Assembly (NCBI GenBank): GCA_913057775.1
Contig: CAJXOG010000002.1
Coordinates: 248,001 to 312,000 of the forward strand
Origin: an uncultured Fodinibius sp.
GTDB taxonomy: Bacteria; Bacteroidota; Rhodothermia; Balneolales; Balneolaceae
DNA length: 64,000 nt
Direction: 5' to 3'
The notes under the pieces are model-generated. The model had not been told where the DNA came from. It worked only from the letters and a program-made list of their open reading frames with translations, and did no database searches. Below, one piece after another: positions 1-64,000 of this stretch (positions are counted from its first letter, which is position 1; each line of letters begins with the position of its first letter). The translations under genes and the position numbers were made by a program.

Positions 1-2
1 AT

Positions 3-65
3 TTGGGAGTTGAGCTGACTATTTTATCCAAAGGACCCAAGCGATCAGAGACTATAGTGCTTTAA
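3..65 (+). CDS. purA: Partial 3' end of probable adenylosuccinate synthetase
   Basis: An open frame enters from the left edge and ends with TAA at 63-65. The 20 visible residues contain GVELTILSKGPKRSETIV, which resembles the extreme C-terminus of PurA (usually a GVPV..VSVGPDR.QTI type ending). PurA joins IMP and aspartate in AMP synthesis. Only the tail is seen, so the identification rests on a short match. The purF gene 3.4 kb away is compatible with a purine neighbourhood but does not prove it. Confidence 0.55.
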   Translation: MGVELTILSKGPKRSETIVL

Positions 66-130
66 TTTTATGGTAGAAAAGTTTTGTAGAAAATGACTAA
101 TTGTTCTTGATATATATAGGGTGAATACCT

Positions 131-138
131 TATATTTG
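131..138 (+). promoter_or_regulatory. Possible Bacteroidota-type -7 box ahead of tRNA-Gly
   Basis: TATATTTG fits the TAnnTTTG -7 element of the Bacteroidota primary sigma factor. A TTG at 107-109 lies 21 bases upstream, roughly the -33 distance. The tRNA begins 85 bases downstream, which implies a long leader, so this is only a candidate. Confidence 0.25.
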
Positions 139-223
139 GGACTCTTTGAAAACGGAAAATCCTCTTGTGTTAAAGCTACTGAGGACTCATTTTTAAAAGT
201 TTTTTGAAGAACTTGACGTATTA

Positions 224-295
224 GCGGGAGTAGCTCAGCGGTAGAGCATCTCGTTGCCAACGAGAAGGTCGCCGGTTCGACTCCGGTCTCCCGCT
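224..295 (+). tRNA. tRNA-Gly (GCC)
   Basis: The cloverleaf folds with acceptor GCGGGAG/CTCCCGC and discriminator U. The anticodon loop is TTGCCAA, giving anticodon GCC (glycine), and the T arm contains GGTTCGACTCC. CCA is not encoded. Confidence 0.96.
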
Positions 296-303
296 CTTTA
301 GTA

Positions 304-337
304 AAAGCTCTTGCAGTTCTCTGCAGGAGCTTTTTTT
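304..337 (+). terminator. Rho-independent terminator after tRNA-Gly
   Basis: An AGCTCTTGCAG / CTGCAGGAGCT hairpin is followed by seven T. It ends the tRNA transcript and also sits between the tRNA and the convergent kup gene. Confidence 0.85.
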
Positions 338-353
338 ATTAACAAGTAGCTGG

Positions 354-2279
354 CTACATTTTGATCTGAGTACCTACTTCTACCACGCGATCTATCGGCA
401 GATTAAAGTAGGCTGTTGCCCGCTGTTCATTTCTGACCATAATGCTAAATAGCCAGTCTCTCCATTTGGACATATCTGAATATTTTTTCTCGGTAGGTAG
501 GATTTTCTCTTTACCAAGGAAAAAGGTGGTTTCTTTCATATTGAATGAAATTTCGTAATCTCCACGTGTTATTTTATCCAAGGATTTCGGAATATCTACA
601 TTCTCAGCAAATCCACTTTTTATTATTATTCTAAAAAATTTATCTGAAAGCTTTTCGACCGTAATTTTTTCTTCTTCTGGAACATAAGGTTGCTCGTCGG
701 TATGGTTGACACTGAGTATCACAATGTTTTTATGTAGCACCTTATTGAATTTAACATTGTTTAGTAGGGCAGGAGGAGTACCTTCGGGATTAGAGTACAT
801 ATAGATTGCGGTTCCTGCCACATCTTTAATTTTGTCTTCTTTGGTATCAACGTATTCTCCCATGTTATCCATAAATTCTTGTAGTGGAAGCTCACTGCTT
901 TTGAGATGTTCGCCCAAAATGTTTCGGCCTTTTTTCCAAGTTGTCATCAAGGTAAATACGACGGCAGCTATGACCAGAGGAAACCACCCACCATCAGGAA
1001 CCTTTATGATGTTTGCTCCCCAAAAGGCAAGATCAATGATCAGGAATAGCGTTGTGATGGCGATGGTAACCGTAAGTGACCAATTCCATCGAACAAAAAG
1101 TACAACCGCAAAGAGTAATGTTGTAAAGACCATGTCTGTGGTTACTCCCACACCGTAAGCTGCGGCAAGATTACTGGAAGATCCAAAACCAAGTACAAGG
1201 CCGATACAGGCAATCATCAAGGTCCAGTTGATTACAGGGAGATAAACTTGCCCGACTTCCTCGGCTGATGTCTGTTCAATTTTCATGCGAGGCACATATC
1301 CCAGTTGTACTGCCTGTCGGGTAAGAGAAAAAGCCCCGGAGATTACCGCCTGTGAAGCGATAATAGTGGCAGCCGTTGCGATAATAACCATGGGATAAAG
1401 TGCCCAATCAGGGCCCATCAAGAAGAAAGGATTGTTAACGGCTTCCGGATGTTGCAAAAGCAATGCACCCTGGCCAAAATAATTTAAAAGAAGTGAAGGT
1501 AGTACAATCCCGAACCAAGTGACTCGGATAGGGAGAAGACCGAAATGGCCAATATCCGCATATAGGGCTTCTCCACCGGTAACGACAAGAAAAACGGATC
1601 CTAAAACCAGGAAGCCTGAAGTTCCGTTAAGTAGAAAAAACTCTATCCCATAAACAGGATTGAGTGCACGAAAAACTTCGGGAGATCCCAGTATCTGGCT
1701 GATACCTAATGCGGCCAGTGTAAGGAACCAAATAGTGGTTATGGGACCGAACACTTTGCCAATTCCCGCCGTCCCATAACTTTGCACAAGGAAAAGTCCT
1801 ATCAGGATTCCGAGGGTAATCGGAATGATATAGGGTTCAAATATGGGAGTAGCAATTTGCAAACCCTCTATAGCACTGAGAACTGAAATGGCAGGGGTAA
1901 TCATACTGTCTCCGTAGAGTAGTGCAGCTCCGAAAAGTCCTGCAAGCACCAGCCAGCGCCTGTACCTGTTATCAGAATTTTTTGGCGTAATGAGGGCCGT
2001 TAAAGCAATTATACCGCCTTCGCCCTTATTATCTGCCCGTAAGATAAAAGCGAGATATTTTATGGAGATTACCAAAATTAGCGCCCAGAAGATAAGGGAA
2101 AGCACTCCAAGAATATTAGCTGAGGAGGTTGTTATGCCATAATCTTCATGGAAACTTTCTCGAAAGGCATATAAGGGACTGGTACCGATATCACCGAAAA
2201 CAATACCAATTGCGGCTAGTGAAAGTCCCGCAAGTTTTTTTATTCCCTTTTGTTCTTCATCTGATTTATTATGTGACAT
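354..2279 (-). CDS. kup: KUP-family potassium uptake protein
   Basis: A proton-coupled potassium importer of the inner membrane (Kup/HAK/KUP family). The 641-residue length matches the family (E. coli Kup is 622). The N-terminus has the family hallmark GDIGTSPLYAF at about residues 29-39. About twelve hydrophobic helices fill residues 20-450, followed by a cytoplasmic C-terminal domain of about 190 residues. It is monocistronic and divergent from an MscS channel, with 272 bp between them. Pairing a potassium importer with an osmotic release valve suits an organism that faces changing salinity; that link is inference. Confidence 0.95.
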   Translation of the reverse strand: MSHNKSDEEQKGIKKLAGLSLAAIGIVFGDIGTSPLYAFRESFHEDYGITTSSANILGVLSLIFWALILVISIKYLAFILRADNKGEGGIIALTALITPKNSDNRYRRWLVLAGLFGAALLYGDSMITPAISVLSAIEGLQIATPIFEPYIIPITLGILIGLFLVQSYGTAGIGKVFGPITTIWFLTLAALGISQILGSPEVFRALNPVYGIEFFLLNGTSGFLVLGSVFLVVTGGEALYADIGHFGLLPIRVTWFGIVLPSLLLNYFGQGALLLQHPEAVNNPFFLMGPDWALYPMVIIATAATIIASQAVISGAFSLTRQAVQLGYVPRMKIEQTSAEEVGQVYLPVINWTLMIACIGLVLGFGSSSNLAAAYGVGVTTDMVFTTLLFAVVLFVRWNWSLTVTIAITTLFLIIDLAFWGANIIKVPDGGWFPLVIAAVVFTLMTTWKKGRNILGEHLKSSELPLQEFMDNMGEYVDTKEDKIKDVAGTAIYMYSNPEGTPPALLNNVKFNKVLHKNIVILSVNHTDEQPYVPEEEKITVEKLSDKFFRIIIKSGFAENVDIPKSLDKITRGDYEISFNMKETTFFLGKEKILPTEKKYSDMSKWRDWLFSIMVRNEQRATAYFNLPIDRVVEVGTQIKM

Positions 2280-2551
2280 CGCCCTCTCTTTTTTTAAAAA
2301 TGTCCTACGGATAAGTACGGTTTTATCTTAATACAAACAACACCATTTATTGATTAAAGTATAAGCTCATTTGCGTTAAGTTAACAATTATCGTTAATGC
2401 TCTATTAAATATTGAATACATGATTTATTTTCGAGAAACAGGTATTGTAAAAGGTATTTGATTATTCCTTTCTTTTTTAATCAAAAAATAAGTTTCCATA
2501 CTTAAAAGTTTTCTCTTTCTTAGAATATTATTCAGGAAATAATAAAAGATT

Positions 2552-3430
2552 ATGGAAATTTTATATAGCCGTTTTGAAGAGCTTTTTGAACAATTTTTGG
2601 AAAAGCTTCCCGAACTTCTTTTTGCTTTAATTGTTCTTGTCCTGTTTCATTTCTTGGCAAAAGGCGGCCGAAAAGTTTACAAAAATATATTAGATAAAAC
2701 GCCTCTCACATCATCGAATGTGAATTTCTTTGGGAAGTTAATTTATGCTCTCATTTTTCTTATTGGTATTCTTGTAGCGCTAAATATTTTGGGCTTATCC
2801 GGTATTGCGACCAGCATATTAGCCAGCGGTGGTATTACAGCTGTAATCTTGGGTTTTGCTTTTAAGGATATTGGCGAAAACTTTTTGGCGGGATTTTTCA
2901 TGGCTTTTAGTCGTCCTTTTACGAACGGTGATCTTATAGAATCGGAAGGAGTTGTTGGTCGGGTACAGAATATTGAGCTACGGCATACCCATATTCGCAT
3001 GGCCAATGGATGCGATGTGTTTGTACCGAGTTCGCAGCTCCTTGCCAAGCCATTGTATAATTATACGCGGGATGGACTCAGACGTGGATCATTTACGATT
3101 GGGATTGATTATCGAGATGATGCCACAAAAGCTTGTAAAATTCTTTTAGAGGTAATAAAGGGAAATGAACAAGCCGTAGATAAGCCTGAGCCAATGGTAC
3201 AAACCACCGGCTTTATGCCAAACTTTGTAGAATTAACCGGTTATTTCTGGATTAAAGTGGATGTATCCAAACAGGAAGTTTTCTTGGCAAATATAAAATC
3301 AGAGCTGATGGATCAGACTCGGACGGCATTAGTACAAAATGATTTCACGTTTAGCTCCGAAGTATCTACCGCTGTAGATATGAGTGAAGTTAATGTGAGG
3401 CTGGATGATACTTCTGAACCACCAAAATAA
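2552..3430 (+). CDS. MscS-family small-conductance mechanosensitive channel
   Basis: A tension-gated channel of the inner membrane that releases solutes on hypo-osmotic shock. The 292 residues show three N-terminal helices at about 20-36, 62-83 and 90-120. The third is Gly/Ala rich (ILASGGITAVILGFAFKDIG) and would form the pore. The MscS beta domain follows (RPFTNGDLIESEGVVGRVQNI) and then the alpha/beta vestibule domain. Length matches E. coli MscS (286). It stands alone upstream of purF, 80 bp away, and is probably transcribed separately. Confidence 0.9.
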   Translation: MEILYSRFEELFEQFLEKLPELLFALIVLVLFHFLAKGGRKVYKNILDKTPLTSSNVNFFGKLIYALIFLIGILVALNILGLSGIATSILASGGITAVILGFAFKDIGENFLAGFFMAFSRPFTNGDLIESEGVVGRVQNIELRHTHIRMANGCDVFVPSSQLLAKPLYNYTRDGLRRGSFTIGIDYRDDATKACKILLEVIKGNEQAVDKPEPMVQTTGFMPNFVELTGYFWIKVDVSKQEVFLANIKSELMDQTRTALVQNDFTFSSEVSTAVDMSEVNVRLDDTSEPPK

Positions 3431-3510
3431 ATTAATCATTTGGTTCCACATACTCCGCTATTTTTATTAACTTTCCAATCACTGGAAACCAATTCTTATC
3501 AACTAGCTTA

Positions 3511-5013
3511 ATGATCGACAAGCCACGCGATTATTGCGGCATTTTTGGGATGCAAAACCATCCCGACGCAGCCTTTCTCACCTATTATGGACTGCACGCA
3601 CTACAACACCGGGGACAGGAATCAGCGGGAATTGTGACTTCTCATTACGATGAAGATCAAAACCGTTGGGTAATGCCTGCGCACCGCGATTTTGGCCTGG
3701 TGTTAAATGTATTTGATGATCAAAAGATCTTCGAAAAAGAACTTAAAGGCACTGCAGCCATTGGACATAATCGTTATTCTACAACAGGTGCAGCTAAAAA
3801 CCCGGCTAATATACAGCCGTTCCGTGTTCATTATCGCAGCGGAAATATTGCGATAGGGCATAACGGAAATTTGGCGAATGCCAAGCAGTTACGTGAGCGT
3901 TTCAGGGAAGAAGGAGTGCTTTTTCAGAGTACCTCAGACACCGAACTTATTTTGCATCTCATATCCCATAGCAAAAAAGAAACACAGTTGGGACAGGTTT
4001 TAGATGCACTTGAGCAGGTTGAAGGTGCCTACAGCTTGGTGATGCTGACCGACGATAAATTGATTGCAGTTCGCGATCCCAATGGATTTCGTCCGTTGGC
4101 GCTGGGAAAAGTTGACGGTTCCTATTGTGTGGCCAGCGAAACCTGCGCGTTTGATATTATTGACGCAGAATTTATCCGCGACATTGAGCCTGGAGAGGTG
4201 CTGGTAATGGATCAGGATGCAACGTCTGATTCCGAGCCGGAATCTTACCATCTGGATGCAGAATACGGTACTGATACCAGCCAGTGCATTTTTGAGTATG
4301 TATATTTCTCACGTCCCGATAGCAAGATATTTGGCGAAAATGTAGATAAAGTCCGTCGAAATTTAGGTAAGTATCTGGCTAAGGAGCATCCTATTGACGA
4401 GGTCATTCAAAATGTACCCGGTGATAAAAAACCGATTGTAATTTCGGTACCTGACTCGAGCAATACGGCCGCATTGGGGTATGTTCATGAAAATCAGAAA
4501 TTAGGGCACAGGTGCAAGTTTGAAATCGGGCTTATCCGTAACCATTATGTGGGGCGTACCTTTATATCACCGGGACAGGAATCCCGCAATCAAAAAGTGC
4601 GCACCAAGTTTAATACGGTGCAGGGCGTGATAGAAGGCCGTTCGGTTATTATTGTGGATGACTCTATTGTACGTGGAACGACATCGCGCTATTTGGTTAA
4701 TATGATCAGACAGGATAATCCTGCCGAAGTTCACTTTTTGGTGAGTTCACCGCCTATCATAAGTCCTTGTTATTATGGGATGGACTTTCCTACTCCTGAG
4801 GAATTAATGGCTAATCGTTTTAATCAAGATATTGATGCAATGGCCAAAGAAATTGGGGTGGATAGCCTCAGGTACTTGTCGCCCGATGGGTTGGTAAATG
4901 CTGTAAAAGAGGCCAATGTATCCCCCAAAGGATATTGTACGGCCTGCTTTACCGAAGAGTATCCCGTACCGGTTAATTTTGGCATCGAAAAAGAAGAAAA
5001 CGAAATTATATAA
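3511..5013 (+). CDS. purF: Amidophosphoribosyltransferase, Fe-S/propeptide type
   Basis: Catalyses the first step of purine synthesis, PRPP plus glutamine to phosphoribosylamine. The N-terminal nucleophile Cys9 follows an eight-residue propeptide (MIDKPRDY then CGIFG), so self-processing is expected. The PRPP loop reads VIIVDDSIVRGTTS. Cys259, Cys420 and the CTAC pair at 476/479 match the four cysteines that bind a [4Fe-4S] cluster in the Bacillus subtilis enzyme, unlike E. coli PurF, which lacks it. The stop overlaps the engB start (TAATG), so the two are translationally coupled. Confidence 0.96.
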   Translation: MIDKPRDYCGIFGMQNHPDAAFLTYYGLHALQHRGQESAGIVTSHYDEDQNRWVMPAHRDFGLVLNVFDDQKIFEKELKGTAAIGHNRYSTTGAAKNPANIQPFRVHYRSGNIAIGHNGNLANAKQLRERFREEGVLFQSTSDTELILHLISHSKKETQLGQVLDALEQVEGAYSLVMLTDDKLIAVRDPNGFRPLALGKVDGSYCVASETCAFDIIDAEFIRDIEPGEVLVMDQDATSDSEPESYHLDAEYGTDTSQCIFEYVYFSRPDSKIFGENVDKVRRNLGKYLAKEHPIDEVIQNVPGDKKPIVISVPDSSNTAALGYVHENQKLGHRCKFEIGLIRNHYVGRTFISPGQESRNQKVRTKFNTVQGVIEGRSVIIVDDSIVRGTTSRYLVNMIRQDNPAEVHFLVSSPPIISPCYYGMDFPTPEELMANRFNQDIDAMAKEIGVDSLRYLSPDGLVNAVKEANVSPKGYCTACFTEEYPVPVNFGIEKEENEII

Positions 5014-5603
5014 TGCCTTTCAAAAAAGCTGACTTCGTCACGAGTGCGCCTTCGCTGGATGTTTGCCCGGATCCCTATTTTCCAGAGATCTGTTTTGCGG
5101 GCCGCTCCAATGTAGGAAAATCATCACTGATCAACGCTTTGGTCGATCATAAGGGATTGGCACGGACCAGTAACGTACCGGGCAAAACGCAGCAGATGAA
5201 TTATTACCAGGTGGATGACAAAATATACTTGGTTGATCTGCCTGGATTTGGTTATGCCCAGGTATCGAAAGAAGAACGGGAGCGTTGGGGACGGGATATA
5301 CGCGATTACCTGTTGGAAAGATCGACGCTTCGCTTAGTACTTCACTTGGTGGATATCCGTCATGAGCCCAGCGACCTTGATGAAGAGTTTTTCTACTGGC
5401 TGGGGACGAATCGAATGCCTTTTGCTGTGGTCCTATCCAAGGCCGATAAACTTTCCTACAATAAACAGCAGCAATCCAAATTTCGGTTAAAACGGATTTT
5501 GGATGATATGAATATTGAAGTGCCTGTTATTGTTAGTTCTACCAAAGACAAAAAAGGGATAGGTGAAGTCAAGAAACTAATAACTGAATTCGCTGAATTT
5601 TAA
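5013..5603 (+). CDS. engB: Ribosome-biogenesis GTPase EngB/YsxC
   Basis: A small GTPase needed for late 50S subunit assembly. The 196 residues carry the P-loop GRSNVGKSS at 30-38, switch II DLPGFG, the G4 motif SKADK and the G5 region SSTKDK in the correct order, with the family-typical length. Its ATG shares one base with the purF stop codon, and serA begins 23 bp downstream, so purF-engB-serA is probably one transcript. Confidence 0.95.
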   Translation: MPFKKADFVTSAPSLDVCPDPYFPEICFAGRSNVGKSSLINALVDHKGLARTSNVPGKTQQMNYYQVDDKIYLVDLPGFGYAQVSKEERERWGRDIRDYLLERSTLRLVLHLVDIRHEPSDLDEEFFYWLGTNRMPFAVVLSKADKLSYNKQQQSKFRLKRILDDMNIEVPVIVSSTKDKKGIGEVKKLITEFAEF

Positions 5604-5626
5604 ACTAATCAAAATTCCACATACCC

Positions 5627-7222
5627 ATGCCATTTAAAGTTTTACTGTTAGATAACGTTGATGAACTCTGCGAAAAAGTTTTTGAAGAACGCGGAATTGA
5701 AGTAGTTCGAAATCATAATTTAAGCGGACAGGAGCTGTTTAACGAAATAAAATCGTATGATGGTATTGTGGTGCGGAGTTCAACAGATGTAACACCGGAA
5801 GTATTAAGAGCTGCGGAGAATTTAAAGGTTGTAGGTCGTGCCGGAGTAGGAGTTGATAATATCGATATTGAGGCTGCTACCGCGCGAGGGGTGTTGGTTA
5901 TGAATACGCCCGATGGAAATACGATTTCTACCGCAGAACATACGTGTGGAATGATTCTTTCTCTGGCACGGAATATACCGCAGGCAGTTAACAAAGTTAA
6001 AAGCGGCGGATGGGATCGGAAAAAATACATGGGTACCGAAGTCCATAACAAAACACTTGGTATTGTGGGATTAGGTAAAATAGGCGGTGAAGTAGCCAAG
6101 CGTATGCAGGAATTTGGGATGACCATTAAGGCCTATGATCCTTTTGCATCAGTTGAGAAGGCTGAAAGTCTGGGCGTAGAACTACTTGAGTTGGATGAAC
6201 TACTCGCTAAGGCCGATTTTCTTACGGTTCATACTCCATTGAATGAGAAGACCAAGAATATGATTTCAATGGAAAATGCAGATCAGCTCAAAAAAGGAAT
6301 GTACCTGGTGAATTGTGCCCGGGGCGGAATTTATAAAGAAGGGGATTTGATTACGCTCATTGAGGAGGGATATGTCGAAGGTATTGCACTGGATGTCTAT
6401 TCCAGCGAGCCTCCTACTGAAGAACTTTATGATTTGTTAAGGCATCCTCAAATAATTACAACCCCGCATCTTGGTGCTTCTACTGAGGAAGCGCAGGAAA
6501 AAGTGGCCGAGCAGATTGCACATCAGATGGCCGATGCGTTGGAGCAAAAAAGTTTTAAGGGAAGCCTGAACGGTAAATCGATCTCGCTGATCACCAATAA
6601 AGAGGTGCAGCCGTATCTAAAATTGGCTGAAAAACTGGGAAGCGTTGCTATTCAGCTGGCGCCCGAGCATGCTAATGAATTTTCCTTTGAATATAGCGGT
6701 ACATGCACCAAATTTGCAGATGTATTAACCGATTCCATCCTGAAAGGGATTCTTTCGCACCATGTAAGTGAGTCAGTGAATTTAATTAATGCCCGCCACT
6801 ATGCTGAAGAACGTGGACTGAATATCCGTGAAACCACCGTCAGTCAGACAAAAACATTTAACGACTTGATAACTATCAAGTTGGATGAGGGAGCTGATTA
6901 CAAAAGGATTTCTGCTACCGTGTTTGGTGAAAATGATTATCGTATTGTAGAGATTGACGGATTTGGCATTGAGCTGCGTCTTGAGGGAGATATCATCATG
7001 TATCAAAATGTAGATAAACCCGGAATGCTGGCCTCGGTCAGTGGTACGTTGGCAAATCAAGATATTAACATCGCTAATTTGAGTTTGGGGCGAACCCAAA
7101 AAGGAGAGAATGCTATTACGGCGGTTTCAGTGGATAAAAGTATGTCGGATGAAGAATTGAAGCCCATTCTTGGACTCGAAGGCATCAGAGCATTGCAATA
7201 TATTAGTTTATCTACGAACTGA
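5627..7222 (+). CDS. serA: D-3-phosphoglycerate dehydrogenase, long (ACT) form
   Basis: Oxidises 3-phosphoglycerate with NAD+, the committing step of serine synthesis. It has the substrate domain, the Rossmann motif GIVGLGKIGGEVAKRM, the catalytic region NCARGGIYKEGDL and the histidine in TPHLGASTEEAQ. An intervening allosteric domain and a C-terminal ACT domain (MLASVSGTLANQDINIANLS) follow. The 531-residue length is that of the three-domain forms typically feedback-controlled by serine. The partner serC lies 12 kb away on the other strand. Confidence 0.95.
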   Translation: MPFKVLLLDNVDELCEKVFEERGIEVVRNHNLSGQELFNEIKSYDGIVVRSSTDVTPEVLRAAENLKVVGRAGVGVDNIDIEAATARGVLVMNTPDGNTISTAEHTCGMILSLARNIPQAVNKVKSGGWDRKKYMGTEVHNKTLGIVGLGKIGGEVAKRMQEFGMTIKAYDPFASVEKAESLGVELLELDELLAKADFLTVHTPLNEKTKNMISMENADQLKKGMYLVNCARGGIYKEGDLITLIEEGYVEGIALDVYSSEPPTEELYDLLRHPQIITTPHLGASTEEAQEKVAEQIAHQMADALEQKSFKGSLNGKSISLITNKEVQPYLKLAEKLGSVAIQLAPEHANEFSFEYSGTCTKFADVLTDSILKGILSHHVSESVNLINARHYAEERGLNIRETTVSQTKTFNDLITIKLDEGADYKRISATVFGENDYRIVEIDGFGIELRLEGDIIMYQNVDKPGMLASVSGTLANQDINIANLSLGRTQKGENAITAVSVDKSMSDEELKPILGLEGIRALQYISLSTN

Positions 7223-7253
7223 TTATTGTTAACTGTTAAATAGAATTTAAGTC

Positions 7254-7655
7254 ATGCATATTGATCATATTGGTATAGCGGTTGATGATTTGGAGAAAGC
7301 GGTAGAAACCTACGAGAAGCTTTTGGACGGAGAGTGCTATAAGCGCGAAGTCGTAGACAATCAAAAAGTAGAAACAGCTTTTTTTGAAACAGGTCAGTCT
7401 AAAGTAGAGCTGTTGGGTGCTACAAGTCCTGATTCTGTGATCGCCAAATACGTCGCTAAAAAAGGCGAAGGAATGCACCATGTGGCTTTCGAGGTGGATG
7501 ATATCCATGCTGAACTGAAACGGTTATGCGAAGAAGGATTTACCGTATTAAGTGATGAGCCCAGCCGTGGGGCTGACAACAAATTGGTGGCTTTTGTACA
7601 TCCCAAAGATAACCATGGGGTGCTGGTGGAATTGTGCCAATCTGTTGAAGAATAG
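7254..7655 (+). CDS. mce: Methylmalonyl-CoA epimerase
   Basis: Interconverts (2S)- and (2R)-methylmalonyl-CoA between propionyl-CoA carboxylase and the B12-dependent mutase. The 133-residue vicinal-oxygen-chelate fold has metal-ligand motifs HIDHIGIAVDD at the N-terminus and GMHHVAFEVDD in the second half, plus the C-terminal VLVELCQ glutamate. It follows serA by 31 bp. A carboxyltransferase subunit of the same route is encoded at 14.3 kb. Confidence 0.93.
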   Translation: MHIDHIGIAVDDLEKAVETYEKLLDGECYKREVVDNQKVETAFFETGQSKVELLGATSPDSVIAKYVAKKGEGMHHVAFEVDDIHAELKRLCEEGFTVLSDEPSRGADNKLVAFVHPKDNHGVLVELCQSVEE

Positions 7656-7699
7656 GTTGAGTTTTGCCACCGACAGCCCTATCTTAAGCAATCCTATTT

Positions 7700-7773
7700 C
7701 GGGACGTGGCTCAGCCAGGTAGAGCACACGACTGGGGGTCGTGGGGTCGCTGGTTCAAATCCAGTCGTCCCGA
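7700..7773 (+). tRNA. tRNA-Pro (GGG)
   Basis: Acceptor CGGGACG/CGTCCCG with discriminator A. The anticodon stem is CACGA/TCGTG with loop CTGGGGG, giving anticodon GGG (proline CCC). The T arm has GGTTCAAATCC. CCA is not encoded. Confidence 0.95.
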
Positions 7774-7779
7774 CTTTAC

Positions 7780-7822
7780 AAGCCTTCTGATAGCTTTTAG
7801 AGCTGTTAGAAGGCTTTTTTGT
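7780..7822 (+). terminator. Terminator after tRNA-Pro
   Basis: AAGCCTTCT pairs with AGAAGGCTT around an AT-rich inner stem, followed by a run of T. Confidence 0.8.
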
Positions 7823-7876
7823 TTGATGAAGTTTTGCCAGAGTAATAGTGGTTATTAGTGTAATATTCATTATTCT

Positions 7877-8035
7877 CTAAAAGACGACCCAATAAAGAAG
7901 CAGTAGAATTATCATAATCCATGCTGCAATTTGAATACTTAGCGGTTGGCTCGGGAACTCATATCCACAAATGGGGCATACGTCTGCATCGGCATCCACT
8001 TCTACTGCACAACTGGGACATTCTTTCTCATTCAT
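7877..8035 (-). CDS. 52-residue zinc-ribbon membrane mini-protein
   Basis: A short gene with two CxxC knuckles (CPSC at residues 6-9 and CPIC at 20-23) forming a one-ribbon zinc site, then a hydrophobic segment (about residues 34-51) ending in YWVVF. It looks like a tail-anchored zinc-ribbon protein of unknown function. The start is the ATG at 8033-8035; an ATG two bases upstream stops at once. The stop is TAG at 7877-7879. The cysteine spacing and the long hydrophobic tail make chance unlikely. Confidence 0.7.
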   Translation of the reverse strand: MNEKECPSCAVEVDADADVCPICGYEFPSQPLSIQIAAWIMIILLLLYWVVF

Positions 8036-8104
8036 AGCATTTCTAAAAGATCTTCAGCTTGCCTATTATTGGATTGAATTTAAGTAATACAAGGTAGTAC
8101 TAAA

Positions 8105-8452
8105 ATGAAAATTCAGACCTCTGCCGAAATAACGTCATTAAAATGTGATGGGCAAGATATTGAGGTTAGTGAACATCATAACATTGACTTGGAGTTTTCG
8201 GCGATCGATACCGGTGGTGGATTTAAAGATCCTATGCTTGACTTTTCTATTCCGTTAAAAAAATCAATTGAATGGAATGAGGAGCAGCCTAACCTTAGCC
8301 TGATACTGGCCGATCCAAACAATGAAGATAAGAAAGTTAGCTTCTCATTTAATGGGGAGATAACAGTTAAGAACCATCAGATTAATGGACGGATTAAAGA
8401 AGATCAGCTCAGCCGAGAAGTCATTGGGTTCGTTTTAAATCTGTTACGCTAA
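8105..8452 (+). CDS. Hypothetical 115-residue protein
   Basis: Not recognised. It is an acidic, soluble protein without signal peptide or membrane segment, rich in alternating hydrophobic/polar stretches (IDLEFSAID, KVSFSFNGEITV) that suggest a small beta-sandwich or barrel. It has one cysteine. The coding frame is clean from an ATG with an AT-rich leader, and its stop touches the stop of the convergent TPR gene. Function unknown; confidence is for the gene being real. Confidence 0.65.
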   Translation: MKIQTSAEITSLKCDGQDIEVSEHHNIDLEFSAIDTGGGFKDPMLDFSIPLKKSIEWNEEQPNLSLILADPNNEDKKVSFSFNGEITVKNHQINGRIKEDQLSREVIGFVLNLLR

Positions 8453-9276
8453 TTGAAGTGGTCCTTAAATAGTTTTCGGCTGCGATATTTAACATAGCGA
8501 TCTTCAACTGTGTGGGAGGCGCGAGGCGTTGTGCGCCTAATCTCATAAAGTAATTCTTTTGCTTCTTCATTTCGGTCAAATTCTAGTAATATATTAGCGT
8601 ACAGCATTTTGTTTGTGGGATTTTCAGGAGCAATCTCCAAGGCCTTCTCAACAAGCTCCAATGCCTTATCTTTTGACGGCCAACCCATTACAATAGGAAT
8701 GTGGGGAGAATAAAAGTGCACTTGGGCTAAAATGCGATATCCCCCTCCATCTTGGTATTTGGGATTTTTTTCAATGATGTCTTCACAAATTCTCCGCAAC
8801 TTTTTTGAGACGCCACTTGTAGCTGCCCGGGCAAAGCTATGTACATCTGCCCATCGTCCGATATTGGCGGCATACCAGAATTTAATGGGCACTGAATCGG
8901 GATAGCGCTCAATCATTTTCTCACCCAAATTTCGTCCCTTTTCATATACATCTTTTTGCTGATTTTCTGAGAGCCCGGTAAACATCCCCTTAAAATAATA
9001 CGCTTTAAGTAAGTAAATAGCTGACTCTTCGGGGTTAATATTTTGCTCCAAAGCGGATTCAAATAAATCAATAGCCCAGTTAATATTGGTAGGATCTGCT
9101 TTGAAGGAATCAGCATTGGCATCTCTTTGGTGGTAGAATTTTTTGCCACGATCAAATGTGGATTGCCCCATCAAGTCAGTGAAAGAAATTGCTAAAAATA
9201 ATCCACATGAAATTATTGTAGCAATGGATATTTGCTGGTTTCTGGAGTAAGGGTTTTGATAGAACTTGGTTGCCAT
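8449..9276 (-). CDS. TPR-containing exported protein, TatT-like
   Basis: A 275-residue protein with an N-terminal hydrophobic signal/anchor (SIATIISCGLFLAISFTDLMG). It then has helical TPR-like repeats, such as INWAIDLFESALEQNINPEES near the start and a clear repeat near the C-terminus (ALELVEKALEIAPENPTNKMLYANILLEFDRNEEAK, in two parts). The conserved middle (WYAANIGRWADVHSFARA) resembles TatT, a TPR partner of some TRAP transporters, but no TRAP genes are nearby. ATG at 9276 is preferred over the TTG immediately before it. Confidence 0.7.
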   Translation of the reverse strand: MATKFYQNPYSRNQQISIATIISCGLFLAISFTDLMGQSTFDRGKKFYHQRDANADSFKADPTNINWAIDLFESALEQNINPEESAIYLLKAYYFKGMFTGLSENQQKDVYEKGRNLGEKMIERYPDSVPIKFWYAANIGRWADVHSFARAATSGVSKKLRRICEDIIEKNPKYQDGGGYRILAQVHFYSPHIPIVMGWPSKDKALELVEKALEIAPENPTNKMLYANILLEFDRNEEAKELLYEIRRTTPRASHTVEDRYVKYRSRKLFKDHFN

Positions 9277-9492
9277 CAATGGATTTAATTAATTGAAAAT
9301 GATGGGGGTTTAACAAGATCACAAAAAGAAGTATGACGTATTCTTTGATCGAATGCAATCAAAGGATTAAATAAAATAAATGTATTGCTGGAACAAAGTA
9401 TATGATATTTTGTACATATAGATGGAGTTGCTATTGAATCTATGTTGATGTTGGCTCGGGAGTAAAATCCTGAACTAAAAAGAATCGACCCC

Positions 9493-9999
9493 ATGTATAT
9501 TATTGATCACGACAAGCAGGTTTCCCTTATAAATGAGATGAAACAATTGCGAAAGGACAGCAAAAAGTATGAGGTTTATTATCATCATCCCTATACCAAC
9601 CAGATGTGGAAAAGCTTTTTCCCGCGCGCAAATGGAGATGAGCTGGGCCCCAAACTATTGCGCCATGAACCCGTGCCCTCCGATATTAATGAACGGCTAA
9701 ACATTTGTTTAAGCGAAGATGCTCCGGAAAATGCTATTGGTTTAGGTATTGAATGGTCGGCACGACCCGAAATTTGGCCTGATGTTATTCAGGCGTTGGA
9801 AAATCGCTATTCCCATTTTGATCGTAATCAGCTTAAACTTTTTCTGGATAACCTTCATCTGGATGAGGCCAAGGAAAAAATGCCTGCCGAGGTTTCAGAA
9901 GACGATGCAAAAGAAAATGAAATTACAGAAGATAAAGTCGGTAATTTAATCTGGCGATCACGAAAAATTCGGGTGAAACGGTTTTTTGTATTAGGGTAA
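9493..9999 (+). CDS. Hypothetical 168-residue cytoplasmic protein
   Basis: Not recognised. Soluble, without signal or membrane segment. The first half is mixed alpha/beta and rich in aromatic residues (YEVYYHHPYTNQMWKSFFPR). A charged helical region follows, and the tail is basic (WRSRKIRVKRFF). A short hairpin terminator lies at 10152-10175, so it is a single-gene unit. Function cannot be inferred from the sequence. Confidence 0.65.
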   Translation: MYIIDHDKQVSLINEMKQLRKDSKKYEVYYHHPYTNQMWKSFFPRANGDELGPKLLRHEPVPSDINERLNICLSEDAPENAIGLGIEWSARPEIWPDVIQALENRYSHFDRNQLKLFLDNLHLDEAKEKMPAEVSEDDAKENEITEDKVGNLIWRSRKIRVKRFFVLG

Positions 10000-10151
10000 T
10001 TGCGTTAATTTTTCACTTCTTTTTCACAGTTGGCCGGTAATATCATTTTTATAAGCGATGGCTGCATATTCTGCTACTTTCTCATCTTAAAATATTAGCC
10101 GTTAACGGATATTACTTCCGCAGATGTTGTCTGAATCTTTTGTAATATTTT

Positions 10152-10175
10152 GACGAGCAGTTTTAGCTCGTTTTT
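10152..10175 (+). terminator. Short terminator hairpin
   Basis: CGAGC / GCTCG stem with a seven-base loop followed by five T. The stem is short, so strength is uncertain. Confidence 0.5.
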
Positions 10176-10189
10176 CATTCCTACAGCTC

Positions 10190-10245
10190 ATAATTATGTA
10201 GACCCTATCGGCAGCAAAGCTACGGGTAGTCTGTGTACCAATTAT
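10190..10245 (+). ncRNA. Candidate structured RNA element
   Basis: TAATT...AATTA, TAGAC...GTCTG and CCC...GGG can pair in nested order around an inner GCAGCAAAGCTAC hairpin. This gives a long interrupted stem upstream of the GroES-like gene, beginning 144 bases before its start. Part of the loop (GCAAAGCTACGGG) recalls the c-di-GMP-I riboswitch core, but the GNRA-loop helix of that riboswitch is missing. Class unknown. Confidence 0.3.
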
Positions 10246-10388
10246 GGAATTAACCCCAGTTACAATACATAGCTAGTTGTTAAATCCATAATTTTAGGTA
10301 TATGGAGGGAATCTTTAGTTCAGATTGTTATACAAAGACGTTAACTTTGGGTATATAAAATCGTAGATTTTTAAGGTAAATAATTGTG

Positions 10389-10760
10389 ATGATTCAAGAA
10401 TATCTAAATTCAGTAGAAAACTTTATTGTTGTTGGAGATCGTGTACTTATTAAACCGCGAGATATGGAAACAACAACAAAAAGTGGACTTGTGTTACCTG
10501 CAACAGTAAAGGAGAAGGCAGATATCCATAGTGGCTATGTTGTTAAAACGGGTCCGGGTTACCCCATCCCTTCTAATGAGGTAGATGAAGCCTGGAAAGA
10601 AACAAGCCAGACGAAGTATATTGGCATGCAGGCCGATGAAGGGGACTTGGCTATCTTTTTAAAAGATAAAGCCCATGAAATTGAGTTTGAAAACGAAAAG
10701 TATTTAATTTGTCCGCACGCTGCTATTTTACTGTTGATTAGGGATGATATGACGCTTTAG
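10389..10760 (+). CDS. GroES-like (Cpn10 family) co-chaperonin homologue
   Basis: The protein begins with the Cpn10 barrel signature (VVGDRVLIKPRDMETTTKSG, then LVLPATVKEKADI) and ends with the last barrel strands (GDLAIFLKDKAHEIEFENEKYLIC). At 123 residues it is longer than canonical GroES (about 97). The extra length is an insertion after GPGYPIPSN. No groEL is adjacent, so it is probably a second, divergent GroES-like protein rather than the main co-chaperonin. The ATG at 10389 is preferred over the GTG at 10386. Confidence 0.8.
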   Translation: MIQEYLNSVENFIVVGDRVLIKPRDMETTTKSGLVLPATVKEKADIHSGYVVKTGPGYPIPSNEVDEAWKETSQTKYIGMQADEGDLAIFLKDKAHEIEFENEKYLICPHAAILLLIRDDMTL

Positions 10761-10831
10761 GAATGATTTTATAATGATTGGGTTTTTAATTTTCGTATCA
10801 TTTTGTTAACCGTTAACGAAATAAGTTGAAT

Positions 10832-11728
10832 ATGGACCGCCGCCAATTTTTATTCCGCTCTTCATTGCTGGCAGCCGGTGCTGCCCTTCCGTTTAAATCA
10901 CTTTTTGCCAGTAGCCAGGGTGGTTTTAATACACTTCGCCGTAATGTGGGTTATTTTACTGAACGAGGTGGCACTATAGGTTGGTTAGCATCGTCGGATG
11001 CGATGGCGGTTATAGACTCCCAATATCCGGAGACCGCTAAAAATTGCCTGAACGGTCTGCGTGATAAAACGGATCACCCTTTAAATCTGCTGATTAATAC
11101 GCACCACCATGGCGATCATACCGGTGGAAATCCGACTTTTAAAGGAGTGGCTGAAAAGATGGTAGCACATGAAAACGTTCCGAAACTGATGAAGAAAGCA
11201 AACAAAGAAAGTGAGGACGGAGGTAATACTGCTTTTCCTGAGACCACCTATTCTAAGAATTGGAAAATGGATCTGGGAGATGAAACTATCCATGCCAAAT
11301 ACTATGGTCCCGGACACACGAGCGGGGATTCAGTGGTTTATTTTGAAAAAGCCAATGTCGTGCACATGGGAGATTTGGTGTTCAATCGGATGAATCCCTA
11401 TACCGATCGCCCATCAGGAGCATCAATGCAAAATTGGACGAAAATTTTATCAGCGGTTGCAGATGAGTACCCTTCTGATGCTGTTTACATTTTTGGTCAT
11501 GCCAAACCCAAATATGGCGTCACCGGTAAAAAAGAAGATCTTGGGGTGATGAGAAATTATCTTTCAGCTGTATTGGATTATGCTCAGAAAGGGATTGATC
11601 AGGGATTGAGCAAAGAAGAGATTACCAATAAGAAATCACTCGAAGAGTTTGACCATTTTTTATATGCTGATTTTTGGACCCTCTCTGATAATCTTGGCGT
11701 AGCATATGAGGAACTAACACAATCGTAA
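10832..11728 (+). CDS. Exported metallo-beta-lactamase-fold hydrolase
   Basis: A zinc hydrolase of the MBL superfamily with the metal-binding motif NTHHHGDHTGG, further histidines in GPGHTSGD and FGHAKPK, and the aspartate in HMGDLVF. The N-terminus (MDRRQFLFRSSLLAAGAALP) looks like a signal of Tat or Sec type, with paired arginines followed by a hydrophobic stretch, so the enzyme is probably periplasmic. Substrate is unknown. A second ATG two codons upstream (10826) is possible. A 56-residue zinc-ribbon gene begins 2 bp after the stop. Confidence 0.85.
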   Translation: MDRRQFLFRSSLLAAGAALPFKSLFASSQGGFNTLRRNVGYFTERGGTIGWLASSDAMAVIDSQYPETAKNCLNGLRDKTDHPLNLLINTHHHGDHTGGNPTFKGVAEKMVAHENVPKLMKKANKESEDGGNTAFPETTYSKNWKMDLGDETIHAKYYGPGHTSGDSVVYFEKANVVHMGDLVFNRMNPYTDRPSGASMQNWTKILSAVADEYPSDAVYIFGHAKPKYGVTGKKEDLGVMRNYLSAVLDYAQKGIDQGLSKEEITNKKSLEEFDHFLYADFWTLSDNLGVAYEELTQS

Positions 11729-11730
11729 TT

Positions 11731-11901
11731 ATGGCTGACCTGAATAATTCAACGAGAGAAAAGAGATCTGAAGAGTCCCGTCAGTGCACGTATTGTGGTG
11801 CTAAAGCTCCGTTGGTTTGGGTGCACGGACACGGCCAATGTGCTAATTGTGGAATTAATGTCGAGGAGTGTTGCCAGGGCGAAACCTGTCAGATGGATTA
11901 A
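11731..11901 (+). CDS. 56-residue zinc-ribbon mini-protein
   Basis: A small cysteine-rich protein: CTYC and CANC pairs form a likely zinc ribbon, and CCQGETC adds a third cysteine cluster near the C-terminus. The first 17 residues are charged. It starts 2 bp after the stop of the MBL-fold gene, so the two are probably co-translated. Its stop lies 2 bp before the stop of the convergent ABC ATPase gene. Function unknown. Confidence 0.75.
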   Translation: MADLNNSTREKRSEESRQCTYCGAKAPLVWVHGHGQCANCGINVEECCQGETCQMD

Positions 11902-11903
11902 TG

Positions 11904-12536
11904 CTATTCTACAAAAGCTTCTTTTTCAATAGAAAAGATTCGCTCACAGAGGCTCAGCTCATCAGGATTATTGGAAGCAATAATAATCAGCTTTTCAGGG
12001 GCATCAAATGCGGTAACAATTTCTGTGATAAGGTTTCGTCCCTCTTCATCCAGGTTGGAACCGGGCTCATCCAAAAGTAAAATATCGGGGTCATAAAATA
12101 AGGCCGAGGCCAGCCGCAGCCGTTGCTGCTGTCCCGTTGACAGCTTTCCAAACGGTTGATCAATAGCATGTTGAAGTCCTACCTTTGGGATCCACAAATC
12201 AATCGTTTTAACAGAATCCGACTGGTGCCGCATCTTTGAGATGAATTCCAGATTTTCGCGACAGCTTAGTTCATTATAAAGATTGATATAAGGAGCCGCA
12301 TATCCCAATTTGTTTTTAAGAGCTGTTTTATTGAGTACAGTTCCATTATCTTCCCATGCGATATCTCCTGAACTTGGGGGCAAAAGTCCGCCGAGACATT
12401 TCAGGAAAGTTGATTTTCCTGAACCGTTAGATCCGGCAATGCCAAGGGCAGTTGACTGGTGATCAAAGGAGACATCCGAAAAAACAGTATTCGGACCAAA
12501 AGACTTTTTTAGCTGTTTAACAGATAGCGTAATCAT
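11904..12536 (-). CDS. ABC transporter ATP-binding protein, CcmA-like
   Basis: A stand-alone ATPase subunit with Walker A GSNGSGKST, signature LSTGQQQRL and Walker B DILLLDEPGSNLD. Its short size (210 residues) resembles heme-exporter CcmA-type or other simple export ATPases, but no permease gene is adjacent, so the substrate is open. The start is placed at the internal ATG at 12536 (MITLSVKQLKKSF). The upstream ATG/TTG at 12560/12563 would add an atypical MMIPYYLWP extension. Confidence 0.8.
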   Translation of the reverse strand: MITLSVKQLKKSFGPNTVFSDVSFDHQSTALGIAGSNGSGKSTFLKCLGGLLPPSSGDIAWEDNGTVLNKTALKNKLGYAAPYINLYNELSCRENLEFISKMRHQSDSVKTIDLWIPKVGLQHAIDQPFGKLSTGQQQRLRLASALFYDPDILLLDEPGSNLDEEGRNLITEIVTAFDAPEKLIIIASNNPDELSLCERIFSIEKEAFVE

Positions 12537-12710
12537 AGGCCAAAGGTAATAAGGGATCATCAAATCCTAAATGAAAACTTTGACAGGCTGCTTTTTTAAA
12601 CTCGTTACCTATTAATGGAAAGGAAATTTCAAAAGATTCTCAGGATTTAACATATTGAGCCGTTCTTAGGTTGTATTGCCTTTCGTTAGACGATATATTT
12701 CCCAAAAATT

Positions 12711-14276
12711 ATGAAACAAATCATCCAGCAAATAACGCAAAGATTAATTGATCGTTTACCTGAAAACGATCAGTATTATACGGTTGAAGAACTTCGTTCG
12801 TGGGAGTTCCCTTCTTTTATTGTTCGCCGCATCAGTGTGGAGCTAAAGCGTAATCTTTCTGATTCGATGAACATCCCCAAGACGGATTGGGCCAATACCA
12901 GTGCTGATGCCGTGCTCGATGCCTGGCAAAAATTTATTGATGCTATTCAAGATGAAGCCCGTCTACCGGCCAGTTATGGGCAGGCAGTTATTGAAACCGC
13001 AGTTTCGGATATCATAGAAATGTTGGTTCAGCCGCGAAAGAATGTGCCCGACATTATCTTTGGAGCTAAGGATGAGCTTTCGGCAGAGCGGCTGAACCAA
13101 CGACTAAAGGCAGTTGTCGTTTATCGGCATTTTGCTGTTGTTCTTTCTCGATATATGCAGAAGAAGGATTTACAAGCACTGAGTAAAGAGCGTTGCTCAG
13201 CTATTATTGCTCAGGCTGATGAGAAATTAACTTCTGGGTATTCTCCATTAAATTGGGCTCAGATGCTAGAGCCCCTTTTTCAGCTGCAGGATGATGGCAT
13301 CGATACCAATTTGCTCCGACTATTTTTTGAAGATAAAAAGATGCCCCGGATTGCCCGAAAGTTCGACTTGATGAATACAGTTCTTAGCCGAGCCGAATTT
13401 ATCGAAGTACTTTCATCACCAGAATTGCTGGACTTTGATGGGTACGAAGACGATCAATCCTCGCTATTTGAGGATCAACTGCCTGCACAAGAAGATGATA
13501 ATACCCAAACTCTTGTTTCAAAAGAAAAGGATAAATCAGAACAGCAAGCCGAAGGTAATGAACTACAGGAATCTGAAGATGAACAGCTAAAACCTGATGA
13601 AACAGAAGAGATAGAAGATGAAAAGAATGATTCGTTAAATACAGTTTTTGAGGGGGAATCTGAGGAAGAAGAGGATAAGGAAGCAATATCAGGAAGTGAG
13701 GACAATGAAAAAGAAGACAAAGATGAGGAGATTAAGAAACAAGATGATTCCGAAAAGATAGAAGAAGAGAAACAAAAAGATTCTTCATCGGAACAAGATC
13801 CTCCATCTACAGATGAACAAGAAGAATCGAAAACAGACACAGAGATTACCTCCGGATCTGCAGAAGATACCCCTATGTGGATGCGCTATATGAGTGATGA
13901 AGAGATCGAGGAGTATAAAAATGAGCATGGGGCTGAAGAAGATGAAGAAGTTGATGAGGATGGATTTATTGATGAACCTATTATTGATTTGACAAAGGAA
14001 AATGCTTCGGATGAGGAGATCAATAACCTCCGTGACATGCTATCGGATGACGAGGAACTATTTGTGGAGGAGATCTTCCGCGGTTCTGACCGTGCTTTTG
14101 ATCAGGCGATTGAGGATATTGCTGCCTACGATAGCTGGCGTGATGTTAGTAAGTATATTGAGAATGATATTTTTAAACGCAACTTAGTTGATATGTACTC
14201 TGAGGCGGCGGTAGATTTTACCGATCGGCTCCAGAGTTATTTTTTAGAAAAAAATCGCAATAAACAAGAAAATTAG
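12711..14276 (+). CDS. Hypothetical protein with long acidic linker, coupled to pccB
   Basis: Not recognised. The 521 residues fall into three parts. An ordered helical N-terminal domain spans about 1-245. A Glu/Asp/Ser/Lys-rich low-complexity stretch spans about 246-400. An acidic helical C-terminal part spans about 400-521 (NNLRDMLSDDEELFVEEIF, DIAAYDSWRDVSKYIEN). No signal or membrane segment. Its TAG is directly followed by the ATG of the carboxylase gene with zero spacing, so the two are co-translated. A structural or assembly role is possible but unproven. Confidence 0.75.
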   Translation: MKQIIQQITQRLIDRLPENDQYYTVEELRSWEFPSFIVRRISVELKRNLSDSMNIPKTDWANTSADAVLDAWQKFIDAIQDEARLPASYGQAVIETAVSDIIEMLVQPRKNVPDIIFGAKDELSAERLNQRLKAVVVYRHFAVVLSRYMQKKDLQALSKERCSAIIAQADEKLTSGYSPLNWAQMLEPLFQLQDDGIDTNLLRLFFEDKKMPRIARKFDLMNTVLSRAEFIEVLSSPELLDFDGYEDDQSSLFEDQLPAQEDDNTQTLVSKEKDKSEQQAEGNELQESEDEQLKPDETEEIEDEKNDSLNTVFEGESEEEEDKEAISGSEDNEKEDKDEEIKKQDDSEKIEEEKQKDSSSEQDPPSTDEQEESKTDTEITSGSAEDTPMWMRYMSDEEIEEYKNEHGAEEDEEVDEDGFIDEPIIDLTKENASDEEINNLRDMLSDDEELFVEEIFRGSDRAFDQAIEDIAAYDSWRDVSKYIENDIFKRNLVDMYSEAAVDFTDRLQSYFLEKNRNKQEN

Positions 14277-15827
14277 ATGGCTTCGGACAAAAAGGTAGAG
14301 CGACTAAAACAAAAACGTAAAGATGCGCAAAAGGGCGGAGGCGAAGAGCGAATCCAAAAGCAACATGACAAGGGAAAGCTGACGGCGCGAGAACGTATTG
14401 ACATTTTACTGGATAAGGGATCATTTGAAGAAATTGATCCCTATGTAAAGCATCGCAGTCACAAATTTGGTCTCGAAGACAAAAGAATAGACGGCGATGG
14501 AGTAGTTACCGGATTTGGAAAGGTTCACGGTCGACCAATCTACGTATTTAGTCAGGATTTTACTGTCTTTGGGGGATCGCTGTCGGAGACACATGCCGAA
14601 AAGATTTGTAAAGTTATGGATATGGCGATGAAAAATGGTGTCCCCATCATTGGACTTAATGATTCAGGCGGCGCGCGTATTCAGGAGGGGGTGTCCTCGC
14701 TGGGCGGCTATGCCGAAGTTTTTTGGAGAAATAGTATGGCATCGGGCGTAGTGCCCCAATTTTCAGCAGTAATGGGACCTTGTGCCGGTGGAGCAGTCTA
14801 CAGTCCGGCACTTACCGACTTCGTATTTATGGTCAAAAATACGAGCTATATGTTTGTTACTGGTCCGAATGTGGTGAAGACCGTAACGCACGAAGAGGTC
14901 ACCTCTGAAGAATTAGGCGGGGCCAGTGCTCATGGTTCAAAATCGGGTGTAGCACACTTTACGGAAGAGAACGATGCCATCTGCTTACAGCAACTTCGCA
15001 AGCTTTTAACGTATGTGCCACAAAACTGTGAGGAGAAACCTCCACGAGAAGAATCTCAAGCGCCTGACTCTGCCAAGGCTAAAAAGTTGGATGATATTGT
15101 CCCCGATAATCCCAATAAACCTTATGATATAAAAGAAGTTATTGAGGGTATTGTGGATAAGGATTCGTTCATGGAAGTCCACGAGCATTATGCGACCAAT
15201 ATTGTAGTAGGCTTTGCTCGAATTGATGGTCGCAGTGTAGGTGTTGTGGCTAATCAGCCGCTTTCACTGGCCGGGGTACTCGATATTGATGCCTCGTTGA
15301 AAGGCGCTCGCTTTGTTCGTTTTTGTGATGCATTTAATATTCCATTGATAACGTTTGAAGATGTGCCCGGATTTTTACCCGGCACTGATCAGGAGTGGGG
15401 CGGTATCATAAAACACGGTGCCAAGCTGTTGTATGCTTTTTGTGAGGCAACAGTACCCAAGATGACAGTAATTACCCGTAAGGCATACGGTGGTGCGTAT
15501 GACGTGATGAATTCCAAGCATATTCGAGCGGATTATAACGTGGCTTGGCCAACGGCCGAAATTGCAGTTATGGGACCAAAGGGAGCAGTTGAGATTATCT
15601 TCCGGAAAGAGATTGAGGCTGCTGACGATCCTGAAGCCAAAGAACAGGAGCTGGTCGATTATTATAAAGAGGAGTTTGCACATCCGTACAAAGCTGCTGA
15701 ACGAGGATTTATTGATAATGTAATCCTGCCCAGCGAAACACGCGAAAAGTTGATTCGCGCCCTGGAGGTTTCCGAAAATAAGGTAGACCAAGTGCCCCAG
15801 AAGAAGCACGATAATCTACCTTTGTAG
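14277..15827 (+). CDS. pccB: Acyl-CoA carboxylase beta (carboxyltransferase) subunit
   Basis: Transfers the carboxyl group from biotin to an acyl-CoA, most likely propionyl-CoA. The two crotonase-like halves are present. The N-terminal oxyanion region reads [19 protein letters not shown] and [14 protein letters not shown]. The C-terminal half has [20 protein letters not shown] and [13 protein letters not shown]. The 516-residue length matches propionyl-CoA carboxylase beta/methylmalonyl-CoA transcarboxylase 12S subunits. The biotin-carrying alpha subunit is not in the window. Together with mce it indicates a propionyl-CoA to succinyl-CoA route. Confidence 0.92.
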
Positions 15828-15853
15828 ATAGTTGAAAGCTTATTGAAACTAAA

Positions 15854-15886
15854 AAATACCTGGCACTTTCAAGGTGTCGGGTATTT
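15854..15886. terminator. Bidirectional terminator between pccB and crtI
   Basis: A 13-14 bp stem (AAATACCTGGCAC with GTGTCGGGTATTT) lies between two convergent genes. The reverse direction has six T after the stem, and the forward direction has an AT-rich tail. Confidence 0.85.
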
Positions 15887-15891
15887 ATATT

Positions 15892-17370
15892 TTAGGACTT
15901 ACAAATTAAATCCTCAGCTATTTTTGCAGAAGAAAGTACGCCCGGCAGTCCTGCTCCGGGATGGGTGCCTGCTCCTACAAAAAACAAGTCATCTACATCT
16001 TCGGATTTGTTATGGGGACGAAACCAAGCGGATTGCGTAAGAATAGGTTCTACCGAAAAGGCCGATCCTTTGTAGCTGTTGAGCGTATTTTTAAAATGCA
16101 GGGGATCAATGTGATGTTCAACGATGATGTTTTCTTCGAGGTCGGGAAGATAGTTCTCCTCCAGGAATGAAATAATGGCATCGCGGTACGGTTTGGCTTT
16201 TTCATTCCAGTCGGTGCCGCTGTCTAAATGGGGAACAGGAGAAAGTACATAAAATCCTTCACAGCCTTCGGGTGCTAGTGAGGGATCGGTCTTAGTTGGC
16301 ATGTGCAGATACAGGGAAAAATCCTCAGCCAGTTTTTTATCATGAAATATGTCGGAGAGCAGTTCTTCGTATCTCTCACCCAAAATAATATTGTGGTGCT
16401 CAAGTTCGGAATCCAGGTATCGTTTTTTTGTTCCAAAGTAGATCACAAAAAGCGACATGCTGTATTTGGTCCGCTCAATTTTACTGTTTGTCCACGTTGA
16501 TCGTTTGCTTTCAGGGATCATATTGCGGTACGTGAATGCCACATCCGCATTGGATACCACTTGGTCTGCCGAATGCACGCTGCCATCGCTTAGTCGAATG
16601 CCATCCGCTTTGCCATTGGTAATTGTGATTTCATCCACCTCGGCATTGTAGTGCATTTTACCGCCCTGTTCTTCAATCAACTGAACTAAAGCATTTACAA
16701 TTGAGCCGGTGCCCCCCATGGCATAATGCACCCCCCATTCGCGCTCCAGATAGTGTATCATGGCATAGATGGATGTGGTATCGAAAGGATTGCCGCCTAC
16801 CAGCAGGGGATGAAAAGAGAAAACCTTGCGCAGGAAATCATTTTCTATGAATTTTGCGATATATTTGTAGACTGTTTTGTGGGATTGTAGCCAGATGAGG
16901 TCGGGCACTACTTTGATCATATCCCATAGACTTAAAAACGGTTGGTCGGCCAGTTCAACAAATCCTTTATTGAAAATTGCTTCGGTAGTCTTTAGAAACC
17001 TTGTGTAGCCTTCCTTGTCTGCAGGGTTCCACTGCTCAATTTCGTTTAACACAAAATCATGGTCGCCATTGTAGTCAAACTTTTTGCCTTCGGCATTAAA
17101 TATTCGGTAAAAAGGATCACAGGGCACGAGTTCAAAATAGTCCTCCCGTTTCTCCCCAGCTGCTTCAAAAATTTCATCAAACAAAAATGGGGCGGTAATA
17201 ACAGTCGGTCCCCCGTCAAATTTAAAGCCGTCTATCTCATAGACGTACGCGCGTCCTCCTGGCTTGTCGCGTTTTTCAAAAACTTCTACTTCGTGTCCTT
17301 GTGATAACAGTCGAGAAGCGGTAGCAAGTCCGCCAAAGCCGCTGCCAATGACAATTATTTTTTTCTTCAT
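15892..17370 (-). CDS. crtI: CrtI-family phytoene/carotenoid desaturase
   Basis: An FAD-dependent carotenoid desaturase or related isomerase. The N-terminal dinucleotide-binding motif is [20 protein letters not shown], followed by [17 protein letters not shown]. The C-terminal FAD motif is [22 protein letters not shown], typical of CrtI. The 492-residue length fits. No crtB or other pigment genes are adjacent, so whether it acts on phytoene or a later intermediate cannot be told here. Confidence 0.9.
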
Positions 17371-17456
17371 CTGTATGTATTAAATGGGATTAATGCAGAT
17401 GCTACAACCATTAAACGGGATCAATGCATTCCGACAGATAGAAAATTTTTTAAAAA

Positions 17457-18119
17457 TTAATTTTCTATCTGTTTTACGTAGCCACTGAAGCCTTGCCTTT
17501 TAAGTTGGCGCTGTTTTTTACGGGCGTTATTTTTATCGGTATAAATACCGTGATACACGCGGTACACTGTTTTGCTACTCATATTTATTTTTTCAACTCG
17601 GGCACCGCGAATTTTTCGGGCATGAGATCGCGCTTGATGCTCGTGGTTAAATGAGGCGAGTTGCACAGTATACGTAGGTACTTTTAAATTGGTTACCCTT
17701 GAGTTTTTGAGATCTCCTTCTAACAGAATCAATTCCACAGGAGCAGTACCGGGTCCAAGCATATTAATTTTCTCAGCGGCTTTTTTAGACAGGTCGATAA
17801 TACGATTTTTAGCGTAGGGCCCACGATCGTTAATGCGAACAGTAACAGATTTTCCATTATCCAGATTCTTGACTTTGACAACGGTATTAAAGGGAAGGGT
17901 CCGGTGGGCGGCTGTAAGGCCGTACATGTCGTAATTTTCACCGTTTGCTGTTAATTTGCCGTCAAAGTTGGGGCCATACCAGCTTGCTGTCCCTTCTTCA
18001 ATTTTCTCACCCGCTCCTCGGGATTTGGTAGCATCATCAGTTTCCCCAAAGCGTGAGCTGGTTCCGCAAGAACTTATGAATAAACTGATTGCTAAGATGA
18101 ATATGGGAAAATATCGCAA
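17457..18119 (-). CDS. rlpA: RlpA-like septal-ring lipoprotein with SPOR domain
   Basis: A cell-wall protein with a lipobox signal (LFISSCGTSS, Cys18), a double-psi beta-barrel of RlpA type and a C-terminal SPOR domain. The RlpA barrel shows EEGTASWYGPNFDGKLTANG, AAHRTLPFNTVVKVKN and VRINDRGPYAKNRIIDLS; the SPOR domain begins at YTVQLASFNHEHQARSHA. The SPOR domain targets denuded glycan at the division site. In Pseudomonas RlpA is a lytic transglycosylase; activity here is inferred. 220 residues. Confidence 0.9.
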   Translation of the reverse strand: MRYFPIFILAISLFISSCGTSSRFGETDDATKSRGAGEKIEEGTASWYGPNFDGKLTANGENYDMYGLTAAHRTLPFNTVVKVKNLDNGKSVTVRINDRGPYAKNRIIDLSKKAAEKINMLGPGTAPVELILLEGDLKNSRVTNLKVPTYTVQLASFNHEHQARSHARKIRGARVEKINMSSKTVYRVYHGIYTDKNNARKKQRQLKRQGFSGYVKQIEN

Positions 18120-18270
18120 GATTACTCTGTCTGAAGTTTAATGAATGTACTAATATATTTTCACAGGATATAAAAATCCACACTATTTATGGTAAAAACT
18201 GAGCAAAGATTTAGTAACTAATTGTAGATTATTTTGTTTCGCTCAAATAATAAAAGGAAGGGAAATAATG

Positions 18271-18342
18271 AGCCGATGACTGGATTCGAACCAGCGACCT
18301 ATTCTTTACGAGAGAATCGCTCTACCCCTGAGCTACATCGGC
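18271..18342 (-). tRNA. tRNA-Thr (CGT)
   Basis: On the reverse strand the acceptor is GCCGATG/CATCGGC with discriminator U. The anticodon stem is ATTCT/AGAAT with loop CTCGTAA, giving anticodon CGT (threonine ACG). The T arm has GGTTCGAATCC. Confidence 0.95.
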
Positions 18343-18457
18343 TTTAGAGGTGTTCCAATATAACTACTATGCTGCTTTGATAGCAAGCCTGAGAAGAAAA
18401 ATTAAATTGGAGATCGAACGGGCTCTTGTCTATCTTCGATGATCAAAATAAGAATAT

Positions 18458-19075
18458 ATGGAAGATTATATAGCAAGCTATCCCGCTACATTTTACTTAG
18501 TCGTTACCAACGTGGTTGTATCGCTGGGTGCTCTTTATCTATATCCTAATTTTATTGAGAAAGGATATTTAAAACCCTATCGGACCGTCAGAGAAAACAG
18601 CTGGTATGAACTTATCACATCGGGATTTTTGCATGCCAATTTGGGTCACCTTTTTGTGAATATGTTCACCCTATATTTTTTCGGTCCTATAATGGAGCGG
18701 ATATTAGGTGGTGGTTACTTTTCGGGATTGTATTTAACAGGACTTATTGTGGCCGGAATCCCCTCAGTCATAAAATTTAAGGATAATCCCAACTATGCTA
18801 CTTTGGGTGCCTCGGGAGCGGTAGGATCAGTTCTTTTTGCCTTTATTTTTCTATTTCCGATGGAAAAAATTTACTTAATGTTGATACCCATTCCCATCCC
18901 GGCATTTGTTTTTGCAATTCTCTATTTAATATACAGCATGTACGCCAGTAAACAGGAGCGTGGCAAGATAAATCACGAAGCCCATCTCGCAGGGGCTCTT
19001 TGGGGTATTTTATATCTTGTGATTTTTGTTCCAAATACGATTGATCATTTTCTAACCGTATTCAGGCTGCTTTAA
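18458..19075 (+). CDS. Rhomboid-family intramembrane serine protease
   Basis: A membrane protease that cuts transmembrane segments. The catalytic serine is in ATLGASGAVGSVL, with the oxyanion HANLGHLFVNMF motif before it and the catalytic histidine in NHEAHLAGALWG. The 205 residues contain about six hydrophobic helices, the minimal rhomboid core. Substrate unknown. It is monocistronic; the convergent serC ends 13 bp downstream. Confidence 0.9.
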   Translation: MEDYIASYPATFYLVVTNVVVSLGALYLYPNFIEKGYLKPYRTVRENSWYELITSGFLHANLGHLFVNMFTLYFFGPIMERILGGGYFSGLYLTGLIVAGIPSVIKFKDNPNYATLGASGAVGSVLFAFIFLFPMEKIYLMLIPIPIPAFVFAILYLIYSMYASKQERGKINHEAHLAGALWGILYLVIFVPNTIDHFLTVFRLL

Positions 19076-19088
19076 TATTCGAATCTGT

Positions 19089-20168
19089 TTAACTGTTCTC
19101 TTTTCTAAATGTTTTCATGAAATTTATCAGTGCTTCTACGCTTTCCATCGGACATGCATTATACATGCTGGCCCGGATTCCACCCACACTGCGATGTCCT
19201 TTTAACGTATACAGGTCCTGCTCTTCTGCCTCCGATAAGAATTTGGCTTCTAGCTCTTCGGATGGAAGTCTAAAAGTGGCGTTCATCAGTGAGCGAGAAT
19301 CTTTTTCTACGGCACCTCGATAAAAATCATCCCGATCAATTTCGTTGTAAAGCAGTCCGGCTTTTTCTTCATTGAAGGATTTAAAGTATTCCAAGCCGCC
19401 TTTGTCCTGAATCCATTCCAATACCAGATTAACCATATACACATTAAAAACCGGTGGAGTATTGAAGATTTTTTCCGCATGCGTTTGATACCGCAAAATG
19501 GTTGGTACGTCTTCGGTATTTGCTTTCTGCAAGAAATCTTTATGGATAATAACTACAGTTACTCCTGCGGGACCAATATTTTTCTGAGCGCCCGCATAAA
19601 TGATTCCGTAACGGGAAACATCTATGGGCTTGGATAAAAAGTCCGATGAAGCATCACAAACCAATGGTACGCCATTTGTTTCAGGTTCTTTGGGGAATTG
19701 AGTGCCCGCGACGGTGTTGTTTGAGGTAAAGTGGACATAGGCGGGATTATCGCTGAAGCTCAGCTCATCGTCGGTTGGTACGCGATCATAACCGGTTTCA
19801 CTACTGTTGTAAGGGCGATGTACATTCCCAAAAACTTTTGCTTCTTTAATTGCTTTGTTTGACCAGCGTCCCGTGTCGATATAGTCGGCTGTTTGATTAT
19901 TCTCTAAAAAGTTAAATGGTACCATCATAAACTGGGAACTGGCACCACCTTGGAGAAACATGATTTCAAAATCGTCACCAAGGTTTAACAAGTCTCGAAT
20001 ACGTGCTTTTGCTTGTCGGTCAATCTCGGTGTATTGGGTGCTTCGGTGGCTAATTTCCATCACCGACCGACCCATATTTTGAAAGTCGGTAAGTTCTGAT
20101 TTTGCTTTCTTAAGAACTTCGAGTGGAAGTGTTGCAGGGCCTGCACTAAAGTTGTGAACACGTTTCAT
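19089..20168 (-). CDS. serC: Phosphoserine aminotransferase
   Basis: A PLP enzyme making phosphoserine from 3-phosphohydroxypyruvate and glutamate. It shows HNFSAGPATLPLEVL at the N-terminus, MFLQGGASSQFMMVPFN, and the PLP lysine in IYAGAQKNIGPAGVT. The C-terminal GHRSVGGIRASMYNA is the phosphate-binding segment. The 359-residue length is standard. It follows the DUF1015 gene by 26 bp in the same operon. Confidence 0.96.
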   Translation of the reverse strand: MKRVHNFSAGPATLPLEVLKKAKSELTDFQNMGRSVMEISHRSTQYTEIDRQAKARIRDLLNLGDDFEIMFLQGGASSQFMMVPFNFLENNQTADYIDTGRWSNKAIKEAKVFGNVHRPYNSSETGYDRVPTDDELSFSDNPAYVHFTSNNTVAGTQFPKEPETNGVPLVCDASSDFLSKPIDVSRYGIIYAGAQKNIGPAGVTVVIIHKDFLQKANTEDVPTILRYQTHAEKIFNTPPVFNVYMVNLVLEWIQDKGGLEYFKSFNEEKAGLLYNEIDRDDFYRGAVEKDSRSLMNATFRLPSEELEAKFLSEAEEQDLYTLKGHRSVGGIRASMYNACPMESVEALINFMKTFRKENS

Positions 20169-20194
20169 AGGTGGATAAGATAAAATATTAATAA

Positions 20195-21403
20195 TTAAAA
20201 AGTGTGAACGAGTAGTCCTGATCGTAGTTTCGGTTCAAACCAAGTCGATTTGGGTGGCATCAGTCGGCCTTCATCAGATACTTCTACCAGTTCCTCGATG
20301 CTTGTAGCGTACATACTGATAGCCAATTCGGCCGTTCCATTATCTACAAGTTTTTCTAACTCTTCTGTACCTCGTATTCCTCCGACAAACGAAATATTTT
20401 CGTTACGACGAGGATCACTTATATCTAGCAATGGAGAAAGTACAAACTCTTGCAGTCTATGTACATCGAGTTCTTGAACGCTGTTTGGGTTATTATCCAA
20501 TGGCAGTTCCATGCTGCACCAGTTACCATCAATATAAATGCTAATAGTCCCCTTTTCGAATGGTTTTGGGTCAGCATCCGGAGAAAGGTTAAATTTACCC
20601 TTCAGTACGCTTAAAAAATTATCAGGGATAGTATGAACAACCCTATTGTAGGGCAGAATATTCATATTCGACATGGGAAAAATTACAGCCGGAAAGAAGT
20701 TATATTCTTCATTGCCAGTATGATCAGGATTATTTTTCCGTTTCTGTTTTGCTGCGCGAGAGGCACTTTTACACCGGTGATGACCATCAGCAATGTATAA
20801 ATGAGAGATTGATTCAAATGCTTTGACAAATGCTTCGGTTTTGTCGGCTCGCCACAATTTATGGATGACTCCATCAGAAGCTTCGAATTCGAAAAGAGGT
20901 TCTCCCCTTATCGTTTCTTCGATGAGGTTTTCGGTTTCTCGATCATCTTTATAGGTCAACATCACCGGTTCGGCGTGGGCCTGCTGCGTGAGGATATGTC
21001 GCATACGGTCATCCTCTTTGGCGGGACGTGTCAGTTCGTGTTTTAGTATTACTTCATTGTCATAGTCTTCTACCGAAACGCACGCAAAAATACCGGTCTG
21101 AGGCCGTCCGTTTCTTATTAATTGATAAATATAGAGCTGTGGCTGTTTTTCTTGTTTAAGCGTATCGTTTTGCAGAAACTTATTCAGGTTTTCGGCTCCT
21201 TTATCATATACTTCATCATCATGCGGATCGGTTCCCTCCGGCAGATCAATTTCTGGCCGAACAACATGAAGGAAACTTTTGGGATTGCCTTTGGCAAGTT
21301 TACGTGCTTCTTTGACGCTGACAACATCGTAGGGAACACAAGCTATTTGTTCTACGTTTTTTGGAGCAGGATGCCAAGCTTTAAATGGTTTCAGAATAGC
21401 CAT
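20195..21403 (-). CDS. DUF1015 family protein of the serine locus
   Basis: A 402-residue protein with the conserved DUF1015 motifs: N-terminal ILKPFKAWHPAP and PYDVVSVKEARKLAKGNP, a central YIADGHHRCKSA, and a C-terminal ELVEVSDEGRLMPPKSTWFEPK. The family is widespread next to serA/serC in Bacteroidota and anaerobes and is thought to be an enzyme of serine or phosphoserine metabolism, but its reaction is not established to my knowledge. Here it is the first gene of an operon with serC. Confidence 0.88.
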   Translation of the reverse strand: MAILKPFKAWHPAPKNVEQIACVPYDVVSVKEARKLAKGNPKSFLHVVRPEIDLPEGTDPHDDEVYDKGAENLNKFLQNDTLKQEKQPQLYIYQLIRNGRPQTGIFACVSVEDYDNEVILKHELTRPAKEDDRMRHILTQQAHAEPVMLTYKDDRETENLIEETIRGEPLFEFEASDGVIHKLWRADKTEAFVKAFESISHLYIADGHHRCKSASRAAKQKRKNNPDHTGNEEYNFFPAVIFPMSNMNILPYNRVVHTIPDNFLSVLKGKFNLSPDADPKPFEKGTISIYIDGNWCSMELPLDNNPNSVQELDVHRLQEFVLSPLLDISDPRRNENISFVGGIRGTEELEKLVDNGTAELAISMYATSIEELVEVSDEGRLMPPKSTWFEPKLRSGLLVHTF

Positions 21404-21571
21404 GAAACAGATCTTTATTTATTGATTATTTTGGATTGAAGCTCTCTAAAGTACTTGGTTGTTGACAATATTTAAAAAATTATTTTCTAATAAATTTGAT
21501 TATACTTAAAAATTAATTCTTTACGATAAACAGCTTATTTTAAGATCAATTTTGAACAAAAATTATTAGAT

Positions 21572-21895
21572 ATGGACAAGACAAATTATAACGGTGACAA
21601 TTTATCCGAGGACGAACAGCAGCAATTACTTTTTATGATGTTAGTGCAACAACATCAGCAGATTGCTATGATGGGAATGGGAAAATTAGAAAACCCTCAA
21701 ACCGGAAGTACAGAAAGGGATCTCAAGTCAGCCAAATTTGCTATTGATACCCTGCTGATGCTCGAAGAATTTACAGAGGGTAATCTTCCTGATCAGTTGA
21801 AAAGTTATTTAACGGAAACACTAAATAATCTACGTATGAATTACGCTGATGAGAAAGAAAAAGATGATGAAGAACCCGGAGACCAAGAGGAATAA
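21572..21895 (+). CDS. DUF1844 small protein
   Basis: A 107-residue helical protein with the DUF1844 pattern (MLVQQHQQIAMMGMGKLENP, NPQTGSTERDLKSAKFAIDT, LLMLEEFTEGNLP). An acidic tail (DEKEKDDEEPGDQEE) follows. The family has no assigned function. Its stop overlaps the start of the Nudix gene (TAATG), so the two are translationally coupled. Confidence 0.82.
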   Translation: MDKTNYNGDNLSEDEQQQLLFMMLVQQHQQIAMMGMGKLENPQTGSTERDLKSAKFAIDTLLMLEEFTEGNLPDQLKSYLTETLNNLRMNYADEKEKDDEEPGDQEE

Positions 21896-22341
21896 TGGCT
21901 ATTGTTGAACCTGTTAAAGCGGCAGGAGGTGTTGTTTTTAAAGGTAATGATACCTCTGAGCCGTTTGTTCTATTGATATTCCGCCGTGGGGTATGGGATC
22001 TGCCCAAAGGAAAATTAGAAGAAGGAGAGACCATCAAAGAATGTTCCGTTCGAGAAGTTGCGGAAGAAGTAGGAATATCAGTCTTACCTGAGATTGTTTT
22101 TAAACTTCCGGAAACCTATCACGAATATCAACAGGGTGGGATACATTATGGTAAAACAACGCATTGGTTCGGGATGCAATTTTCTGATGATGAGGAACTT
22201 ACTTTTGAGCCACAAACCGAAGAGGATATTCAAAAGGTAAGATGGATATCTTTAAATAAAGCTCGAACACTGGTTGGCTATGAAAACCTGTCTGAAGTAC
22301 TAAAAGCATTTCAACAAAAATACCAGCAGCATATCGCTTGA
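21895..22341 (+). CDS. Nudix hydrolase
   Basis: Hydrolyses a nucleoside diphosphate linked to another moiety. The Nudix box is complete: GKLEEGETIKECSVREVAEE, then VGI, preceded by GVWDLPKG. 148 residues. The overall look (AAGGVVFKGN at the N-terminus and a hydrophobic strand before the box) resembles diadenosine polyphosphate or diphosphoinositol-type Nudix enzymes, but the substrate cannot be fixed. It overlaps the DUF1844 gene by one base. Confidence 0.9.
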   Translation: MAIVEPVKAAGGVVFKGNDTSEPFVLLIFRRGVWDLPKGKLEEGETIKECSVREVAEEVGISVLPEIVFKLPETYHEYQQGGIHYGKTTHWFGMQFSDDEELTFEPQTEEDIQKVRWISLNKARTLVGYENLSEVLKAFQQKYQQHIA

Positions 22342-22383
22342 AGGATAAAGCAATTGTAGTAAGTGAAAATTAATCATTCAATT

Positions 22384-22417
22384 AAAAAAAAGGCCTGCTT
22401 AAAAGCAGGCCTTTTTT
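22384..22417. terminator. Bidirectional terminator between nudix and tonB
   Basis: A near-perfect stem of AAAAAAAGGCCTGCTT and AGCAGGCCTTTTTT serves the two convergent genes, with T runs in both directions. Confidence 0.92.
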
Positions 22418-22442
22418 AACTAATTAGATATGTAGAAAAATC

Positions 22443-23096
22443 TTAATTTTGCAGCCTGAATGTAATAGGCAAGCTGTACTGTACTCGAACGGGGTTTCCA
22501 CGTTGACGGCCCGGCTCAAATTCAGCTTGTTTTACAACTCGCAATGCTTCTTTATCACAACCACCGCCAATTCCTCGAATTACTCTGGGATCTTCAACCT
22601 GTCCCTTTTCATTTACGATGAACTGAATAATAACTCGTCCTTCAATACCCGCTTTTCGGGCCATATCTGGATAATTTATCTTTTGCTGCAAGGAACCCAA
22701 GCCGCCTTTTAATTCAGGCATGTTTTCTACTGCAACAAAGAAATCTTCCTCCTCTTCTTCACCCTGTGGTTCTTCGGGTTCGGGAAGCGGTTCATCCATG
22801 TTGATTTCGGCATCGATATTAATATCCTGATCCTCGATAATCTCATCATTCGGTACTTCAACAGGTACCTGTGGACGTGGAGGGGGGGGTGGTTTCTCTT
22901 CTTGTTGTGTTTGTGTTACTTCTTCCATTTCAACCACTTCTTGCTCTTGGGTAAGATCTACATCCTGCTGTTCTGCTACGAACTGTACTTTCATTGCAGT
23001 AATGAAAATTAACAGGACGACAACCATGCCCAGCTGCAAAAAGATTGTGTAGTAATTTCTAAGATCAGCCTGTGGCTTTTTTCTGTCAGAACCCAT
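22443..23096 (-). CDS. tonB: TonB-family energy transducer
   Basis: Couples proton-motive force to outer-membrane receptors. It has one N-terminal membrane helix (about 18-38, YTIFLQLGMVVVLLIFITAM), a long periplasmic neck rich in Pro and Glu (EEKPPPPPRPQ; EPLPEPEEPQGEEEEE) and a C-terminal TonB domain (YPDMARKAGIEGRVIIQF, then AEFEPGRQRGNPVRVQYSLP). 217 residues. No exbBD is adjacent, so it is probably one of several TonB proteins. Confidence 0.92.
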   Translation of the reverse strand: MGSDRKKPQADLRNYYTIFLQLGMVVVLLIFITAMKVQFVAEQQDVDLTQEQEVVEMEEVTQTQQEEKPPPPPRPQVPVEVPNDEIIEDQDINIDAEINMDEPLPEPEEPQGEEEEEDFFVAVENMPELKGGLGSLQQKINYPDMARKAGIEGRVIIQFIVNEKGQVEDPRVIRGIGGGCDKEALRVVKQAEFEPGRQRGNPVRVQYSLPITFRLQN

Positions 23097-23258
23097 AATG
23101 CTATAATCTCCGCGTTAAATTGAAATAAACTTATTAGGAATTGTAAGTAAACAAATTATTCTACTTAATCTCCACTTAAATAACAGGAAAAGAGGGTAAA
23201 TTATTCCATTATTTTTTTCAAATCGTGAAATAATACAAAAAATGCCTTTTGAAAGGTA

Positions 23259-23663
23259 TTATGATTCTTTTTCTTCCGGTAATATTGCTTTTAAAACCCC
23301 AATAGCTATCAGGCATCCTAACAGATCAAATAAAAAGTCAACAGGATCTCCCTGCCGATTTACAGGAAGTGCATACTGTAGGATTTCAATTAGTAATCCA
23401 AAAGTGGTACCACTGGCAAATATAATCCAGAGTTTAACAGCTTTAGATTTATGTATTTGATAGTAAAGTCCAACCGATAGTGACCAGCTTCCAAAAAGTA
23501 CGGCGTGGCCCAATTTGTCGTAGCTCCAAAGTTGGTTTTCTCCCATAACATCTGCGGGCAATAATGTCAGCAATAGCATTCCCAGTGTTAGAGTAATTAT
23601 ACCAATAGGTAATAAATAACTGTGATCTGATAGAAAGGAATAAATAGAAGAAAATATATTCAT
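23259..23663 (-). CDS. VanZ-like membrane protein
   Basis: A 134-residue protein with four hydrophobic segments and the VanZ-like pattern: DKLGHAVLFGSWSL in the second helix, FGLLIEILQYALPVNRQGDP in the third, then DFLFDLLGCLIAIG. Function is generally unknown; VanZ itself gives low-level teicoplanin resistance. It overlaps nnrDE by four bases and is the last gene of the proS-PAP2-nnrDE-vanZ operon. Confidence 0.85.
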   Translation of the reverse strand: MNIFSSIYSFLSDHSYLLPIGIITLTLGMLLLTLLPADVMGENQLWSYDKLGHAVLFGSWSLSVGLYYQIHKSKAVKLWIIFASGTTFGLLIEILQYALPVNRQGDPVDFLFDLLGCLIAIGVLKAILPEEKES

Positions 23664-25177
23664 ATAAAATCTCTTGGTTCAGGCAAATCCTGATGATTCT
23701 TTAAATAATGTTCTAGTTTCTGTTTACCTTTTAACAATCCGTGTGCGCAGCTTTGGGTTGGGGAATGACCCAGAGCCGACAGAGCGCCAACTTTACCGGC
23801 TAACACATCTCCGCTTCCGGCTCTGGAAAAATATTTGGTATTGTAGTTTGTTAGATAACATTTACCTGCTGGTGTTCCGATTATTGCGGGCATGCCCTTT
23901 GCAAGTAATGTAACGCCAGTAGTTTGGGCATATTCTCGTACCGTCTCTAATCGGGATTCTTTATGGGTCTCCATATTATGTGTCAACCGATTTAACTCAC
24001 CCGGATGTGGTGTTAAAATCCAATCAGACTGTTCATGTTTAGTAAGTTTATTTGACTGTGCCAAACACCATAGCCCGTCAGCATCAATGACAGCGGGACT
24101 CGTGATTTTGGGTAGTACCTCTTGTACAAAATTAACGGTCGACTGTTCGCGTCCCAATCCCGGTCCAAGTAGCAATGCTCCCTCTTTTTCGGATAAAATT
24201 TTTAATACCTTGCTTGTATGTTTTTCTTTGAAAAAGAAATCATCTCGGTTTCCCACTGGTTTTTTTATGATGGATGGGAGCGTTTGTTCATATATAGGTA
24301 GAGTTCCCTTGGGACAAATTAGGATTACTGCCCCCAATCCTTCAGCCCAGGCACTTTGGGCAGCCATCATTGCGGCTCCCGTTAATCCTTCAGAACCGGC
24401 GATAATATAAAGTACGCCCGAATTATATTTGTGCTGGCCGGGAGTAGGTGATTCCATGGGAATCCAGCTCTCATCAAGAAGATAGGTATTACAGTCTTCT
24501 TTAAACTGATTCGGAAAGGGAAGTTCACAATAATGAATATTACCAGCAACGGTTGGTCCATCTTTAAGATAGAGTCCCAATTTCCGGCCACCAAATGTGA
24601 GGGTAGTATCAGCGTTTATAGCGACTCCCATAATTTTTCCGGAATCAGCATGTAGGCCTGTTGGAATATCCATAGTAAAAACCGGCTGAGATTGTCGGTT
24701 TGCCCATTCTACAGCCTCGGTATAATGGCCTCTTACATCGCTGGTTAACCCGGTACCAAGCATACCGTCAATGATAAAGTCAAATTCTTCAGGGGAATTA
24801 AACTGCTCCCAATTTTCAAAAAATCCTAGTTTATCACCGGTATTAAATTTCTTGAGCAGCTCCAGGTTTTTTTCGGTATCAGCAGAAAGATCATCTGATC
24901 CGTTTAAGAATACAATGGTTGCACCTATATTGTGCTGAAGAAGATATCGAGCTACGACGAGCGCATCACCGGCGTTATTGCCCTTTCCACAGAGATAAAC
25001 GCCGTGGCTTAAATCTTTTTCCTGAAGGAGGATTTTGGCAGCCGAAGATCCGGCAATTTCCATCAGGGTAAAACCGTCGATGTCTATTTCTTCAATCGTA
25101 CGCCGGTCAATTTTTTGGCTCAGGCCAGTATCAAACAAATAATGTGAATAGGGCGCGTCAAGAGTCTCCTTTACCAT
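23660..25177 (-). CDS. nnrDE: Bifunctional NAD(P)H-hydrate epimerase/dehydratase
   Basis: Repairs hydrated NADH and NADPH. The N-terminal epimerase (YjeF_N) part has VYLCGKGNNAGDALVVARYL and the metal/catalytic segment DGMLGTGL. The C-terminal ADP-dependent dehydratase part has IIAGSEGLTGAAMMAAQSA, GPGLGREQ, the DADGLW aspartate, TPHPGELNRLT and the nucleotide-binding SRAGSGDVLAG. The 505-residue length equals the usual fusion. It overlaps PAP2 by 7 bp upstream and vanZ by 4 bp downstream. Confidence 0.93.
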   Translation of the reverse strand: MVKETLDAPYSHYLFDTGLSQKIDRRTIEEIDIDGFTLMEIAGSSAAKILLQEKDLSHGVYLCGKGNNAGDALVVARYLLQHNIGATIVFLNGSDDLSADTEKNLELLKKFNTGDKLGFFENWEQFNSPEEFDFIIDGMLGTGLTSDVRGHYTEAVEWANRQSQPVFTMDIPTGLHADSGKIMGVAINADTTLTFGGRKLGLYLKDGPTVAGNIHYCELPFPNQFKEDCNTYLLDESWIPMESPTPGQHKYNSGVLYIIAGSEGLTGAAMMAAQSAWAEGLGAVILICPKGTLPIYEQTLPSIIKKPVGNRDDFFFKEKHTSKVLKILSEKEGALLLGPGLGREQSTVNFVQEVLPKITSPAVIDADGLWCLAQSNKLTKHEQSDWILTPHPGELNRLTHNMETHKESRLETVREYAQTTGVTLLAKGMPAIIGTPAGKCYLTNYNTKYFSRAGSGDVLAGKVGALSALGHSPTQSCAHGLLKGKQKLEHYLKNHQDLPEPRDFI

Positions 25178-25854
25178 ATATTTGTAAATATGATTAGCTC
25201 AATGATTGTAAGCAGTATTCCGGCAGTAGCTCCGCCAAATAATTCTGTTAGTGAGTGAACACTGAGATGATACCGTGCCCACATGATTAGAGGTAAAAGT
25301 AGTAAAAGGTGGATTAAGGATAAAATTAATGTGAGGAAAGGGTATTCTGTTATTCCCCAAAGAAACATCAGGTAGTAAATTGTACCTGCTACGGATACTG
25401 ATGCGGAATGTACACTTACTTTCCATCTCAGGTTTAGAAGGAAGGAGATAGTCAAATTGGCTAGGAAAACCAGTGAGAGTATAAAAATAAAAAAGGGCAG
25501 GCTTGGGGTGAGTTGATATATAGTTAAAGAAGCGAGGGTTGCGCTGACAATCGAAAAGGCATACAGTATGGTGCGCGTTTTCCGCAGTGGCAAGTCCAGC
25601 GAATGGATAATTCCACGCCGAAACATGAAAAGTGTGAGCAGAAATGGTAATACGCTGTAGCAAATCACAGCGATACCAGTAACTTGTAATGTCGTAAATG
25701 GGGATTGGCCTAACAGAAGACAGGTTCCCAAAAATACGGCAGGCGGCATTAATAAAGGATTGCCAAGGTCAGAAATCAGACGCGCTGAACCTTCCTCGGC
25801 AAACCGATCAAAAATATTGAGCGTACTGTCTACGGGCGACTGCTCCATAGGCAT
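25171..25854 (-). CDS. PAP2-superfamily membrane protein, divergent
   Basis: A 227-residue membrane protein with about six helices. Two PAP2-like motifs are visible but altered: WKVSVHSASVSVAG in place of the PSGH box, and ARYHLSVHSLTELFGGATAG in place of the usual R(x5)H(x3)D, with Glu where Asp is expected. The family includes lipid phosphate phosphatases of the envelope. Activity is uncertain because of the substitutions. It lies 3 bp after proS and overlaps nnrDE. Confidence 0.7.
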   Translation of the reverse strand: MPMEQSPVDSTLNIFDRFAEEGSARLISDLGNPLLMPPAVFLGTCLLLGQSPFTTLQVTGIAVICYSVLPFLLTLFMFRRGIIHSLDLPLRKTRTILYAFSIVSATLASLTIYQLTPSLPFFIFILSLVFLANLTISFLLNLRWKVSVHSASVSVAGTIYYLMFLWGITEYPFLTLILSLIHLLLLLPLIMWARYHLSVHSLTELFGGATAGILLTIIELIIFTNIW

Positions 25855-25857
25855 TAT

Positions 25858-27324
25858 TTAGTAGGCACGAGCAAAAAGAACTTTCTGTTTTGAAGGTTCT
25901 CCCGTTACCATACATTTTCCCTCTTCGCCGTCCTCGAGCGGGATACAGCGGATGGTAGCCTTTGTTTCGTCTTTGATCTTTTCTTCGGTTTCGGCTGTTC
26001 CATCCCAGTGTGCATAAACAAAACCACCTTCATTCTCGATCACATCTTTGAACTCATCATAGGAGTCAACGGTGTGCGTGTTTTCCCGGATGCGGTTTTG
26101 GGCCGACTCATAAAGATCTTTCTGAATCGTATCCAGCAGCTCATCAACTTTTTGAGCAATGCCATCACGGCTGACGATGTTTTTGTCCAGCGTATCACGA
26201 CGGGCTAATTCTACATTATTGTTTTCCAAGTCACGTGGCCCAATCGTTAACCGCAAGGGGATGCCGGCTGCTTCATGCTCGTTAAATTTCCAGCCCGGAC
26301 TCATATTTTCACGGTCATCCAGTTTTATACGGATGTTCAATGCATCAAGTTCGTCAATGATTTCCTGACAGTAATCGAGCACTTGTTCTTTCTGCTCATC
26401 ACTTTTCCAGATAGGCACAATAACGACCTGATTAGGAGCCAGTTTTGGAGGCAGTACAAGTCCCTGATCATCGGAATGCGTCATAATCAATCCGCCAATT
26501 AATCGCGTTGAAACGCCCCAGCTGGTGGCCCATACATATTCGTGCTCACCATCCGAGCTTTGGAATTTAACATCAAATGCTTTTGCGAAATTTTGCCCCA
26601 GAAAGTGAGAAGTGCCGGCTTGCAATGCTTTATTATCCTGCAAAAGGGTTTCAATACAATAGGTATCTACGGCTCCGGCAAATCGCTCTGATTCCGTTTT
26701 TACGCCTGTTTTTACCGGCATGGCCATATATTCCTCGGCAAAGGTACGATAGACTTCCAGCATCTGCCGGGTTTCTTCTACAGCTTCTTCTTTCGTGGCG
26801 TGTGCGGTATGACCTTCTTGCCACAGGAATTCCATAGTACGAAGAAATAGGCGCGTGCGCATCTCCCAGCGAACAACATTGGCCCACTGATTAATCAGGA
26901 TAGGCAGATCGCGGTACGATTGAATCCAGTCGCGGTAAGAATCCCAGATAATCGTTTCAGAAGTGGGGCGTACAATTAATTCTTCTCCAAGTTTAGAGTC
27001 CGGGTCGACCTCTACACCATCATCGGTGCTTTGAAGGCGACTATGCGTAACCACTGCACATTCTTTGGCAAAGCCCTTTACGTGTTGGGCTTCTTTTGAT
27101 AAAAAGGACTTTGGAATGAACAGTGGGAAATAGGCATTCTCATGACCGGTATCTTTGAACATCTGATCCAGTGAATCCTGCATGTTTTCCCAGAGGGCAT
27201 AGCCGTTGGGACGAATGACCATACAGCCGCGCACAGGAGAGTGGTCGGCAAGCTTGCCTTCACGAATTACATCTTGATACCATTGTGAAAAATCTTCGGT
27301 TCTTTCGGTGATTTTCTTTGCCAT
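25858..27324 (-). CDS. proS: Prolyl-tRNA synthetase, archaeal/eukaryal type (ProS type 3)
   Basis: Charges tRNA-Pro. The 488-residue size and motifs ([20 protein letters not shown] at the N-terminus; [20 protein letters not shown]; the motif-2 region [20 protein letters not shown]) define the short form without the bacterial editing insert. It ends in the C-terminal zinc-like domain with final Tyr (KVLFARAY). It is the first gene of the four-gene operon on this strand. Confidence 0.95.
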
Positions 27325-27478
27325 GAGAAATAACGGAATTCAGTGCTTAAAATGTATTTTGAATTTGTAAGCTGGAAAATAAGGCGATTTCGAAGAGCCT
27401 CAAAAAAAGATGTTGTTTTTCCACTATATGGATTGAAAAAAGTTAGAGGCGGGACTTAATATTTAATCAGAATTGCTT

Positions 27479-27486
27479 TATATTTG
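27479..27486 (+). promoter_or_regulatory. Candidate -7 box for tRNA-Met
   Basis: TATATTTG, a full match to the Bacteroidota TAnnTTTG element, ends 23 bases before the tRNA. No clear -33 TTG was found at the right distance. Confidence 0.4.
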
Positions 27487-27509
27487 GCAACTCTTGATTT
27501 GATCAATAC

Positions 27510-27583
27510 ACCGTGGTAGCTCAGTTGGTGAGAGCGTCGGATTCATAACCCGGAGGTCGGCGGTTCGATTCCGCCCCACGGTA
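27510..27583 (+). tRNA. tRNA-Met (CAT)
   Basis: Acceptor ACCGTGG/CCACGGT with discriminator A. The anticodon loop is TTCATAA (CAT), and the T arm is GGCGGTTCGATTCCGCC. The anticodon stem has an apparent A-C pair next to the loop. It could be an elongator Met tRNA or an Ile tRNA with modified CAT; initiator features (three G-C pairs next to the loop) are not complete. The accessory insert begins directly after this gene. Confidence 0.88.
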
Positions 27584-27593
27584 CACAATAATG

Positions 27594-27632
27594 CCCCTAA
27601 GTGGTTAATTGACAACCATTTAGGGGTTTTTT
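27594..27632 (+). terminator. Terminator after tRNA-Met
   Basis: CCCCTAAGTGGTT pairs with AACCATTTAGGGG over 13 bp, followed by six T. Confidence 0.9.
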
Positions 27633-27643
27633 ATTTAGGAAAG

Positions 27644-27682
27644 GTACAACATTAGTACAACATTATTCCCTATAATTCCCTA
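27644..27682. repeat. Tandem short repeats at the tRNA-proximal edge of the insert
   Basis: GTACAACATTA occurs twice head to tail (27644-27654 and 27655-27665). TTCCCTA then occurs twice (27666-27672, 27676-27682), the second pair overlapping the stop of the large gene. Short direct repeats near a tRNA 3' end are typical of integrase arm or attachment regions, but no integrase or second copy was found in the window. Confidence 0.5.
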
Positions 27683-30573
27683 TTAATTGGCCGAAAAGCA
27701 TTGAGTAATTGGTAGTTAAGACTTCCTAAATAATTAACAAACTCTCTAATTCTTGAATCAATTTCTTCAGATGATTTCTGCCTTACCACTTGCAATATGT
27801 TCATTATATCATCTTTCCAATAGTTGACTTCATATATATTTTCTGTATTTCTAATAAATCCTTCTAGACATTTAAATGTCTTTACAGGGTGATCATCAAC
27901 TACATCTGTCAAATAATCTTTGATTAATGCCTGATCCGATAAGGATATATTAAGATTGTTTACTTTATCAAAATTGTTAAGGATCCATTCAGCTTCAAAT
28001 GCATTTGAAATAATCCAACTACCAAAAGAGGATATTTCATTTTTATACTTACCTGGCTGTTCTTCATAAAATTCCCATCTATATTCCCATAATCTTTTAA
28101 GCCTTGTGATTACTTTAGAATCAAAGGAATTTCTACCTTTTGCCTGCCTTAAAGATCTTCCTATAAAATTTATTGCCTCAACCTTGGTAGCCTCATCAGC
28201 ATTTCTCCAAAAATACTCTAATAACTCGCTGTCTAAATTTAAATCTCCCCACCAGTAGTAAACCATTAAATGTTGTGCTAAACTAGTTCTAGGGGATTTA
28301 CCTAATTTATGGTCAATAGCCTCGTCACTTGTGAAGCTAATCGCATATTTATATTTGCCCTTTAAAACCGGAAGAACATTACCGTATGGTCTATTGTAAG
28401 TAATATAGGATGACCAAGCGGCATCGAAGTATTTTTTCAAATTTTTATCCTCTGGAAAAATAATGTCAGAATGAGATTGTACCCACTTTTTATCAATATC
28501 TATCAGGAATGGTAACCATTGACCATATATTGCTCGTACTGATAATAGAGGATCATTATTTATATCAAGATGTTTCTCAAGGACTTTTTTTACATCTGAC
28601 ATTTTTTTTAAGGAAATATCTTTTTGCTTACTTTTTTCCTTATACCACGAGATATAGCGTATTACTGCGTGTAAAGCTTTACCTCTAGTAGTATTTAATG
28701 ATAATGTGGAAGGATCCATACTACTAGATAGCCGTTCTTTTTCTTCTTCGAATGTGGGATATTTAATATCTGAAAGTTCAGATAGTAAATTCCAAATCTT
28801 CTCTTTATGATTAAATTTTAGATTATGTTTTACCTTAAATTCTTCCCTGAGAAGATTAAGAATTGAATCTATAACCCACTTCCAATTAGTTTTTGCATCT
28901 TTAGCTATGTTCTTTTTTTCTACTTCCTGAAATTCATTTACGACCCATTCTAAAACGTTTAGAATATTTTCCCAATCGATAAATTCGTTATTGGTTGTTG
29001 CCCCTCTTAGGCCCTGAAACAATGCCCTTAAAAATTGTGGTTCAACATTTTTGAATAAGTGTATTTGATCAACAAACTTATCAGGATCATCCGAAATAAC
29101 CGTACTAAGTGTGTTTGCTAATCCTTCTTTTGTAGGTCCTCTAAATGAATCCTTGGCTTCTTCAAATTTGTTTAAATAGTCAATGATTTGAGATACTGTC
29201 TTGTCTTTTAAATCATCTGATGATAGAGGACTAACTTCACCTACAATACCTCCTGATGTATAAACTGGAAATGATGGAGAAGGCTCTCCCAAGCTCTCTT
29301 TTAAATCTTCATATTTTACACTCCAATCATGATCTAGGTCATCAGCTATCCAGGCAAGTTTATCTCTTTTCCAACTGTCTTTAAAAGCTGATATTTTTTT
29401 TGGTGATAATTCATCTTCTTCAAAGTTATTATCAATTTTTTGTCTTTTTGGACCATCTTCTATCCATTCTAAAATTACATTCTGAGATTTTGAGTCTATA
29501 TTTTTAAAATGTCTTTTTATAAGTATAGAATACTCGTGGCTAGACCAAAAACTATCAAACAACTTATAATCAAGTAGACGATTTTTTATAACGTTCAATT
29601 CTTCATTGTCTGGATTATCAATAGAAGAAAGTAGGTTCAAGGTCATCCTTATAAAGATGTACCATTCTCTTTTTTCCAAGCTTTCAACAATTTCCAGTAC
29701 ATCTATAGAGGCTTCATCATTATTAGCGAGATTTTGTATTGAATCTCGTATAGATCGGACTAAATGATCTATAAAATTAAGAGGTTCATTTTGTTTATGA
29801 TTTTCAATCGCTGGACGCCAAAAATATGATCCATCATTAGGTTTATCACCATATTCTTTCAGAATTATATATCTTTCTAATAAATCAAAAAACTTTTCAA
29901 GTGCCTCTTTACCTAATTTATTTATGAATTCAGGCAAATATTTGTCTGTCATTTTTTGATAATACCAAGAATCTATTTTTGGCGTAATATCAACACCCGA
30001 AAACCTCTTACGTTTATTAGCCTTAAAATTTAGTATCTCATATGTTAATTGTAGGCCATAATCAGAATAACCATTATTTATAAGCTTCCGAGCTATATGG
30101 AAGTATTTCTCGTGTTGACGAATATTTATTTTGTCTTTACTAGTAATCCACTTGATTTCCTTTTGAATAAATGGAATAAGAGCATTTGCTGGCAAACCCT
30201 CCGCTATATCTAAAGCTTTGTTATGTATTGATGAATCATCTATTGTATCTAGTTGAGATATTAAATTGCTAATATCTTCAGGTTTTTCAGCAGCTATCTT
30301 TTTCAGATAATTGTACTCAGGCCAAATTAAATATCTACTTTCATTCTTAGCTTTAATTATCTCTCGTTCTGTAGGTACTCCTATTATTTCATTTTTTAAT
30401 AATGGTTCTAACCAATCACTATCCTCCAACTCAATATAGAAGTAGTTTTTAAGTGTTTCGCTATCCTTGAATAATCGGGGAAGCAAATCTGGTATTCTCT
30501 CTAATTTTTTTTCAGATATTAGAGAATCAATTATTTCAACTTTTTGATAGAAATTTTTTTCTTTCAAATTCAT
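27670..30573 (-). CDS. 967-residue helical-repeat protein, partner of SIR2
   Basis: Not recognised as a named family. It is predicted all-helical without membrane segments, signal peptide or P-loop, and very rich in Lys, Glu, Asn and Ile, like its neighbour. Stretches such as NTTRGKALHAVIRYISWYKE and LAQHLMVYYWWGDLNLDSEL resemble HEAT/ARM-type repeats found in the C-terminal sensor parts of STAND or DSR-type antiphage proteins (inference). It begins 2 bp after the SIR2 stop, so the two are co-translated. AT content is clearly above that of flanking core genes. A phage-sensing or scaffold role is the best guess. Confidence 0.8.
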   Translation of the reverse strand: MNLKEKNFYQKVEIIDSLISEKKLERIPDLLPRLFKDSETLKNYFYIELEDSDWLEPLLKNEIIGVPTEREIIKAKNESRYLIWPEYNYLKKIAAEKPEDISNLISQLDTIDDSSIHNKALDIAEGLPANALIPFIQKEIKWITSKDKINIRQHEKYFHIARKLINNGYSDYGLQLTYEILNFKANKRKRFSGVDITPKIDSWYYQKMTDKYLPEFINKLGKEALEKFFDLLERYIILKEYGDKPNDGSYFWRPAIENHKQNEPLNFIDHLVRSIRDSIQNLANNDEASIDVLEIVESLEKREWYIFIRMTLNLLSSIDNPDNEELNVIKNRLLDYKLFDSFWSSHEYSILIKRHFKNIDSKSQNVILEWIEDGPKRQKIDNNFEEDELSPKKISAFKDSWKRDKLAWIADDLDHDWSVKYEDLKESLGEPSPSFPVYTSGGIVGEVSPLSSDDLKDKTVSQIIDYLNKFEEAKDSFRGPTKEGLANTLSTVISDDPDKFVDQIHLFKNVEPQFLRALFQGLRGATTNNEFIDWENILNVLEWVVNEFQEVEKKNIAKDAKTNWKWVIDSILNLLREEFKVKHNLKFNHKEKIWNLLSELSDIKYPTFEEEKERLSSSMDPSTLSLNTTRGKALHAVIRYISWYKEKSKQKDISLKKMSDVKKVLEKHLDINNDPLLSVRAIYGQWLPFLIDIDKKWVQSHSDIIFPEDKNLKKYFDAAWSSYITYNRPYGNVLPVLKGKYKYAISFTSDEAIDHKLGKSPRTSLAQHLMVYYWWGDLNLDSELLEYFWRNADEATKVEAINFIGRSLRQAKGRNSFDSKVITRLKRLWEYRWEFYEEQPGKYKNEISSFGSWIISNAFEAEWILNNFDKVNNLNISLSDQALIKDYLTDVVDDHPVKTFKCLEGFIRNTENIYEVNYWKDDIMNILQVVRQKSSEEIDSRIREFVNYLGSLNYQLLNAFRPINREL

Positions 30574-30575
30574 AA

Positions 30576-31526
30576 CTATCTACCTAATGGAGATTGATCG
30601 CTAAAACTTGCTACGTAATTTGAACTTTGTTCTGCCCAATCCTCAACTATCTCTTCTAGTTTTGTAAAATCTGGAATTGGATCATATCTGACTACATTAA
30701 TACCTAATTCCTCATAATAATTATTTTCTTCTCTTTCTCTTATCTCTTCTTTTTCCAGCTCACTTTCATTAACCTTTTCAATAAAAGACGGGAGGAGAAT
30801 ATATTTTGGGGGAAAGTCTTTTTTTCTATCACTCATTTTCAATTGTGATTCTTTACAAGCATCAAAGATTCTTTTAATGGGCTCTTCCTTTAACTTGCAT
30901 CCAAAAAACACAACAGGTTTGTATTTAAATACAGTAAATAAGAAAGACTTTAGGGTATGATCCTCTTCATAAGCTTCTTCAAAGTCAGATTTTGATAAAA
31001 TTAGTTTTTCGCATTCAAATTCTGAATGAAGATTTGCCAAGCCATGTAAATAGAACACATTTTTATTTTCCAACCTTGTAGCGTCACACATTTGTGTACC
31101 GAAGGTAGAGACACTTGCATCATCTTTCACATTATTATAATCTATACTCGCTAAGTGTAAAGTAGGATCAAAGTTTGTTGTCAAATATGATTGGAAAGGT
31201 AACTGAAATAGCAAAGTATAAATTCGTGGCATAGAGCCAGGACGAGTAGCAAACTCTTGTTTAAGTGTATCACAATAAGAACTATAGTCCCTTTTTTTAG
31301 CTTCTTCAGATAACATAATCAGTTCTTTCTCATCAAGATTATCATCATCTGGATAATCTACATTGCATACATCACATAGCTTTTTTACAAGATTTGGCCA
31401 TGACATGTACGTTTTTCCCATCTGTGAAAGTCCAGAGCCTATATAAGCTATTGCATTTGTACTCTTGATGACTTTGACGAGGTTATCGTAATGAGAACTT
31501 TCGTAAATTCTATTACTACCATCCAA
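30576..31526 (-). CDS. SIR2-like NADase domain protein, candidate antiphage effector
   Basis: A 316-residue SIR2-like protein with the NAD-binding loop AYIGSGLSQ (28-35), LTTNFD (Asn118, Asp120), the catalytic-type histidine in FYLHGL (His161), LILSKSDFEEAY (176-186) and FFGCKLKEEPI. These match SIR2 domains of bacterial defence proteins (ThsA, DSR), which destroy NAD+, rather than deacetylase sirtuins with a zinc module. The start is a TTG; a TGA lies in frame 16 codons upstream with no ATG between. It is the first gene of a two-gene unit. Confidence 0.85.
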   Translation of the reverse strand: MDGSNRIYESSHYDNLVKVIKSTNAIAYIGSGLSQMGKTYMSWPNLVKKLCDVCNVDYPDDDNLDEKELIMLSEEAKKRDYSSYCDTLKQEFATRPGSMPRIYTLLFQLPFQSYLTTNFDPTLHLASIDYNNVKDDASVSTFGTQMCDATRLENKNVFYLHGLANLHSEFECEKLILSKSDFEEAYEEDHTLKSFLFTVFKYKPVVFFGCKLKEEPIKRIFDACKESQLKMSDRKKDFPPKYILLPSFIEKVNESELEKEEIREREENNYYEELGINVVRYDPIPDFTKLEEIVEDWAEQSSNYVASFSDQSPLGR

Positions 31527-31900
31527 AACTACGTAATCATTTTTTGGGAAAGATTTCTCGAGAATATATCATATAAAATGAATGCATAAATAAGTCTTTA
31601 AACAAATATTTTTCGGAAGCTTTTAGACATTATTCGAGTAACTATTCCTTAATCAAGTCTAAAATATTAAGTAGATTAAATACTTTGATACAAGCGTTAT
31701 AATAGTTGTTGTATATTTTAGTCTAAATCAAGCGTTGATATGCGTTAAAAAAGCAAAAAACGAATCTATTTTACGCTTTAAAAAGGCTGAGAACCCAGTT
31801 TAAGCGTAAAAGTATTAAAAGCGTTTAACGCTTATAAAAATGGGTTGCCAGGAAGCGTTGTTTTACGCTTCGGTTACCTTTAAAAGGGTATTTTTACGGG
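31527..31900. other. Non-coding AT-rich region with hairpin cluster
   Basis: No open frame is seen. The part next to the SIR2 gene is AT-rich leader and promoter region. The distal 180 bases hold the AAGCGT repeat cluster listed separately. Confidence 0.6.
31692..31870. repeat. AAGCGT/ACGCTT repeat and hairpin cluster
   Basis: AAGCGT or its complement occurs eight times in 179 bases: 31692, 31730, 31773 (reverse), 31802, 31819, 31828 (reverse), 31853 and 31865 (reverse). Pairs form three successive hairpins: TTTTACGCTT with AAGCGTAAAA, AAGCGTT-T-AACGCTT, and GAAGCGT with ACGCTTC. The array sits between the SIR2 operon and two orphan small genes. Confidence 0.8.
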
Positions 31901-32158
31901 TTATGATTTTACGTTAACGTTGTTCAAGTATTTGGATACGTTTTCTAACGTGTTAATTACACATTGTTTATGGTATTCATAATGCTCAATGCCGTTCGCA
32001 TTCGAAATGCTTACGGAAATTCTCTCAACGTTCTCCAACGTTCCGCCACACGTTGAACAACGATTATTATCAACGTTACCGTAACATGTTGGGAAATCGT
32101 TTTTCCATAATCCGGCATCACGGTACTGCATTGCTAACCGTTCATTTTCCGTAATCAT
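31901..32158 (-). CDS. Orphan 85-residue Cys-containing protein
   Basis: Not recognised. A small soluble protein with CYGNVDNNRCSTCGG (Cys pair in CSTC) and a later HKQC, which could bind zinc. The coding sequence is unusually dense in AACGTT (Asn-Val in one frame), giving repeated NV dipeptides (LENVER, LENVSK, LNNVNV). It probably forms a short operon with the 86-residue gene 34 bp upstream. Both belong to the accessory insert. Confidence 0.55.
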   Translation of the reverse strand: MITENERLAMQYRDAGLWKNDFPTCYGNVDNNRCSTCGGTLENVERISVSISNANGIEHYEYHKQCVINTLENVSKYLNNVNVKS

Positions 32159-32192
32159 ATGACGATGAAGGTCTCATCCTTCATCTGTTTGG

Positions 32193-32453
32193 TTACGTAC
32201 TTACAGCAGTAGGTTGATACAGCTTCTCTGGATTCAATAACTTCCACTTTGGCACGTCAATATTTGTCAAACCATCTTCGCCAAAGAGTTTTAGCTGTAG
32301 GCCGTTTTGTGAGATGGAAACGTAGCAAGCCGTGCAAGTGGACTTTTCCGTAGAATTTTCCCGATCTTGACATTTCTCTAACATCTCTTTTACCCATTGG
32401 TAACATCTTTGTGCTCCGGGTCTCGTAACCATTGTAATCAACGCTAAATACAT
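32193..32453 (-). CDS. Orphan 86-residue protein
   Basis: Not recognised. A small soluble protein with four cysteines (CYQWVKEMLEKC and CTAC) and no signal peptide. The ATG at 32451-32453 is the only upstream start. It precedes the 85-residue gene by 34 bp on the same strand. It lies in the AT-rich insert and may be a remnant or small phage or island gene. Confidence 0.5.
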   Translation of the reverse strand: MYLALITMVTRPGAQRCYQWVKEMLEKCQDRENSTEKSTCTACYVSISQNGLQLKLFGEDGLTNIDVPKWKLLNPEKLYQPTAVST

Positions 32454-32513
32454 GGATATAATCTCTTAGGGTTGATACTTAATTCTTATATAAACTAAAC
32501 CGGAGGATTTGTT

Positions 32514-33086
32514 ATGAAGTTGTTCAAAAAGGTTCTCATAATAATTTCAGTAGTGTGGACGATCATCTCATTAGGACTTATTACTTACGCAACGCTCATT
32601 GATCCCCCCTCTTGCGCTGTAAATGATAATGAGCCGGTAACTGAACTAACCGATGATCTGCCGGAGTTTAAATTTGAGTTGATGGACGAAAATAGCACGG
32701 TCACCAACGAATCGATAAAGGGAAATTATACGATGCTGTATTTTTGGGGGACCTCCTGTAGTATTTGTGTAAAGGAAATGCCCTATTTGCATGATACCTA
32801 TGAAAAGCTCAAGGATGAAAACTTTGAAATCATTGCTGTTTCCTATGACAAAAGCGAAAAAAAAGTTCGGAAATTTATGGATGAAGAGTATCCCATGCCT
32901 TGGAAACACACAGTTCTGGGTGATGACAGAGAATCTGCTCGGAAAACGTTCAATTCTTTTGGATTCCAGGGTAGCCCGTACAAAGTAATTGTATCACCCG
33001 AAGGTAAAGTGCTGGATACCTTTAATGGTTTTTCGGGAGAGGATTTGCTAGATAAAGTTAAAAAACACGTTAATTCTGCTGGCTAA
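32514..33086 (+). CDS. TlpA/ResA-like membrane-anchored thioredoxin-fold protein
   Basis: A periplasmic disulfide reductase or oxidoreductase anchored by an N-terminal helix (VLIIISVVWTIISLGLITYA). The thioredoxin-like domain has YFWGTSCSICVKEMPYL with redox pair CSIC, and the cis-proline loop is FGFQGSPYKVIVSPEG. 190 residues. The family serves cytochrome c maturation or peroxide defence. It is monocistronic, ends in a strong terminator and marks the return to core sequence. Confidence 0.88.
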   Translation: MKLFKKVLIIISVVWTIISLGLITYATLIDPPSCAVNDNEPVTELTDDLPEFKFELMDENSTVTNESIKGNYTMLYFWGTSCSICVKEMPYLHDTYEKLKDENFEIIAVSYDKSEKKVRKFMDEEYPMPWKHTVLGDDRESARKTFNSFGFQGSPYKVIVSPEGKVLDTFNGFSGEDLLDKVKKHVNSAG

Positions 33087-33102
33087 TATTAACAGCGAAG
33101 AA

Positions 33103-33140
33103 AAGAGCACGATCCCGCGAGTGGTCGTGCTCTTTTTTTT
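33103..33140 (+). terminator. Terminator after TlpA-like gene
   Basis: AAGAGCACGATCC pairs with GGTCGTGCTCTT, followed by a run of T. Confidence 0.92.
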
Positions 33141-33186
33141 ACATGATTGCTTTTTATTTATAAATCTGATACGAATTGCCTTCCGT

Positions 33187-33240
33187 CCGGGTAAGATCGC
33201 AAAGCGTGATTACCTTAAAGTCGAAACACAGTAATCTGTG
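33187..33240 (+). promoter_or_regulatory. Possible switching leader hairpins before the histidine kinase
   Basis: GATTACC (33208-33214) can pair with GGTAA (33190-33194) upstream or with GTAATC (33231-33236) downstream. The latter competes with the CACAG/CTGTG hairpin around it. Mutually exclusive stems suggest attenuation or an RNA switch, but no known class fits. Confidence 0.25.
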
Positions 33241-33341
33241 AAACGTAGGCTTATTGTTAAGGATTCTAAATATAATCTGCGGGATTGTTTGCAGAGTAAG
33301 AATTGATCAACAATAAATATATGGAATAAACCTTTCTAAAA

Positions 33342-35000
33342 ATGAAGCGCCTTTTACAACTGATTGGAAAATCGCGCGGCTTACAGATATTAATGGCTAC
33401 CTCATTCCTTATTACAGGGGTAATTGTAGTCTATGCAGTTCATACCAATTACTCCAAAGAAAAAGCGCTGGAGTCCGCGCTTGAAGATAAGATTCGTTTT
33501 GCATCATGGGTATATGGCACCACCGCCGAAGAGGAGTTAAAGCAGTCTTCCTATCAAACGCTAAGAGATATTCTGGAATCAGTTGAAGAGCATAAGGGTA
33601 AGCTTACTATTGCACTTGATCCTGAAAATTATAATGCGAATAAAAAGGAAAATGAGAGTTCCGAATGCAGTACCAACTACCTAAAACCTGTAAAAAGCGT
33701 GTTTGTTTATAATCCCAGAAGCGGTCAAATTGCAAGTAACACCGTTGTGAAAAGAGGAAAAAATAAATTTAACAATTGGATAAAAGATGAAATATCGGAC
33801 CTATCGACTGCTAGGGGAGAGCTTCATAAGAAGCTTTATGTGGAAGAGGAAGGAAAAGAATATATGGTTGTTATGGCACGTTCGCCCGGCCTATTCCCAT
33901 CAAATCAAGAGCTTGTTTTTGGAGTAAAAGCAGCTGTTAAAAACCTGGGAAAACTTTTTGAAGAAATTTGGGAGAATAAAAAGATCCTACCTGGATCGGT
34001 GACAAAAAATAAGGCGGCTAACGAGATTATGTCTATCAAGGTTTTCACCGATAGCGGATCTTCGGTTTTTGCTTCCGGGAAACGCACTTCAGAAAGAATT
34101 TCGGTCGAGAGAAAAGTCGGAGGCGAGTTTAATTTTTTAAAGGGAAAGATGGCAATATCCAATCTTTCGCGTTCAAATTTAGCAGGGGCGGGATTGCACG
34201 GAAAATCAAACATCATATTGATGATTCTTTTTGCTATTGCTTCGGCATTGGGAATCATCGCCTATATACAGTTCAGAAATGAGTCTAAGCTGATCCGGAT
34301 GAAAAGAGCGTTTATATCAAACGTATCACATGAGCTGCGAACGCCGGTTACCCAGATACGAATGTTCTCAGAAACGCTGCTGAAAGGAAGAGCACGCAAC
34401 AATACCGAAGTGGAAAAATCGTTGCAGATTATTGACAAAGAATCGAAAAGATTATCCCGTTTAATTACAAATATTCTTGATTTTTCAGCAACTGAAAATT
34501 CGATTTTAAAAACCTCACCCCAGAGAATACAGGTTGATGAACAGATTCGTCAGGTAGTTCAAGCGTTTGCTCCATTGGCCGACTCGGCATCAAACAAAAT
34601 TAAGCTCGATCTTGAGGCAGTCACGGCTTATTTAGACCAATCGGCATTCAAACAGATTCTGACTAATGTATTGGATAATGCTGTCAAATACGGTCCTGAA
34701 GGGCAGCAAGTTGACATCAGATTAAGAAAGCACGAAAACAACATTGTGCTTTCCGTTGCTGATGAGGGGCCGGGTATTCCTGAAGAAATACAGGACAAAG
34801 TATGGGAACCAAACTGGAGACAAAATGATACCTCTTCCTCCTCAACGTCAGGTTCCGGTATCGGGCTATCAGTGGTGCAACAGTACCTGAAGAAGATGAA
34901 CGGTTCGGCTAAAATAACAAACAGAAAAGAAGGAGGTACGAAATTTATCTTTCAACTTCCGATAAATCAACGAGGTGGTGAGAATGATAGAGGCAACTAG
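33342..35000 (+). CDS. Membrane sensor histidine kinase
   Basis: A 552-residue kinase with membrane helices at about 15-35 and 290-311 enclosing an extracytoplasmic sensor of about 250 residues of unknown type. The HisKA site is SNVSHELRTPVTQI with His330. The HATPase has N box DNAVKYG, G1 DEGPGIP and G2 SGSGIGLSVV. The sensor contains a Gly/Lys-rich stretch but no recognised ligand fold. The gene overlaps the downstream response regulator by 17 bp. Confidence 0.93.
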   Translation: MKRLLQLIGKSRGLQILMATSFLITGVIVVYAVHTNYSKEKALESALEDKIRFASWVYGTTAEEELKQSSYQTLRDILESVEEHKGKLTIALDPENYNANKKENESSECSTNYLKPVKSVFVYNPRSGQIASNTVVKRGKNKFNNWIKDEISDLSTARGELHKKLYVEEEGKEYMVVMARSPGLFPSNQELVFGVKAAVKNLGKLFEEIWENKKILPGSVTKNKAANEIMSIKVFTDSGSSVFASGKRTSERISVERKVGGEFNFLKGKMAISNLSRSNLAGAGLHGKSNIILMILFAIASALGIIAYIQFRNESKLIRMKRAFISNVSHELRTPVTQIRMFSETLLKGRARNNTEVEKSLQIIDKESKRLSRLITNILDFSATENSILKTSPQRIQVDEQIRQVVQAFAPLADSASNKIKLDLEAVTAYLDQSAFKQILTNVLDNAVKYGPEGQQVDIRLRKHENNIVLSVADEGPGIPEEIQDKVWEPNWRQNDTSSSSTSGSGIGLSVVQQYLKKMNGSAKITNRKEGGTKFIFQLPINQRGGENDRGN

Positions 35001-35727
35001 TAAACAAAAATGGGACGAACAGCCCGATCTTAAAGAAAGAGATGGGGCATCTATCTTGGTGGTCGAGGATCACGATGATATTGCTTACGGGCTCAAAAAT
35101 AACCTCGAGTTTGATGGCCATAATGTTGAGATCGCAGGAAATGGTCTTCAAGGTCTGGAGACACTAAGTCGGCTAAATATTGATATTATTATTCTTGATT
35201 TGATGCTTCCGGGAATGAATGGGTATACATTTCTGGAAACCATTAGAGAAAGAGACAATAAAGTACCGGTATTGATTCTTTCAGCTAAAGGGGAGGAAAT
35301 CGATAAAGTGCGGGGATTTCGCCTTGGTGCCGATGATTATGTTACCAAGCCGTTTGGCACTATGGAACTGATAGCTCGAATTGAAGCCATTTTACGTCGG
35401 TCTAAAGAAAAAGAAGAGGTAAGAAAAATTTGGAGCTTTGGAAATATTGAAGTGAATATAGAAAAGCGTACCGTCCAAAAAGCGGGGCAGCAGTTACGGC
35501 TAACACCCCTTGAATTTGAACTGTTGCACGCCCTGTTGCATCGAGAGGGAACTGTGGCATCCCGCAAAGAACTGCTCAAGGAGGTTTGGGACTATCCCGA
35601 TGAAGTTACAACTCGAACGGTAGATACCCATATAGCTGAACTCCGTAACAAGTTGGAAGATACACCCTCTGCTCCCGACTATATTCTGACTGTTCCGAAA
35701 ATAGGATACAAGATAGAAATTTTATAA
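34984..35727 (+). CDS. OmpR-family response regulator
   Basis: A receiver domain with phospho-acceptor Asp in DIIILDLMLPGMNGY and the switch Lys in DYVTKPFG, then a winged-helix DNA-binding domain (RLTPLEFELLHALLHREGTV; VDTHIAELRNKLED). The ATG at 34984 is preceded by a purine-rich GAGGTGGTGA. A GTG at 34975 is the alternative. It overlaps the kinase gene, so the pair is co-translated and should form one two-component system. Confidence 0.94.
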   Translation: MIEATSKQKWDEQPDLKERDGASILVVEDHDDIAYGLKNNLEFDGHNVEIAGNGLQGLETLSRLNIDIIILDLMLPGMNGYTFLETIRERDNKVPVLILSAKGEEIDKVRGFRLGADDYVTKPFGTMELIARIEAILRRSKEKEEVRKIWSFGNIEVNIEKRTVQKAGQQLRLTPLEFELLHALLHREGTVASRKELLKEVWDYPDEVTTRTVDTHIAELRNKLEDTPSAPDYILTVPKIGYKIEIL

Positions 35728-35800
35728 GCCTTATAATATAGTTCATAAAGTTCTGCAGTTACCAAAACTTGTTCTAAACCTACGGTTCTGAAAATATAAA

Positions 35801-35825
35801 ACCCGAAGTTTTGAAGACTTCGGGT
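35801..35825 (-). terminator. Terminator hairpin between convergent genes
   Basis: ACCCGAAGT pairs with ACTTCGGGT. On the reverse strand the stem is followed by TTTTATATTTT, which suits the M23 peptidase gene; the forward tail is weaker. Confidence 0.7.
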
Positions 35826-35851
35826 ATTGATATATAAAAAGGAGAATAGGA

Positions 35852-36508
35852 TTATTTAGAATTCGATTTATTCTCTCCTTTATTACGTTTTTCAGCGTAT
35901 AAATCGACTTGAATCTGCAATGGTGTTTCATCTTTCCAAGCGCCTACGTGTACATGTGGGCCTCTGGAGTTGCCGTTATTTCCGACTTTGGCCACGACGT
36001 TTCCAGCTTCAACCCGGTCTCCTTTTTCAACCTTGATATCACGGACATGGGCATAGATTACCGTCAATCCGTTATCCTTTTTGAAGAAAATAAGACCTGG
36101 TCGAATATCACCGTTCATGTTTCCTGGTTTATTCGTGGAATCGGCTTCATTGACACGCGTGACTTTGGCGTTAAAAGGAGCCATCACATTTTTCTTCCAG
36201 CCATAATAATCTTCGTTGAACTTGCCGTCGTTTCTATAAAACTCAAGGATTCCATGCTTGTTAGTAGTGGCGACCATAAAATCCCGCGCCAGTTGATCTC
36301 CCAAGCGTAATTTAGAGCGATATGTGTGCTCTCTCGTATTGATATATTGGTTTTCACCGGTTTCGATAACGGGATGAATAAAAACTGATTTAGATAGCGT
36401 ATCATCCTGAATATTTCCCAACCCATATTGAGCATTGGCATGACCGATAGATATCAGTACAGTAAAAACTGATAATAGTAATACCGCAAAAGTTAATCTC
36501 TTTGTCAT
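35852..36508 (-). CDS. Secreted M23-like peptidase/LytM protein
   Basis: A 218-residue protein with a signal peptide (RLTFAVLLLSVFTVLISIGH, cut after ANA) and an M23-type domain. The first metal ligand region is RLGDQLARDF, and the LytM core reads GDRVEAGNVVAKVGNNGNSR followed by GPHVHVGAW. The HxH is present, but Val replaces the usual LHFE leucine. It may be active on peptidoglycan or be a degenerate adaptor. The start is placed at the internal ATG at 36508, giving a normal signal peptide. Confidence 0.8.
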   Translation of the reverse strand: MTKRLTFAVLLLSVFTVLISIGHANAQYGLGNIQDDTLSKSVFIHPVIETGENQYINTREHTYRSKLRLGDQLARDFMVATTNKHGILEFYRNDGKFNEDYYGWKKNVMAPFNAKVTRVNEADSTNKPGNMNGDIRPGLIFFKKDNGLTVIYAHVRDIKVEKGDRVEAGNVVAKVGNNGNSRGPHVHVGAWKDETPLQIQVDLYAEKRNKGENKSNSK

Positions 36509-36633
36509 AGTTATTAAATACATAATTAGATTTTAAGATAGGATTAGACATTATTGTGATCTGGTAGTGTATCAACTACGAAGAGAGGAAAATGATGTTA
36601 CAAAGAGAAGGAAGCTGATAATAGGATGGCCCT

Positions 36634-36675
36634 AAAAAAAATTAGCAGTTATCCTGTCACAGATAACTGCTAAAT
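36634..36675 (-). terminator. Terminator of the LuxR-type regulator gene
   Basis: ATTAGCAGTTATC and GATAACTGCTAAT form a 13 bp stem. On the reverse strand it is followed by a run of eight T. Confidence 0.9.
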
Positions 36676-36788
36676 ATCATCTACAGACGGCTATTACCCC
36701 ATTTGCACTTATAATGTACTTCACATGGCTTTCAGCATCAATAGCTATATGTTGGTATTTTGTCTACGTAAAAGTACGTATATAAAAG

Positions 36789-37442
36789 TTAATCAACTGA
36801 AACCAGGTTAGATTGGATAGCATAACGCACCAATTCTGCAATATTTTTGAGTTCCAGCTTTTCCATCAGGTTGGCTCGGTGAGTATCGACGGTTCGGGGA
36901 CTGATGTACAGTTTTTCGGCTATCTGTTTGCTGGTCAGACCATCAACAATAAGCTGTAAAATTTCTTGTTCTCGTTCAGTTATATGTTCATGGTCATAGC
37001 TTCCGGATCGATTACTACCATGTAAAAATGATTCTTTCATCAAATTGGAAATCGGATCGCTAAACACTTGTTGTCCTTTAACTATAGCCCGAATTCCATG
37101 TAATAAATCAGCCTTTTCGGTATTTTTTAAAAGATAGCCATTAACGTTAGCCTCAAGTGCATCACGCAAAATATTTTTATTGATGTGCATAGAGAGGATG
37201 AGAATTTTTGTATCTCCCTCTAATTCACGAATCTCTTTTGCGGTTTCAATGCCACTTTTGTCGGGCATGTCAATATCGAGGATGCAGATATCGGGGTGGG
37301 TTTCTTTGAATAGTTCAATGCATTCCTCTCCTGATGAGGCTTCGCCTACAATTTCGATATCCTTCGATGAGGACAAATACGTACTGATACCGAACCGTAT
37401 GATCTCGTGATCATCTGCTATGAGGACAGAGATTTCAGCCAT
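36789..37442 (-). CDS. NarL/LuxR-family response regulator
   Basis: A receiver domain (ISVLIADDHEIIRFGISTYL; phospho-Asp in DICILDIDMPDKSG) joined to a LuxR helix-turn-helix (ITEREQEILQLIVDGLTSKQ, IAEKLYISPRTVDTHRANL). 217 residues from the ATG at 37442; a TTG seven codons upstream is the alternative. No kinase gene is adjacent, so its partner is encoded elsewhere. It ends in a strong terminator. Confidence 0.93.
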   Translation of the reverse strand: MAEISVLIADDHEIIRFGISTYLSSSKDIEIVGEASSGEECIELFKETHPDICILDIDMPDKSGIETAKEIRELEGDTKILILSMHINKNILRDALEANVNGYLLKNTEKADLLHGIRAIVKGQQVFSDPISNLMKESFLHGSNRSGSYDHEHITEREQEILQLIVDGLTSKQIAEKLYISPRTVDTHRANLMEKLELKNIAELVRYAIQSNLVSVD

Positions 37443-37639
37443 GGGTGAGCCTCGGGTATACAATCCCGACTAATGATATTTTTTATTTGGGGTCTTATTT
37501 AATGATACAAAGTAAACAAAGCATTTGAAATTCAGAAATCACTGCTGAATTAGAAATAACAATAAGCGATTGGTTGTCATATTACTTATTTTCAAAACTT
37601 CTTAAAACGATTTGAAATTATTAGAAAGTAGAAATATTT

Positions 37640-39436
37640 ATGACCTGGAAACGAACGCATCATTGCTCTGAGTTAACATTGGAAAATACCGGCGAAGAAG
37701 TTGTGCTCAACGGGTGGGTAGCAACGCGACGTGATTTAGGCGGTGTAATATTTGTTGATCTGCGTGACCGTAAGGGCATCACGCAAATTGTTTTTTATGA
37801 AACGGATGAACAGCTTCATGAAAAAGCCGAAGAGCTGCGAACGGAATATGTGATTGGGATTAAAGGAGTAGTTGAAAAACGTGGCGAACAAAATGTTAAT
37901 CCGGAATTGACTACCGGCGGGATTGAAATCCGCGTTACCGACCTTGAGATTTATTCCGAGGCGGAAACAACACCTTTCGAAATTAAAGACGGTATAAATA
38001 CTAGTGAAGAACTTCGACTAAAGCACCGTTATCTAGATCTTCGACGGCCCGAGATTCAGGAGAATATGATGATGCGCTCTGATTTCTATCAATCAACGCG
38101 CTCTTTCTTTTATGACAATGACTTTTTGGAAATAGAAACTCCAGTGCTAATGAAGAGTACCCCTGAAGGCGCCCGTGATTACTTGGTTCCCAGCCGAGTA
38201 AATCCGGGTCGATTTTTTGCCCTTCCCCAAAGTCCTCAGACCTACAAGCAGTTGTTAATGGTTTCCGGTTTTGATCGCTATTTCCAAATTGTTAAGTGTT
38301 TCAGAGATGAGGACCTGCGTGCCGACCGACAGCCGGAGTTTACCCAGATTGATGTAGAGATGTCTTTTGTGGATGAGGAAGATGTGATGGAGACCACCGA
38401 GGGACTCATGAAGAAAATAATGAGTGAAACGGTTGGGGAAGAGATCGAGACTTCATTTGATAAAATGACCTACCGCCAAGCCATAAAAAGATACGGTACC
38501 GATAAGCCAGATACTCGATTTGGTCTTGAGTTTGCCGACTTTTCTGATCTTGTTGCCAATTCTGAATTCAAAATATTTTCCAATACTGTTGACAAAGGTG
38601 GAGCGGTACTGGGTATTACCGTGCCCGACCAGGGAGATATGGGACGCGGTGCCATTGATCGCTTAACCGAGCGTGTCAAACAAGAAACCGGTGCTGCAGG
38701 ACTTATTTATATTAAACTCAATGAAGATGATGGTGTGAAATGCAGCGTAGAAAAGTTTCTTAAGGACGAAACGGTTGATACGATGGTTGAAAGGGCTGAT
38801 GCAAAAATGGGGGATCTGGTACTTATTCTTGCTGGGCCTTCCCCTGAAGTATATAAGCAGATGGGACAGCTCCGCCTGATGATGGGTAAAGAACACAACC
38901 TGATTAATGAAGATGAATATAATTTCTTGTGGGTTACTGATTTTCCATTGGTGGACTACAGTAAAGAGGACCACCGGTACCATGCCTTGCACCATCCCTT
39001 TACGGCGCCAAAGCCCGAGGACATGGATAAGCTCGATGAGAATCCTGAAGAGGTTCGTTCCCGGGCATATGACTTGGTGCTCAACGGCTATGAGATTGGC
39101 GGTGGTTCTATTCGTATTCATGATCGGGAACTACAAACCCGCATGTTTGAGTTGTTAGGAATTGAGAAAGATGAGGCCCAGAAGCGTTTTGGGTTTCTGT
39201 TAGATGCGTTTAAATACGGAGCGCCACCTCACGGTGGTATAGCTCTTGGTGTTGATCGTATTGTGATGATCTTGACTGGGGGAACTAGTTTGCGTGATGT
39301 GATTGCGTTTCCTAAAAACCAGAAAGCGCAGAGCCTGATGGATAACAGTCCCGACTTTGTGGACGAGGAACAGTTGGACGATCTCCATATTGAACTAAAA
39401 AAATATGCCAAGGAAGCGGCACAAGAACAGAAATAA
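37640..39436 (+). CDS. aspS: Aspartyl-tRNA synthetase
   Basis: A class II synthetase of 598 residues with an N-terminal OB fold for the anticodon (VVLNGWVATRRDLGGVIFVD), motif 2 FRDEDLRADRQPEFTQIDVE and motif 3 GGIALGVDRIVMIL. The GAD insertion domain lies between them, as in bacterial discriminating or non-discriminating AspRS. It is divergent from the LuxR regulator, and the DUF429 gene follows by 21 bp. Confidence 0.96.
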   Translation: MTWKRTHHCSELTLENTGEEVVLNGWVATRRDLGGVIFVDLRDRKGITQIVFYETDEQLHEKAEELRTEYVIGIKGVVEKRGEQNVNPELTTGGIEIRVTDLEIYSEAETTPFEIKDGINTSEELRLKHRYLDLRRPEIQENMMMRSDFYQSTRSFFYDNDFLEIETPVLMKSTPEGARDYLVPSRVNPGRFFALPQSPQTYKQLLMVSGFDRYFQIVKCFRDEDLRADRQPEFTQIDVEMSFVDEEDVMETTEGLMKKIMSETVGEEIETSFDKMTYRQAIKRYGTDKPDTRFGLEFADFSDLVANSEFKIFSNTVDKGGAVLGITVPDQGDMGRGAIDRLTERVKQETGAAGLIYIKLNEDDGVKCSVEKFLKDETVDTMVERADAKMGDLVLILAGPSPEVYKQMGQLRLMMGKEHNLINEDEYNFLWVTDFPLVDYSKEDHRYHALHHPFTAPKPEDMDKLDENPEEVRSRAYDLVLNGYEIGGGSIRIHDRELQTRMFELLGIEKDEAQKRFGFLLDAFKYGAPPHGGIALGVDRIVMILTGGTSLRDVIAFPKNQKAQSLMDNSPDFVDEEQLDDLHIELKKYAKEAAQEQK

Positions 39437-39457
39437 GGAAATTAAATTTTAGTTGAT

Positions 39458-40168
39458 TTGAAAACATTAGGAATTGACGGTTGCAGATCGGGATGGATTG
39501 CTATTAGCTTGGATGATGAAGGGGCCGGGTATTGGCTGTTGGAATCTGACCAGCAGTTAAAAGAATATCTCGAGGATTTTGATCGCATCTTTATTGATGT
39601 GCCTATTGGTTTGACGGAAGAGGATTATGTAAGAGAGTGTGATGAGGAGCTTCGCAATATCTTGGGTTCTAATTATCAGGCCAGTGTATTTAATCCGCCT
39701 ATACGACCGGCGTTGTACGCTCCAACCTATGCCGAGGCATCGATGACAAGTTACGAAATCACGGGCAAAAAGATTTCTACCCAAGCCTGGAATATAACAC
39801 CCAATATTAAAACGGTTGACCAGTTTTTACAGAATGATGAAGAACTGCAGGATAAAGTTTTTGAAAGCCATCCCGAGCTTCTATTTCGCATTTTGAATGG
39901 CAATAATTCCATTCTGCAAAAGAAGGCGACCAAAAAGGGATTGCGCCATCGGTTAAAATTGCTGAAAGATCGAAGCGAATATGCCGATGATTTTTTCCGG
40001 GATATCAAGGAAGAATATCGGCGTAATCAGGTGGATGAGGATGATATCGTGGATGCGATGGCATTGGGTTGGTTTGCTCTTCAATCAACTGAGACAGATA
40101 TGAAGACCCTGCCTGAAAATCCTCCTACAGACTCTGCTGGATTGCCTATGGCTATTCACTACGTATAG
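39458..40168 (+). CDS. DUF429 family protein
   Basis: A 236-residue RNase-H-like fold protein with N-terminal TLGIDGCRSGWIAISLDD, the metal-site style FIDVPIGL and C-terminal DEDDIVDAMALGWFAL. DUF429 is predicted to be a nuclease-type fold of unknown role. The start codon is TTG at 39458-39460 and no ATG fits. It follows aspS closely and may share its transcript. Confidence 0.82.
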   Translation: MKTLGIDGCRSGWIAISLDDEGAGYWLLESDQQLKEYLEDFDRIFIDVPIGLTEEDYVRECDEELRNILGSNYQASVFNPPIRPALYAPTYAEASMTSYEITGKKISTQAWNITPNIKTVDQFLQNDEELQDKVFESHPELLFRILNGNNSILQKKATKKGLRHRLKLLKDRSEYADDFFRDIKEEYRRNQVDEDDIVDAMALGWFALQSTETDMKTLPENPPTDSAGLPMAIHYV

Positions 40169-40197
40169 AATTTCATGGATCAAAAGAGGATGTGAAA

Positions 40198-41658
40198 CTA
40201 TTTCTCTTTCTTATCCTCAAGAATATTCTTGTATTTAACGCCTGCTTTATAAACACGGTTCACTCCGTTAAAGGCGGCTATACGATAGGCTTCACTTAGT
40301 GTGGGATAATTCATTACGTGATTGATAAAATATCGGATGTCGCCGTCATATGACATAACCGATTGTCCCAGGTGAATGAGATTAGCAGCATCGGCTCCCA
40401 AAATATGTACGCCCAGCAGTTTTAGGGATTTAGTGCTAAAGACCAGCTTAAGCATACCTTCAGAATTATTGCTCATATTTCCTTTAGCAATATTTTTGAA
40501 GTAGGCCCGTCCAACACTGATATCCAAACCCATTTCTTTAGCATCTTGTTCCGTAATACCGATGTTTGAAATCTCTGGAATAGCATAAATACCATAGGGT
40601 ATTTGGTCGGGCACATCCAGAGTCGGAATGCCAAACATGTTACAGGCTGCCAATCTGCCTTGCGAAAATGAAGCCGAAGCCAGGTGCGGAAATCCGATCA
40701 CATCACCTGCGGCATAAATATTGTCAACATTTGTTTTATATGATTCATCGGTGACGATAAAATTCCTTTCGTCAGTTTCGACACCAGTGGTATCCAGATT
40801 AAGGCCATCGATATTTGGCTTTCGCCCTCCCAAAAAGAGTACGTGTTCTGTTTCGATAACTTGCAGGCGCTTATCTTCCGATCTGGATCTAAATTTTACC
40901 TCAGTATAATTTCTCAGAGCGCTAAAAGATACGTCTTCAACGCTTACATTCTTTTTTATTGTAACCCCTTTTCTTTGTAAAGAATCTTGCAGATGCTCTT
41001 TAATTTCGTGATCTAAAAAGGTGAGGTAGTCTTTCTTACCACTCAATAGCGTGACACGTGTTCCCAATGATGCGAAAATGGTAGCATATTCTATTGCATT
41101 AACACCAGATCCAATAACGACCAACCGGCGGGGAATGTGCGTGATTTCCAGAATGGATTTATAGTCAAGTACTTTGTCATTATCCACCTCAAAATTCTTT
41201 GGCGGAATCGGGCTACTTCCTGTGCTAATCAGAACATAATCTGCCGTGTAGGTTTCTGTAGATCCAATATGTGTTTCTACCTCCACCGTATTTTTATCTT
41301 TTAGGCGACCAAAACCACGGGCAACATCCACCTTATTTTTAATCAAGTCATTTTTAACTTTCTGATTTTCTTTCTCCAGAATTTCCTGTTTGTATTGCAA
41401 CAGATCGCCCATTTTAAAGCGTTCATAGGGCTTTTTGTGTTCGTGATCACCAAACTGTTCATTAAAATCGAGGATATTTTTTGCGGCCTCACGGAGTGCC
41501 TTGCTGGGTACGGTGCCTGTGTTGATCCATGTTCCTCCCAAGTATTTTTTATGGGATTCAACGACCAATACATCCTTATCAAATTTAGAACTTTGCATGG
41601 CACAGGAGAAACCTGCGGGTCCCGTTCCGATAATAATGATATCGTAATCTCGACTCAT
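40198..41658 (-). CDS. sthA: Soluble pyridine nucleotide transhydrogenase (SthA-like)
   Basis: A flavoprotein that exchanges hydride between NADPH and NAD+. It has the FAD motif IIIIGTGPAGFSCAMQS, the region GGTWINTGTVPSKALREA, where the dithiol cysteines of dihydrolipoamide dehydrogenases are absent, the NAD motif VVIGSGVNAIEYA, and the second FAD motif NIYAAGDVIGFPHLAS. The 486-residue length fits. The missing redox Cys pair separates it from Lpd and glutathione reductase. Confidence 0.88.
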   Translation of the reverse strand: MSRDYDIIIIGTGPAGFSCAMQSSKFDKDVLVVESHKKYLGGTWINTGTVPSKALREAAKNILDFNEQFGDHEHKKPYERFKMGDLLQYKQEILEKENQKVKNDLIKNKVDVARGFGRLKDKNTVEVETHIGSTETYTADYVLISTGSSPIPPKNFEVDNDKVLDYKSILEITHIPRRLVVIGSGVNAIEYATIFASLGTRVTLLSGKKDYLTFLDHEIKEHLQDSLQRKGVTIKKNVSVEDVSFSALRNYTEVKFRSRSEDKRLQVIETEHVLFLGGRKPNIDGLNLDTTGVETDERNFIVTDESYKTNVDNIYAAGDVIGFPHLASASFSQGRLAACNMFGIPTLDVPDQIPYGIYAIPEISNIGITEQDAKEMGLDISVGRAYFKNIAKGNMSNNSEGMLKLVFSTKSLKLLGVHILGADAANLIHLGQSVMSYDGDIRYFINHVMNYPTLSEAYRIAAFNGVNRVYKAGVKYKNILEDKKEK

Positions 41659-41898
41659 AATGGAATTTGAAAACTAAAAGGTGAAATTGAATTTATATCT
41701 CAAAAAATAGAACAAAATGATGAGCAAATCTCCATTTTTTAGGTTCAATATAAGTAACGTGAAATGGAACGATTTACAATCTATTTTTGATTGGTACTAT
41801 GCATCAAAGGTGCTAAATTTAAGGTATTGCACCGTAACGAGATAACATTATTACAATTTATTTTATTAACAACTATTTAAACCCAAAAACTTATTATT

Positions 41899-42507
41899 AT
41901 GGCTTACGAACTACCTGATTTACCTTATGATTACGATGCTCTGGAACCACACATTGATGAGCGTACAATGAAAATCCATCACGGCAAACACCATCAGGGA
42001 TACACAGACAAGGTGAATGCTGCCTTGAAAGGATCTGAATTTGCCGATCTGCCGATTGAGGAAGTGCTGCAGCGTATTACAGAAGTACCTGAAGATATTC
42101 GACAAGCCGTGATCAACAATGGTGGTGGATACGCAAACCATAAATTGTTCTGGACTATTCTTTCTCCCAATGGTGGCGGAGAGCCCAACGGCGATATCGG
42201 TTCTGCAATTAGTGAAGAATTTGGCAGTTTTAATGATTTCAAAGAAGCATTCAACAATGCAGCAACCGGTCAATTTGGTTCTGGCTGGGGTTGGTTGTGT
42301 GTGAATAGAGATGGTAGTCTTGAAGTGCTTTCTACGGCCAATCAAAACAGCCCGTACATGAATGGGTTAACACCAATTCTGGGCGTTGATGTTTGGGAAC
42401 ATGCTTACTATCTGCACTATCAAAACGAGCGTGGTAAGTATGTTAATAATTTCTGGAACTTGGTCAATTGGGATCAAGTGAATGAATATTACAACGACGC
42501 TCAATAA
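41899..42507 (+). CDS. sodA: Superoxide dismutase, Mn/Fe family
   Basis: Destroys superoxide. Metal ligands are visible: His27 in [12 protein letters not shown], the His in [11 protein letters not shown], and Asp/His in [32 protein letters not shown] followed by STANQNSPY, with GGGEPNGDI, suggests the manganese form, though cambialistic use is possible. 202 residues, with a strong terminator 40 bp downstream. No signal peptide, so cytoplasmic. Confidence 0.94.
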
Positions 42508-42544
42508 TAACTTCTTAACAAGTTTGAAGTTAGTAAAAGCTTAG

Positions 42545-42576
42545 AAAGCACTCCGTCAGCAGGCGGAGTGCTTTTC
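42545..42576 (+). terminator. Terminator after sodA
   Basis: AAAGCACTCCG pairs with CGGAGTGCTTTT over 11 bp. Confidence 0.88.
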
Positions 42577-42646
42577 TTCTTACATACTTCATATATGAAC
42601 CTTATATTTGATGCTAAACACAAAGCCGAAATAAATACATTTAGTT

Positions 42647-43108
42647 ATGCAATTTGGACTTGGAGCAGGCCCCGACGTTTCTTGGATGCGAGAAGAATTA
42701 ACTGATTTGGGTATTGAGGAGTTGAAAACTGTTGACGATGTGGATCGTGCAATGGATGAATATAATGATGGCACGATGCTTATGGTGATAAATTCTGTTT
42801 GTGGATGTGCTGCAGGTAATGCACGACCGGGTGTAAAAATCGCACTTGATGAATCAGAGATTCAGCCTGATCATATGGTGACGGTTTTTGCCGGACAGGA
42901 TAAAGAGGCCACAGAACGGGCCCGGGAGTATTTTAGCGAGTATCCACCATCTTCACCCGCTTTTGCCTATTTTAAAGATGGCGAAATTAAGGCAATGATT
43001 CCACGCCATCGTATTGAAGGACGCACCAAAGTAGAAATTGCCGATGACTTGCAGATGGTATTCAAAGCTTTTGACGGTGAAGAGGAAACCGAAGAAGCCG
43101 AAAACTAA
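42647..43108 (+). CDS. Bacilliredoxin, BrxA/BrxB (YphP/YqiW) family
   Basis: A small thiol-disulfide protein (153 residues) with VINSVCGCAAGNARPGVKIA, where the CGC pair is the family active site, and a long C-terminal helical stretch ending in an acidic tail (EEETEEAEN). In Bacillus the family reverses bacillithiol mixed disulfides. Neighbouring sodA is consistent with oxidative-stress duty; whether this organism makes bacillithiol cannot be judged here. Confidence 0.88.
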   Translation: MQFGLGAGPDVSWMREELTDLGIEELKTVDDVDRAMDEYNDGTMLMVINSVCGCAAGNARPGVKIALDESEIQPDHMVTVFAGQDKEATERAREYFSEYPPSSPAFAYFKDGEIKAMIPRHRIEGRTKVEIADDLQMVFKAFDGEEETEEAEN

Positions 43109-43134
43109 GTCTGAATAGTTATCTTATAGTTTTT

Positions 43135-43170
43135 AAAGCCGGTGGGGTTATTCCCATCGGCTTTTTTATT
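43135..43170 (+). terminator. Terminator after bacilliredoxin
   Basis: AAAGCCGGTGGG pairs with CCCATCGGCTTT, followed by T-rich sequence. Confidence 0.88.
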
Positions 43171-43355
43171 TTTAGAAAGCCGGTATTTGCATTTCAATTT
43201 GGTGGGAATACAAAAATAGGGAAACAATAGAGTTGGAATTCCGTAGGGTATTTTCGTTGATGGTTGTATATTGAATTCCACTTTATTTTTAGATGCTTAC
43301 TAATATAAAAATAGCAGTTACAGAGAGGTATTAAGAAACGAAAGTTAAATTTTAT

Positions 43356-45890
43356 ATGGGGCAACGGTTAACATATTGGATATTCTTGGGTGTTATTGGA
43401 TTTGCAGTATTCTTTGTACTGCACTCATTTGTTTCTTTTAACGCCGGAGCGCCTATAGAGCAGAGCAAATCAACTATTGAACATAAAACCGCTGAGCTTT
43501 CTCAGCGTCTTGGCTTTTCGGTTGATAGCCTGCAAGTTATGACTGAGCGAACCCAGCATCTGAATTATTATAAAACGCTGCAGGACTCGGCTCAGGAAGA
43601 CCTCCAATCACCGGCAGAGCTCAATAAAAACGGTGTGCATCTTACAGGATGGAAGGTAAGTATCGGAACTGCTCAGGATGAAGATGATGGTTTCTCGCAC
43701 GAAGCCAGTGATTTTATGAGTGAGTTGGGACGTCTTGATATCCGTTACGATCAGGAAGGTAATGTGCGCCGGCTGTCGAGATATGCTGACAATCCCAATC
43801 CAACATTTGTTCCGGGTGACTCTCTTTTTTCCATTGCCAATAGGATTGTACAGGATATTTTAGGATACAATCTTCAGGATTATCAGCTCGATTATATTGA
43901 TATAAGGGATACGTTGTTAACAACAGAGCCTGGATTTGGGCAACATTCGATGGAATTGTCAGATTCCCGTGTTGGTAATAATATGGTTTTTCAATGGAAT
44001 AAAAAGGGTTTGGATAACTCGGGACCCCAAGAATTATCACTAGAAGTCAGGCCAATTATTAGGGAAAATAATACCCCCAACATGGCAAGTATTCAGTATG
44101 GGGTTTCTATTGAGAGTTTTGAGGCATTAGATAAACTTGAACCCGAACAGATTGATCCGGTTCGAAGCATCAGTTATGTGGATTTGGCTACAACGTTTGG
44201 CTCGCTGGCAATTCTGGCTATCCTTATCGTTTTCCTGGGGATAAAGTACATAAATAAGGGACAGGTAGAGTGGCGCCGGGCAATTTTCATATTGGTCAGT
44301 GTTCTGCTGGGGGTTTTGGGATGGCGTGTATTTTATCTCATAAATACCATGAATGATTTCTGGAATCAAACAAGCGAAGCCCTTTTTATATTAAATAATC
44401 TCATCGTTGCGGCAATTTTGGGATTATATGCGGCTTTAGCCTACATCGGATGGGAAGCTATGGCACGTTCTCAAGATGAAGAACAGCTACATTTAATAGA
44501 TGCATTTTGGAGAAAGCGATTTTTCTTTAGAGAAACCGGCGAAGGGCTCCTGCGCGGATACGCTTTAGGAGGGGGCTTATTAGGTATTCTTAGTGTCACT
44601 TTATTCTTACTTGGTACTCAATATTACCAGGCTGATAGTCAGAATAGCTTTACAGAAGCAATTATGCAGCCCAAACTGTTGACAATAAACATGGCAATTT
44701 GGATCAATGTGTGGTTGGTTTCGCTGGGACATGTAGGGGTAACGTCTGGATTTCTGCAATCAAAAATAAATAATCGCTGGTTATTCTATGGAGCTGGAAT
44801 GTTACTGCTTGGAATTCTTTTTTCAGGATCAGGCATTCTATTTGAGATCATAGGGACAGAATGGTATGACTTGGTCATTTTCTCAGCTATAGGGGGCATT
44901 GCTCTTTTTGCAATGCAGGGATCCGGGCTGCTATCATTTGCAACAGGATGGTGGGTGTTTATGTCGGTATTGCTGGTTATGCCGTATTGGGGCTCATCAA
45001 GTATGAATGTTGCCTATATCGCGTGGACGCAATTCTTTATTCTGGGATTACCACTGATCTATGGACTAATCGCTTATAAATATGGAAATTCCATTTCCGA
45101 AATGGGTGGTTATATTCCCGAATATCAGGAGCGGATGGCCAATCACCTTCGTGTTGAAAAAGAGATTGAGATTGCTCGAGAAAGTCAGTTTAAGTTAATG
45201 CCACTGCGTCCCCCTTCGGCAGAGGGAATTGATGTGTATGGATTTTTTATGCCATCATTTGAAGTGGGCGGGGATTACTTCGACTATATCGTCAGTAGTA
45301 ATGGTACGGCAAATAGCCAGGTCTTAAACATGACTATTGCCGATGTTTCCGGGAAAGCAATGAAGGCGGCGATGCATGCGGTTTTTACCAGTGGATTATT
45401 GCTCTCACGTCTGCATAAAGATGCCCCCGACTCTATTTTGCGAGAAATTGCACCCACACTGCGCGCTCGTACTGACCGGCAGACATTTATTACTTGTATA
45501 ATCGCACAATATCATCTTGAAAGTAGAATACTAAAATTAGCTAATGCGGGCCATTGTTTACCCATTCTAAAGCGTGACGGAAATGCAGAATTTATTAATA
45601 CCCCAGCCCCAAAATTCCCACTAGGATTGCAATCGACCGTAGATTATCAGGCGTATGAGGTTCAGCTACAGAAAGGGGATTTTCTCCTACTTTATTCTGA
45701 TGGATTGCCGGAGGCCGTAAATCCCCAGGGCGAACGTTTCGGCTTTGATAGTTTGGTAACCCTTGTAGAATCACTGGATACTGACAACCTTCCCAGCAAC
45801 GAAATTTCGATGGATATTAAACGGAAAGTTCAGAAATTCAGCGACTATCAATTGGCTGATGATACCACTATCATATGCCTCAAGATATAG
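43356..45890 (+). CDS. Membrane SpoIIE/RsbU-type PP2C phosphatase
   Basis: An 844-residue protein. One N-terminal helix (residues 6-26) is followed by an extracytoplasmic domain of about 240 residues and then roughly eight to ten membrane helices (about 275-575). The C-terminal PPM phosphatase domain has MPSFEVGGDYFDY, IADVSGKAMKAAMHAVF, LKLANAGHCLPIL, LLLYSDGLPEA and DDTTIICLKI, with all metal-binding aspartates present. Such proteins dephosphorylate anti-sigma-factor antagonists in partner switching, but no anti-sigma kinase gene is next to it. It lies 52 bp before hflK. Confidence 0.88.
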   Translation: MGQRLTYWIFLGVIGFAVFFVLHSFVSFNAGAPIEQSKSTIEHKTAELSQRLGFSVDSLQVMTERTQHLNYYKTLQDSAQEDLQSPAELNKNGVHLTGWKVSIGTAQDEDDGFSHEASDFMSELGRLDIRYDQEGNVRRLSRYADNPNPTFVPGDSLFSIANRIVQDILGYNLQDYQLDYIDIRDTLLTTEPGFGQHSMELSDSRVGNNMVFQWNKKGLDNSGPQELSLEVRPIIRENNTPNMASIQYGVSIESFEALDKLEPEQIDPVRSISYVDLATTFGSLAILAILIVFLGIKYINKGQVEWRRAIFILVSVLLGVLGWRVFYLINTMNDFWNQTSEALFILNNLIVAAILGLYAALAYIGWEAMARSQDEEQLHLIDAFWRKRFFFRETGEGLLRGYALGGGLLGILSVTLFLLGTQYYQADSQNSFTEAIMQPKLLTINMAIWINVWLVSLGHVGVTSGFLQSKINNRWLFYGAGMLLLGILFSGSGILFEIIGTEWYDLVIFSAIGGIALFAMQGSGLLSFATGWWVFMSVLLVMPYWGSSSMNVAYIAWTQFFILGLPLIYGLIAYKYGNSISEMGGYIPEYQERMANHLRVEKEIEIARESQFKLMPLRPPSAEGIDVYGFFMPSFEVGGDYFDYIVSSNGTANSQVLNMTIADVSGKAMKAAMHAVFTSGLLLSRLHKDAPDSILREIAPTLRARTDRQTFITCIIAQYHLESRILKLANAGHCLPILKRDGNAEFINTPAPKFPLGLQSTVDYQAYEVQLQKGDFLLLYSDGLPEAVNPQGERFGFDSLVTLVESLDTDNLPSNEISMDIKRKVQKFSDYQLADDTTIICLKI

Positions 45891-45942
45891 AGACCTGTAA
45901 GTCAAAAATTTGAACATTCTCTAATAAGAAAATCAATTTTAT

Positions 45943-46962
45943 ATGGCACAAGACAATAATTTTTCTGGCATGGATATGCCGCCTCAACTCAAGAAGTTGG
46001 GCAGTAATATTCAATATATCATATTGGGAGCGTTAGTTGTGGTGGTAGCCTTTTCCTCATTTTTTACGGTTAATCCCGAAGAAGTGGGGATTGTAACTCG
46101 ATTTGGTGAGTTTACTCGAACGGCTTATCCCGGCCTGAATTTTAAGGCTCCTTTTGTAGAGGAAGTACGGTACGTGCCAATTGAACGACAGCTAAAACAT
46201 GAATTCGGATATCGCACAACCAGTTCCGGGGTTCGTTCAAGCTATCAAAAACAGGGTTACTCTGATGAGTCGTTGATGCTTACCGGTGATTTAAACCTTG
46301 CTGATGTAGAATGGGTTGTTCAGTATAGAATCGATGATCCGTACGACTTTCTATTTAAAATCCGCAATCCTGAACAAACACTGCGCGATATTTCTGAATC
46401 TGCGATGCGCCAGATCGTTGGTGATCGCACCGTCAACGAAGTGCTAACCGTTGGTCGTGCTGAAGTTGCTATGAAAGCACAGGAATTGATCCAGAAAATC
46501 TGTGACGAATATGAATCGGGTATTCGAATTGAACAAATCGTGCTACAGGATATCAATCCGCCTGATCCGGTAAAACCGTCTTTTAATGCCGTTAATGAAG
46601 CTCAGCAGCAAAAAGAAACTCTAATTAATCAGGCAAAATCCGAGTATAACAAAGTTATTCCCCGTGCTAAAGGACGAGCTCAGGAAACCATTCAACGAGC
46701 AGAGGGATATGCGGTTAATCGCGTAAATCGCGCCGAAGGTGAAGCCTCTCGCTTCAATCAGCTTTATCAAGAATATGTAAAAGCCCCTGAAGTTACGAAG
46801 CGGCGTCTATATCTTGAAACGCTGGAGGATATTCTTCCCAAATTGGGTAATAAAATAGTAACTGATCAAAATGGGAATAGCGTTTTTCCGTTGTTGCAGA
46901 TGCAGATGGACGGCGTGAACGTGAATAAGTCAAATGCTAACTCAAACAATCAGGGTAATTAG
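45943..46962 (+). CDS. hflK: SPFH/band-7 protein HflK
   Basis: With HflC it builds a membrane cage around FtsH and modulates protein quality control. One N-terminal membrane helix (about 25-45) precedes the SPFH domain (GIVTRFGEFTRTAYPGLNFK). A coiled-coil stretch follows (AQQQKETLINQAKSEYNKVI), then EAYAVNRVNRAEGEA-like repeats. 339 residues. hflC starts 2 bp later, so the two are co-translated. Confidence 0.93.
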   Translation: MAQDNNFSGMDMPPQLKKLGSNIQYIILGALVVVVAFSSFFTVNPEEVGIVTRFGEFTRTAYPGLNFKAPFVEEVRYVPIERQLKHEFGYRTTSSGVRSSYQKQGYSDESLMLTGDLNLADVEWVVQYRIDDPYDFLFKIRNPEQTLRDISESAMRQIVGDRTVNEVLTVGRAEVAMKAQELIQKICDEYESGIRIEQIVLQDINPPDPVKPSFNAVNEAQQQKETLINQAKSEYNKVIPRAKGRAQETIQRAEGYAVNRVNRAEGEASRFNQLYQEYVKAPEVTKRRLYLETLEDILPKLGNKIVTDQNGNSVFPLLQMQMDGVNVNKSNANSNNQGN

Positions 46963-46964
46963 AT

Positions 46965-47912
46965 ATGAAGAATTGGAAAAGCATTTCGCTACTTGTTGTT
47001 TTAGGAGCATTATTTCTTATAGCATTTGATGGCTTTTACATCGTGGACGAAACCGAACAGGTGGTCGTTACACAGTTTGGTGATCCTGTAGGAGATACCG
47101 TTACTGATCCCGGTATGAAATTTAAAATCCCCTTTATTCAGCGAGCTCACTATTTTGATGAGCGATATCTGGAATGGGACGGCGACCGAAATCAGGTTCC
47201 CACAAAGGATAAGAAGTTCATTTTTGTGGATACTTATGCCCGCTGGCAGATTACTGATCCGCTTCAGTTTTTTAAGCGATTACGTGACGAGCGAGGAGCA
47301 CAATCTCGTCTCGATGACATTTTGGATGGGGAAACCCGAAATGCAGTAGCTTCTCATGATCTTGTAGAAGTAGTGCGGACCTCCAATCGTGATCCAAAAT
47401 CAGATGCTACAATTACAGAAATTGTGGAAGACACGCTGGTCAATATTTCGGTTGGTCGCGATTCTATCCAAACCATGATTCAGCAGTTGGCTAATGAACG
47501 AGCTTCCGACCTGGGTCTAAAGGTACTAGACTTTCGTTTTAAGCGAATCAACTATGTTGAGGATGTACGCCAAACGGTTTACGATCGTATGATAAGTGAA
47601 CGTAACCGTATTGCCGATAAATTTCGGTCAGAAGGTGAGGGGGAAGCGGCTCGAATCAACGGGGAGAAAGAGCGAGAATTGCAGACGATAGAATCAGAGG
47701 CATTTCGTGAGGCAGAAGAAATTCGCGGAGAGGCAGATGCCCGTGCTACGGCTATTTATGCAGAAGCCTATAATCAGACGAATGCGGCGCGTGAGCTCTA
47801 TAACTTTACCAGGACGATGGAGTCGTACAATAAATCTCTTGATGAGCAAACATCGCTTATTCTTTCAACAAACAGTGATTTCTTCAAATACTTGAATAAT
47901 ATTCAGGAATAA
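46965..47912 (+). CDS. hflC: SPFH/band-7 protein HflC
   Basis: Partner of HflK in the FtsH-regulating complex. It has an N-terminal helix (ISLLVVLGALFLIAFDGFYI), an SPFH domain (VVTQFGDPVGDTVTDPGMKF), and a coiled-coil (RSEGEGEAARINGEKERELQ) ending in a helical tail. 315 residues. A strong terminator closes the operon at 47939-47970. Confidence 0.93.
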   Translation: MKNWKSISLLVVLGALFLIAFDGFYIVDETEQVVVTQFGDPVGDTVTDPGMKFKIPFIQRAHYFDERYLEWDGDRNQVPTKDKKFIFVDTYARWQITDPLQFFKRLRDERGAQSRLDDILDGETRNAVASHDLVEVVRTSNRDPKSDATITEIVEDTLVNISVGRDSIQTMIQQLANERASDLGLKVLDFRFKRINYVEDVRQTVYDRMISERNRIADKFRSEGEGEAARINGEKERELQTIESEAFREAEEIRGEADARATAIYAEAYNQTNAARELYNFTRTMESYNKSLDEQTSLILSTNSDFFKYLNNIQE

Positions 47913-47938
47913 ACAATCACTTCGGTTATAATTTTTTG

Positions 47939-47970
47939 GCCTGAGGTCATTACCTCAGGCTATTTTTTTG
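47939..47970 (+). terminator. Terminator after hflKC
   Basis: GCCTGAGG pairs with CCTCAGGC around a six-base loop, followed by a T-rich run. Confidence 0.9.
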
Positions 47971-47985
47971 TTCCCCACAAAATAT

Positions 47986-49317
47986 CTAACCTTGTTTTTC
48001 TCTGCTCATGGTGTCAACCATATTATGGGTAAGATTTTTGCTTCGTTCGGTATCAATCTGAGCTTTTAACTTCATCAAAATACTGTAAAGGCCCATGTGG
48101 ACTTTTGTACTGTAGATGAAGTTTTTATCACCGCGGGGTTCATTTTGGACAGGCAATTCCCGGGAAAAACGGTTTATTTTCTGCTTGAAATCGGGATCCC
48201 CAAAATCGAACTCATCCCCCATGTAGGGTTTGGCAAAAGTATCACCAAAGGCTTTACAATACTGGAAAAACTCCTCTTCCGCCTCCGGATTTTCAGGATT
48301 TTCTTTGATGATATCTAATTTTAAGTAGAGGTCCCGAATCTCGTTTTCATTTTGCCTTAAATGCTTGGGCAGCAGCTGCATATAATTATGCGTAAATTCC
48401 TCGGAGAACTTTTTGACGCAACCAAAATCGATTACGCCCAGCTTGCCGTCATCCCGAAAGAAAAAGTTACCCGGATGAGTATCCGCATGGATAAAATTCC
48501 GCTGTTCAACTTGATCATGAAAGAAATCCCATAGCAGTTGGCCAAAGTGATTGCGCGCTTTCTGGCTTGGATTTGAAGCTAAAAACTCTTTAAGGTGCTT
48601 TCCCTCTATGAAGGTCATTGTTAGTACCTTCTCGGAAGATAGTTCTTCAACATATTCAGGCGTAATAATGTCTCCTTCAGAAAAACGCTTATTAAAATGT
48701 TTCAGGTATTCCGCCTCCTGATGGTAATCGGTTTCTTCCATCAGTGTTTTTTCAATCTCTTCAAAATACTTATCAAAGTTACCCTTGCCGCTGACGATTC
48801 TCTTCATTAGTGTTTTCGCCATCGACATATCTGAGTGGATGGTATTTTTCACGTTGGGATACTGAATCTTAACCGCCACCTTCTGCCCGTTTTTGAGACG
48901 CGCTTCATGAACCTGCCCAATAGATGCGGCAGCGATAGCTTCAGTATCAAAATTGGCAAAGAGGTTTTCCGGATAATCTCCAAGCTCCTTTTTAATGATC
49001 GATCGCGCTAGTGCCTTATTGATAGGGGGTACGCTGTACTGCGATTCGCTCATCACTTCCGCAAACTCCTCAGGCAGCATACCCTCGTCCATACTAAGTG
49101 ATTGTGCAATCTTCAAGGCTGTGCCGCGGAGCTTCGTAAATTCATTAAATACTTCTCGCGCATTTTGGGTGTGAAACTGTTTGCCTTCTTCCTCGGATTC
49201 TTTTTTGCCAACCGACTTTCTGAGATATCGCTTGGCATAGTTCGTCCCAACTTTTAGTCCGGTTTTTGCAAATATTTTACCGCGCTCAAGTTTGGAAGAT
49301 GGAAAATCATTACTCAT
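47986..49317 (-). CDS. ABC1/AarF/UbiB-family atypical kinase
   Basis: A 443-residue atypical protein-kinase-like ATPase. The family N-terminal extension is present (LRGTALKIAQSLSMDEGMLP, a variant of the KxGQ motif), then the Ala-rich loop AAASIGQVHEA, the lysine in VAVKIQYPNV, the catalytic HADTHPGNFFF and the metal DFG (IDFGCV). UbiB proteins support quinone or other prenyl-lipid homeostasis. The gene starts 3 bp after the TetR regulator, so the pair is an operon. Confidence 0.9.
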   Translation of the reverse strand: MSNDFPSSKLERGKIFAKTGLKVGTNYAKRYLRKSVGKKESEEEGKQFHTQNAREVFNEFTKLRGTALKIAQSLSMDEGMLPEEFAEVMSESQYSVPPINKALARSIIKKELGDYPENLFANFDTEAIAAASIGQVHEARLKNGQKVAVKIQYPNVKNTIHSDMSMAKTLMKRIVSGKGNFDKYFEEIEKTLMEETDYHQEAEYLKHFNKRFSEGDIITPEYVEELSSEKVLTMTFIEGKHLKEFLASNPSQKARNHFGQLLWDFFHDQVEQRNFIHADTHPGNFFFRDDGKLGVIDFGCVKKFSEEFTHNYMQLLPKHLRQNENEIRDLYLKLDIIKENPENPEAEEEFFQYCKAFGDTFAKPYMGDEFDFGDPDFKQKINRFSRELPVQNEPRGDKNFIYSTKVHMGLYSILMKLKAQIDTERSKNLTHNMVDTMSREKQG

Positions 49318-49320
49318 AAC

Positions 49321-50019
49321 TTATCGTATTTCTATTTTAGAACAGAGTTGTTTTACAATGGGGATATTGCTGATAAAAGCTTTTTTATTGGCATTCACAA
49401 ATTTGGCAAGGTCAAAACTTTTATCGAGTATAGGATTATACATTAGCTCTTCGAGCACGGCCGTGGCTTTGTCGGTGAGTTCCATGCTGAGCTCCTTATT
49501 TTCGCTGGTATCATTTATCCAGAACCGGAGTAGCTCCAGGTATTGTCTTCGTAGAAAAGCGTATGAATAGGAATTTAAAACCAGGGTAGATGAGACCGAT
49601 ATGTGGTCATCATTTTGGATAAACTGCTTGATAATTCGTTCCAATTCTTTTTCAAAATCTGTTTTGATAAAGCTGTTCAGGATAAAATCAGAGAGCGTGG
49701 CTTCTACAAAAGCTTCTTTTTCTTGAAGCATATCAAAATTGGTGAACGCAAAGTTCGAAAGTTTTTCGCTCAGGGTATATGATTCAAAATTATCGATTTC
49801 ATTAATCATCATCTCATAGCGGATGACCAGGGAAGAGTAATAAAATTTGAGGATTGATTTTTTATTGGGGAAGTGGTTGAACACCTCGGCTGGGGTAATA
49901 TCAACTTCCTTGGCAATGTCTTTGATATAGAATTGCCCGTCACCCTGCATATGCAGATCAGTGGCAACGTCCGAGATCGCGAATTTCAACTCAAATATTT
50001 CAGGATCAAAAGTGCTCAT
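49321..50019 (-). CDS. TetR-family transcriptional regulator
   Basis: An N-terminal TetR helix-turn-helix (IKDIAKEVDITPAEVFNHFP) followed by a helical ligand or dimer domain, 232 residues in total. It is co-transcribed with the AarF/UbiB-like kinase, ending 3 bp before its start, so the regulator probably controls that operon, perhaps in response to a lipid. The C-terminal domain is not of a known effector class that I can name. Confidence 0.88.
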   Translation of the reverse strand: MSTFDPEIFELKFAISDVATDLHMQGDGQFYIKDIAKEVDITPAEVFNHFPNKKSILKFYYSSLVIRYEMMINEIDNFESYTLSEKLSNFAFTNFDMLQEKEAFVEATLSDFILNSFIKTDFEKELERIIKQFIQNDDHISVSSTLVLNSYSYAFLRRQYLELLRFWINDTSENKELSMELTDKATAVLEELMYNPILDKSFDLAKFVNANKKAFISNIPIVKQLCSKIEIR

Positions 50020-50063
50020 AATTAAATGTATTTATGGATGGCATATTTTACCACAATCAGATT

Positions 50064-50459
50064 TCAAAATCGGTATCGCTTGTAATTTTTTTTCTTGTCA
50101 GTTTGATTATCACCGCTCGTTAAATAAACACAGCCATTTTCTTTGATCAATTTGCCCACGGTCATCTCGCCTTCAAGTATTGCCACAATAAGATGATTGA
50201 AAACTGTTTTGATTGACCGGTCTATAACGAGAATATCATCCAAGAAAATTCCAATGTTATTAAGTCAGTCTCCTTTTACCCGCATAAAAAACGAAACGGC
50301 TGGTCGTTTTATGATATACTCATCGAGAGTAAGTGGTTTTTCAACGTGATGACGCTCCTGGGACGGAAATCCAGTCTCTTTCCAAAACCTGTTAGGATCT
50401 TTTTTGGGATTAGGATCCATGTTTCCCGAATAAATATCAGTAATGCGAAGATCTTTCAT
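50064..50459 (-). pseudogene. umuD-like S24 peptidase pseudogene
   Basis: Read through one in-frame stop, the frame encodes a UmuD/LexA-type protein of about 130 residues. The head (IYSGNMDPNPKKDPNRFWKE, then TGFPSQERHHVEKPLTLDEY, SFFMRVKGD) matches UmuD. The next codon, where GDSM carries the catalytic serine, is TGA (50265-50267), followed by CTT in place of the Met. The frame continues as NNIGIFLDDILVIDRS and LIVAILEGEMTVGKL, where the catalytic lysine position (the first Lys of TVKKL in E. coli) is Gly. Both catalytic residues are lost, and no umuC is adjacent. Confidence 0.8.
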
Positions 50460-50596
50460 ATTTCGTCCTACTTTTATTCACTAATAAAGTAACAATATTT
50501 ATTTAGATATAGGTTCCTGCTATTATCAGGATAAAATTATTAACAGGCGGTGAAGGGGTATTATTATGCAGAAAAGAAGGGAAAGTACATCATCAA

Positions 50597-51181
50597 TTAT
50601 CCGATTACTTGATGTTCTTTTAAAACGTGCAGTGTTTGTTCGGCCTGCCACTGATGCCGACGTTGATGAGCCTCAAGCAGAAGAAAACACTCAGAGAGTG
50701 TCATTTTAATTATTGGAAAGATGGGATGAGAAACTTTTGATCGCCCCAAGTGAACGTTTTTCTGGTGTGCATTTTCGAGTTCGGCAATCAGACGATTCTG
50801 TAAATTCAGGTACTCATCGAGCAATTCCATGCGGCTATATCCTGATGTATCAACAGGTTTCATCGATTTTATTGTTTTTAACTTTATTTTGTACGGTGGT
50901 TCAAATAATGAAATAATTTTTTGGGCAAGCCATCGGGGTGGGAAGGATCTGTTTGATGAATTAGCAGTATTCCCATTTACTGATATAGCCGAAGAAATAT
51001 TGTCAAAATACAGATCTCCGTAATTTATGAGGTGACTGTAACATTCTGCGATGCTCCATCGGTCTTCTGTGGGAGCTTTGAGGAACAAGTTCTTGTCTAC
51101 AGACAATATGAATTCTTCGGCGGTGTTCTTGGTCTTCTCAAACTGTTGGATGAACCATTGATAACTGTATTGATCTATCAT
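50597..51181 (-). CDS. DinB-superfamily protein
   Basis: A 194-residue four-helix-bundle protein of the DinB/YfiT type. The metal-site histidines are visible in SIAECYSHLINYGD and LLLEAHQRRHQWQAEQT. The family includes thiol S-transferases with a divalent metal; the substrate here is unknown. The gene starts 3 bp after the GH3 gene stop, so the two share an operon. Confidence 0.85.
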   Translation of the reverse strand: MIDQYSYQWFIQQFEKTKNTAEEFILSVDKNLFLKAPTEDRWSIAECYSHLINYGDLYFDNISSAISVNGNTANSSNRSFPPRWLAQKIISLFEPPYKIKLKTIKSMKPVDTSGYSRMELLDEYLNLQNRLIAELENAHQKNVHLGRSKVSHPIFPIIKMTLSECFLLLEAHQRRHQWQAEQTLHVLKEHQVIG

Positions 51182-51184
51182 GAA

Positions 51185-52303
51185 TTACTCTCCCTGTTTG
51201 TTTTTTAAGCTTATAATCCGCTGGTAAGACCTTTCAATCTGTTCACGAGTAATTTTACCTTCATCAACAAGATTGTGTATAATTTTGTGTGCTTTGGGAA
51301 CAATATCAGGATCGTAAATGGAGTTGTTGGCAAACACCAAGATATCAACTCCGGCATTGATAGCTTTGTTTATTGTTGTTTTGAGGCCGTATTCGTTGCG
51401 AATGGCTCCCATCATAAGATCATCAGAAATGACCACATCGTTGTAGTTTAACTTGTTTCGCAGTAAGCCGGTAATGGTAGGTTTCGAAAGAGTTGCAGGA
51501 TAATCGGGGTCAATATTACGGTTAAAGATATGTGCGGTCATTATGGCATTTCCCAAGTCCTTATTGATAAGCTTCCGATATGGGATTAATTCCTTTTTAG
51601 ACCAAGTTTTGGTTACATCAACAACGCCCAGGTGGGAATCTTTTTTTGAGCTTCCATGTCCGGGGAAATGCTTCAGTACCGACCATATCCCATGCTTGTT
51701 CAATGTTTCAATATAAATAGAAGCATGCTTTACAACTTTTCCGGGATTAGCAGAAAAGCTGCGTTCCAAACCACCAATGACAGGGTTTTTTGGATTGGTA
51801 TTAAGATCAACTACCGGTGCAAAGTTCATATTGATTCCCAAATCTGCCAGTGTCTGCCCCATTTTTTGAGCATAGAATCTTGTGCTGTCAACGTTATCCA
51901 ATTGCCCAAGGTATTCTGCTGATTTGATTTCGGGAAATCCCAGCGATGGTTTTAGTCGGGCTACCTGTCCTCCTTCTTGATCAATAGCAATGGTGAGTGG
52001 AATATCAGATAATTTCTTAAGGTTGCTTATAAGCATTTTTAGCTGTTCCGTTGATTGTATATTTCGTTCCGAAGATTTTGAGGGAACGTCGTAGTTAAAA
52101 AGAATAACTCCGCCCAAATGATATTTTTTTATGTCACGTACAATATGATTTGTATCAGCCAATGCAGTTCCCCGGAATCCTGCCAAAAGCATCTGCCCGA
52201 TTTTTTCATCAAAAGATACATTTTCCTCGGGAAATGAAGTTTGACTGAAGGAAGGATTTGAAATTAACAGCAGTAGAAGAATAACTAGCAATGAGCGAAA
52301 CAT
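51185..52303 (-). CDS. GH3 family beta-N-acetylhexosaminidase, secreted
   Basis: A glycoside hydrolase family 3 enzyme of NagZ type that would release N-acetylglucosamine from peptidoglycan or chitin fragments. Signal peptide at residues 1-20 (LLVILLLLLISNPSFS). Core motifs are IAIDQEGGQVARL, NFAPVVDLN, the catalytic histidine motif KHFPGHGSSKKDSHLGV and the catalytic acid region VISDDLMMGAI. The 372 residues are a single domain, as in NagZ. Unlike cytoplasmic NagZ it has a signal peptide. Confidence 0.9.
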   Translation of the reverse strand: MFRSLLVILLLLLISNPSFSQTSFPEENVSFDEKIGQMLLAGFRGTALADTNHIVRDIKKYHLGGVILFNYDVPSKSSERNIQSTEQLKMLISNLKKLSDIPLTIAIDQEGGQVARLKPSLGFPEIKSAEYLGQLDNVDSTRFYAQKMGQTLADLGINMNFAPVVDLNTNPKNPVIGGLERSFSANPGKVVKHASIYIETLNKHGIWSVLKHFPGHGSSKKDSHLGVVDVTKTWSKKELIPYRKLINKDLGNAIMTAHIFNRNIDPDYPATLSKPTITGLLRNKLNYNDVVISDDLMMGAIRNEYGLKTTINKAINAGVDILVFANNSIYDPDIVPKAHKIIHNLVDEGKITREQIERSYQRIISLKNKQGE

Positions 52304-52438
52304 ACAGTGGCTTTATTTGATATCGGAGTTTTAATATGAGATAAGGGAGAACGTTAATAGTACTTTATTTCTATGGGGAAAGAAAATCAAAACAGTGGTA
52401 GTAAGAGGTCTTGTAATAATGGATGATTGTCACAAATT

Positions 52439-52464
52439 GAAATATTAGGTTTTTCTAATATTTC
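52439..52464. repeat. Inverted repeat
   Basis: GAAATATTAG and CTAATATTTC flank a six-base loop; perfect over 10 bp. It lies 80 bases upstream of the bipartite motif. It may be an operator or a terminator-like hairpin for the divergent GH3 region. Confidence 0.6.
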
Positions 52465-52543
52465 CGGTGTAAAAACACCATCATTTAGTTCAAAGTTATT
52501 TACAAGCAATAGTAATTTTGTTTAGAAAAATTGGGGACGAAAA

Positions 52544-52575
52544 TTTTGTAACAAATAGGTAAGAGAGTACTCTTG
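52544..52575 (+). promoter_or_regulatory. Putative ECF promoter of the TPR anti-sigma-like gene
   Basis: TTTTGTAACA (52544-52553), 14 bases, then TACTCTTG (52568-52575). The same two boxes with the same spacing occur on the other strand before the lipoprotein-CHAT unit. The ATG lies 96 bases downstream. Confidence 0.75.
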
Positions 52576-52624
52576 AATTATGTACAAAAAGGAATAAAAT
52601 AAATGAGATTCTTTAACAATATAC

Positions 52625-52651
52625 ACACGCAAATAGATTGATTTTGCGTGT
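52625..52651 (+). promoter_or_regulatory. Leader hairpin upstream of the TPR gene start
   Basis: ACACGCAAA pairs with TTTGCGTGT across a nine-base loop, ending 20 bases before the ATG at 52672. It could influence translation or be a binding site. Confidence 0.5.
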
Positions 52652-52671
52652 TAATTCTTAGGAAAAAAGTC

Positions 52672-53403
52672 ATGATCGAGAGTTTTAATAAAAAAGAGTT
52701 GGAAGAAAAGATTGACCAGTATGTAAATGGTCAGCTTTCCGCTCAGGAAGTTGATGAGTTATGGGCTGAGCTAATTCAGGACGGTTATCACTTGGATTAT
52801 CTCAAAAGTGTAGCTAATCTCCAAGCTGTGATTGAACGTAAAAGAGAAGAGCAAAAGAGTACAAGTAAAAAGCAATACTGGTATTATGCGGCAGCTGCAG
52901 TTATTGCTTTGCTTATTGCCGTGGTAGGGGTAATGAATATATCTACACAGCAGCAATCTTCGGTAGAACCTATATCGAGTATAGAACTGGATTATTATCG
53001 TTCTGGTGATGGTACTATTTCTTCTTCGTCGGATAAAGAGGTAATACGAAATGCAATAAAGCTTGCCAATACCGGTCGTGAAAACGAGGCGATATCATTA
53101 TTGGAGTCTGAGTTGGAGAATGCTTCAGAGCCTGGATGGATTGCTGAGCTTAGTCTTAATTTGGGTTCTCTGCACTACAATAACGGTAATTACGATATAG
53201 CCATTGAGCATTACGAAAGGGTAGTAGCTTATAAAGATAAAGTAGATGTGCTCATGTTAGAGAAGGCATACTGGTATATTGGAAATGCACACTTCCATTT
53301 AGATCAACTGGTTGATGCAAAGATGAATATTGAAAGGGCATATGAGTTAAATGGAGCTTACCGTCGAGTTGCTCAAAGTTATCTGAACGCTTTATCTGAT
53401 TGA
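52672..53403 (+). CDS. Anti-sigma-like membrane protein with TPR domain
   Basis: The ATG at 52672 is preceded by AGGAAAAAAGTC and gives 243 residues; a GTG at 52648 would add eight residues. The N-terminal region (about 1-60, FNKKELEEKIDQYVNGQLS, then AQEVDELWAELIQDG) looks like the short helical N-terminus of membrane anti-sigma factors (RYL.G.LS..E pattern). One membrane helix follows (YYAAAAVIALLIAVVGVMNI, about 70-90), then an outer TPR domain (ALKLANTGRENEAISLLESE-like, GNYDIAIEHYERVVAYKDKV, AYWYIGNAHFHLDQLVDAKM). The anti-sigma role is inferred from topology, the shared promoter motif and the nearby ECF gene. Confidence 0.75.
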   Translation: MIESFNKKELEEKIDQYVNGQLSAQEVDELWAELIQDGYHLDYLKSVANLQAVIERKREEQKSTSKKQYWYYAAAAVIALLIAVVGVMNISTQQQSSVEPISSIELDYYRSGDGTISSSSDKEVIRNAIKLANTGRENEAISLLESELENASEPGWIAELSLNLGSLHYNNGNYDIAIEHYERVVAYKDKVDVLMLEKAYWYIGNAHFHLDQLVDAKMNIERAYELNGAYRRVAQSYLNALSD

Positions 53404-53517
53404 TCTGATACGTTTATTTTTATAGTGAATAGTGGCGAAATTATAGACACAACTGTTCATCATTCTTTGTTTCCTAAGAGAGAGAATCTTTCCGTTGAAA
53501 AATTTACGCTTTATCTA

Positions 53518-56500
53518 TCAGTGTCTTGAAAAGATAATTCCTTTTTGAGTAAGATAAGAAAGCCCAACCATAAGCAAGAAGTAGAAGATAAATGCTCCGG
53601 CCATGGCCAGGTTTTTATTCTGCTGGGGTTTCACAATTGGGTCGGTATTTCCGATTAACATGTAAGGACCCCAGAAATGAGGATCAGCATTTTTAGTGTT
53701 TAAAAAGTATTTTTTAGCAGCTCTCAGTGCTTCAGCTTTTGATTTCCCCTCATTTATGTGAGAGTAGAACTGAATAGCAAACTCTGAGGCAAGCATATCA
53801 TTAACCGACCATAAATTAAGTATTAATGATTCAGCACCGGCATATCGCAGTGCTCTGCTGATACCCATAACACCAGTTCCCTGGATATATGATCCGGATC
53901 CCGATTCACATGAGTTAAGCATTACCATTTCATTGCTGAGATCCAGCTCAAATAACTCATATGCAAAAAACCGATCCTCAAAAGTACTGTCGCTGCCGGC
54001 TGTAGATTTGCTAAAATAAACAGTGGAAAACATCGGGTCGCGCTCGGATACTTCACTGTGGGTGGCTAAATGGATGACTCGAGAGTGCGGGGCGGTTTTC
54101 TTAAAAGTAGATTTGGTTGATTGTTCATTGATGTAGGTTTCTACCTGAGAAAAATTAGTAAGGCTTTCTGCAATTTGTGCAACTTCGGATTGAGCGTAAG
54201 GCAGTGGTACTAACGATTGGTTATTATAATTGTCAAAGTTTGATACCCCATATCCCGCATAATGCATTTGAGCTTCAGAAGCTGATGAAGAACGGTTCGG
54301 TGTTTTAAAGTCCTCCAGTGTGGTTAGGTATTGCGTTTTAAATTTTTCTATCGCATAGGTTGTTTCGCCGTAGCTGTAGCTTTTAGCGGGCTTTTCCATT
54401 GGCATGATATCCAACGGAAGCTGATAGAAGTAACTGTCGGGAATAAGCGTGATTTTTTCGACGTAATCGGGAATCTTATTTAGCTCCAGGATCTTGGAAA
54501 TCTTATAAAGAGAGTCAAGGTTGGTTTCTTTAGTAGCGATCTGCTGCGCGGAACTACTAAATAATTCTCTTGTTTTTTTATCAAGATCAATCGTTTTCAA
54601 GTTAATATCATTACGGGATATTTTGGCAATATAGTATTGATCTTTGAGCTCTGTTATATGTATTAAAAGTTCCCGGGCCGAAAGTTTGTTTTGAATTTGA
54701 CGAATAGAAGTTGGGTTTTGACCAATATTTTTTGTCAGTCGGCGATCATACTTTCGCTTTTTGGTATTTAGCTGATTGATCTGCTGGCGAATTTCGAATT
54801 GCTCGTCTTCAGGTGCTGTTAAGAGTTTTTTGCGAACAGCATCAAGTTGATTGGTGATCTGCTTGTAGTCCGTTAATTCTGACTCATTCAACAGACTCGA
54901 TTTAACCAATGGATTTTGATAAAGCGAAGCATCATTAATAGTTTTCAGCTGGTCAAGTTTTTCAACGGCCTTGCCGGGTTGGCCCGTATCCATATAAATA
55001 TTTGCCGCAAGCTCAAAGGCATCGAGATATTCGTCTTCAACATGCCAAAAACCGGATTTGAGGTCGGTACTGTTCTTCGCTCTTACAACAATTTGGCTTA
55101 ATGTAGGTCCAAGAATATTGAGTGCTTTATCTCTGTTACCAGTCTTAGATAGATATTCAGCCTCTACCTTTTTTGCTTTAACAATTTGATTAAAATCGAG
55201 TTGATTGAGATCAAAAGATTTGAACTTCTCAATTTGGTTTTTGGCTTGGGATAGATCTGTCTTTTCTAAATAGATTTGCGCTTTATTGATCAGGGCGTCA
55301 ACATAATTTATACCCTTACTTTCTGAAGTTAATGCTATAATCTCGTCGTAAGTTGTTAAGGATTTTTTATATAACCCTTGATCTTCAAAATTTGATGCAA
55401 TTTCATTTAATAATTTGAGGTATTGCCGTGTATTATTATCCGGATTTAATATGTCCTTTGCATTTGAATAATAGCTTTCTGCCTTTTTAAAGTTATAATC
55501 AGACTTTCTATAAAAAGAACCAAAGAACGTGTATATAGTACCTAAACCGGTTGAATCACTGTTATTTATAGCTAAATCTCTTGCTTTTTTTAAATAATTG
55601 AGCGCATTTGTAGAATCTTTTGATTCACGATAATAGACGAATAGATTCCGCAAAATTTTTTGGTGGTGACTATAATTATTTTGCGTTTTAGCAACATCGA
55701 GAGCTTTAAATTGTAAATCTAAGTAGTCATTATATTTGCCTAACTTATTATAAACCAATGCTAAGTTATTATATAAGGAAGACTTTGAAACATTTATTTC
55801 ATTATTATTAATCTCTTTTAAGACTTCTTGATATACTTCTTCAGCAGCTTTTATTTTGCCAATACTGTATAAATAAACTCCTTGAAGCTGTTTTGTGCTA
55901 ATTTTCTCTCTTTCTTTATTAAGATATCTAGATAATGGGAGTGTATATTGACGAACTATTTGAAGGCTCCGATCATAATATCCCAGCCGGTACATGGAGT
56001 AATCAAGGTACCGATATAATTTGAGCCTGAAATTAGAATTAGGGAATAATCTATCATTAATCAGTTTGTTATATTGTTTAGCTGTTTGCCCATAATTATA
56101 GTTCAAGTACAATACTCGTAAATAGCTCGCATTATAAAGTGTTGAGAAAAGATTCTGACCGTTATTGTTTTTAGACCAGTTTTTTTCTAAGGCTGATAAA
56201 AGGGAGTCGCTTAGTTGGTCATGAGCTCGGAAAAGTAAAAATAGATGGGTGAGAGTAAATGTCTCGGTTGATGCTATAGACTCATCGATAGTGTCTTTAT
56301 TAATAAGAGCTTCAAATAGTGCACTAAAGTCAATATTCTTTTTATCTGACTTTATATTAAAGTCTGATGAATATTGTTGATATAGATCTTCTCGACTTTC
56401 ATCTGATATTAACAGGAGTTCCGTAAATAACTGAGCTGATCCTGTCTTAAATACAACCTTTTTGAGCTGGTCGGAATAGTTATGTTCTATATTCTCAAAG

Positions 56501-56736
56501 AGATGCACTAAATTATTTGAATAATCACCTCCCTGAACCTTTTGTTCAACAGCTTTTCGAACATTGGGGTTGCTGGTGGTCAAGATTGTCAGCCCCCAAA
56601 TATTTTCTTCGACATTTTGGGCTTGCTCAATATTATTGAGATAATAATTGGCTTGTGATCTTGATTGCTCGACTAAATTACTGTCCGCAGTTGCAACACT
56701 GACCTGAAGAAAGCTGATTAATAATGTCAGTAACAT
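53518..56736 (-). CDS. Secreted TPR-CHAT protease with C-terminal membrane anchor
   Basis: A 1072-residue protein. An N-terminal signal sequence (LLTLLISFLQVSVATA) is followed by a long TPR array (roughly 300-640), a coiled region, and a caspase-like CHAT domain near residues 780-1030. The catalytic dyad is visible as His893 (IHLATHSEVSERDP) and Cys943 (VMLNSCESGSGSY), with the typical GVMGISRALRYAGAESLILN following. A C-terminal helix (GAFIFYFLLMVGLSYLT) would anchor it. Topology places the protease outside the inner membrane. It follows the lipoprotein gene by 100 bp. The convergent partner is the TPR anti-sigma-like gene. Confidence 0.9.
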   Translation of the reverse strand: MLLTLLISFLQVSVATADSNLVEQSRSQANYYLNNIEQAQNVEENIWGLTILTTSNPNVRKAVEQKVQGGDYSNNLVHLFENIEHNYSDQLKKVVFKTGSAQLFTELLLISDESREDLYQQYSSDFNIKSDKKNIDFSALFEALINKDTIDESIASTETFTLTHLFLLFRAHDQLSDSLLSALEKNWSKNNNGQNLFSTLYNASYLRVLYLNYNYGQTAKQYNKLINDRLFPNSNFRLKLYRYLDYSMYRLGYYDRSLQIVRQYTLPLSRYLNKEREKISTKQLQGVYLYSIGKIKAAEEVYQEVLKEINNNEINVSKSSLYNNLALVYNKLGKYNDYLDLQFKALDVAKTQNNYSHHQKILRNLFVYYRESKDSTNALNYLKKARDLAINNSDSTGLGTIYTFFGSFYRKSDYNFKKAESYYSNAKDILNPDNNTRQYLKLLNEIASNFEDQGLYKKSLTTYDEIIALTSESKGINYVDALINKAQIYLEKTDLSQAKNQIEKFKSFDLNQLDFNQIVKAKKVEAEYLSKTGNRDKALNILGPTLSQIVVRAKNSTDLKSGFWHVEDEYLDAFELAANIYMDTGQPGKAVEKLDQLKTINDASLYQNPLVKSSLLNESELTDYKQITNQLDAVRKKLLTAPEDEQFEIRQQINQLNTKKRKYDRRLTKNIGQNPTSIRQIQNKLSARELLIHITELKDQYYIAKISRNDINLKTIDLDKKTRELFSSSAQQIATKETNLDSLYKISKILELNKIPDYVEKITLIPDSYFYQLPLDIMPMEKPAKSYSYGETTYAIEKFKTQYLTTLEDFKTPNRSSSASEAQMHYAGYGVSNFDNYNNQSLVPLPYAQSEVAQIAESLTNFSQVETYINEQSTKSTFKKTAPHSRVIHLATHSEVSERDPMFSTVYFSKSTAGSDSTFEDRFFAYELFELDLSNEMVMLNSCESGSGSYIQGTGVMGISRALRYAGAESLILNLWSVNDMLASEFAIQFYSHINEGKSKAEALRAAKKYFLNTKNADPHFWGPYMLIGNTDPIVKPQQNKNLAMAGAFIFYFLLMVGLSYLTQKGIIFSRH

Positions 56737-56836
56737 ATTGCCAGGTTAGTGCTTTTTTTTTTAGTGCTTAGGGATAATTTAAGCTATTATATTTTGACCA
56801 TAAATCCATAATTAATTCTTGTAGTTATTAAAATAA

Positions 56837-57025
56837 TTATTCAGGACGATCAACGATGGGATCCATGCCTGCATCAGTCCCGAAGTCAGGATTCTGAACT
56901 TCGAGAACGGGTTTGTCGGTGTCGGGCTGGTTTTGGTCGAGGCCGGGATCGGTAACCGAAGCACAGCCGGTGAACAATGCAATGGAAAAGATGATAGCGA
57001 GAAGTTTGTGAGTAAAAGATTTCAT
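56837..57025 (-). CDS. Small lipoprotein upstream of CHAT gene
   Basis: A 62-residue protein with a signal ending in lipobox LFTGC (Cys21) and an acidic, Pro/Asp-rich mature part (SVTDPGLDQNQPDTDKP, then DFGTDAGMDPIVDRPE). No known family. It is the first gene after the bipartite promoter-like motifs on this strand and probably shares its transcript with the CHAT gene. It may be a CHAT substrate, ligand or activator, which is speculative. Confidence 0.75.
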   Translation of the reverse strand: MKSFTHKLLAIIFSIALFTGCASVTDPGLDQNQPDTDKPVLEVQNPDFGTDAGMDPIVDRPE

Positions 57026-57130
57026 AACTGATTGCTGATTTTGTGTTTAGATTAAATTTGTAACGTATTGATTAAAGTGCATCCCTGAAAAGCCTAATAT
57101 GTACTTCGGAGATATACTAATAGTTGATAA

Positions 57131-57162
57131 CAAGAGTAATCAAAGTTTGATATGTTACAAAA
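57131..57162 (-). promoter_or_regulatory. Putative ECF promoter of lipoprotein-CHAT unit (proximal)
   Basis: Read on the reverse strand: TTTTGTAACA (57162-57153), 14 bases, TACTCTTG (57138-57131). Both boxes and the spacing are identical to the site at 52544-52575. The lipoprotein ATG lies 105 bases downstream. Confidence 0.75.
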
Positions 57163-57259
57163 AAGCTTTGCCTACAGGAAATACTGTACAAAATTATTTT
57201 GTAACAGATTTATATTATAATTTAAATTTTTATTTCTAATTATATTTTATTCCAGATTA

Positions 57260-57289
57260 CAAGAGCAATAAACAATAATATGTTACAAG
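57260..57289 (-). promoter_or_regulatory. Second related motif upstream of lipoprotein-CHAT (distal)
   Basis: Reverse strand: CTTGTAACA (57289-57281), 13 bases, TGCTCTTG (57267-57260). One base shorter in spacing and one base different in the second box. It may be a weaker tandem promoter. Confidence 0.5.
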
Positions 57290-57476
57290 TAATATTCATA
57301 TTTAAGTAAATAATTTTTTAAACAATAAAAAATTACTTCAATTTTATTATAGAATTACATTCTAATATTTGTTTGCCAATTCAATAGTTATATATTAGAA
57401 ACCACAATTACTACGGATGGTTTTATTTATTCATTTCGTGATGAATGGGTAAGTTAATTTAGGTTTATAGGGTACC

Positions 57477-58043
57477 TTGAGTAACTCCAGAGTTGATTAT
57501 TCAGAATTAGTATATGCTCTTCAGCAGAATAGAGAAGGTGAAGCCAATGAGCTGCTGGAAGAACTAATGCATAGACTTAAAGATTACTTGCAAGTCGTAC
57601 TTAACGCTGATGAAAAGGATGCAGAGGAATGTACCCAGCAAGCATTTCTTAATGTTTATGAGCAGATACAGAAAGACAATATTCGAGAGGAGAAATATAT
57701 ATTCAGTTATATGATACGCGCCTGCCGGCACGAGTATTTTCGTCTCTCTAAAGAGCAGCATCGCTTTAATAATCCTGTTGAAGATCATCAGGATCATCTA
57801 GTAGATCCCGCCGAACAGTTTGAGAATCTAATGGATAAGGATCGCCAGGCTATTTTGGAAGCCTGCCTGAATGAACTCCGGGAGAAGTCGCGTAACTTTA
57901 TTGAGTATTTTATTGATAAGCCTGATGCAACTACCAAAGAAGCCAGTGCCCATTTTGATATTAGTGGGGCCAACGTGCGTACAAAAAAGTCCCGTATCTT
58001 AAGCCGGCTGCATCACTGTTTTAAGCGTAAATGGCGGCAATAA
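57477..58043 (+). CDS. ECF-family RNA polymerase sigma factor
   Basis: A 188-residue sigma-70 family protein with regions 2 and 4 only. Region 2 includes DAEECTQQAFLNVYEQI and the promoter-melting part FSYMIRACRHEYFRL. Region 4 has NELREKSRNFIEYFIDKPDA and the helix-turn-helix TKEASAHFDISGANVRTKKS. The start is a TTG; a TAG lies three codons upstream in frame, so no other start fits before Met31. Its neighbours are the CHAT unit and, 4 kb away, an anti-sigma-like gene, which together suggest one circuit. The stop abuts the stop of the convergent membrane-protein gene. Confidence 0.88.
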   Translation: MSNSRVDYSELVYALQQNREGEANELLEELMHRLKDYLQVVLNADEKDAEECTQQAFLNVYEQIQKDNIREEKYIFSYMIRACRHEYFRLSKEQHRFNNPVEDHQDHLVDPAEQFENLMDKDRQAILEACLNELREKSRNFIEYFIDKPDATTKEASAHFDISGANVRTKKSRILSRLHHCFKRKWRQ

Positions 58044-58661
58044 TTACAAAGGAACTGAAATGGACAGTTGCGTGCCCTGAATAGAAATAGTCTCGATTAT
58101 TGATTGCAGTTGTTCATTGTTCGATTGGTTTAGTAGGTAAAGAGTGGAATCAAAAAGCAGCAAAAACCCTCCCTGTATAAGTAGTGATTGACCATATCCA
58201 ATAAACCTATTATTTGATTTACGAAGCCCCCGTTCCCATAAAAATCCTCCTGTAGCCATATAGCCTACATTTAAGCCCATATTGAGTAGCAAAATGTTTT
58301 CAATTGATTTAGCTTCTGCCATGCTTTGTGCAAGTGTAAAAGAGGTGGGATCAACTTGTGAGTACTGGTAGAATGCGCCACCAGCAATGGCAAGGTTTAC
58401 CAGATTCCATCCAACATTCATTTGATGTAAATATTTTGTGCTTCCACCGCTCCTAAAGTAACCAATAGAACTTATAGCAATATTTGAAATAGCCCATCCA
58501 GACAGGGTATACATGCCTTTTGTATTCAGGTCTATGCGTTGTTGGTTAAAAGAAGTAAGGGATTCCGATAGGTTTTGGGCAGCGCTGCTATTTGTTAAAA
58601 GTAAAAGAGATGAGGCAAATAGAAATAGAACGAAAAGTAGTTTATTGTTTAAATTATTCAT
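58044..58661 (-). CDS. Hypothetical four-helix membrane protein
   Basis: Not firmly recognised. 205 residues with a signal-like N-terminus (FVLFLFASSLLLLTNSSAA) and about four further hydrophobic segments. It resembles small membrane-protein families seen in Bacteroidota, but I cannot name one with confidence. It begins 4 bp after the pdeM stop, so it is co-transcribed with the repair genes, and it ends exactly at the ECF stop on the other strand. Confidence 0.7.
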   Translation of the reverse strand: MNNLNNKLLFVLFLFASSLLLLTNSSAAQNLSESLTSFNQQRIDLNTKGMYTLSGWAISNIAISSIGYFRSGGSTKYLHQMNVGWNLVNLAIAGGAFYQYSQVDPTSFTLAQSMAEAKSIENILLLNMGLNVGYMATGGFLWERGLRKSNNRFIGYGQSLLIQGGFLLLFDSTLYLLNQSNNEQLQSIIETISIQGTQLSISVPL

Positions 58662-58665
58662 TAGA

Positions 58666-59337
58666 TCAAGGTTTTAGCTCATTTTGTGATATTATTTTGG
58701 AATCTGCGATCATAAAAATGTCATTGTCTTCGGTTGGTTCAATTACATGGGTCCCAATAAACCCTCCAAAAGCCGGTAACACTCCGTATTTCTTTCCAAA
58801 ATAAAAACAGGGTAACTTCATTGCTTGTCGCCCACGGCCTTTCAACTGTACGGCAGGATGAATATGTCCGCTTAAAGCAAAGGTGTTTTTATCGTGATTG
58901 TTTAGAGCATTAATGTCGTGAACAAATAAAAACGGATCTATCGATAACTTTTTGAATACATTTATAAGTCCCTGATGATAATTTTGAGTTTCCAGGATAT
59001 CATGGTTGCCTATCACCAGGCTAACTTCGAGCTGACGTTTATTTTTGCGCCACTCGATAAATTGCTTCCATTCATTGTTAATGTCACTGTGAAAGAGATC
59101 TCCCAAAATAATGAGATGCTCTGGTTCTGTAAGCTCGATAATGTCATTGAGTTTATTAAGGTTTGATTGCGCGACTTCCTGGGGTACGGCAACTCCACTC
59201 TTCCTAAAGTGTCCGGATTTACCGATATGCAGATCGGCAACCAATAGTATTTTTTTCTTTTGCCAGTAGATGGCCTTTTGTGGCATTAACCAGAGGCGTT
59301 GATGCCTCAGGTTGAAAGCTTGTGCATTGGAGTTCAT
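58666..59337 (-). CDS. pdeM: Ligase-associated metallophosphoesterase PdeM
   Basis: A calcineurin-like phosphoesterase of 223 residues with all core motifs: VADLHIGKSGHFRKSG, GDLFHSD, VIGNHD and ALSGHIHPAV. The FxKxG-type element after the first aspartate is characteristic of PdeM, which in many bacteria is encoded with a DNA ligase and a DEXH helicase. The helicase gene is directly upstream (87 bp); the ligase and its exonuclease are not in this window. Confidence 0.88.
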   Translation of the reverse strand: MNSNAQAFNLRHQRLWLMPQKAIYWQKKKILLVADLHIGKSGHFRKSGVAVPQEVAQSNLNKLNDIIELTEPEHLIILGDLFHSDINNEWKQFIEWRKNKRQLEVSLVIGNHDILETQNYHQGLINVFKKLSIDPFLFVHDINALNNHDKNTFALSGHIHPAVQLKGRGRQAMKLPCFYFGKKYGVLPAFGGFIGTHVIEPTEDNDIFMIADSKIISQNELKP

Positions 59338-59424
59338 AGTAAAAAAGTAGTTAGCTTACTTTATGGGTACATATCATGTGATATTTTCCATTTGGACTCA
59401 AATAGCTGTACAAAATATATCAAT

Positions 59425-61887
59425 TCAAACATGTTCTTCGAGCTGTAATTGCATCCGCTTTACGCGATCTATTAAGTTTTCAGAACTTAGCCGTTCCCGC
59501 AGCCGATCTACCATAATTGGAAATGCAAAAGGCGTAAATCGCTCAGTTGTTTTGAGCGTTATTTTTTGAGATTGAATGCGTTTTAAAGCTTTCCGTAATC
59601 GTACTTCATCAAGCTGATGCGAAAGGACTTCATCATAGGCCTGCTGGAGCAATAGGTTGTCGGGTTCATACTGGTCAAATACATCAAAAAATAAACCCGA
59701 TGATGACTGTAGGTGACGGCTGGCCTTTTGCTGGCCCGGGAACCCCTTGAAAATGAGCCCGGCAATATGACATATACCGCGGAATCGCCGTTTTGCTAAC
59801 TCCGTATCATTAAGACTTGAAAAGATATCCTCAACGAGATGCTCATCGGAAAACAGGTGATGCTCGAGGGCCTTTTCAATAGGGATTTCCTTATCCGATA
59901 GCAGCTCAAAGCCGTAGTCATTCATTGCGATAGAAAAAGTAATGGGCGTCAGTTGTGAAATACGATAGGCAATTAAAGCTGACATGCCTTCGTGAACATA
60001 ACGACCCTCAAAGGGATAGAAGAAAAGATGATGCCCTTCTCGTGAGGTGGTCTGCTCAATCACTAACTCATTATCATCCGGCAGGGTAGACCATTCATTT
60101 TGCACATCCAGTATAGGCTGTATGGTTTTAAGTTCGATATCATTTGAAGTGCCCTCAATAGCCTGGTGCATTTTATGGCGCAGCATTTGGCTCATATTTG
60201 AAGATAACGACATACGTCCTCCCATCCAGCTGGGTACTTTTGCTTTGGATGTATTAGCCCTCCTAACGTAAGCGGTCATTTGCTTCGTTCGTACAAGTTC
60301 TAGACTGCGCCCTGCAAACCAGAATTTGTCTCCCTGTTTTAATGAGGCAATAAACCATTCTTCAATACTACCCAGATGTGCCCCATTTAGATATTTGACG
60401 CTCATCATCGTATCGCTTGTTATCGTACCAATTGACATGCGGTGACGTCGCATAATTTTCTTATCAATAACCTTGTAAAGACCATCTTTCTGAATCACTT
60501 TGGAGTATTCATCATAGGCGGTCAGGGATTGCCCGCCGGTAGTGATAAAATCCATAATCCAGTTCCACTCTTTTTGCGTGAGTGTCTGATAGGCAAAAGT
60601 CTTTTTCACTTCCTCGTAGATTTGCTCGGGTTTAAATCCATCCGAGACAGCCAGTGTAATCAAATATTGAATAAGTACATCGTAAGGTTTCAAGATGGGA
60701 TCACGACTTTCCAGCGCTACTTTTTGGGAAGCGGCCGTTTTAAGAGCAGCTGCTTCGATCAACTCAAGGGCATTGGTAGGTACAAAGTAAATGCGACTGG
60801 TAGATCCCGGCTGATGACCACTTCGCCCGGCTCGCTGTAAAAAGCGTGCAACACCCTTGGGACTACCAACTTGTACTACCGTTTCAACAGGAGCAAAATC
60901 GACGCCGAGGTCGAGACTTGAAGTGCAGACCACTGCTTTTAGTTTTCCTTTATGCAAGGCATCTTCCACCCAGCGCCGAACTTCTTTGCTCAATGATCCA
61001 TGATGCAAAGCTATCCTGCCAGCCAGTTCGGGCTTGGCTTCTAATAGTTTTTGAAACCAAATTTCTGATTGTGAACGGGTATTGGTAAAAATAAGGGTAG
61101 ATCGACTTTCCTCAATAATGGGCAAAACTTTTGGTAATAGCTTTGTACCAAGATGACCCGACCATGGAAATTGTTCGACATCATCAGGCAGAACGGACTG
61201 TACCTCTAAATCTTTTTCTATATTAGCCTCTATGGTAACAGAATCTGCTTTGGTGTCATCTGTTCCAAGCAATACATCATGGGCTTCTTGGAGATTACCA
61301 ATGGTTGCCGAAATGCCCCATATATTTAGGTTAGGACACAAGTGTTTTAGTCGAGATAATCCAAGTTCTACCTGAGTACCACGTTTAGATCCCAAAAGTT
61401 CGTGCCATTCATCTATTACTATTGCTTCAAGGTCTGTGAAATAGGTTTTGTATCCTTTTTGAGCCATCAAAATGTGTAGGCTTTCGGGTGTGGTAATGAG
61501 CACCTCCGGCATTTGTTCCTTCATTTTTTGCTTTTGATAGGATGAGACATCACCAGTCCGACGAGCGACTTGCCATGGAATTTCGAGATCATTAACAATC
61601 TGCTGAAGCGCTTGCTCAATATCACGGGCCAATGCTCGCAGCGGGGTGATCCATAAAAGTTGGAGCCCATTATCTGCAAGCTCGGTATATGTTTTGGGAT
61701 GCTCATCTATCCAGTTGATGAGTAAAGGCATATATAGAGCGTAGGTTTTGCCGCTGCCGGTAGGTGCATTCAACAATCCATTCTTTTCGGATAAAAAAGC
61801 TCCCCACACCTCCCGCTGATAGTTAAATGGTTCCCATCCACGTTGGGTAAACCATCGTTCAATTTTTTGATAGCCGCCGCTTTTCAT
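59425..61887 (-). CDS. Ligase-associated DEXH-box helicase (Lhr-like)
   Basis: An 820-residue superfamily 2 helicase with Walker A APTGSGKTYALYMPLL, motif II VIDEWHE, motif III SATIGN, and the second-lobe motifs TSSLDLGVDF and QRAGRSGHQPGS. Length and the C-terminal winged-helix/Lhr-core region fit the ligase-associated helicase family. It is the first gene of the helicase-pdeM-membrane protein unit, divergent from acs. DNA repair is the expected role. Confidence 0.92.
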   Translation of the reverse strand: MKSGGYQKIERWFTQRGWEPFNYQREVWGAFLSEKNGLLNAPTGSGKTYALYMPLLINWIDEHPKTYTELADNGLQLLWITPLRALARDIEQALQQIVNDLEIPWQVARRTGDVSSYQKQKMKEQMPEVLITTPESLHILMAQKGYKTYFTDLEAIVIDEWHELLGSKRGTQVELGLSRLKHLCPNLNIWGISATIGNLQEAHDVLLGTDDTKADSVTIEANIEKDLEVQSVLPDDVEQFPWSGHLGTKLLPKVLPIIEESRSTLIFTNTRSQSEIWFQKLLEAKPELAGRIALHHGSLSKEVRRWVEDALHKGKLKAVVCTSSLDLGVDFAPVETVVQVGSPKGVARFLQRAGRSGHQPGSTSRIYFVPTNALELIEAAALKTAASQKVALESRDPILKPYDVLIQYLITLAVSDGFKPEQIYEEVKKTFAYQTLTQKEWNWIMDFITTGGQSLTAYDEYSKVIQKDGLYKVIDKKIMRRHRMSIGTITSDTMMSVKYLNGAHLGSIEEWFIASLKQGDKFWFAGRSLELVRTKQMTAYVRRANTSKAKVPSWMGGRMSLSSNMSQMLRHKMHQAIEGTSNDIELKTIQPILDVQNEWSTLPDDNELVIEQTTSREGHHLFFYPFEGRYVHEGMSALIAYRISQLTPITFSIAMNDYGFELLSDKEIPIEKALEHHLFSDEHLVEDIFSSLNDTELAKRRFRGICHIAGLIFKGFPGQQKASRHLQSSSGLFFDVFDQYEPDNLLLQQAYDEVLSHQLDEVRLRKALKRIQSQKITLKTTERFTPFAFPIMVDRLRERLSSENLIDRVKRMQLQLEEHV

Positions 61888-62045
61888 TAAGATGGAAATC
61901 TTGTTTATTTCAAATCGGGTAAGAGTTATTAACGGAAATGATCTGAATATAATTTGTTTCTTTGGTTGACTTGATTATCTGCTTTAATTATTTAAAATAG
62001 GATGGTCTGTGAGACAAAAATATCACCAAATAAAATACAATTGCC

Positions 62046-63944
62046 ATGTGGTTAAATATTGATTCGTTTGAAGAGTACAAAGAAGTCTATAACGATAGTA
62101 TCAAAAATCCTGAGAAATTTTGGGAGCATGAAGCAGGAACGTTTTATTGGCGCGAACGATGGGATGAAACCCATAGTGGAAGTTTCGAGGATGGAAATGT
62201 AAAATGGTTTGAAGGCGGTAAGCTGAATATTACCGAAAATTGCCTGGATCGCCACCTGAATACCATCGGTAATAAAACGGCATTTATCTTTGAACCTAAT
62301 CACCCGGATTCTTTTCGACGGACAATCACTTATCGGCAGTTGCATGAGGATGTCTGCCGTTTTGCCAATGTGCTGAAAAACAAAGGGATTGAAAAGGGCG
62401 ACCGTGTGGCAATTTATATGGCTATGACGCCGGAGTTGATGATTGCAGCCCTGGCATGCGCACGCATTGGAGCTGTGCACTCTATTGTTTTTGCTGGATT
62501 TTCTGCTCAGGCACTAGCCGGTCGAATTCAAGATTGCGATGCGAAAATGCTCATCACTAATGATGGGTTGCGCCGTGGTGAAAAACATGTGCCTCTTAAA
62601 GATATTTCTGATGAAGCACTGGAAGAATGTCCTACAGTTGAAAAAGTGATCGTGTGTCAGCGTACGAATCGTGATATCAATTGGGTTGAAGGCCGTGATG
62701 AATGGTGGCACTTGTTAATTCGAAACGCATCCAAAGAGCATGAAGCCGTAGAGATGGATGCAGAAGACCCACTGTTTATTCTCTATACCTCGGGATCGAC
62801 CGGCAAGCCCAAAGGGCAGGTTCATACCTGTGGGGGATATATGGTATACACAAGTTATACCTTCCGCAATGTGTTTCAGGTCGAAGAGGATTCGGTGTAT
62901 TGGTGTACGGCTGATGCGGGTTGGATTACCGGGCACTCCTATATTTTATATGGCCCGCTGTTAAATGGTGCAACCGGTATCATTTTTGAGGGGACACCAA
63001 CTTATCCCGATCCCGGTCGTTTGTGGGAGGTCTGCGAGAAGTATAACGTAACGCACTTCTATACATCTCCTACAGCTATCCGCGCGCTGATGAAAGAGGA
63101 TATTGAGTATGTCAATAAGTACGATCTTAGTTCGCTCGATGTGCTTGGAACGGTAGGTGAACCGATAAACGAAGAGGCTTGGCATTGGTATCACGATAAG
63201 ATTGGAAACGGGAAGTGTCCGATTGTGGATACTTGGTGGCAGACTGAGACGGGCGGCATTATGATTTCCCCGCTGGCGGGAGTAACGCCGACCAAACCGG
63301 GATTTGCTACTTTGCCATTACCCGGCATTGAGCCTGCTTTGATGGACGATGATGGCAAGGAGGTTAGTGGCAATGGTGTTCAAGGAAATCTTGTGATCAA
63401 ACAGCCATGGCCGGGCATGACACGCGGAATATGGGGCAATCAGGAGCGTTATATGAAAACCTATTTTGAGGATTATCCCGGGTATTATTTTACGGGGGAT
63501 GGTTGTCGCCGTGACGAGGACGGCTACTATCGTATTACCGGTCGTGTTGATGACGTGCTTAATGTTTCTGGCCACAGGTTGGGAACGGCTGAAATCGAGA
63601 ATGCTATTGACGAACATCCTAAAGTGGTAGAAGCGGCCATTGTGGGATATCCGCACGATGTTAAAGGGGAAGGTGTTTTCGCTTTTATGACTTGCGACGA
63701 TGGTGTTTCGGAACCGGAAACGTTTAAAAAGGAAATCGATGACTTGGTTTCAAAAATAATTAGTCCGATTGCCAAACCGGATAAAATTCAGATTGTTGAA
63801 GGATTACCAAAGACGCGATCAGGTAAAATTATGCGCCGTATTTTACGAAAAATTGCTGCCGGGGAAACCGATGATATGGGGGACACCTCAACGTTGCTCG
63901 ATCCCAGTGTGGTAGAAGAAATTATAGATGGAACCGCATACTGA
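62046..63944 (+). CDS. acs: Acetyl-CoA synthetase
   Basis: Activates acetate to acetyl-CoA via acetyl-AMP. ANL-superfamily motifs are complete: ILYTSGSTGKPKGQVHTCGG (P-loop), VDTWWQTETGG (A5), YYFTGDGCRRDEDGYY, GRVDDVLNVSGHRLGTAEIE, and the catalytic, acetylatable lysine in KTRSGKIMRRILRKIA. 632 residues, as expected. The gene is divergent from the helicase with 158 bp between them. Together with acyl-CoA carboxylase and mce it points to use of short-chain acids. Confidence 0.96.
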   Translation: MWLNIDSFEEYKEVYNDSIKNPEKFWEHEAGTFYWRERWDETHSGSFEDGNVKWFEGGKLNITENCLDRHLNTIGNKTAFIFEPNHPDSFRRTITYRQLHEDVCRFANVLKNKGIEKGDRVAIYMAMTPELMIAALACARIGAVHSIVFAGFSAQALAGRIQDCDAKMLITNDGLRRGEKHVPLKDISDEALEECPTVEKVIVCQRTNRDINWVEGRDEWWHLLIRNASKEHEAVEMDAEDPLFILYTSGSTGKPKGQVHTCGGYMVYTSYTFRNVFQVEEDSVYWCTADAGWITGHSYILYGPLLNGATGIIFEGTPTYPDPGRLWEVCEKYNVTHFYTSPTAIRALMKEDIEYVNKYDLSSLDVLGTVGEPINEEAWHWYHDKIGNGKCPIVDTWWQTETGGIMISPLAGVTPTKPGFATLPLPGIEPALMDDDGKEVSGNGVQGNLVIKQPWPGMTRGIWGNQERYMKTYFEDYPGYYFTGDGCRRDEDGYYRITGRVDDVLNVSGHRLGTAEIENAIDEHPKVVEAAIVGYPHDVKGEGVFAFMTCDDGVSEPETFKKEIDDLVSKIISPIAKPDKIQIVEGLPKTRSGKIMRRILRKIAAGETDDMGDTSTLLDPSVVEEIIDGTAY

Positions 63945-63972
63945 TCGCCGAAATAATTCAGAAATGTTTCGG

Positions 63973-64000
63973 GGACACATCATTAAGTTGGTGTGTCCTT
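63973..64000 (+). terminator. Terminator after acs, cut by window edge
   Basis: GGACACATCA and TTGGTGTGTCC form a stem, and the T run begins at the last bases of the window. Confidence 0.75.

Follow-up and report, generated by a model that had tools for sequence, protein, structure and literature searches.

The locus described here raises the question of why a umuD-like gene should carry a stop codon in the very column of its catalytic serine, and of what became of the protease that this serine would have served. In textbook accounts, mutagenic Pol V is kept in check by a safety catch, namely the requirement for UmuD to be cleaved. The window, namely the whole stretch of 64,000 nucleotides that was analyzed, corresponds to positions 248001-312000 of contig C2 of the source genome (G000), a draft assembly of 21 contigs.

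The umuD locus of the window

The elements of the locus are as follows.

50022..50459, minus strand: umuD pseudogene, delineated by alignment with six congeners (46.9 bits; 72% identity to the G006 orthologue)
50459-50457, minus strand: its ATG start codon
50265..50267, minus strand: internal TGA (codon 65) in the catalytic-serine column, where the intact congeners have a glycine codon
50086..50093, minus strand: run of T with one base more than in the orthologues (congener alignment), which shifts the frame into a TGA at 50064-50066
50056..50060, minus strand: conserved IWG motif, one base short near 50058 relative to the orthologues (congener alignment)
50022-50024, minus strand: old stop codon (alignment with congeners)
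49321..50019, minus strand: gene for a TetR-type regulator, directly after umuD (Pfam TetR_C_23, 40.4 bits; found in 12/12 congeners)
50597..51181, minus strand: DinB_2-family gene on the other side of umuD (Pfam DinB_2, 50.3 bits)

Translation of the minus strand yields a UmuD-like frame of 131 codons (50459-50067) that is followed immediately by a stop and interrupted by a single internal TGA. The plus-strand frame at the same place is unrelated to UmuD. In the translation the methionine of the GDSM motif is replaced by leucine, and the column of the catalytic lysine is occupied by glycine. To this extent the earlier note was correct: it had described a umuD pseudogene with a frame of about 130 codons, a TGA at the serine of the GDSM motif, loss of the following methionine, and glycine in place of the lysine. 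The half of the gene past the internal TGA is matched by Pfam Peptidase_S24 (E 6.4e-6, 26.3 bits against a cut-off of 23.3), and the half ahead of it, searched alone against Pfam, gave no match. With the frames read through, a search of the source genome scored the whole place at 46.9 bits with one TGA inside. The resemblance to umuD exceeds chance, as indicated by the 72% protein identity to the orthologue of G006 and by the neighbors shared with the congeners.

A read-through query in which X stands for the stop codon found matches in 23 of the 58 genomes searched (source genome included). Within the genus (g1), open orthologues are found in G006, G001, G008, and G005 with 72, 66, 66, and 60% identity to the window umuD, respectively, and further broken copies in G011 and G004. 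At all seven umuD loci of the genus, umuD is succeeded immediately by the TetR gene in the same orientation, and the DinB_2 gene is the other neighbor at each of them except that of G004. Note that the latter belongs to the DinB superfamily and is not polymerase IV. The TetR-type gene starts two bases past the old umuD stop and is retained in 12/12 congeners, even where umuD is broken or absent.

A search of the source genome for S24 proteins gave three places: the window umuD, a gene for a LexA-like protein, and one with a weak S24 match. Neither of the latter two encodes a UmuD. The LexA-like S24 protein, encoded on contig C11 (L067, 6563-7210), has both the serine and the lysine, and its gene adjoins that of a Y-family polymerase (L067, 7963-9297, also C11). 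A second Y-family polymerase gene of the source genome is located at G000:C11:64490, and similar pairs occur in several congeners.

Lesions and decay of the window copy

At the place of the internal stop the four intact congeners have GGT, GGA, GGG, and GGA, all of which encode glycine. The broken copy of G004 aligns GGT there, and that of G011 has indels around the corresponding codon. The TGA thus took the place of a glycine codon, not a serine codon. The proposal that a one-base change had turned TCA into TGA finds no support in these codons, and origin from a serine codon is rejected. The earlier note had also pointed to close relatives with a normal GDSM codon as evidence against it. There are none in the genus, and the serine-bearing ancestor that it assumed is likewise absent: the four open congener UmuDs read GDG-L or GNG-L where Escherichia coli UmuD reads GDSM, with arginine in the column of the catalytic lysine. 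With glycine and arginine at these positions in the relatives, a normal UmuD whose serine codon was struck by a stop, perhaps under selection against the protease, is the least probable of the readings considered here, even though the stop does sit in the serine column.

Nor is the frame otherwise intact, as had been supposed. The UmuDs of the intact congeners are 145 residues long, and the window frame ends early, at 50064-50066, as a result of the shift introduced by the extra base in the T-run; the missing base near 50058 is a second C-terminal indel. Recoding of the TGA is ruled out by these two further lesions. Twenty-four invariant columns were defined on an alignment of 15 rows, and six of them are changed in the window umuD (five substitutions and the codon struck by the deletion). 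Base changes were assigned to the window and G006 branches by comparison with three outgroups (G001, G008, and G005): the first two codon positions account for 28 of 42 changes on the former branch and for 9 of 23 on the latter. A single sequencing error is insufficient to explain the +1 and -1 indels together with the six altered invariant residues, and the window umuD is, by this pattern of change, a gene under relaxed constraint rather than one with an isolated error. That umuD is intact and that the stop and both indels arose in assembly or sequencing is highly improbable: the genome is a draft and one lesion lies inside a homopolymer, yet three separate disabling lesions, the altered invariant residues, and the higher share of changes at the first two codon positions than on the G006 branch would all have to be accounted for, and umuC is broken as well. 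By these comparisons the feature is an ordinary pseudogene, and the first explanation of its stop was wrong.

The shared fate of umuD and umuC

The absence of umuC, as given in the earlier note, holds within the window but not for the genome, which retains a remnant at G000:C2:496205-496591, ∼184 kb past the window. It consists of ∼63 N-terminal codons fused to the C-terminal end, with a large internal deletion between them. An intact umuDC was not found elsewhere in the source genome, the S24 search having given no other UmuD and the UmuC search this remnant. With the UmuC of G006 as the query, intact copies were found in G001, G005, and G008 (74-83% identity), all distant from umuD; the umuC of G004 contains several stops, and that of G011 is a fragment at C7:1293-1439. 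In the other five congeners the matches to the same query were confined to Y-family polymerases of greater distance, with at most 35% identity, and the TetR neighborhood is without a recognized umuD. Candidate short umuD remnants upstream of the TetR gene in G002 (E 0.085) and G007 (E 0.55) are suggestive. Accordingly, umuD and the unlinked umuC are in the same state in 12 of 12 congeners: both intact in four, both broken in three, and both absent in five.

The umuC remnants of the source genome and of G011 align across the deletion junction, with ∼0.88 kb lost relative to G006. The umuD lesions of the two genomes differ although the umuC junction is common to both. In a small two-protein tree G000 pairs with G011, weakly (0.39). 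The simplest order of events would be loss of umuC first and of umuD second, and, since both genes have decayed, UmuD seems to have been without a task in the window line once UmuC was gone. In six genomes of the genus, umuC lies within ∼2 kb of a contig end (L244, L243, L245, L246, L069, and L242 of G001, G005, G008, G004, G000, and G006, respectively), which hints at an adjoining repeat.

Loss of the protease site in Balneolaceae UmuDs

A search of 92 Balneolaceae (family f1) genomes located UmuD in 43 and an open gene in 40, the other three being G000, G004, and G011. The catalytic lysine is found in none of the 40 open proteins, 27 of which have arginine and 13 cysteine in its place. The catalytic serine is kept in three (L209, L210, and L217), and the remaining 37 have alanine (22), glycine (5), aspartate (5), glutamate (4), or asparagine (1). 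Given the absence of the lysine in 40/40 and the glycine and arginine of the intact congeners, the Ser-Lys pair was gone before the window gene broke. Of the two possibilities raised earlier, recent decay or selection against the protease, the decay of umuD stands and the selection does not, the pair having been lost before the breakage.

The scissile bond of UmuD is Ala-Gly or Cys-Gly, according to PMC8565304. Neither is present in the Balneolaceae: the P1 residue before the scissile glycine is threonine in 38 of 40, and the other two have DYPAP. These two proteins (L214 and L215, from G093 and G084) carry DYPAP in place of GFPSPA, and the stretch examined around their genes contains no umuC.

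An AlphaFold2 model of UmuD from Balneola sp. EhC07 has a mean pLDDT of 82.7, with values of 95-98 for residues 51-140 and 48-59 for the first 40. The top Foldseek match of this model is E. coli UmuD' (1ay9; E 3.2e-10, target TM 0.92, rmsd 1.6), and a sequence match to 1umu has E 6.9e-19. As judged from the model, the UmuD fold is retained and the active site is lost. The cut-off of the NCBIfam UmuD profile NF007621 is exceeded by four of five tested relatives, the fifth (L218) scoring 102.3 against the cut-off of 110. The four over the cut-off (L064, L061, L241, and L209), which lack the dyad or its lysine, receive from this profile the name "autoproteolytic subunit".

Finite pairwise dN/dS values for Balneolaceae UmuDs range from 0.02 to 0.29, many pairs being saturated in dS, and by this measure the proteins are under purifying selection. 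A umuC gene lies in the same stretch as umuD at 34 of 36 Balneolaceae loci outside genus g1, and it is present and unlinked in 4/4 genomes of g1 with an intact umuD. All 38 Balneolaceae UmuCs examined display the motifs (I/V)DCNNFY and YSIDE, which we take to be catalytic, together with a C-terminal LSxxxTT tail. Pol V in this family would seem to operate with no proteolytic switch from UmuD to UmuD'.

Putative LexA control

In the part of PMC7739468 that was available, the LexA regulon of the Balneolaeota includes polymerases IV and V. The motif published there was scored near gene starts with a threshold of at least 15 of 20 positions, and the background was estimated from 40 composition shuffles of each region. 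Outside g1, a putative box of at least 15/20 lies upstream of umuD in 33 of 36 Balneolaceae, the other three scoring 12-14, and the box exceeds the 95% level of its own shuffled region (14-16) in 29 of 36. In the four intact congeners of g1 a box was not found, the best scores being 12-13/20. The best score at the window umuD is 14/20, which equals the 95% level of the shuffles, and a search of the entire window for the motif with three or fewer mismatches gave no match.

UmuDs outside the Balneolaceae

For a control with named genomes, the best 80 of 572 confirmed loci were used, of which five are from Balneolaceae; all of the other 75 keep both serine and lysine. In family f4, which belongs to the same order, both residues are kept in 8/8, together with an Ala-Gly site, some of these records being also among the 75. 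For the class, 38 of 39 places outside f1 and f4 were taken, the sixth, partial place of G177 being left out. Both residues are kept in 33 of them (one of these, L320 of G177, is broken), and five are without the lysine: G150 and G158 (serine, arginine), the second copy of G159 and G160 (alanine, arginine), and G237 (glutamate, arginine). The phylum, which we take to be Bacteroidota in GTDB, was sampled at 40 places picked among the listed matches of 190 matching genomes. Weaker matches fall outside this sample, and divergent UmuDs are thus under-sampled in its counts of 36/40 with serine and lysine and four without lysine. The latter are all from family f26 (L355, L357, L358, and L359) and have arginine for the lysine, alanine (three) or serine (one) in the serine column, and a Thr-Gly site that reads ATGFGAAAD. 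With lysine-less proteins both in the class and in f26, loss of the dyad solely in the Balneolaceae is ruled out.

In G158, G159, and G160 the position at which UmuD' begins is immediately preceded by a methionine (MAFPSPA, MRFQTQA, and MRFSNQS, respectively), although translation may also begin farther upstream. The lysine-less UmuDs of family f13 (L331, L332, and L333) may start at the UmuD' position and be natural arm-less UmuD' genes, and a UmuC-like frame lies near each of them.

A first tree, built without the two broken congeners and without seven duplicate rows (two of them from f4), places 40 Balneolaceae rows on one side of a branch (99/98) and 81 dyad-keeping rows on the other. A second tree gained 18 rows from the class and kept half of the remaining ones; f26 is in neither tree. 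Here four rows from f13 and f20 join the Balneolaceae side (44 rows, 95/98), and G150 is placed beside a dyad-keeping relative, with long branches flagged. Loss of the dyad would thus be either recurrent or older than the Balneolaceae.

A proposed history of the locus and its alternatives

With a probability that we put at roughly 60%, the window gene is a pseudogene from a UmuD lineage without protease activity, whose intact relatives would be uncleavable, UmuD'-like subunits of Pol V, and in which umuC was lost first. In the proposed sequence of events, the Ser-Lys protease would have been lost in the lineage ahead of the breakage of the window gene. The intact relatives would act in a UmuD'-like state with no self-cleavage, and Pol V would be controlled by LexA at transcription and by RecA rather than through RecA-driven cleavage of UmuD. 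In the window line an internal deletion would then have cut umuC, and umuD, of no use thereafter, would have gathered its stop and frameshifts. In other families, similar sets have alanine or glutamate for the serine, arginine for the lysine, and sometimes a Thr-Gly site, and one is possibly arm-less. A broader claim, for which we consider the odds slightly better than even, is that the Balneolaceae and smaller groups of the phylum run a LexA-controlled Pol V with a naturally occurring pseudoprotease UmuD, such that the mutasome would have lost the proteolytic timer driven by RecA and Pol V would be ready for use once made.

Several points count against the proposed history: the N-terminal arm, which is removed in E. 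coli, is still open in the family and conserved in genus g1, the intact members of g1 lack a LexA box, the pairing of G000 with G011 is weak, and many dS values are saturated. In addition, the S60A substitution in E. coli blocks UmuD cleavage and lowers mutagenesis, as described in the available portion of PMC3901139. The arm and the effect of S60A bear on a reading that is possible, albeit doubtful, in which UmuDs without the dyad are locked in the uncut form and serve as a permanent brake on UmuC, or as its partner in a DNA-damage checkpoint, rather than as an activator. The upstream arm is open in Balneolaceae UmuD frames, and in g1 it is as conserved as the body of the protein (74% and 73%, respectively). 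In E. coli, UmuC is held in check by uncut UmuD, and UV mutagenesis is lower with S60A (PMC3901139 and PMC5342242). Of all observations, the conserved arm of g1 speaks most strongly for a different role, for example as a brake, and it fits another contact equally well. Arm conservation amounts, however, to only 16% and 32% in genera g19 and g20, and the three lysine-less f13 relatives may have no arm at all. It would also be odd for a Pol V to be maintained by selection, with catalytic-type motifs in 38/38 UmuCs, and yet never be released.

It is unlikely that these UmuDs are still cut in trans, whether by LexA or another S24 protein or by a different protease. An active partner can cut the arm of E. 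coli UmuD S60A in trans (PMC5342242, as far as its text was available), and LexA-like proteins exist in the Balneolaceae. The scissile alanine or cysteine is, however, threonine in 38/40, and the family search of the Balneolaceae revealed no second UmuD that keeps the dyad; its other matches are weak, with frames of ∼200-390 residues, and those read in g1 are LexA-like or other S24 proteins. The two readings weighed with the lesions, sequencing or assembly error and a stop in a true serine codon, fall far behind these.

If the proposed history is true, the Balneolaceae would provide a natural test of what UmuD cleavage is for and of whether Pol V needs it, for they would have given up the cleavage catch but retained Pol V together with, in the majority of genera, its SOS-type promoter. 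The four of five tested proteins that exceed the profile cut-off also demonstrate that the automatic name "autoproteolytic subunit" can mislead at the active site.

Comparison with known systems

A natural UmuD without the dyad was not reported in the available text of the literature searched, which included PMC6511836 and PMC12926913 and lay mostly outside subscription journals, nor is one mentioned in the accessible portions of two surveys of Y-family polymerases. With E. coli UmuD and UmuD' the Balneolaceae proteins share the S24 fold, as indicated by the matches to 1ay9 and 1umu, and, in 34/36 loci outside g1, a umuC partner in the same stretch. They differ in lacking the lysine (40/40) and the serine (37/40) and in the replacement of cysteine or alanine by threonine at P1 (38/40).

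The laboratory variants provide a second comparison. UmuD3A, which carries three changes in the arm, is considered a UmuD' mimic in the parts of PMC3901139 and PMC5342242 that were available, and an uncleavable UmuD can thus in principle be active. Like S60A and UmuD3A, the Balneolaceae UmuDs have an open frame for a full arm and are not expected to cleave themselves, and 22/40 have alanine in the serine column, as S60A does. Unlike these variants they are natural, family-wide, and apparently under purifying selection, and either S60A-like or UmuD3A-like behavior may be envisaged for them.

HumD of phage P1 is a pre-activated, short UmuD' that is active without a self-cleavage step, according to the available text of PMC7092418. 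All five tested Balneolaceae UmuDs score 70-78 bits against the HumD profile, the cut-off of which is 120. Activity without self-cleavage would be common to both, as predicted for the Balneolaceae UmuDs from their sequences, whereas HumD is arm-less and the Balneolaceae UmuDs retain an open frame for the arm.
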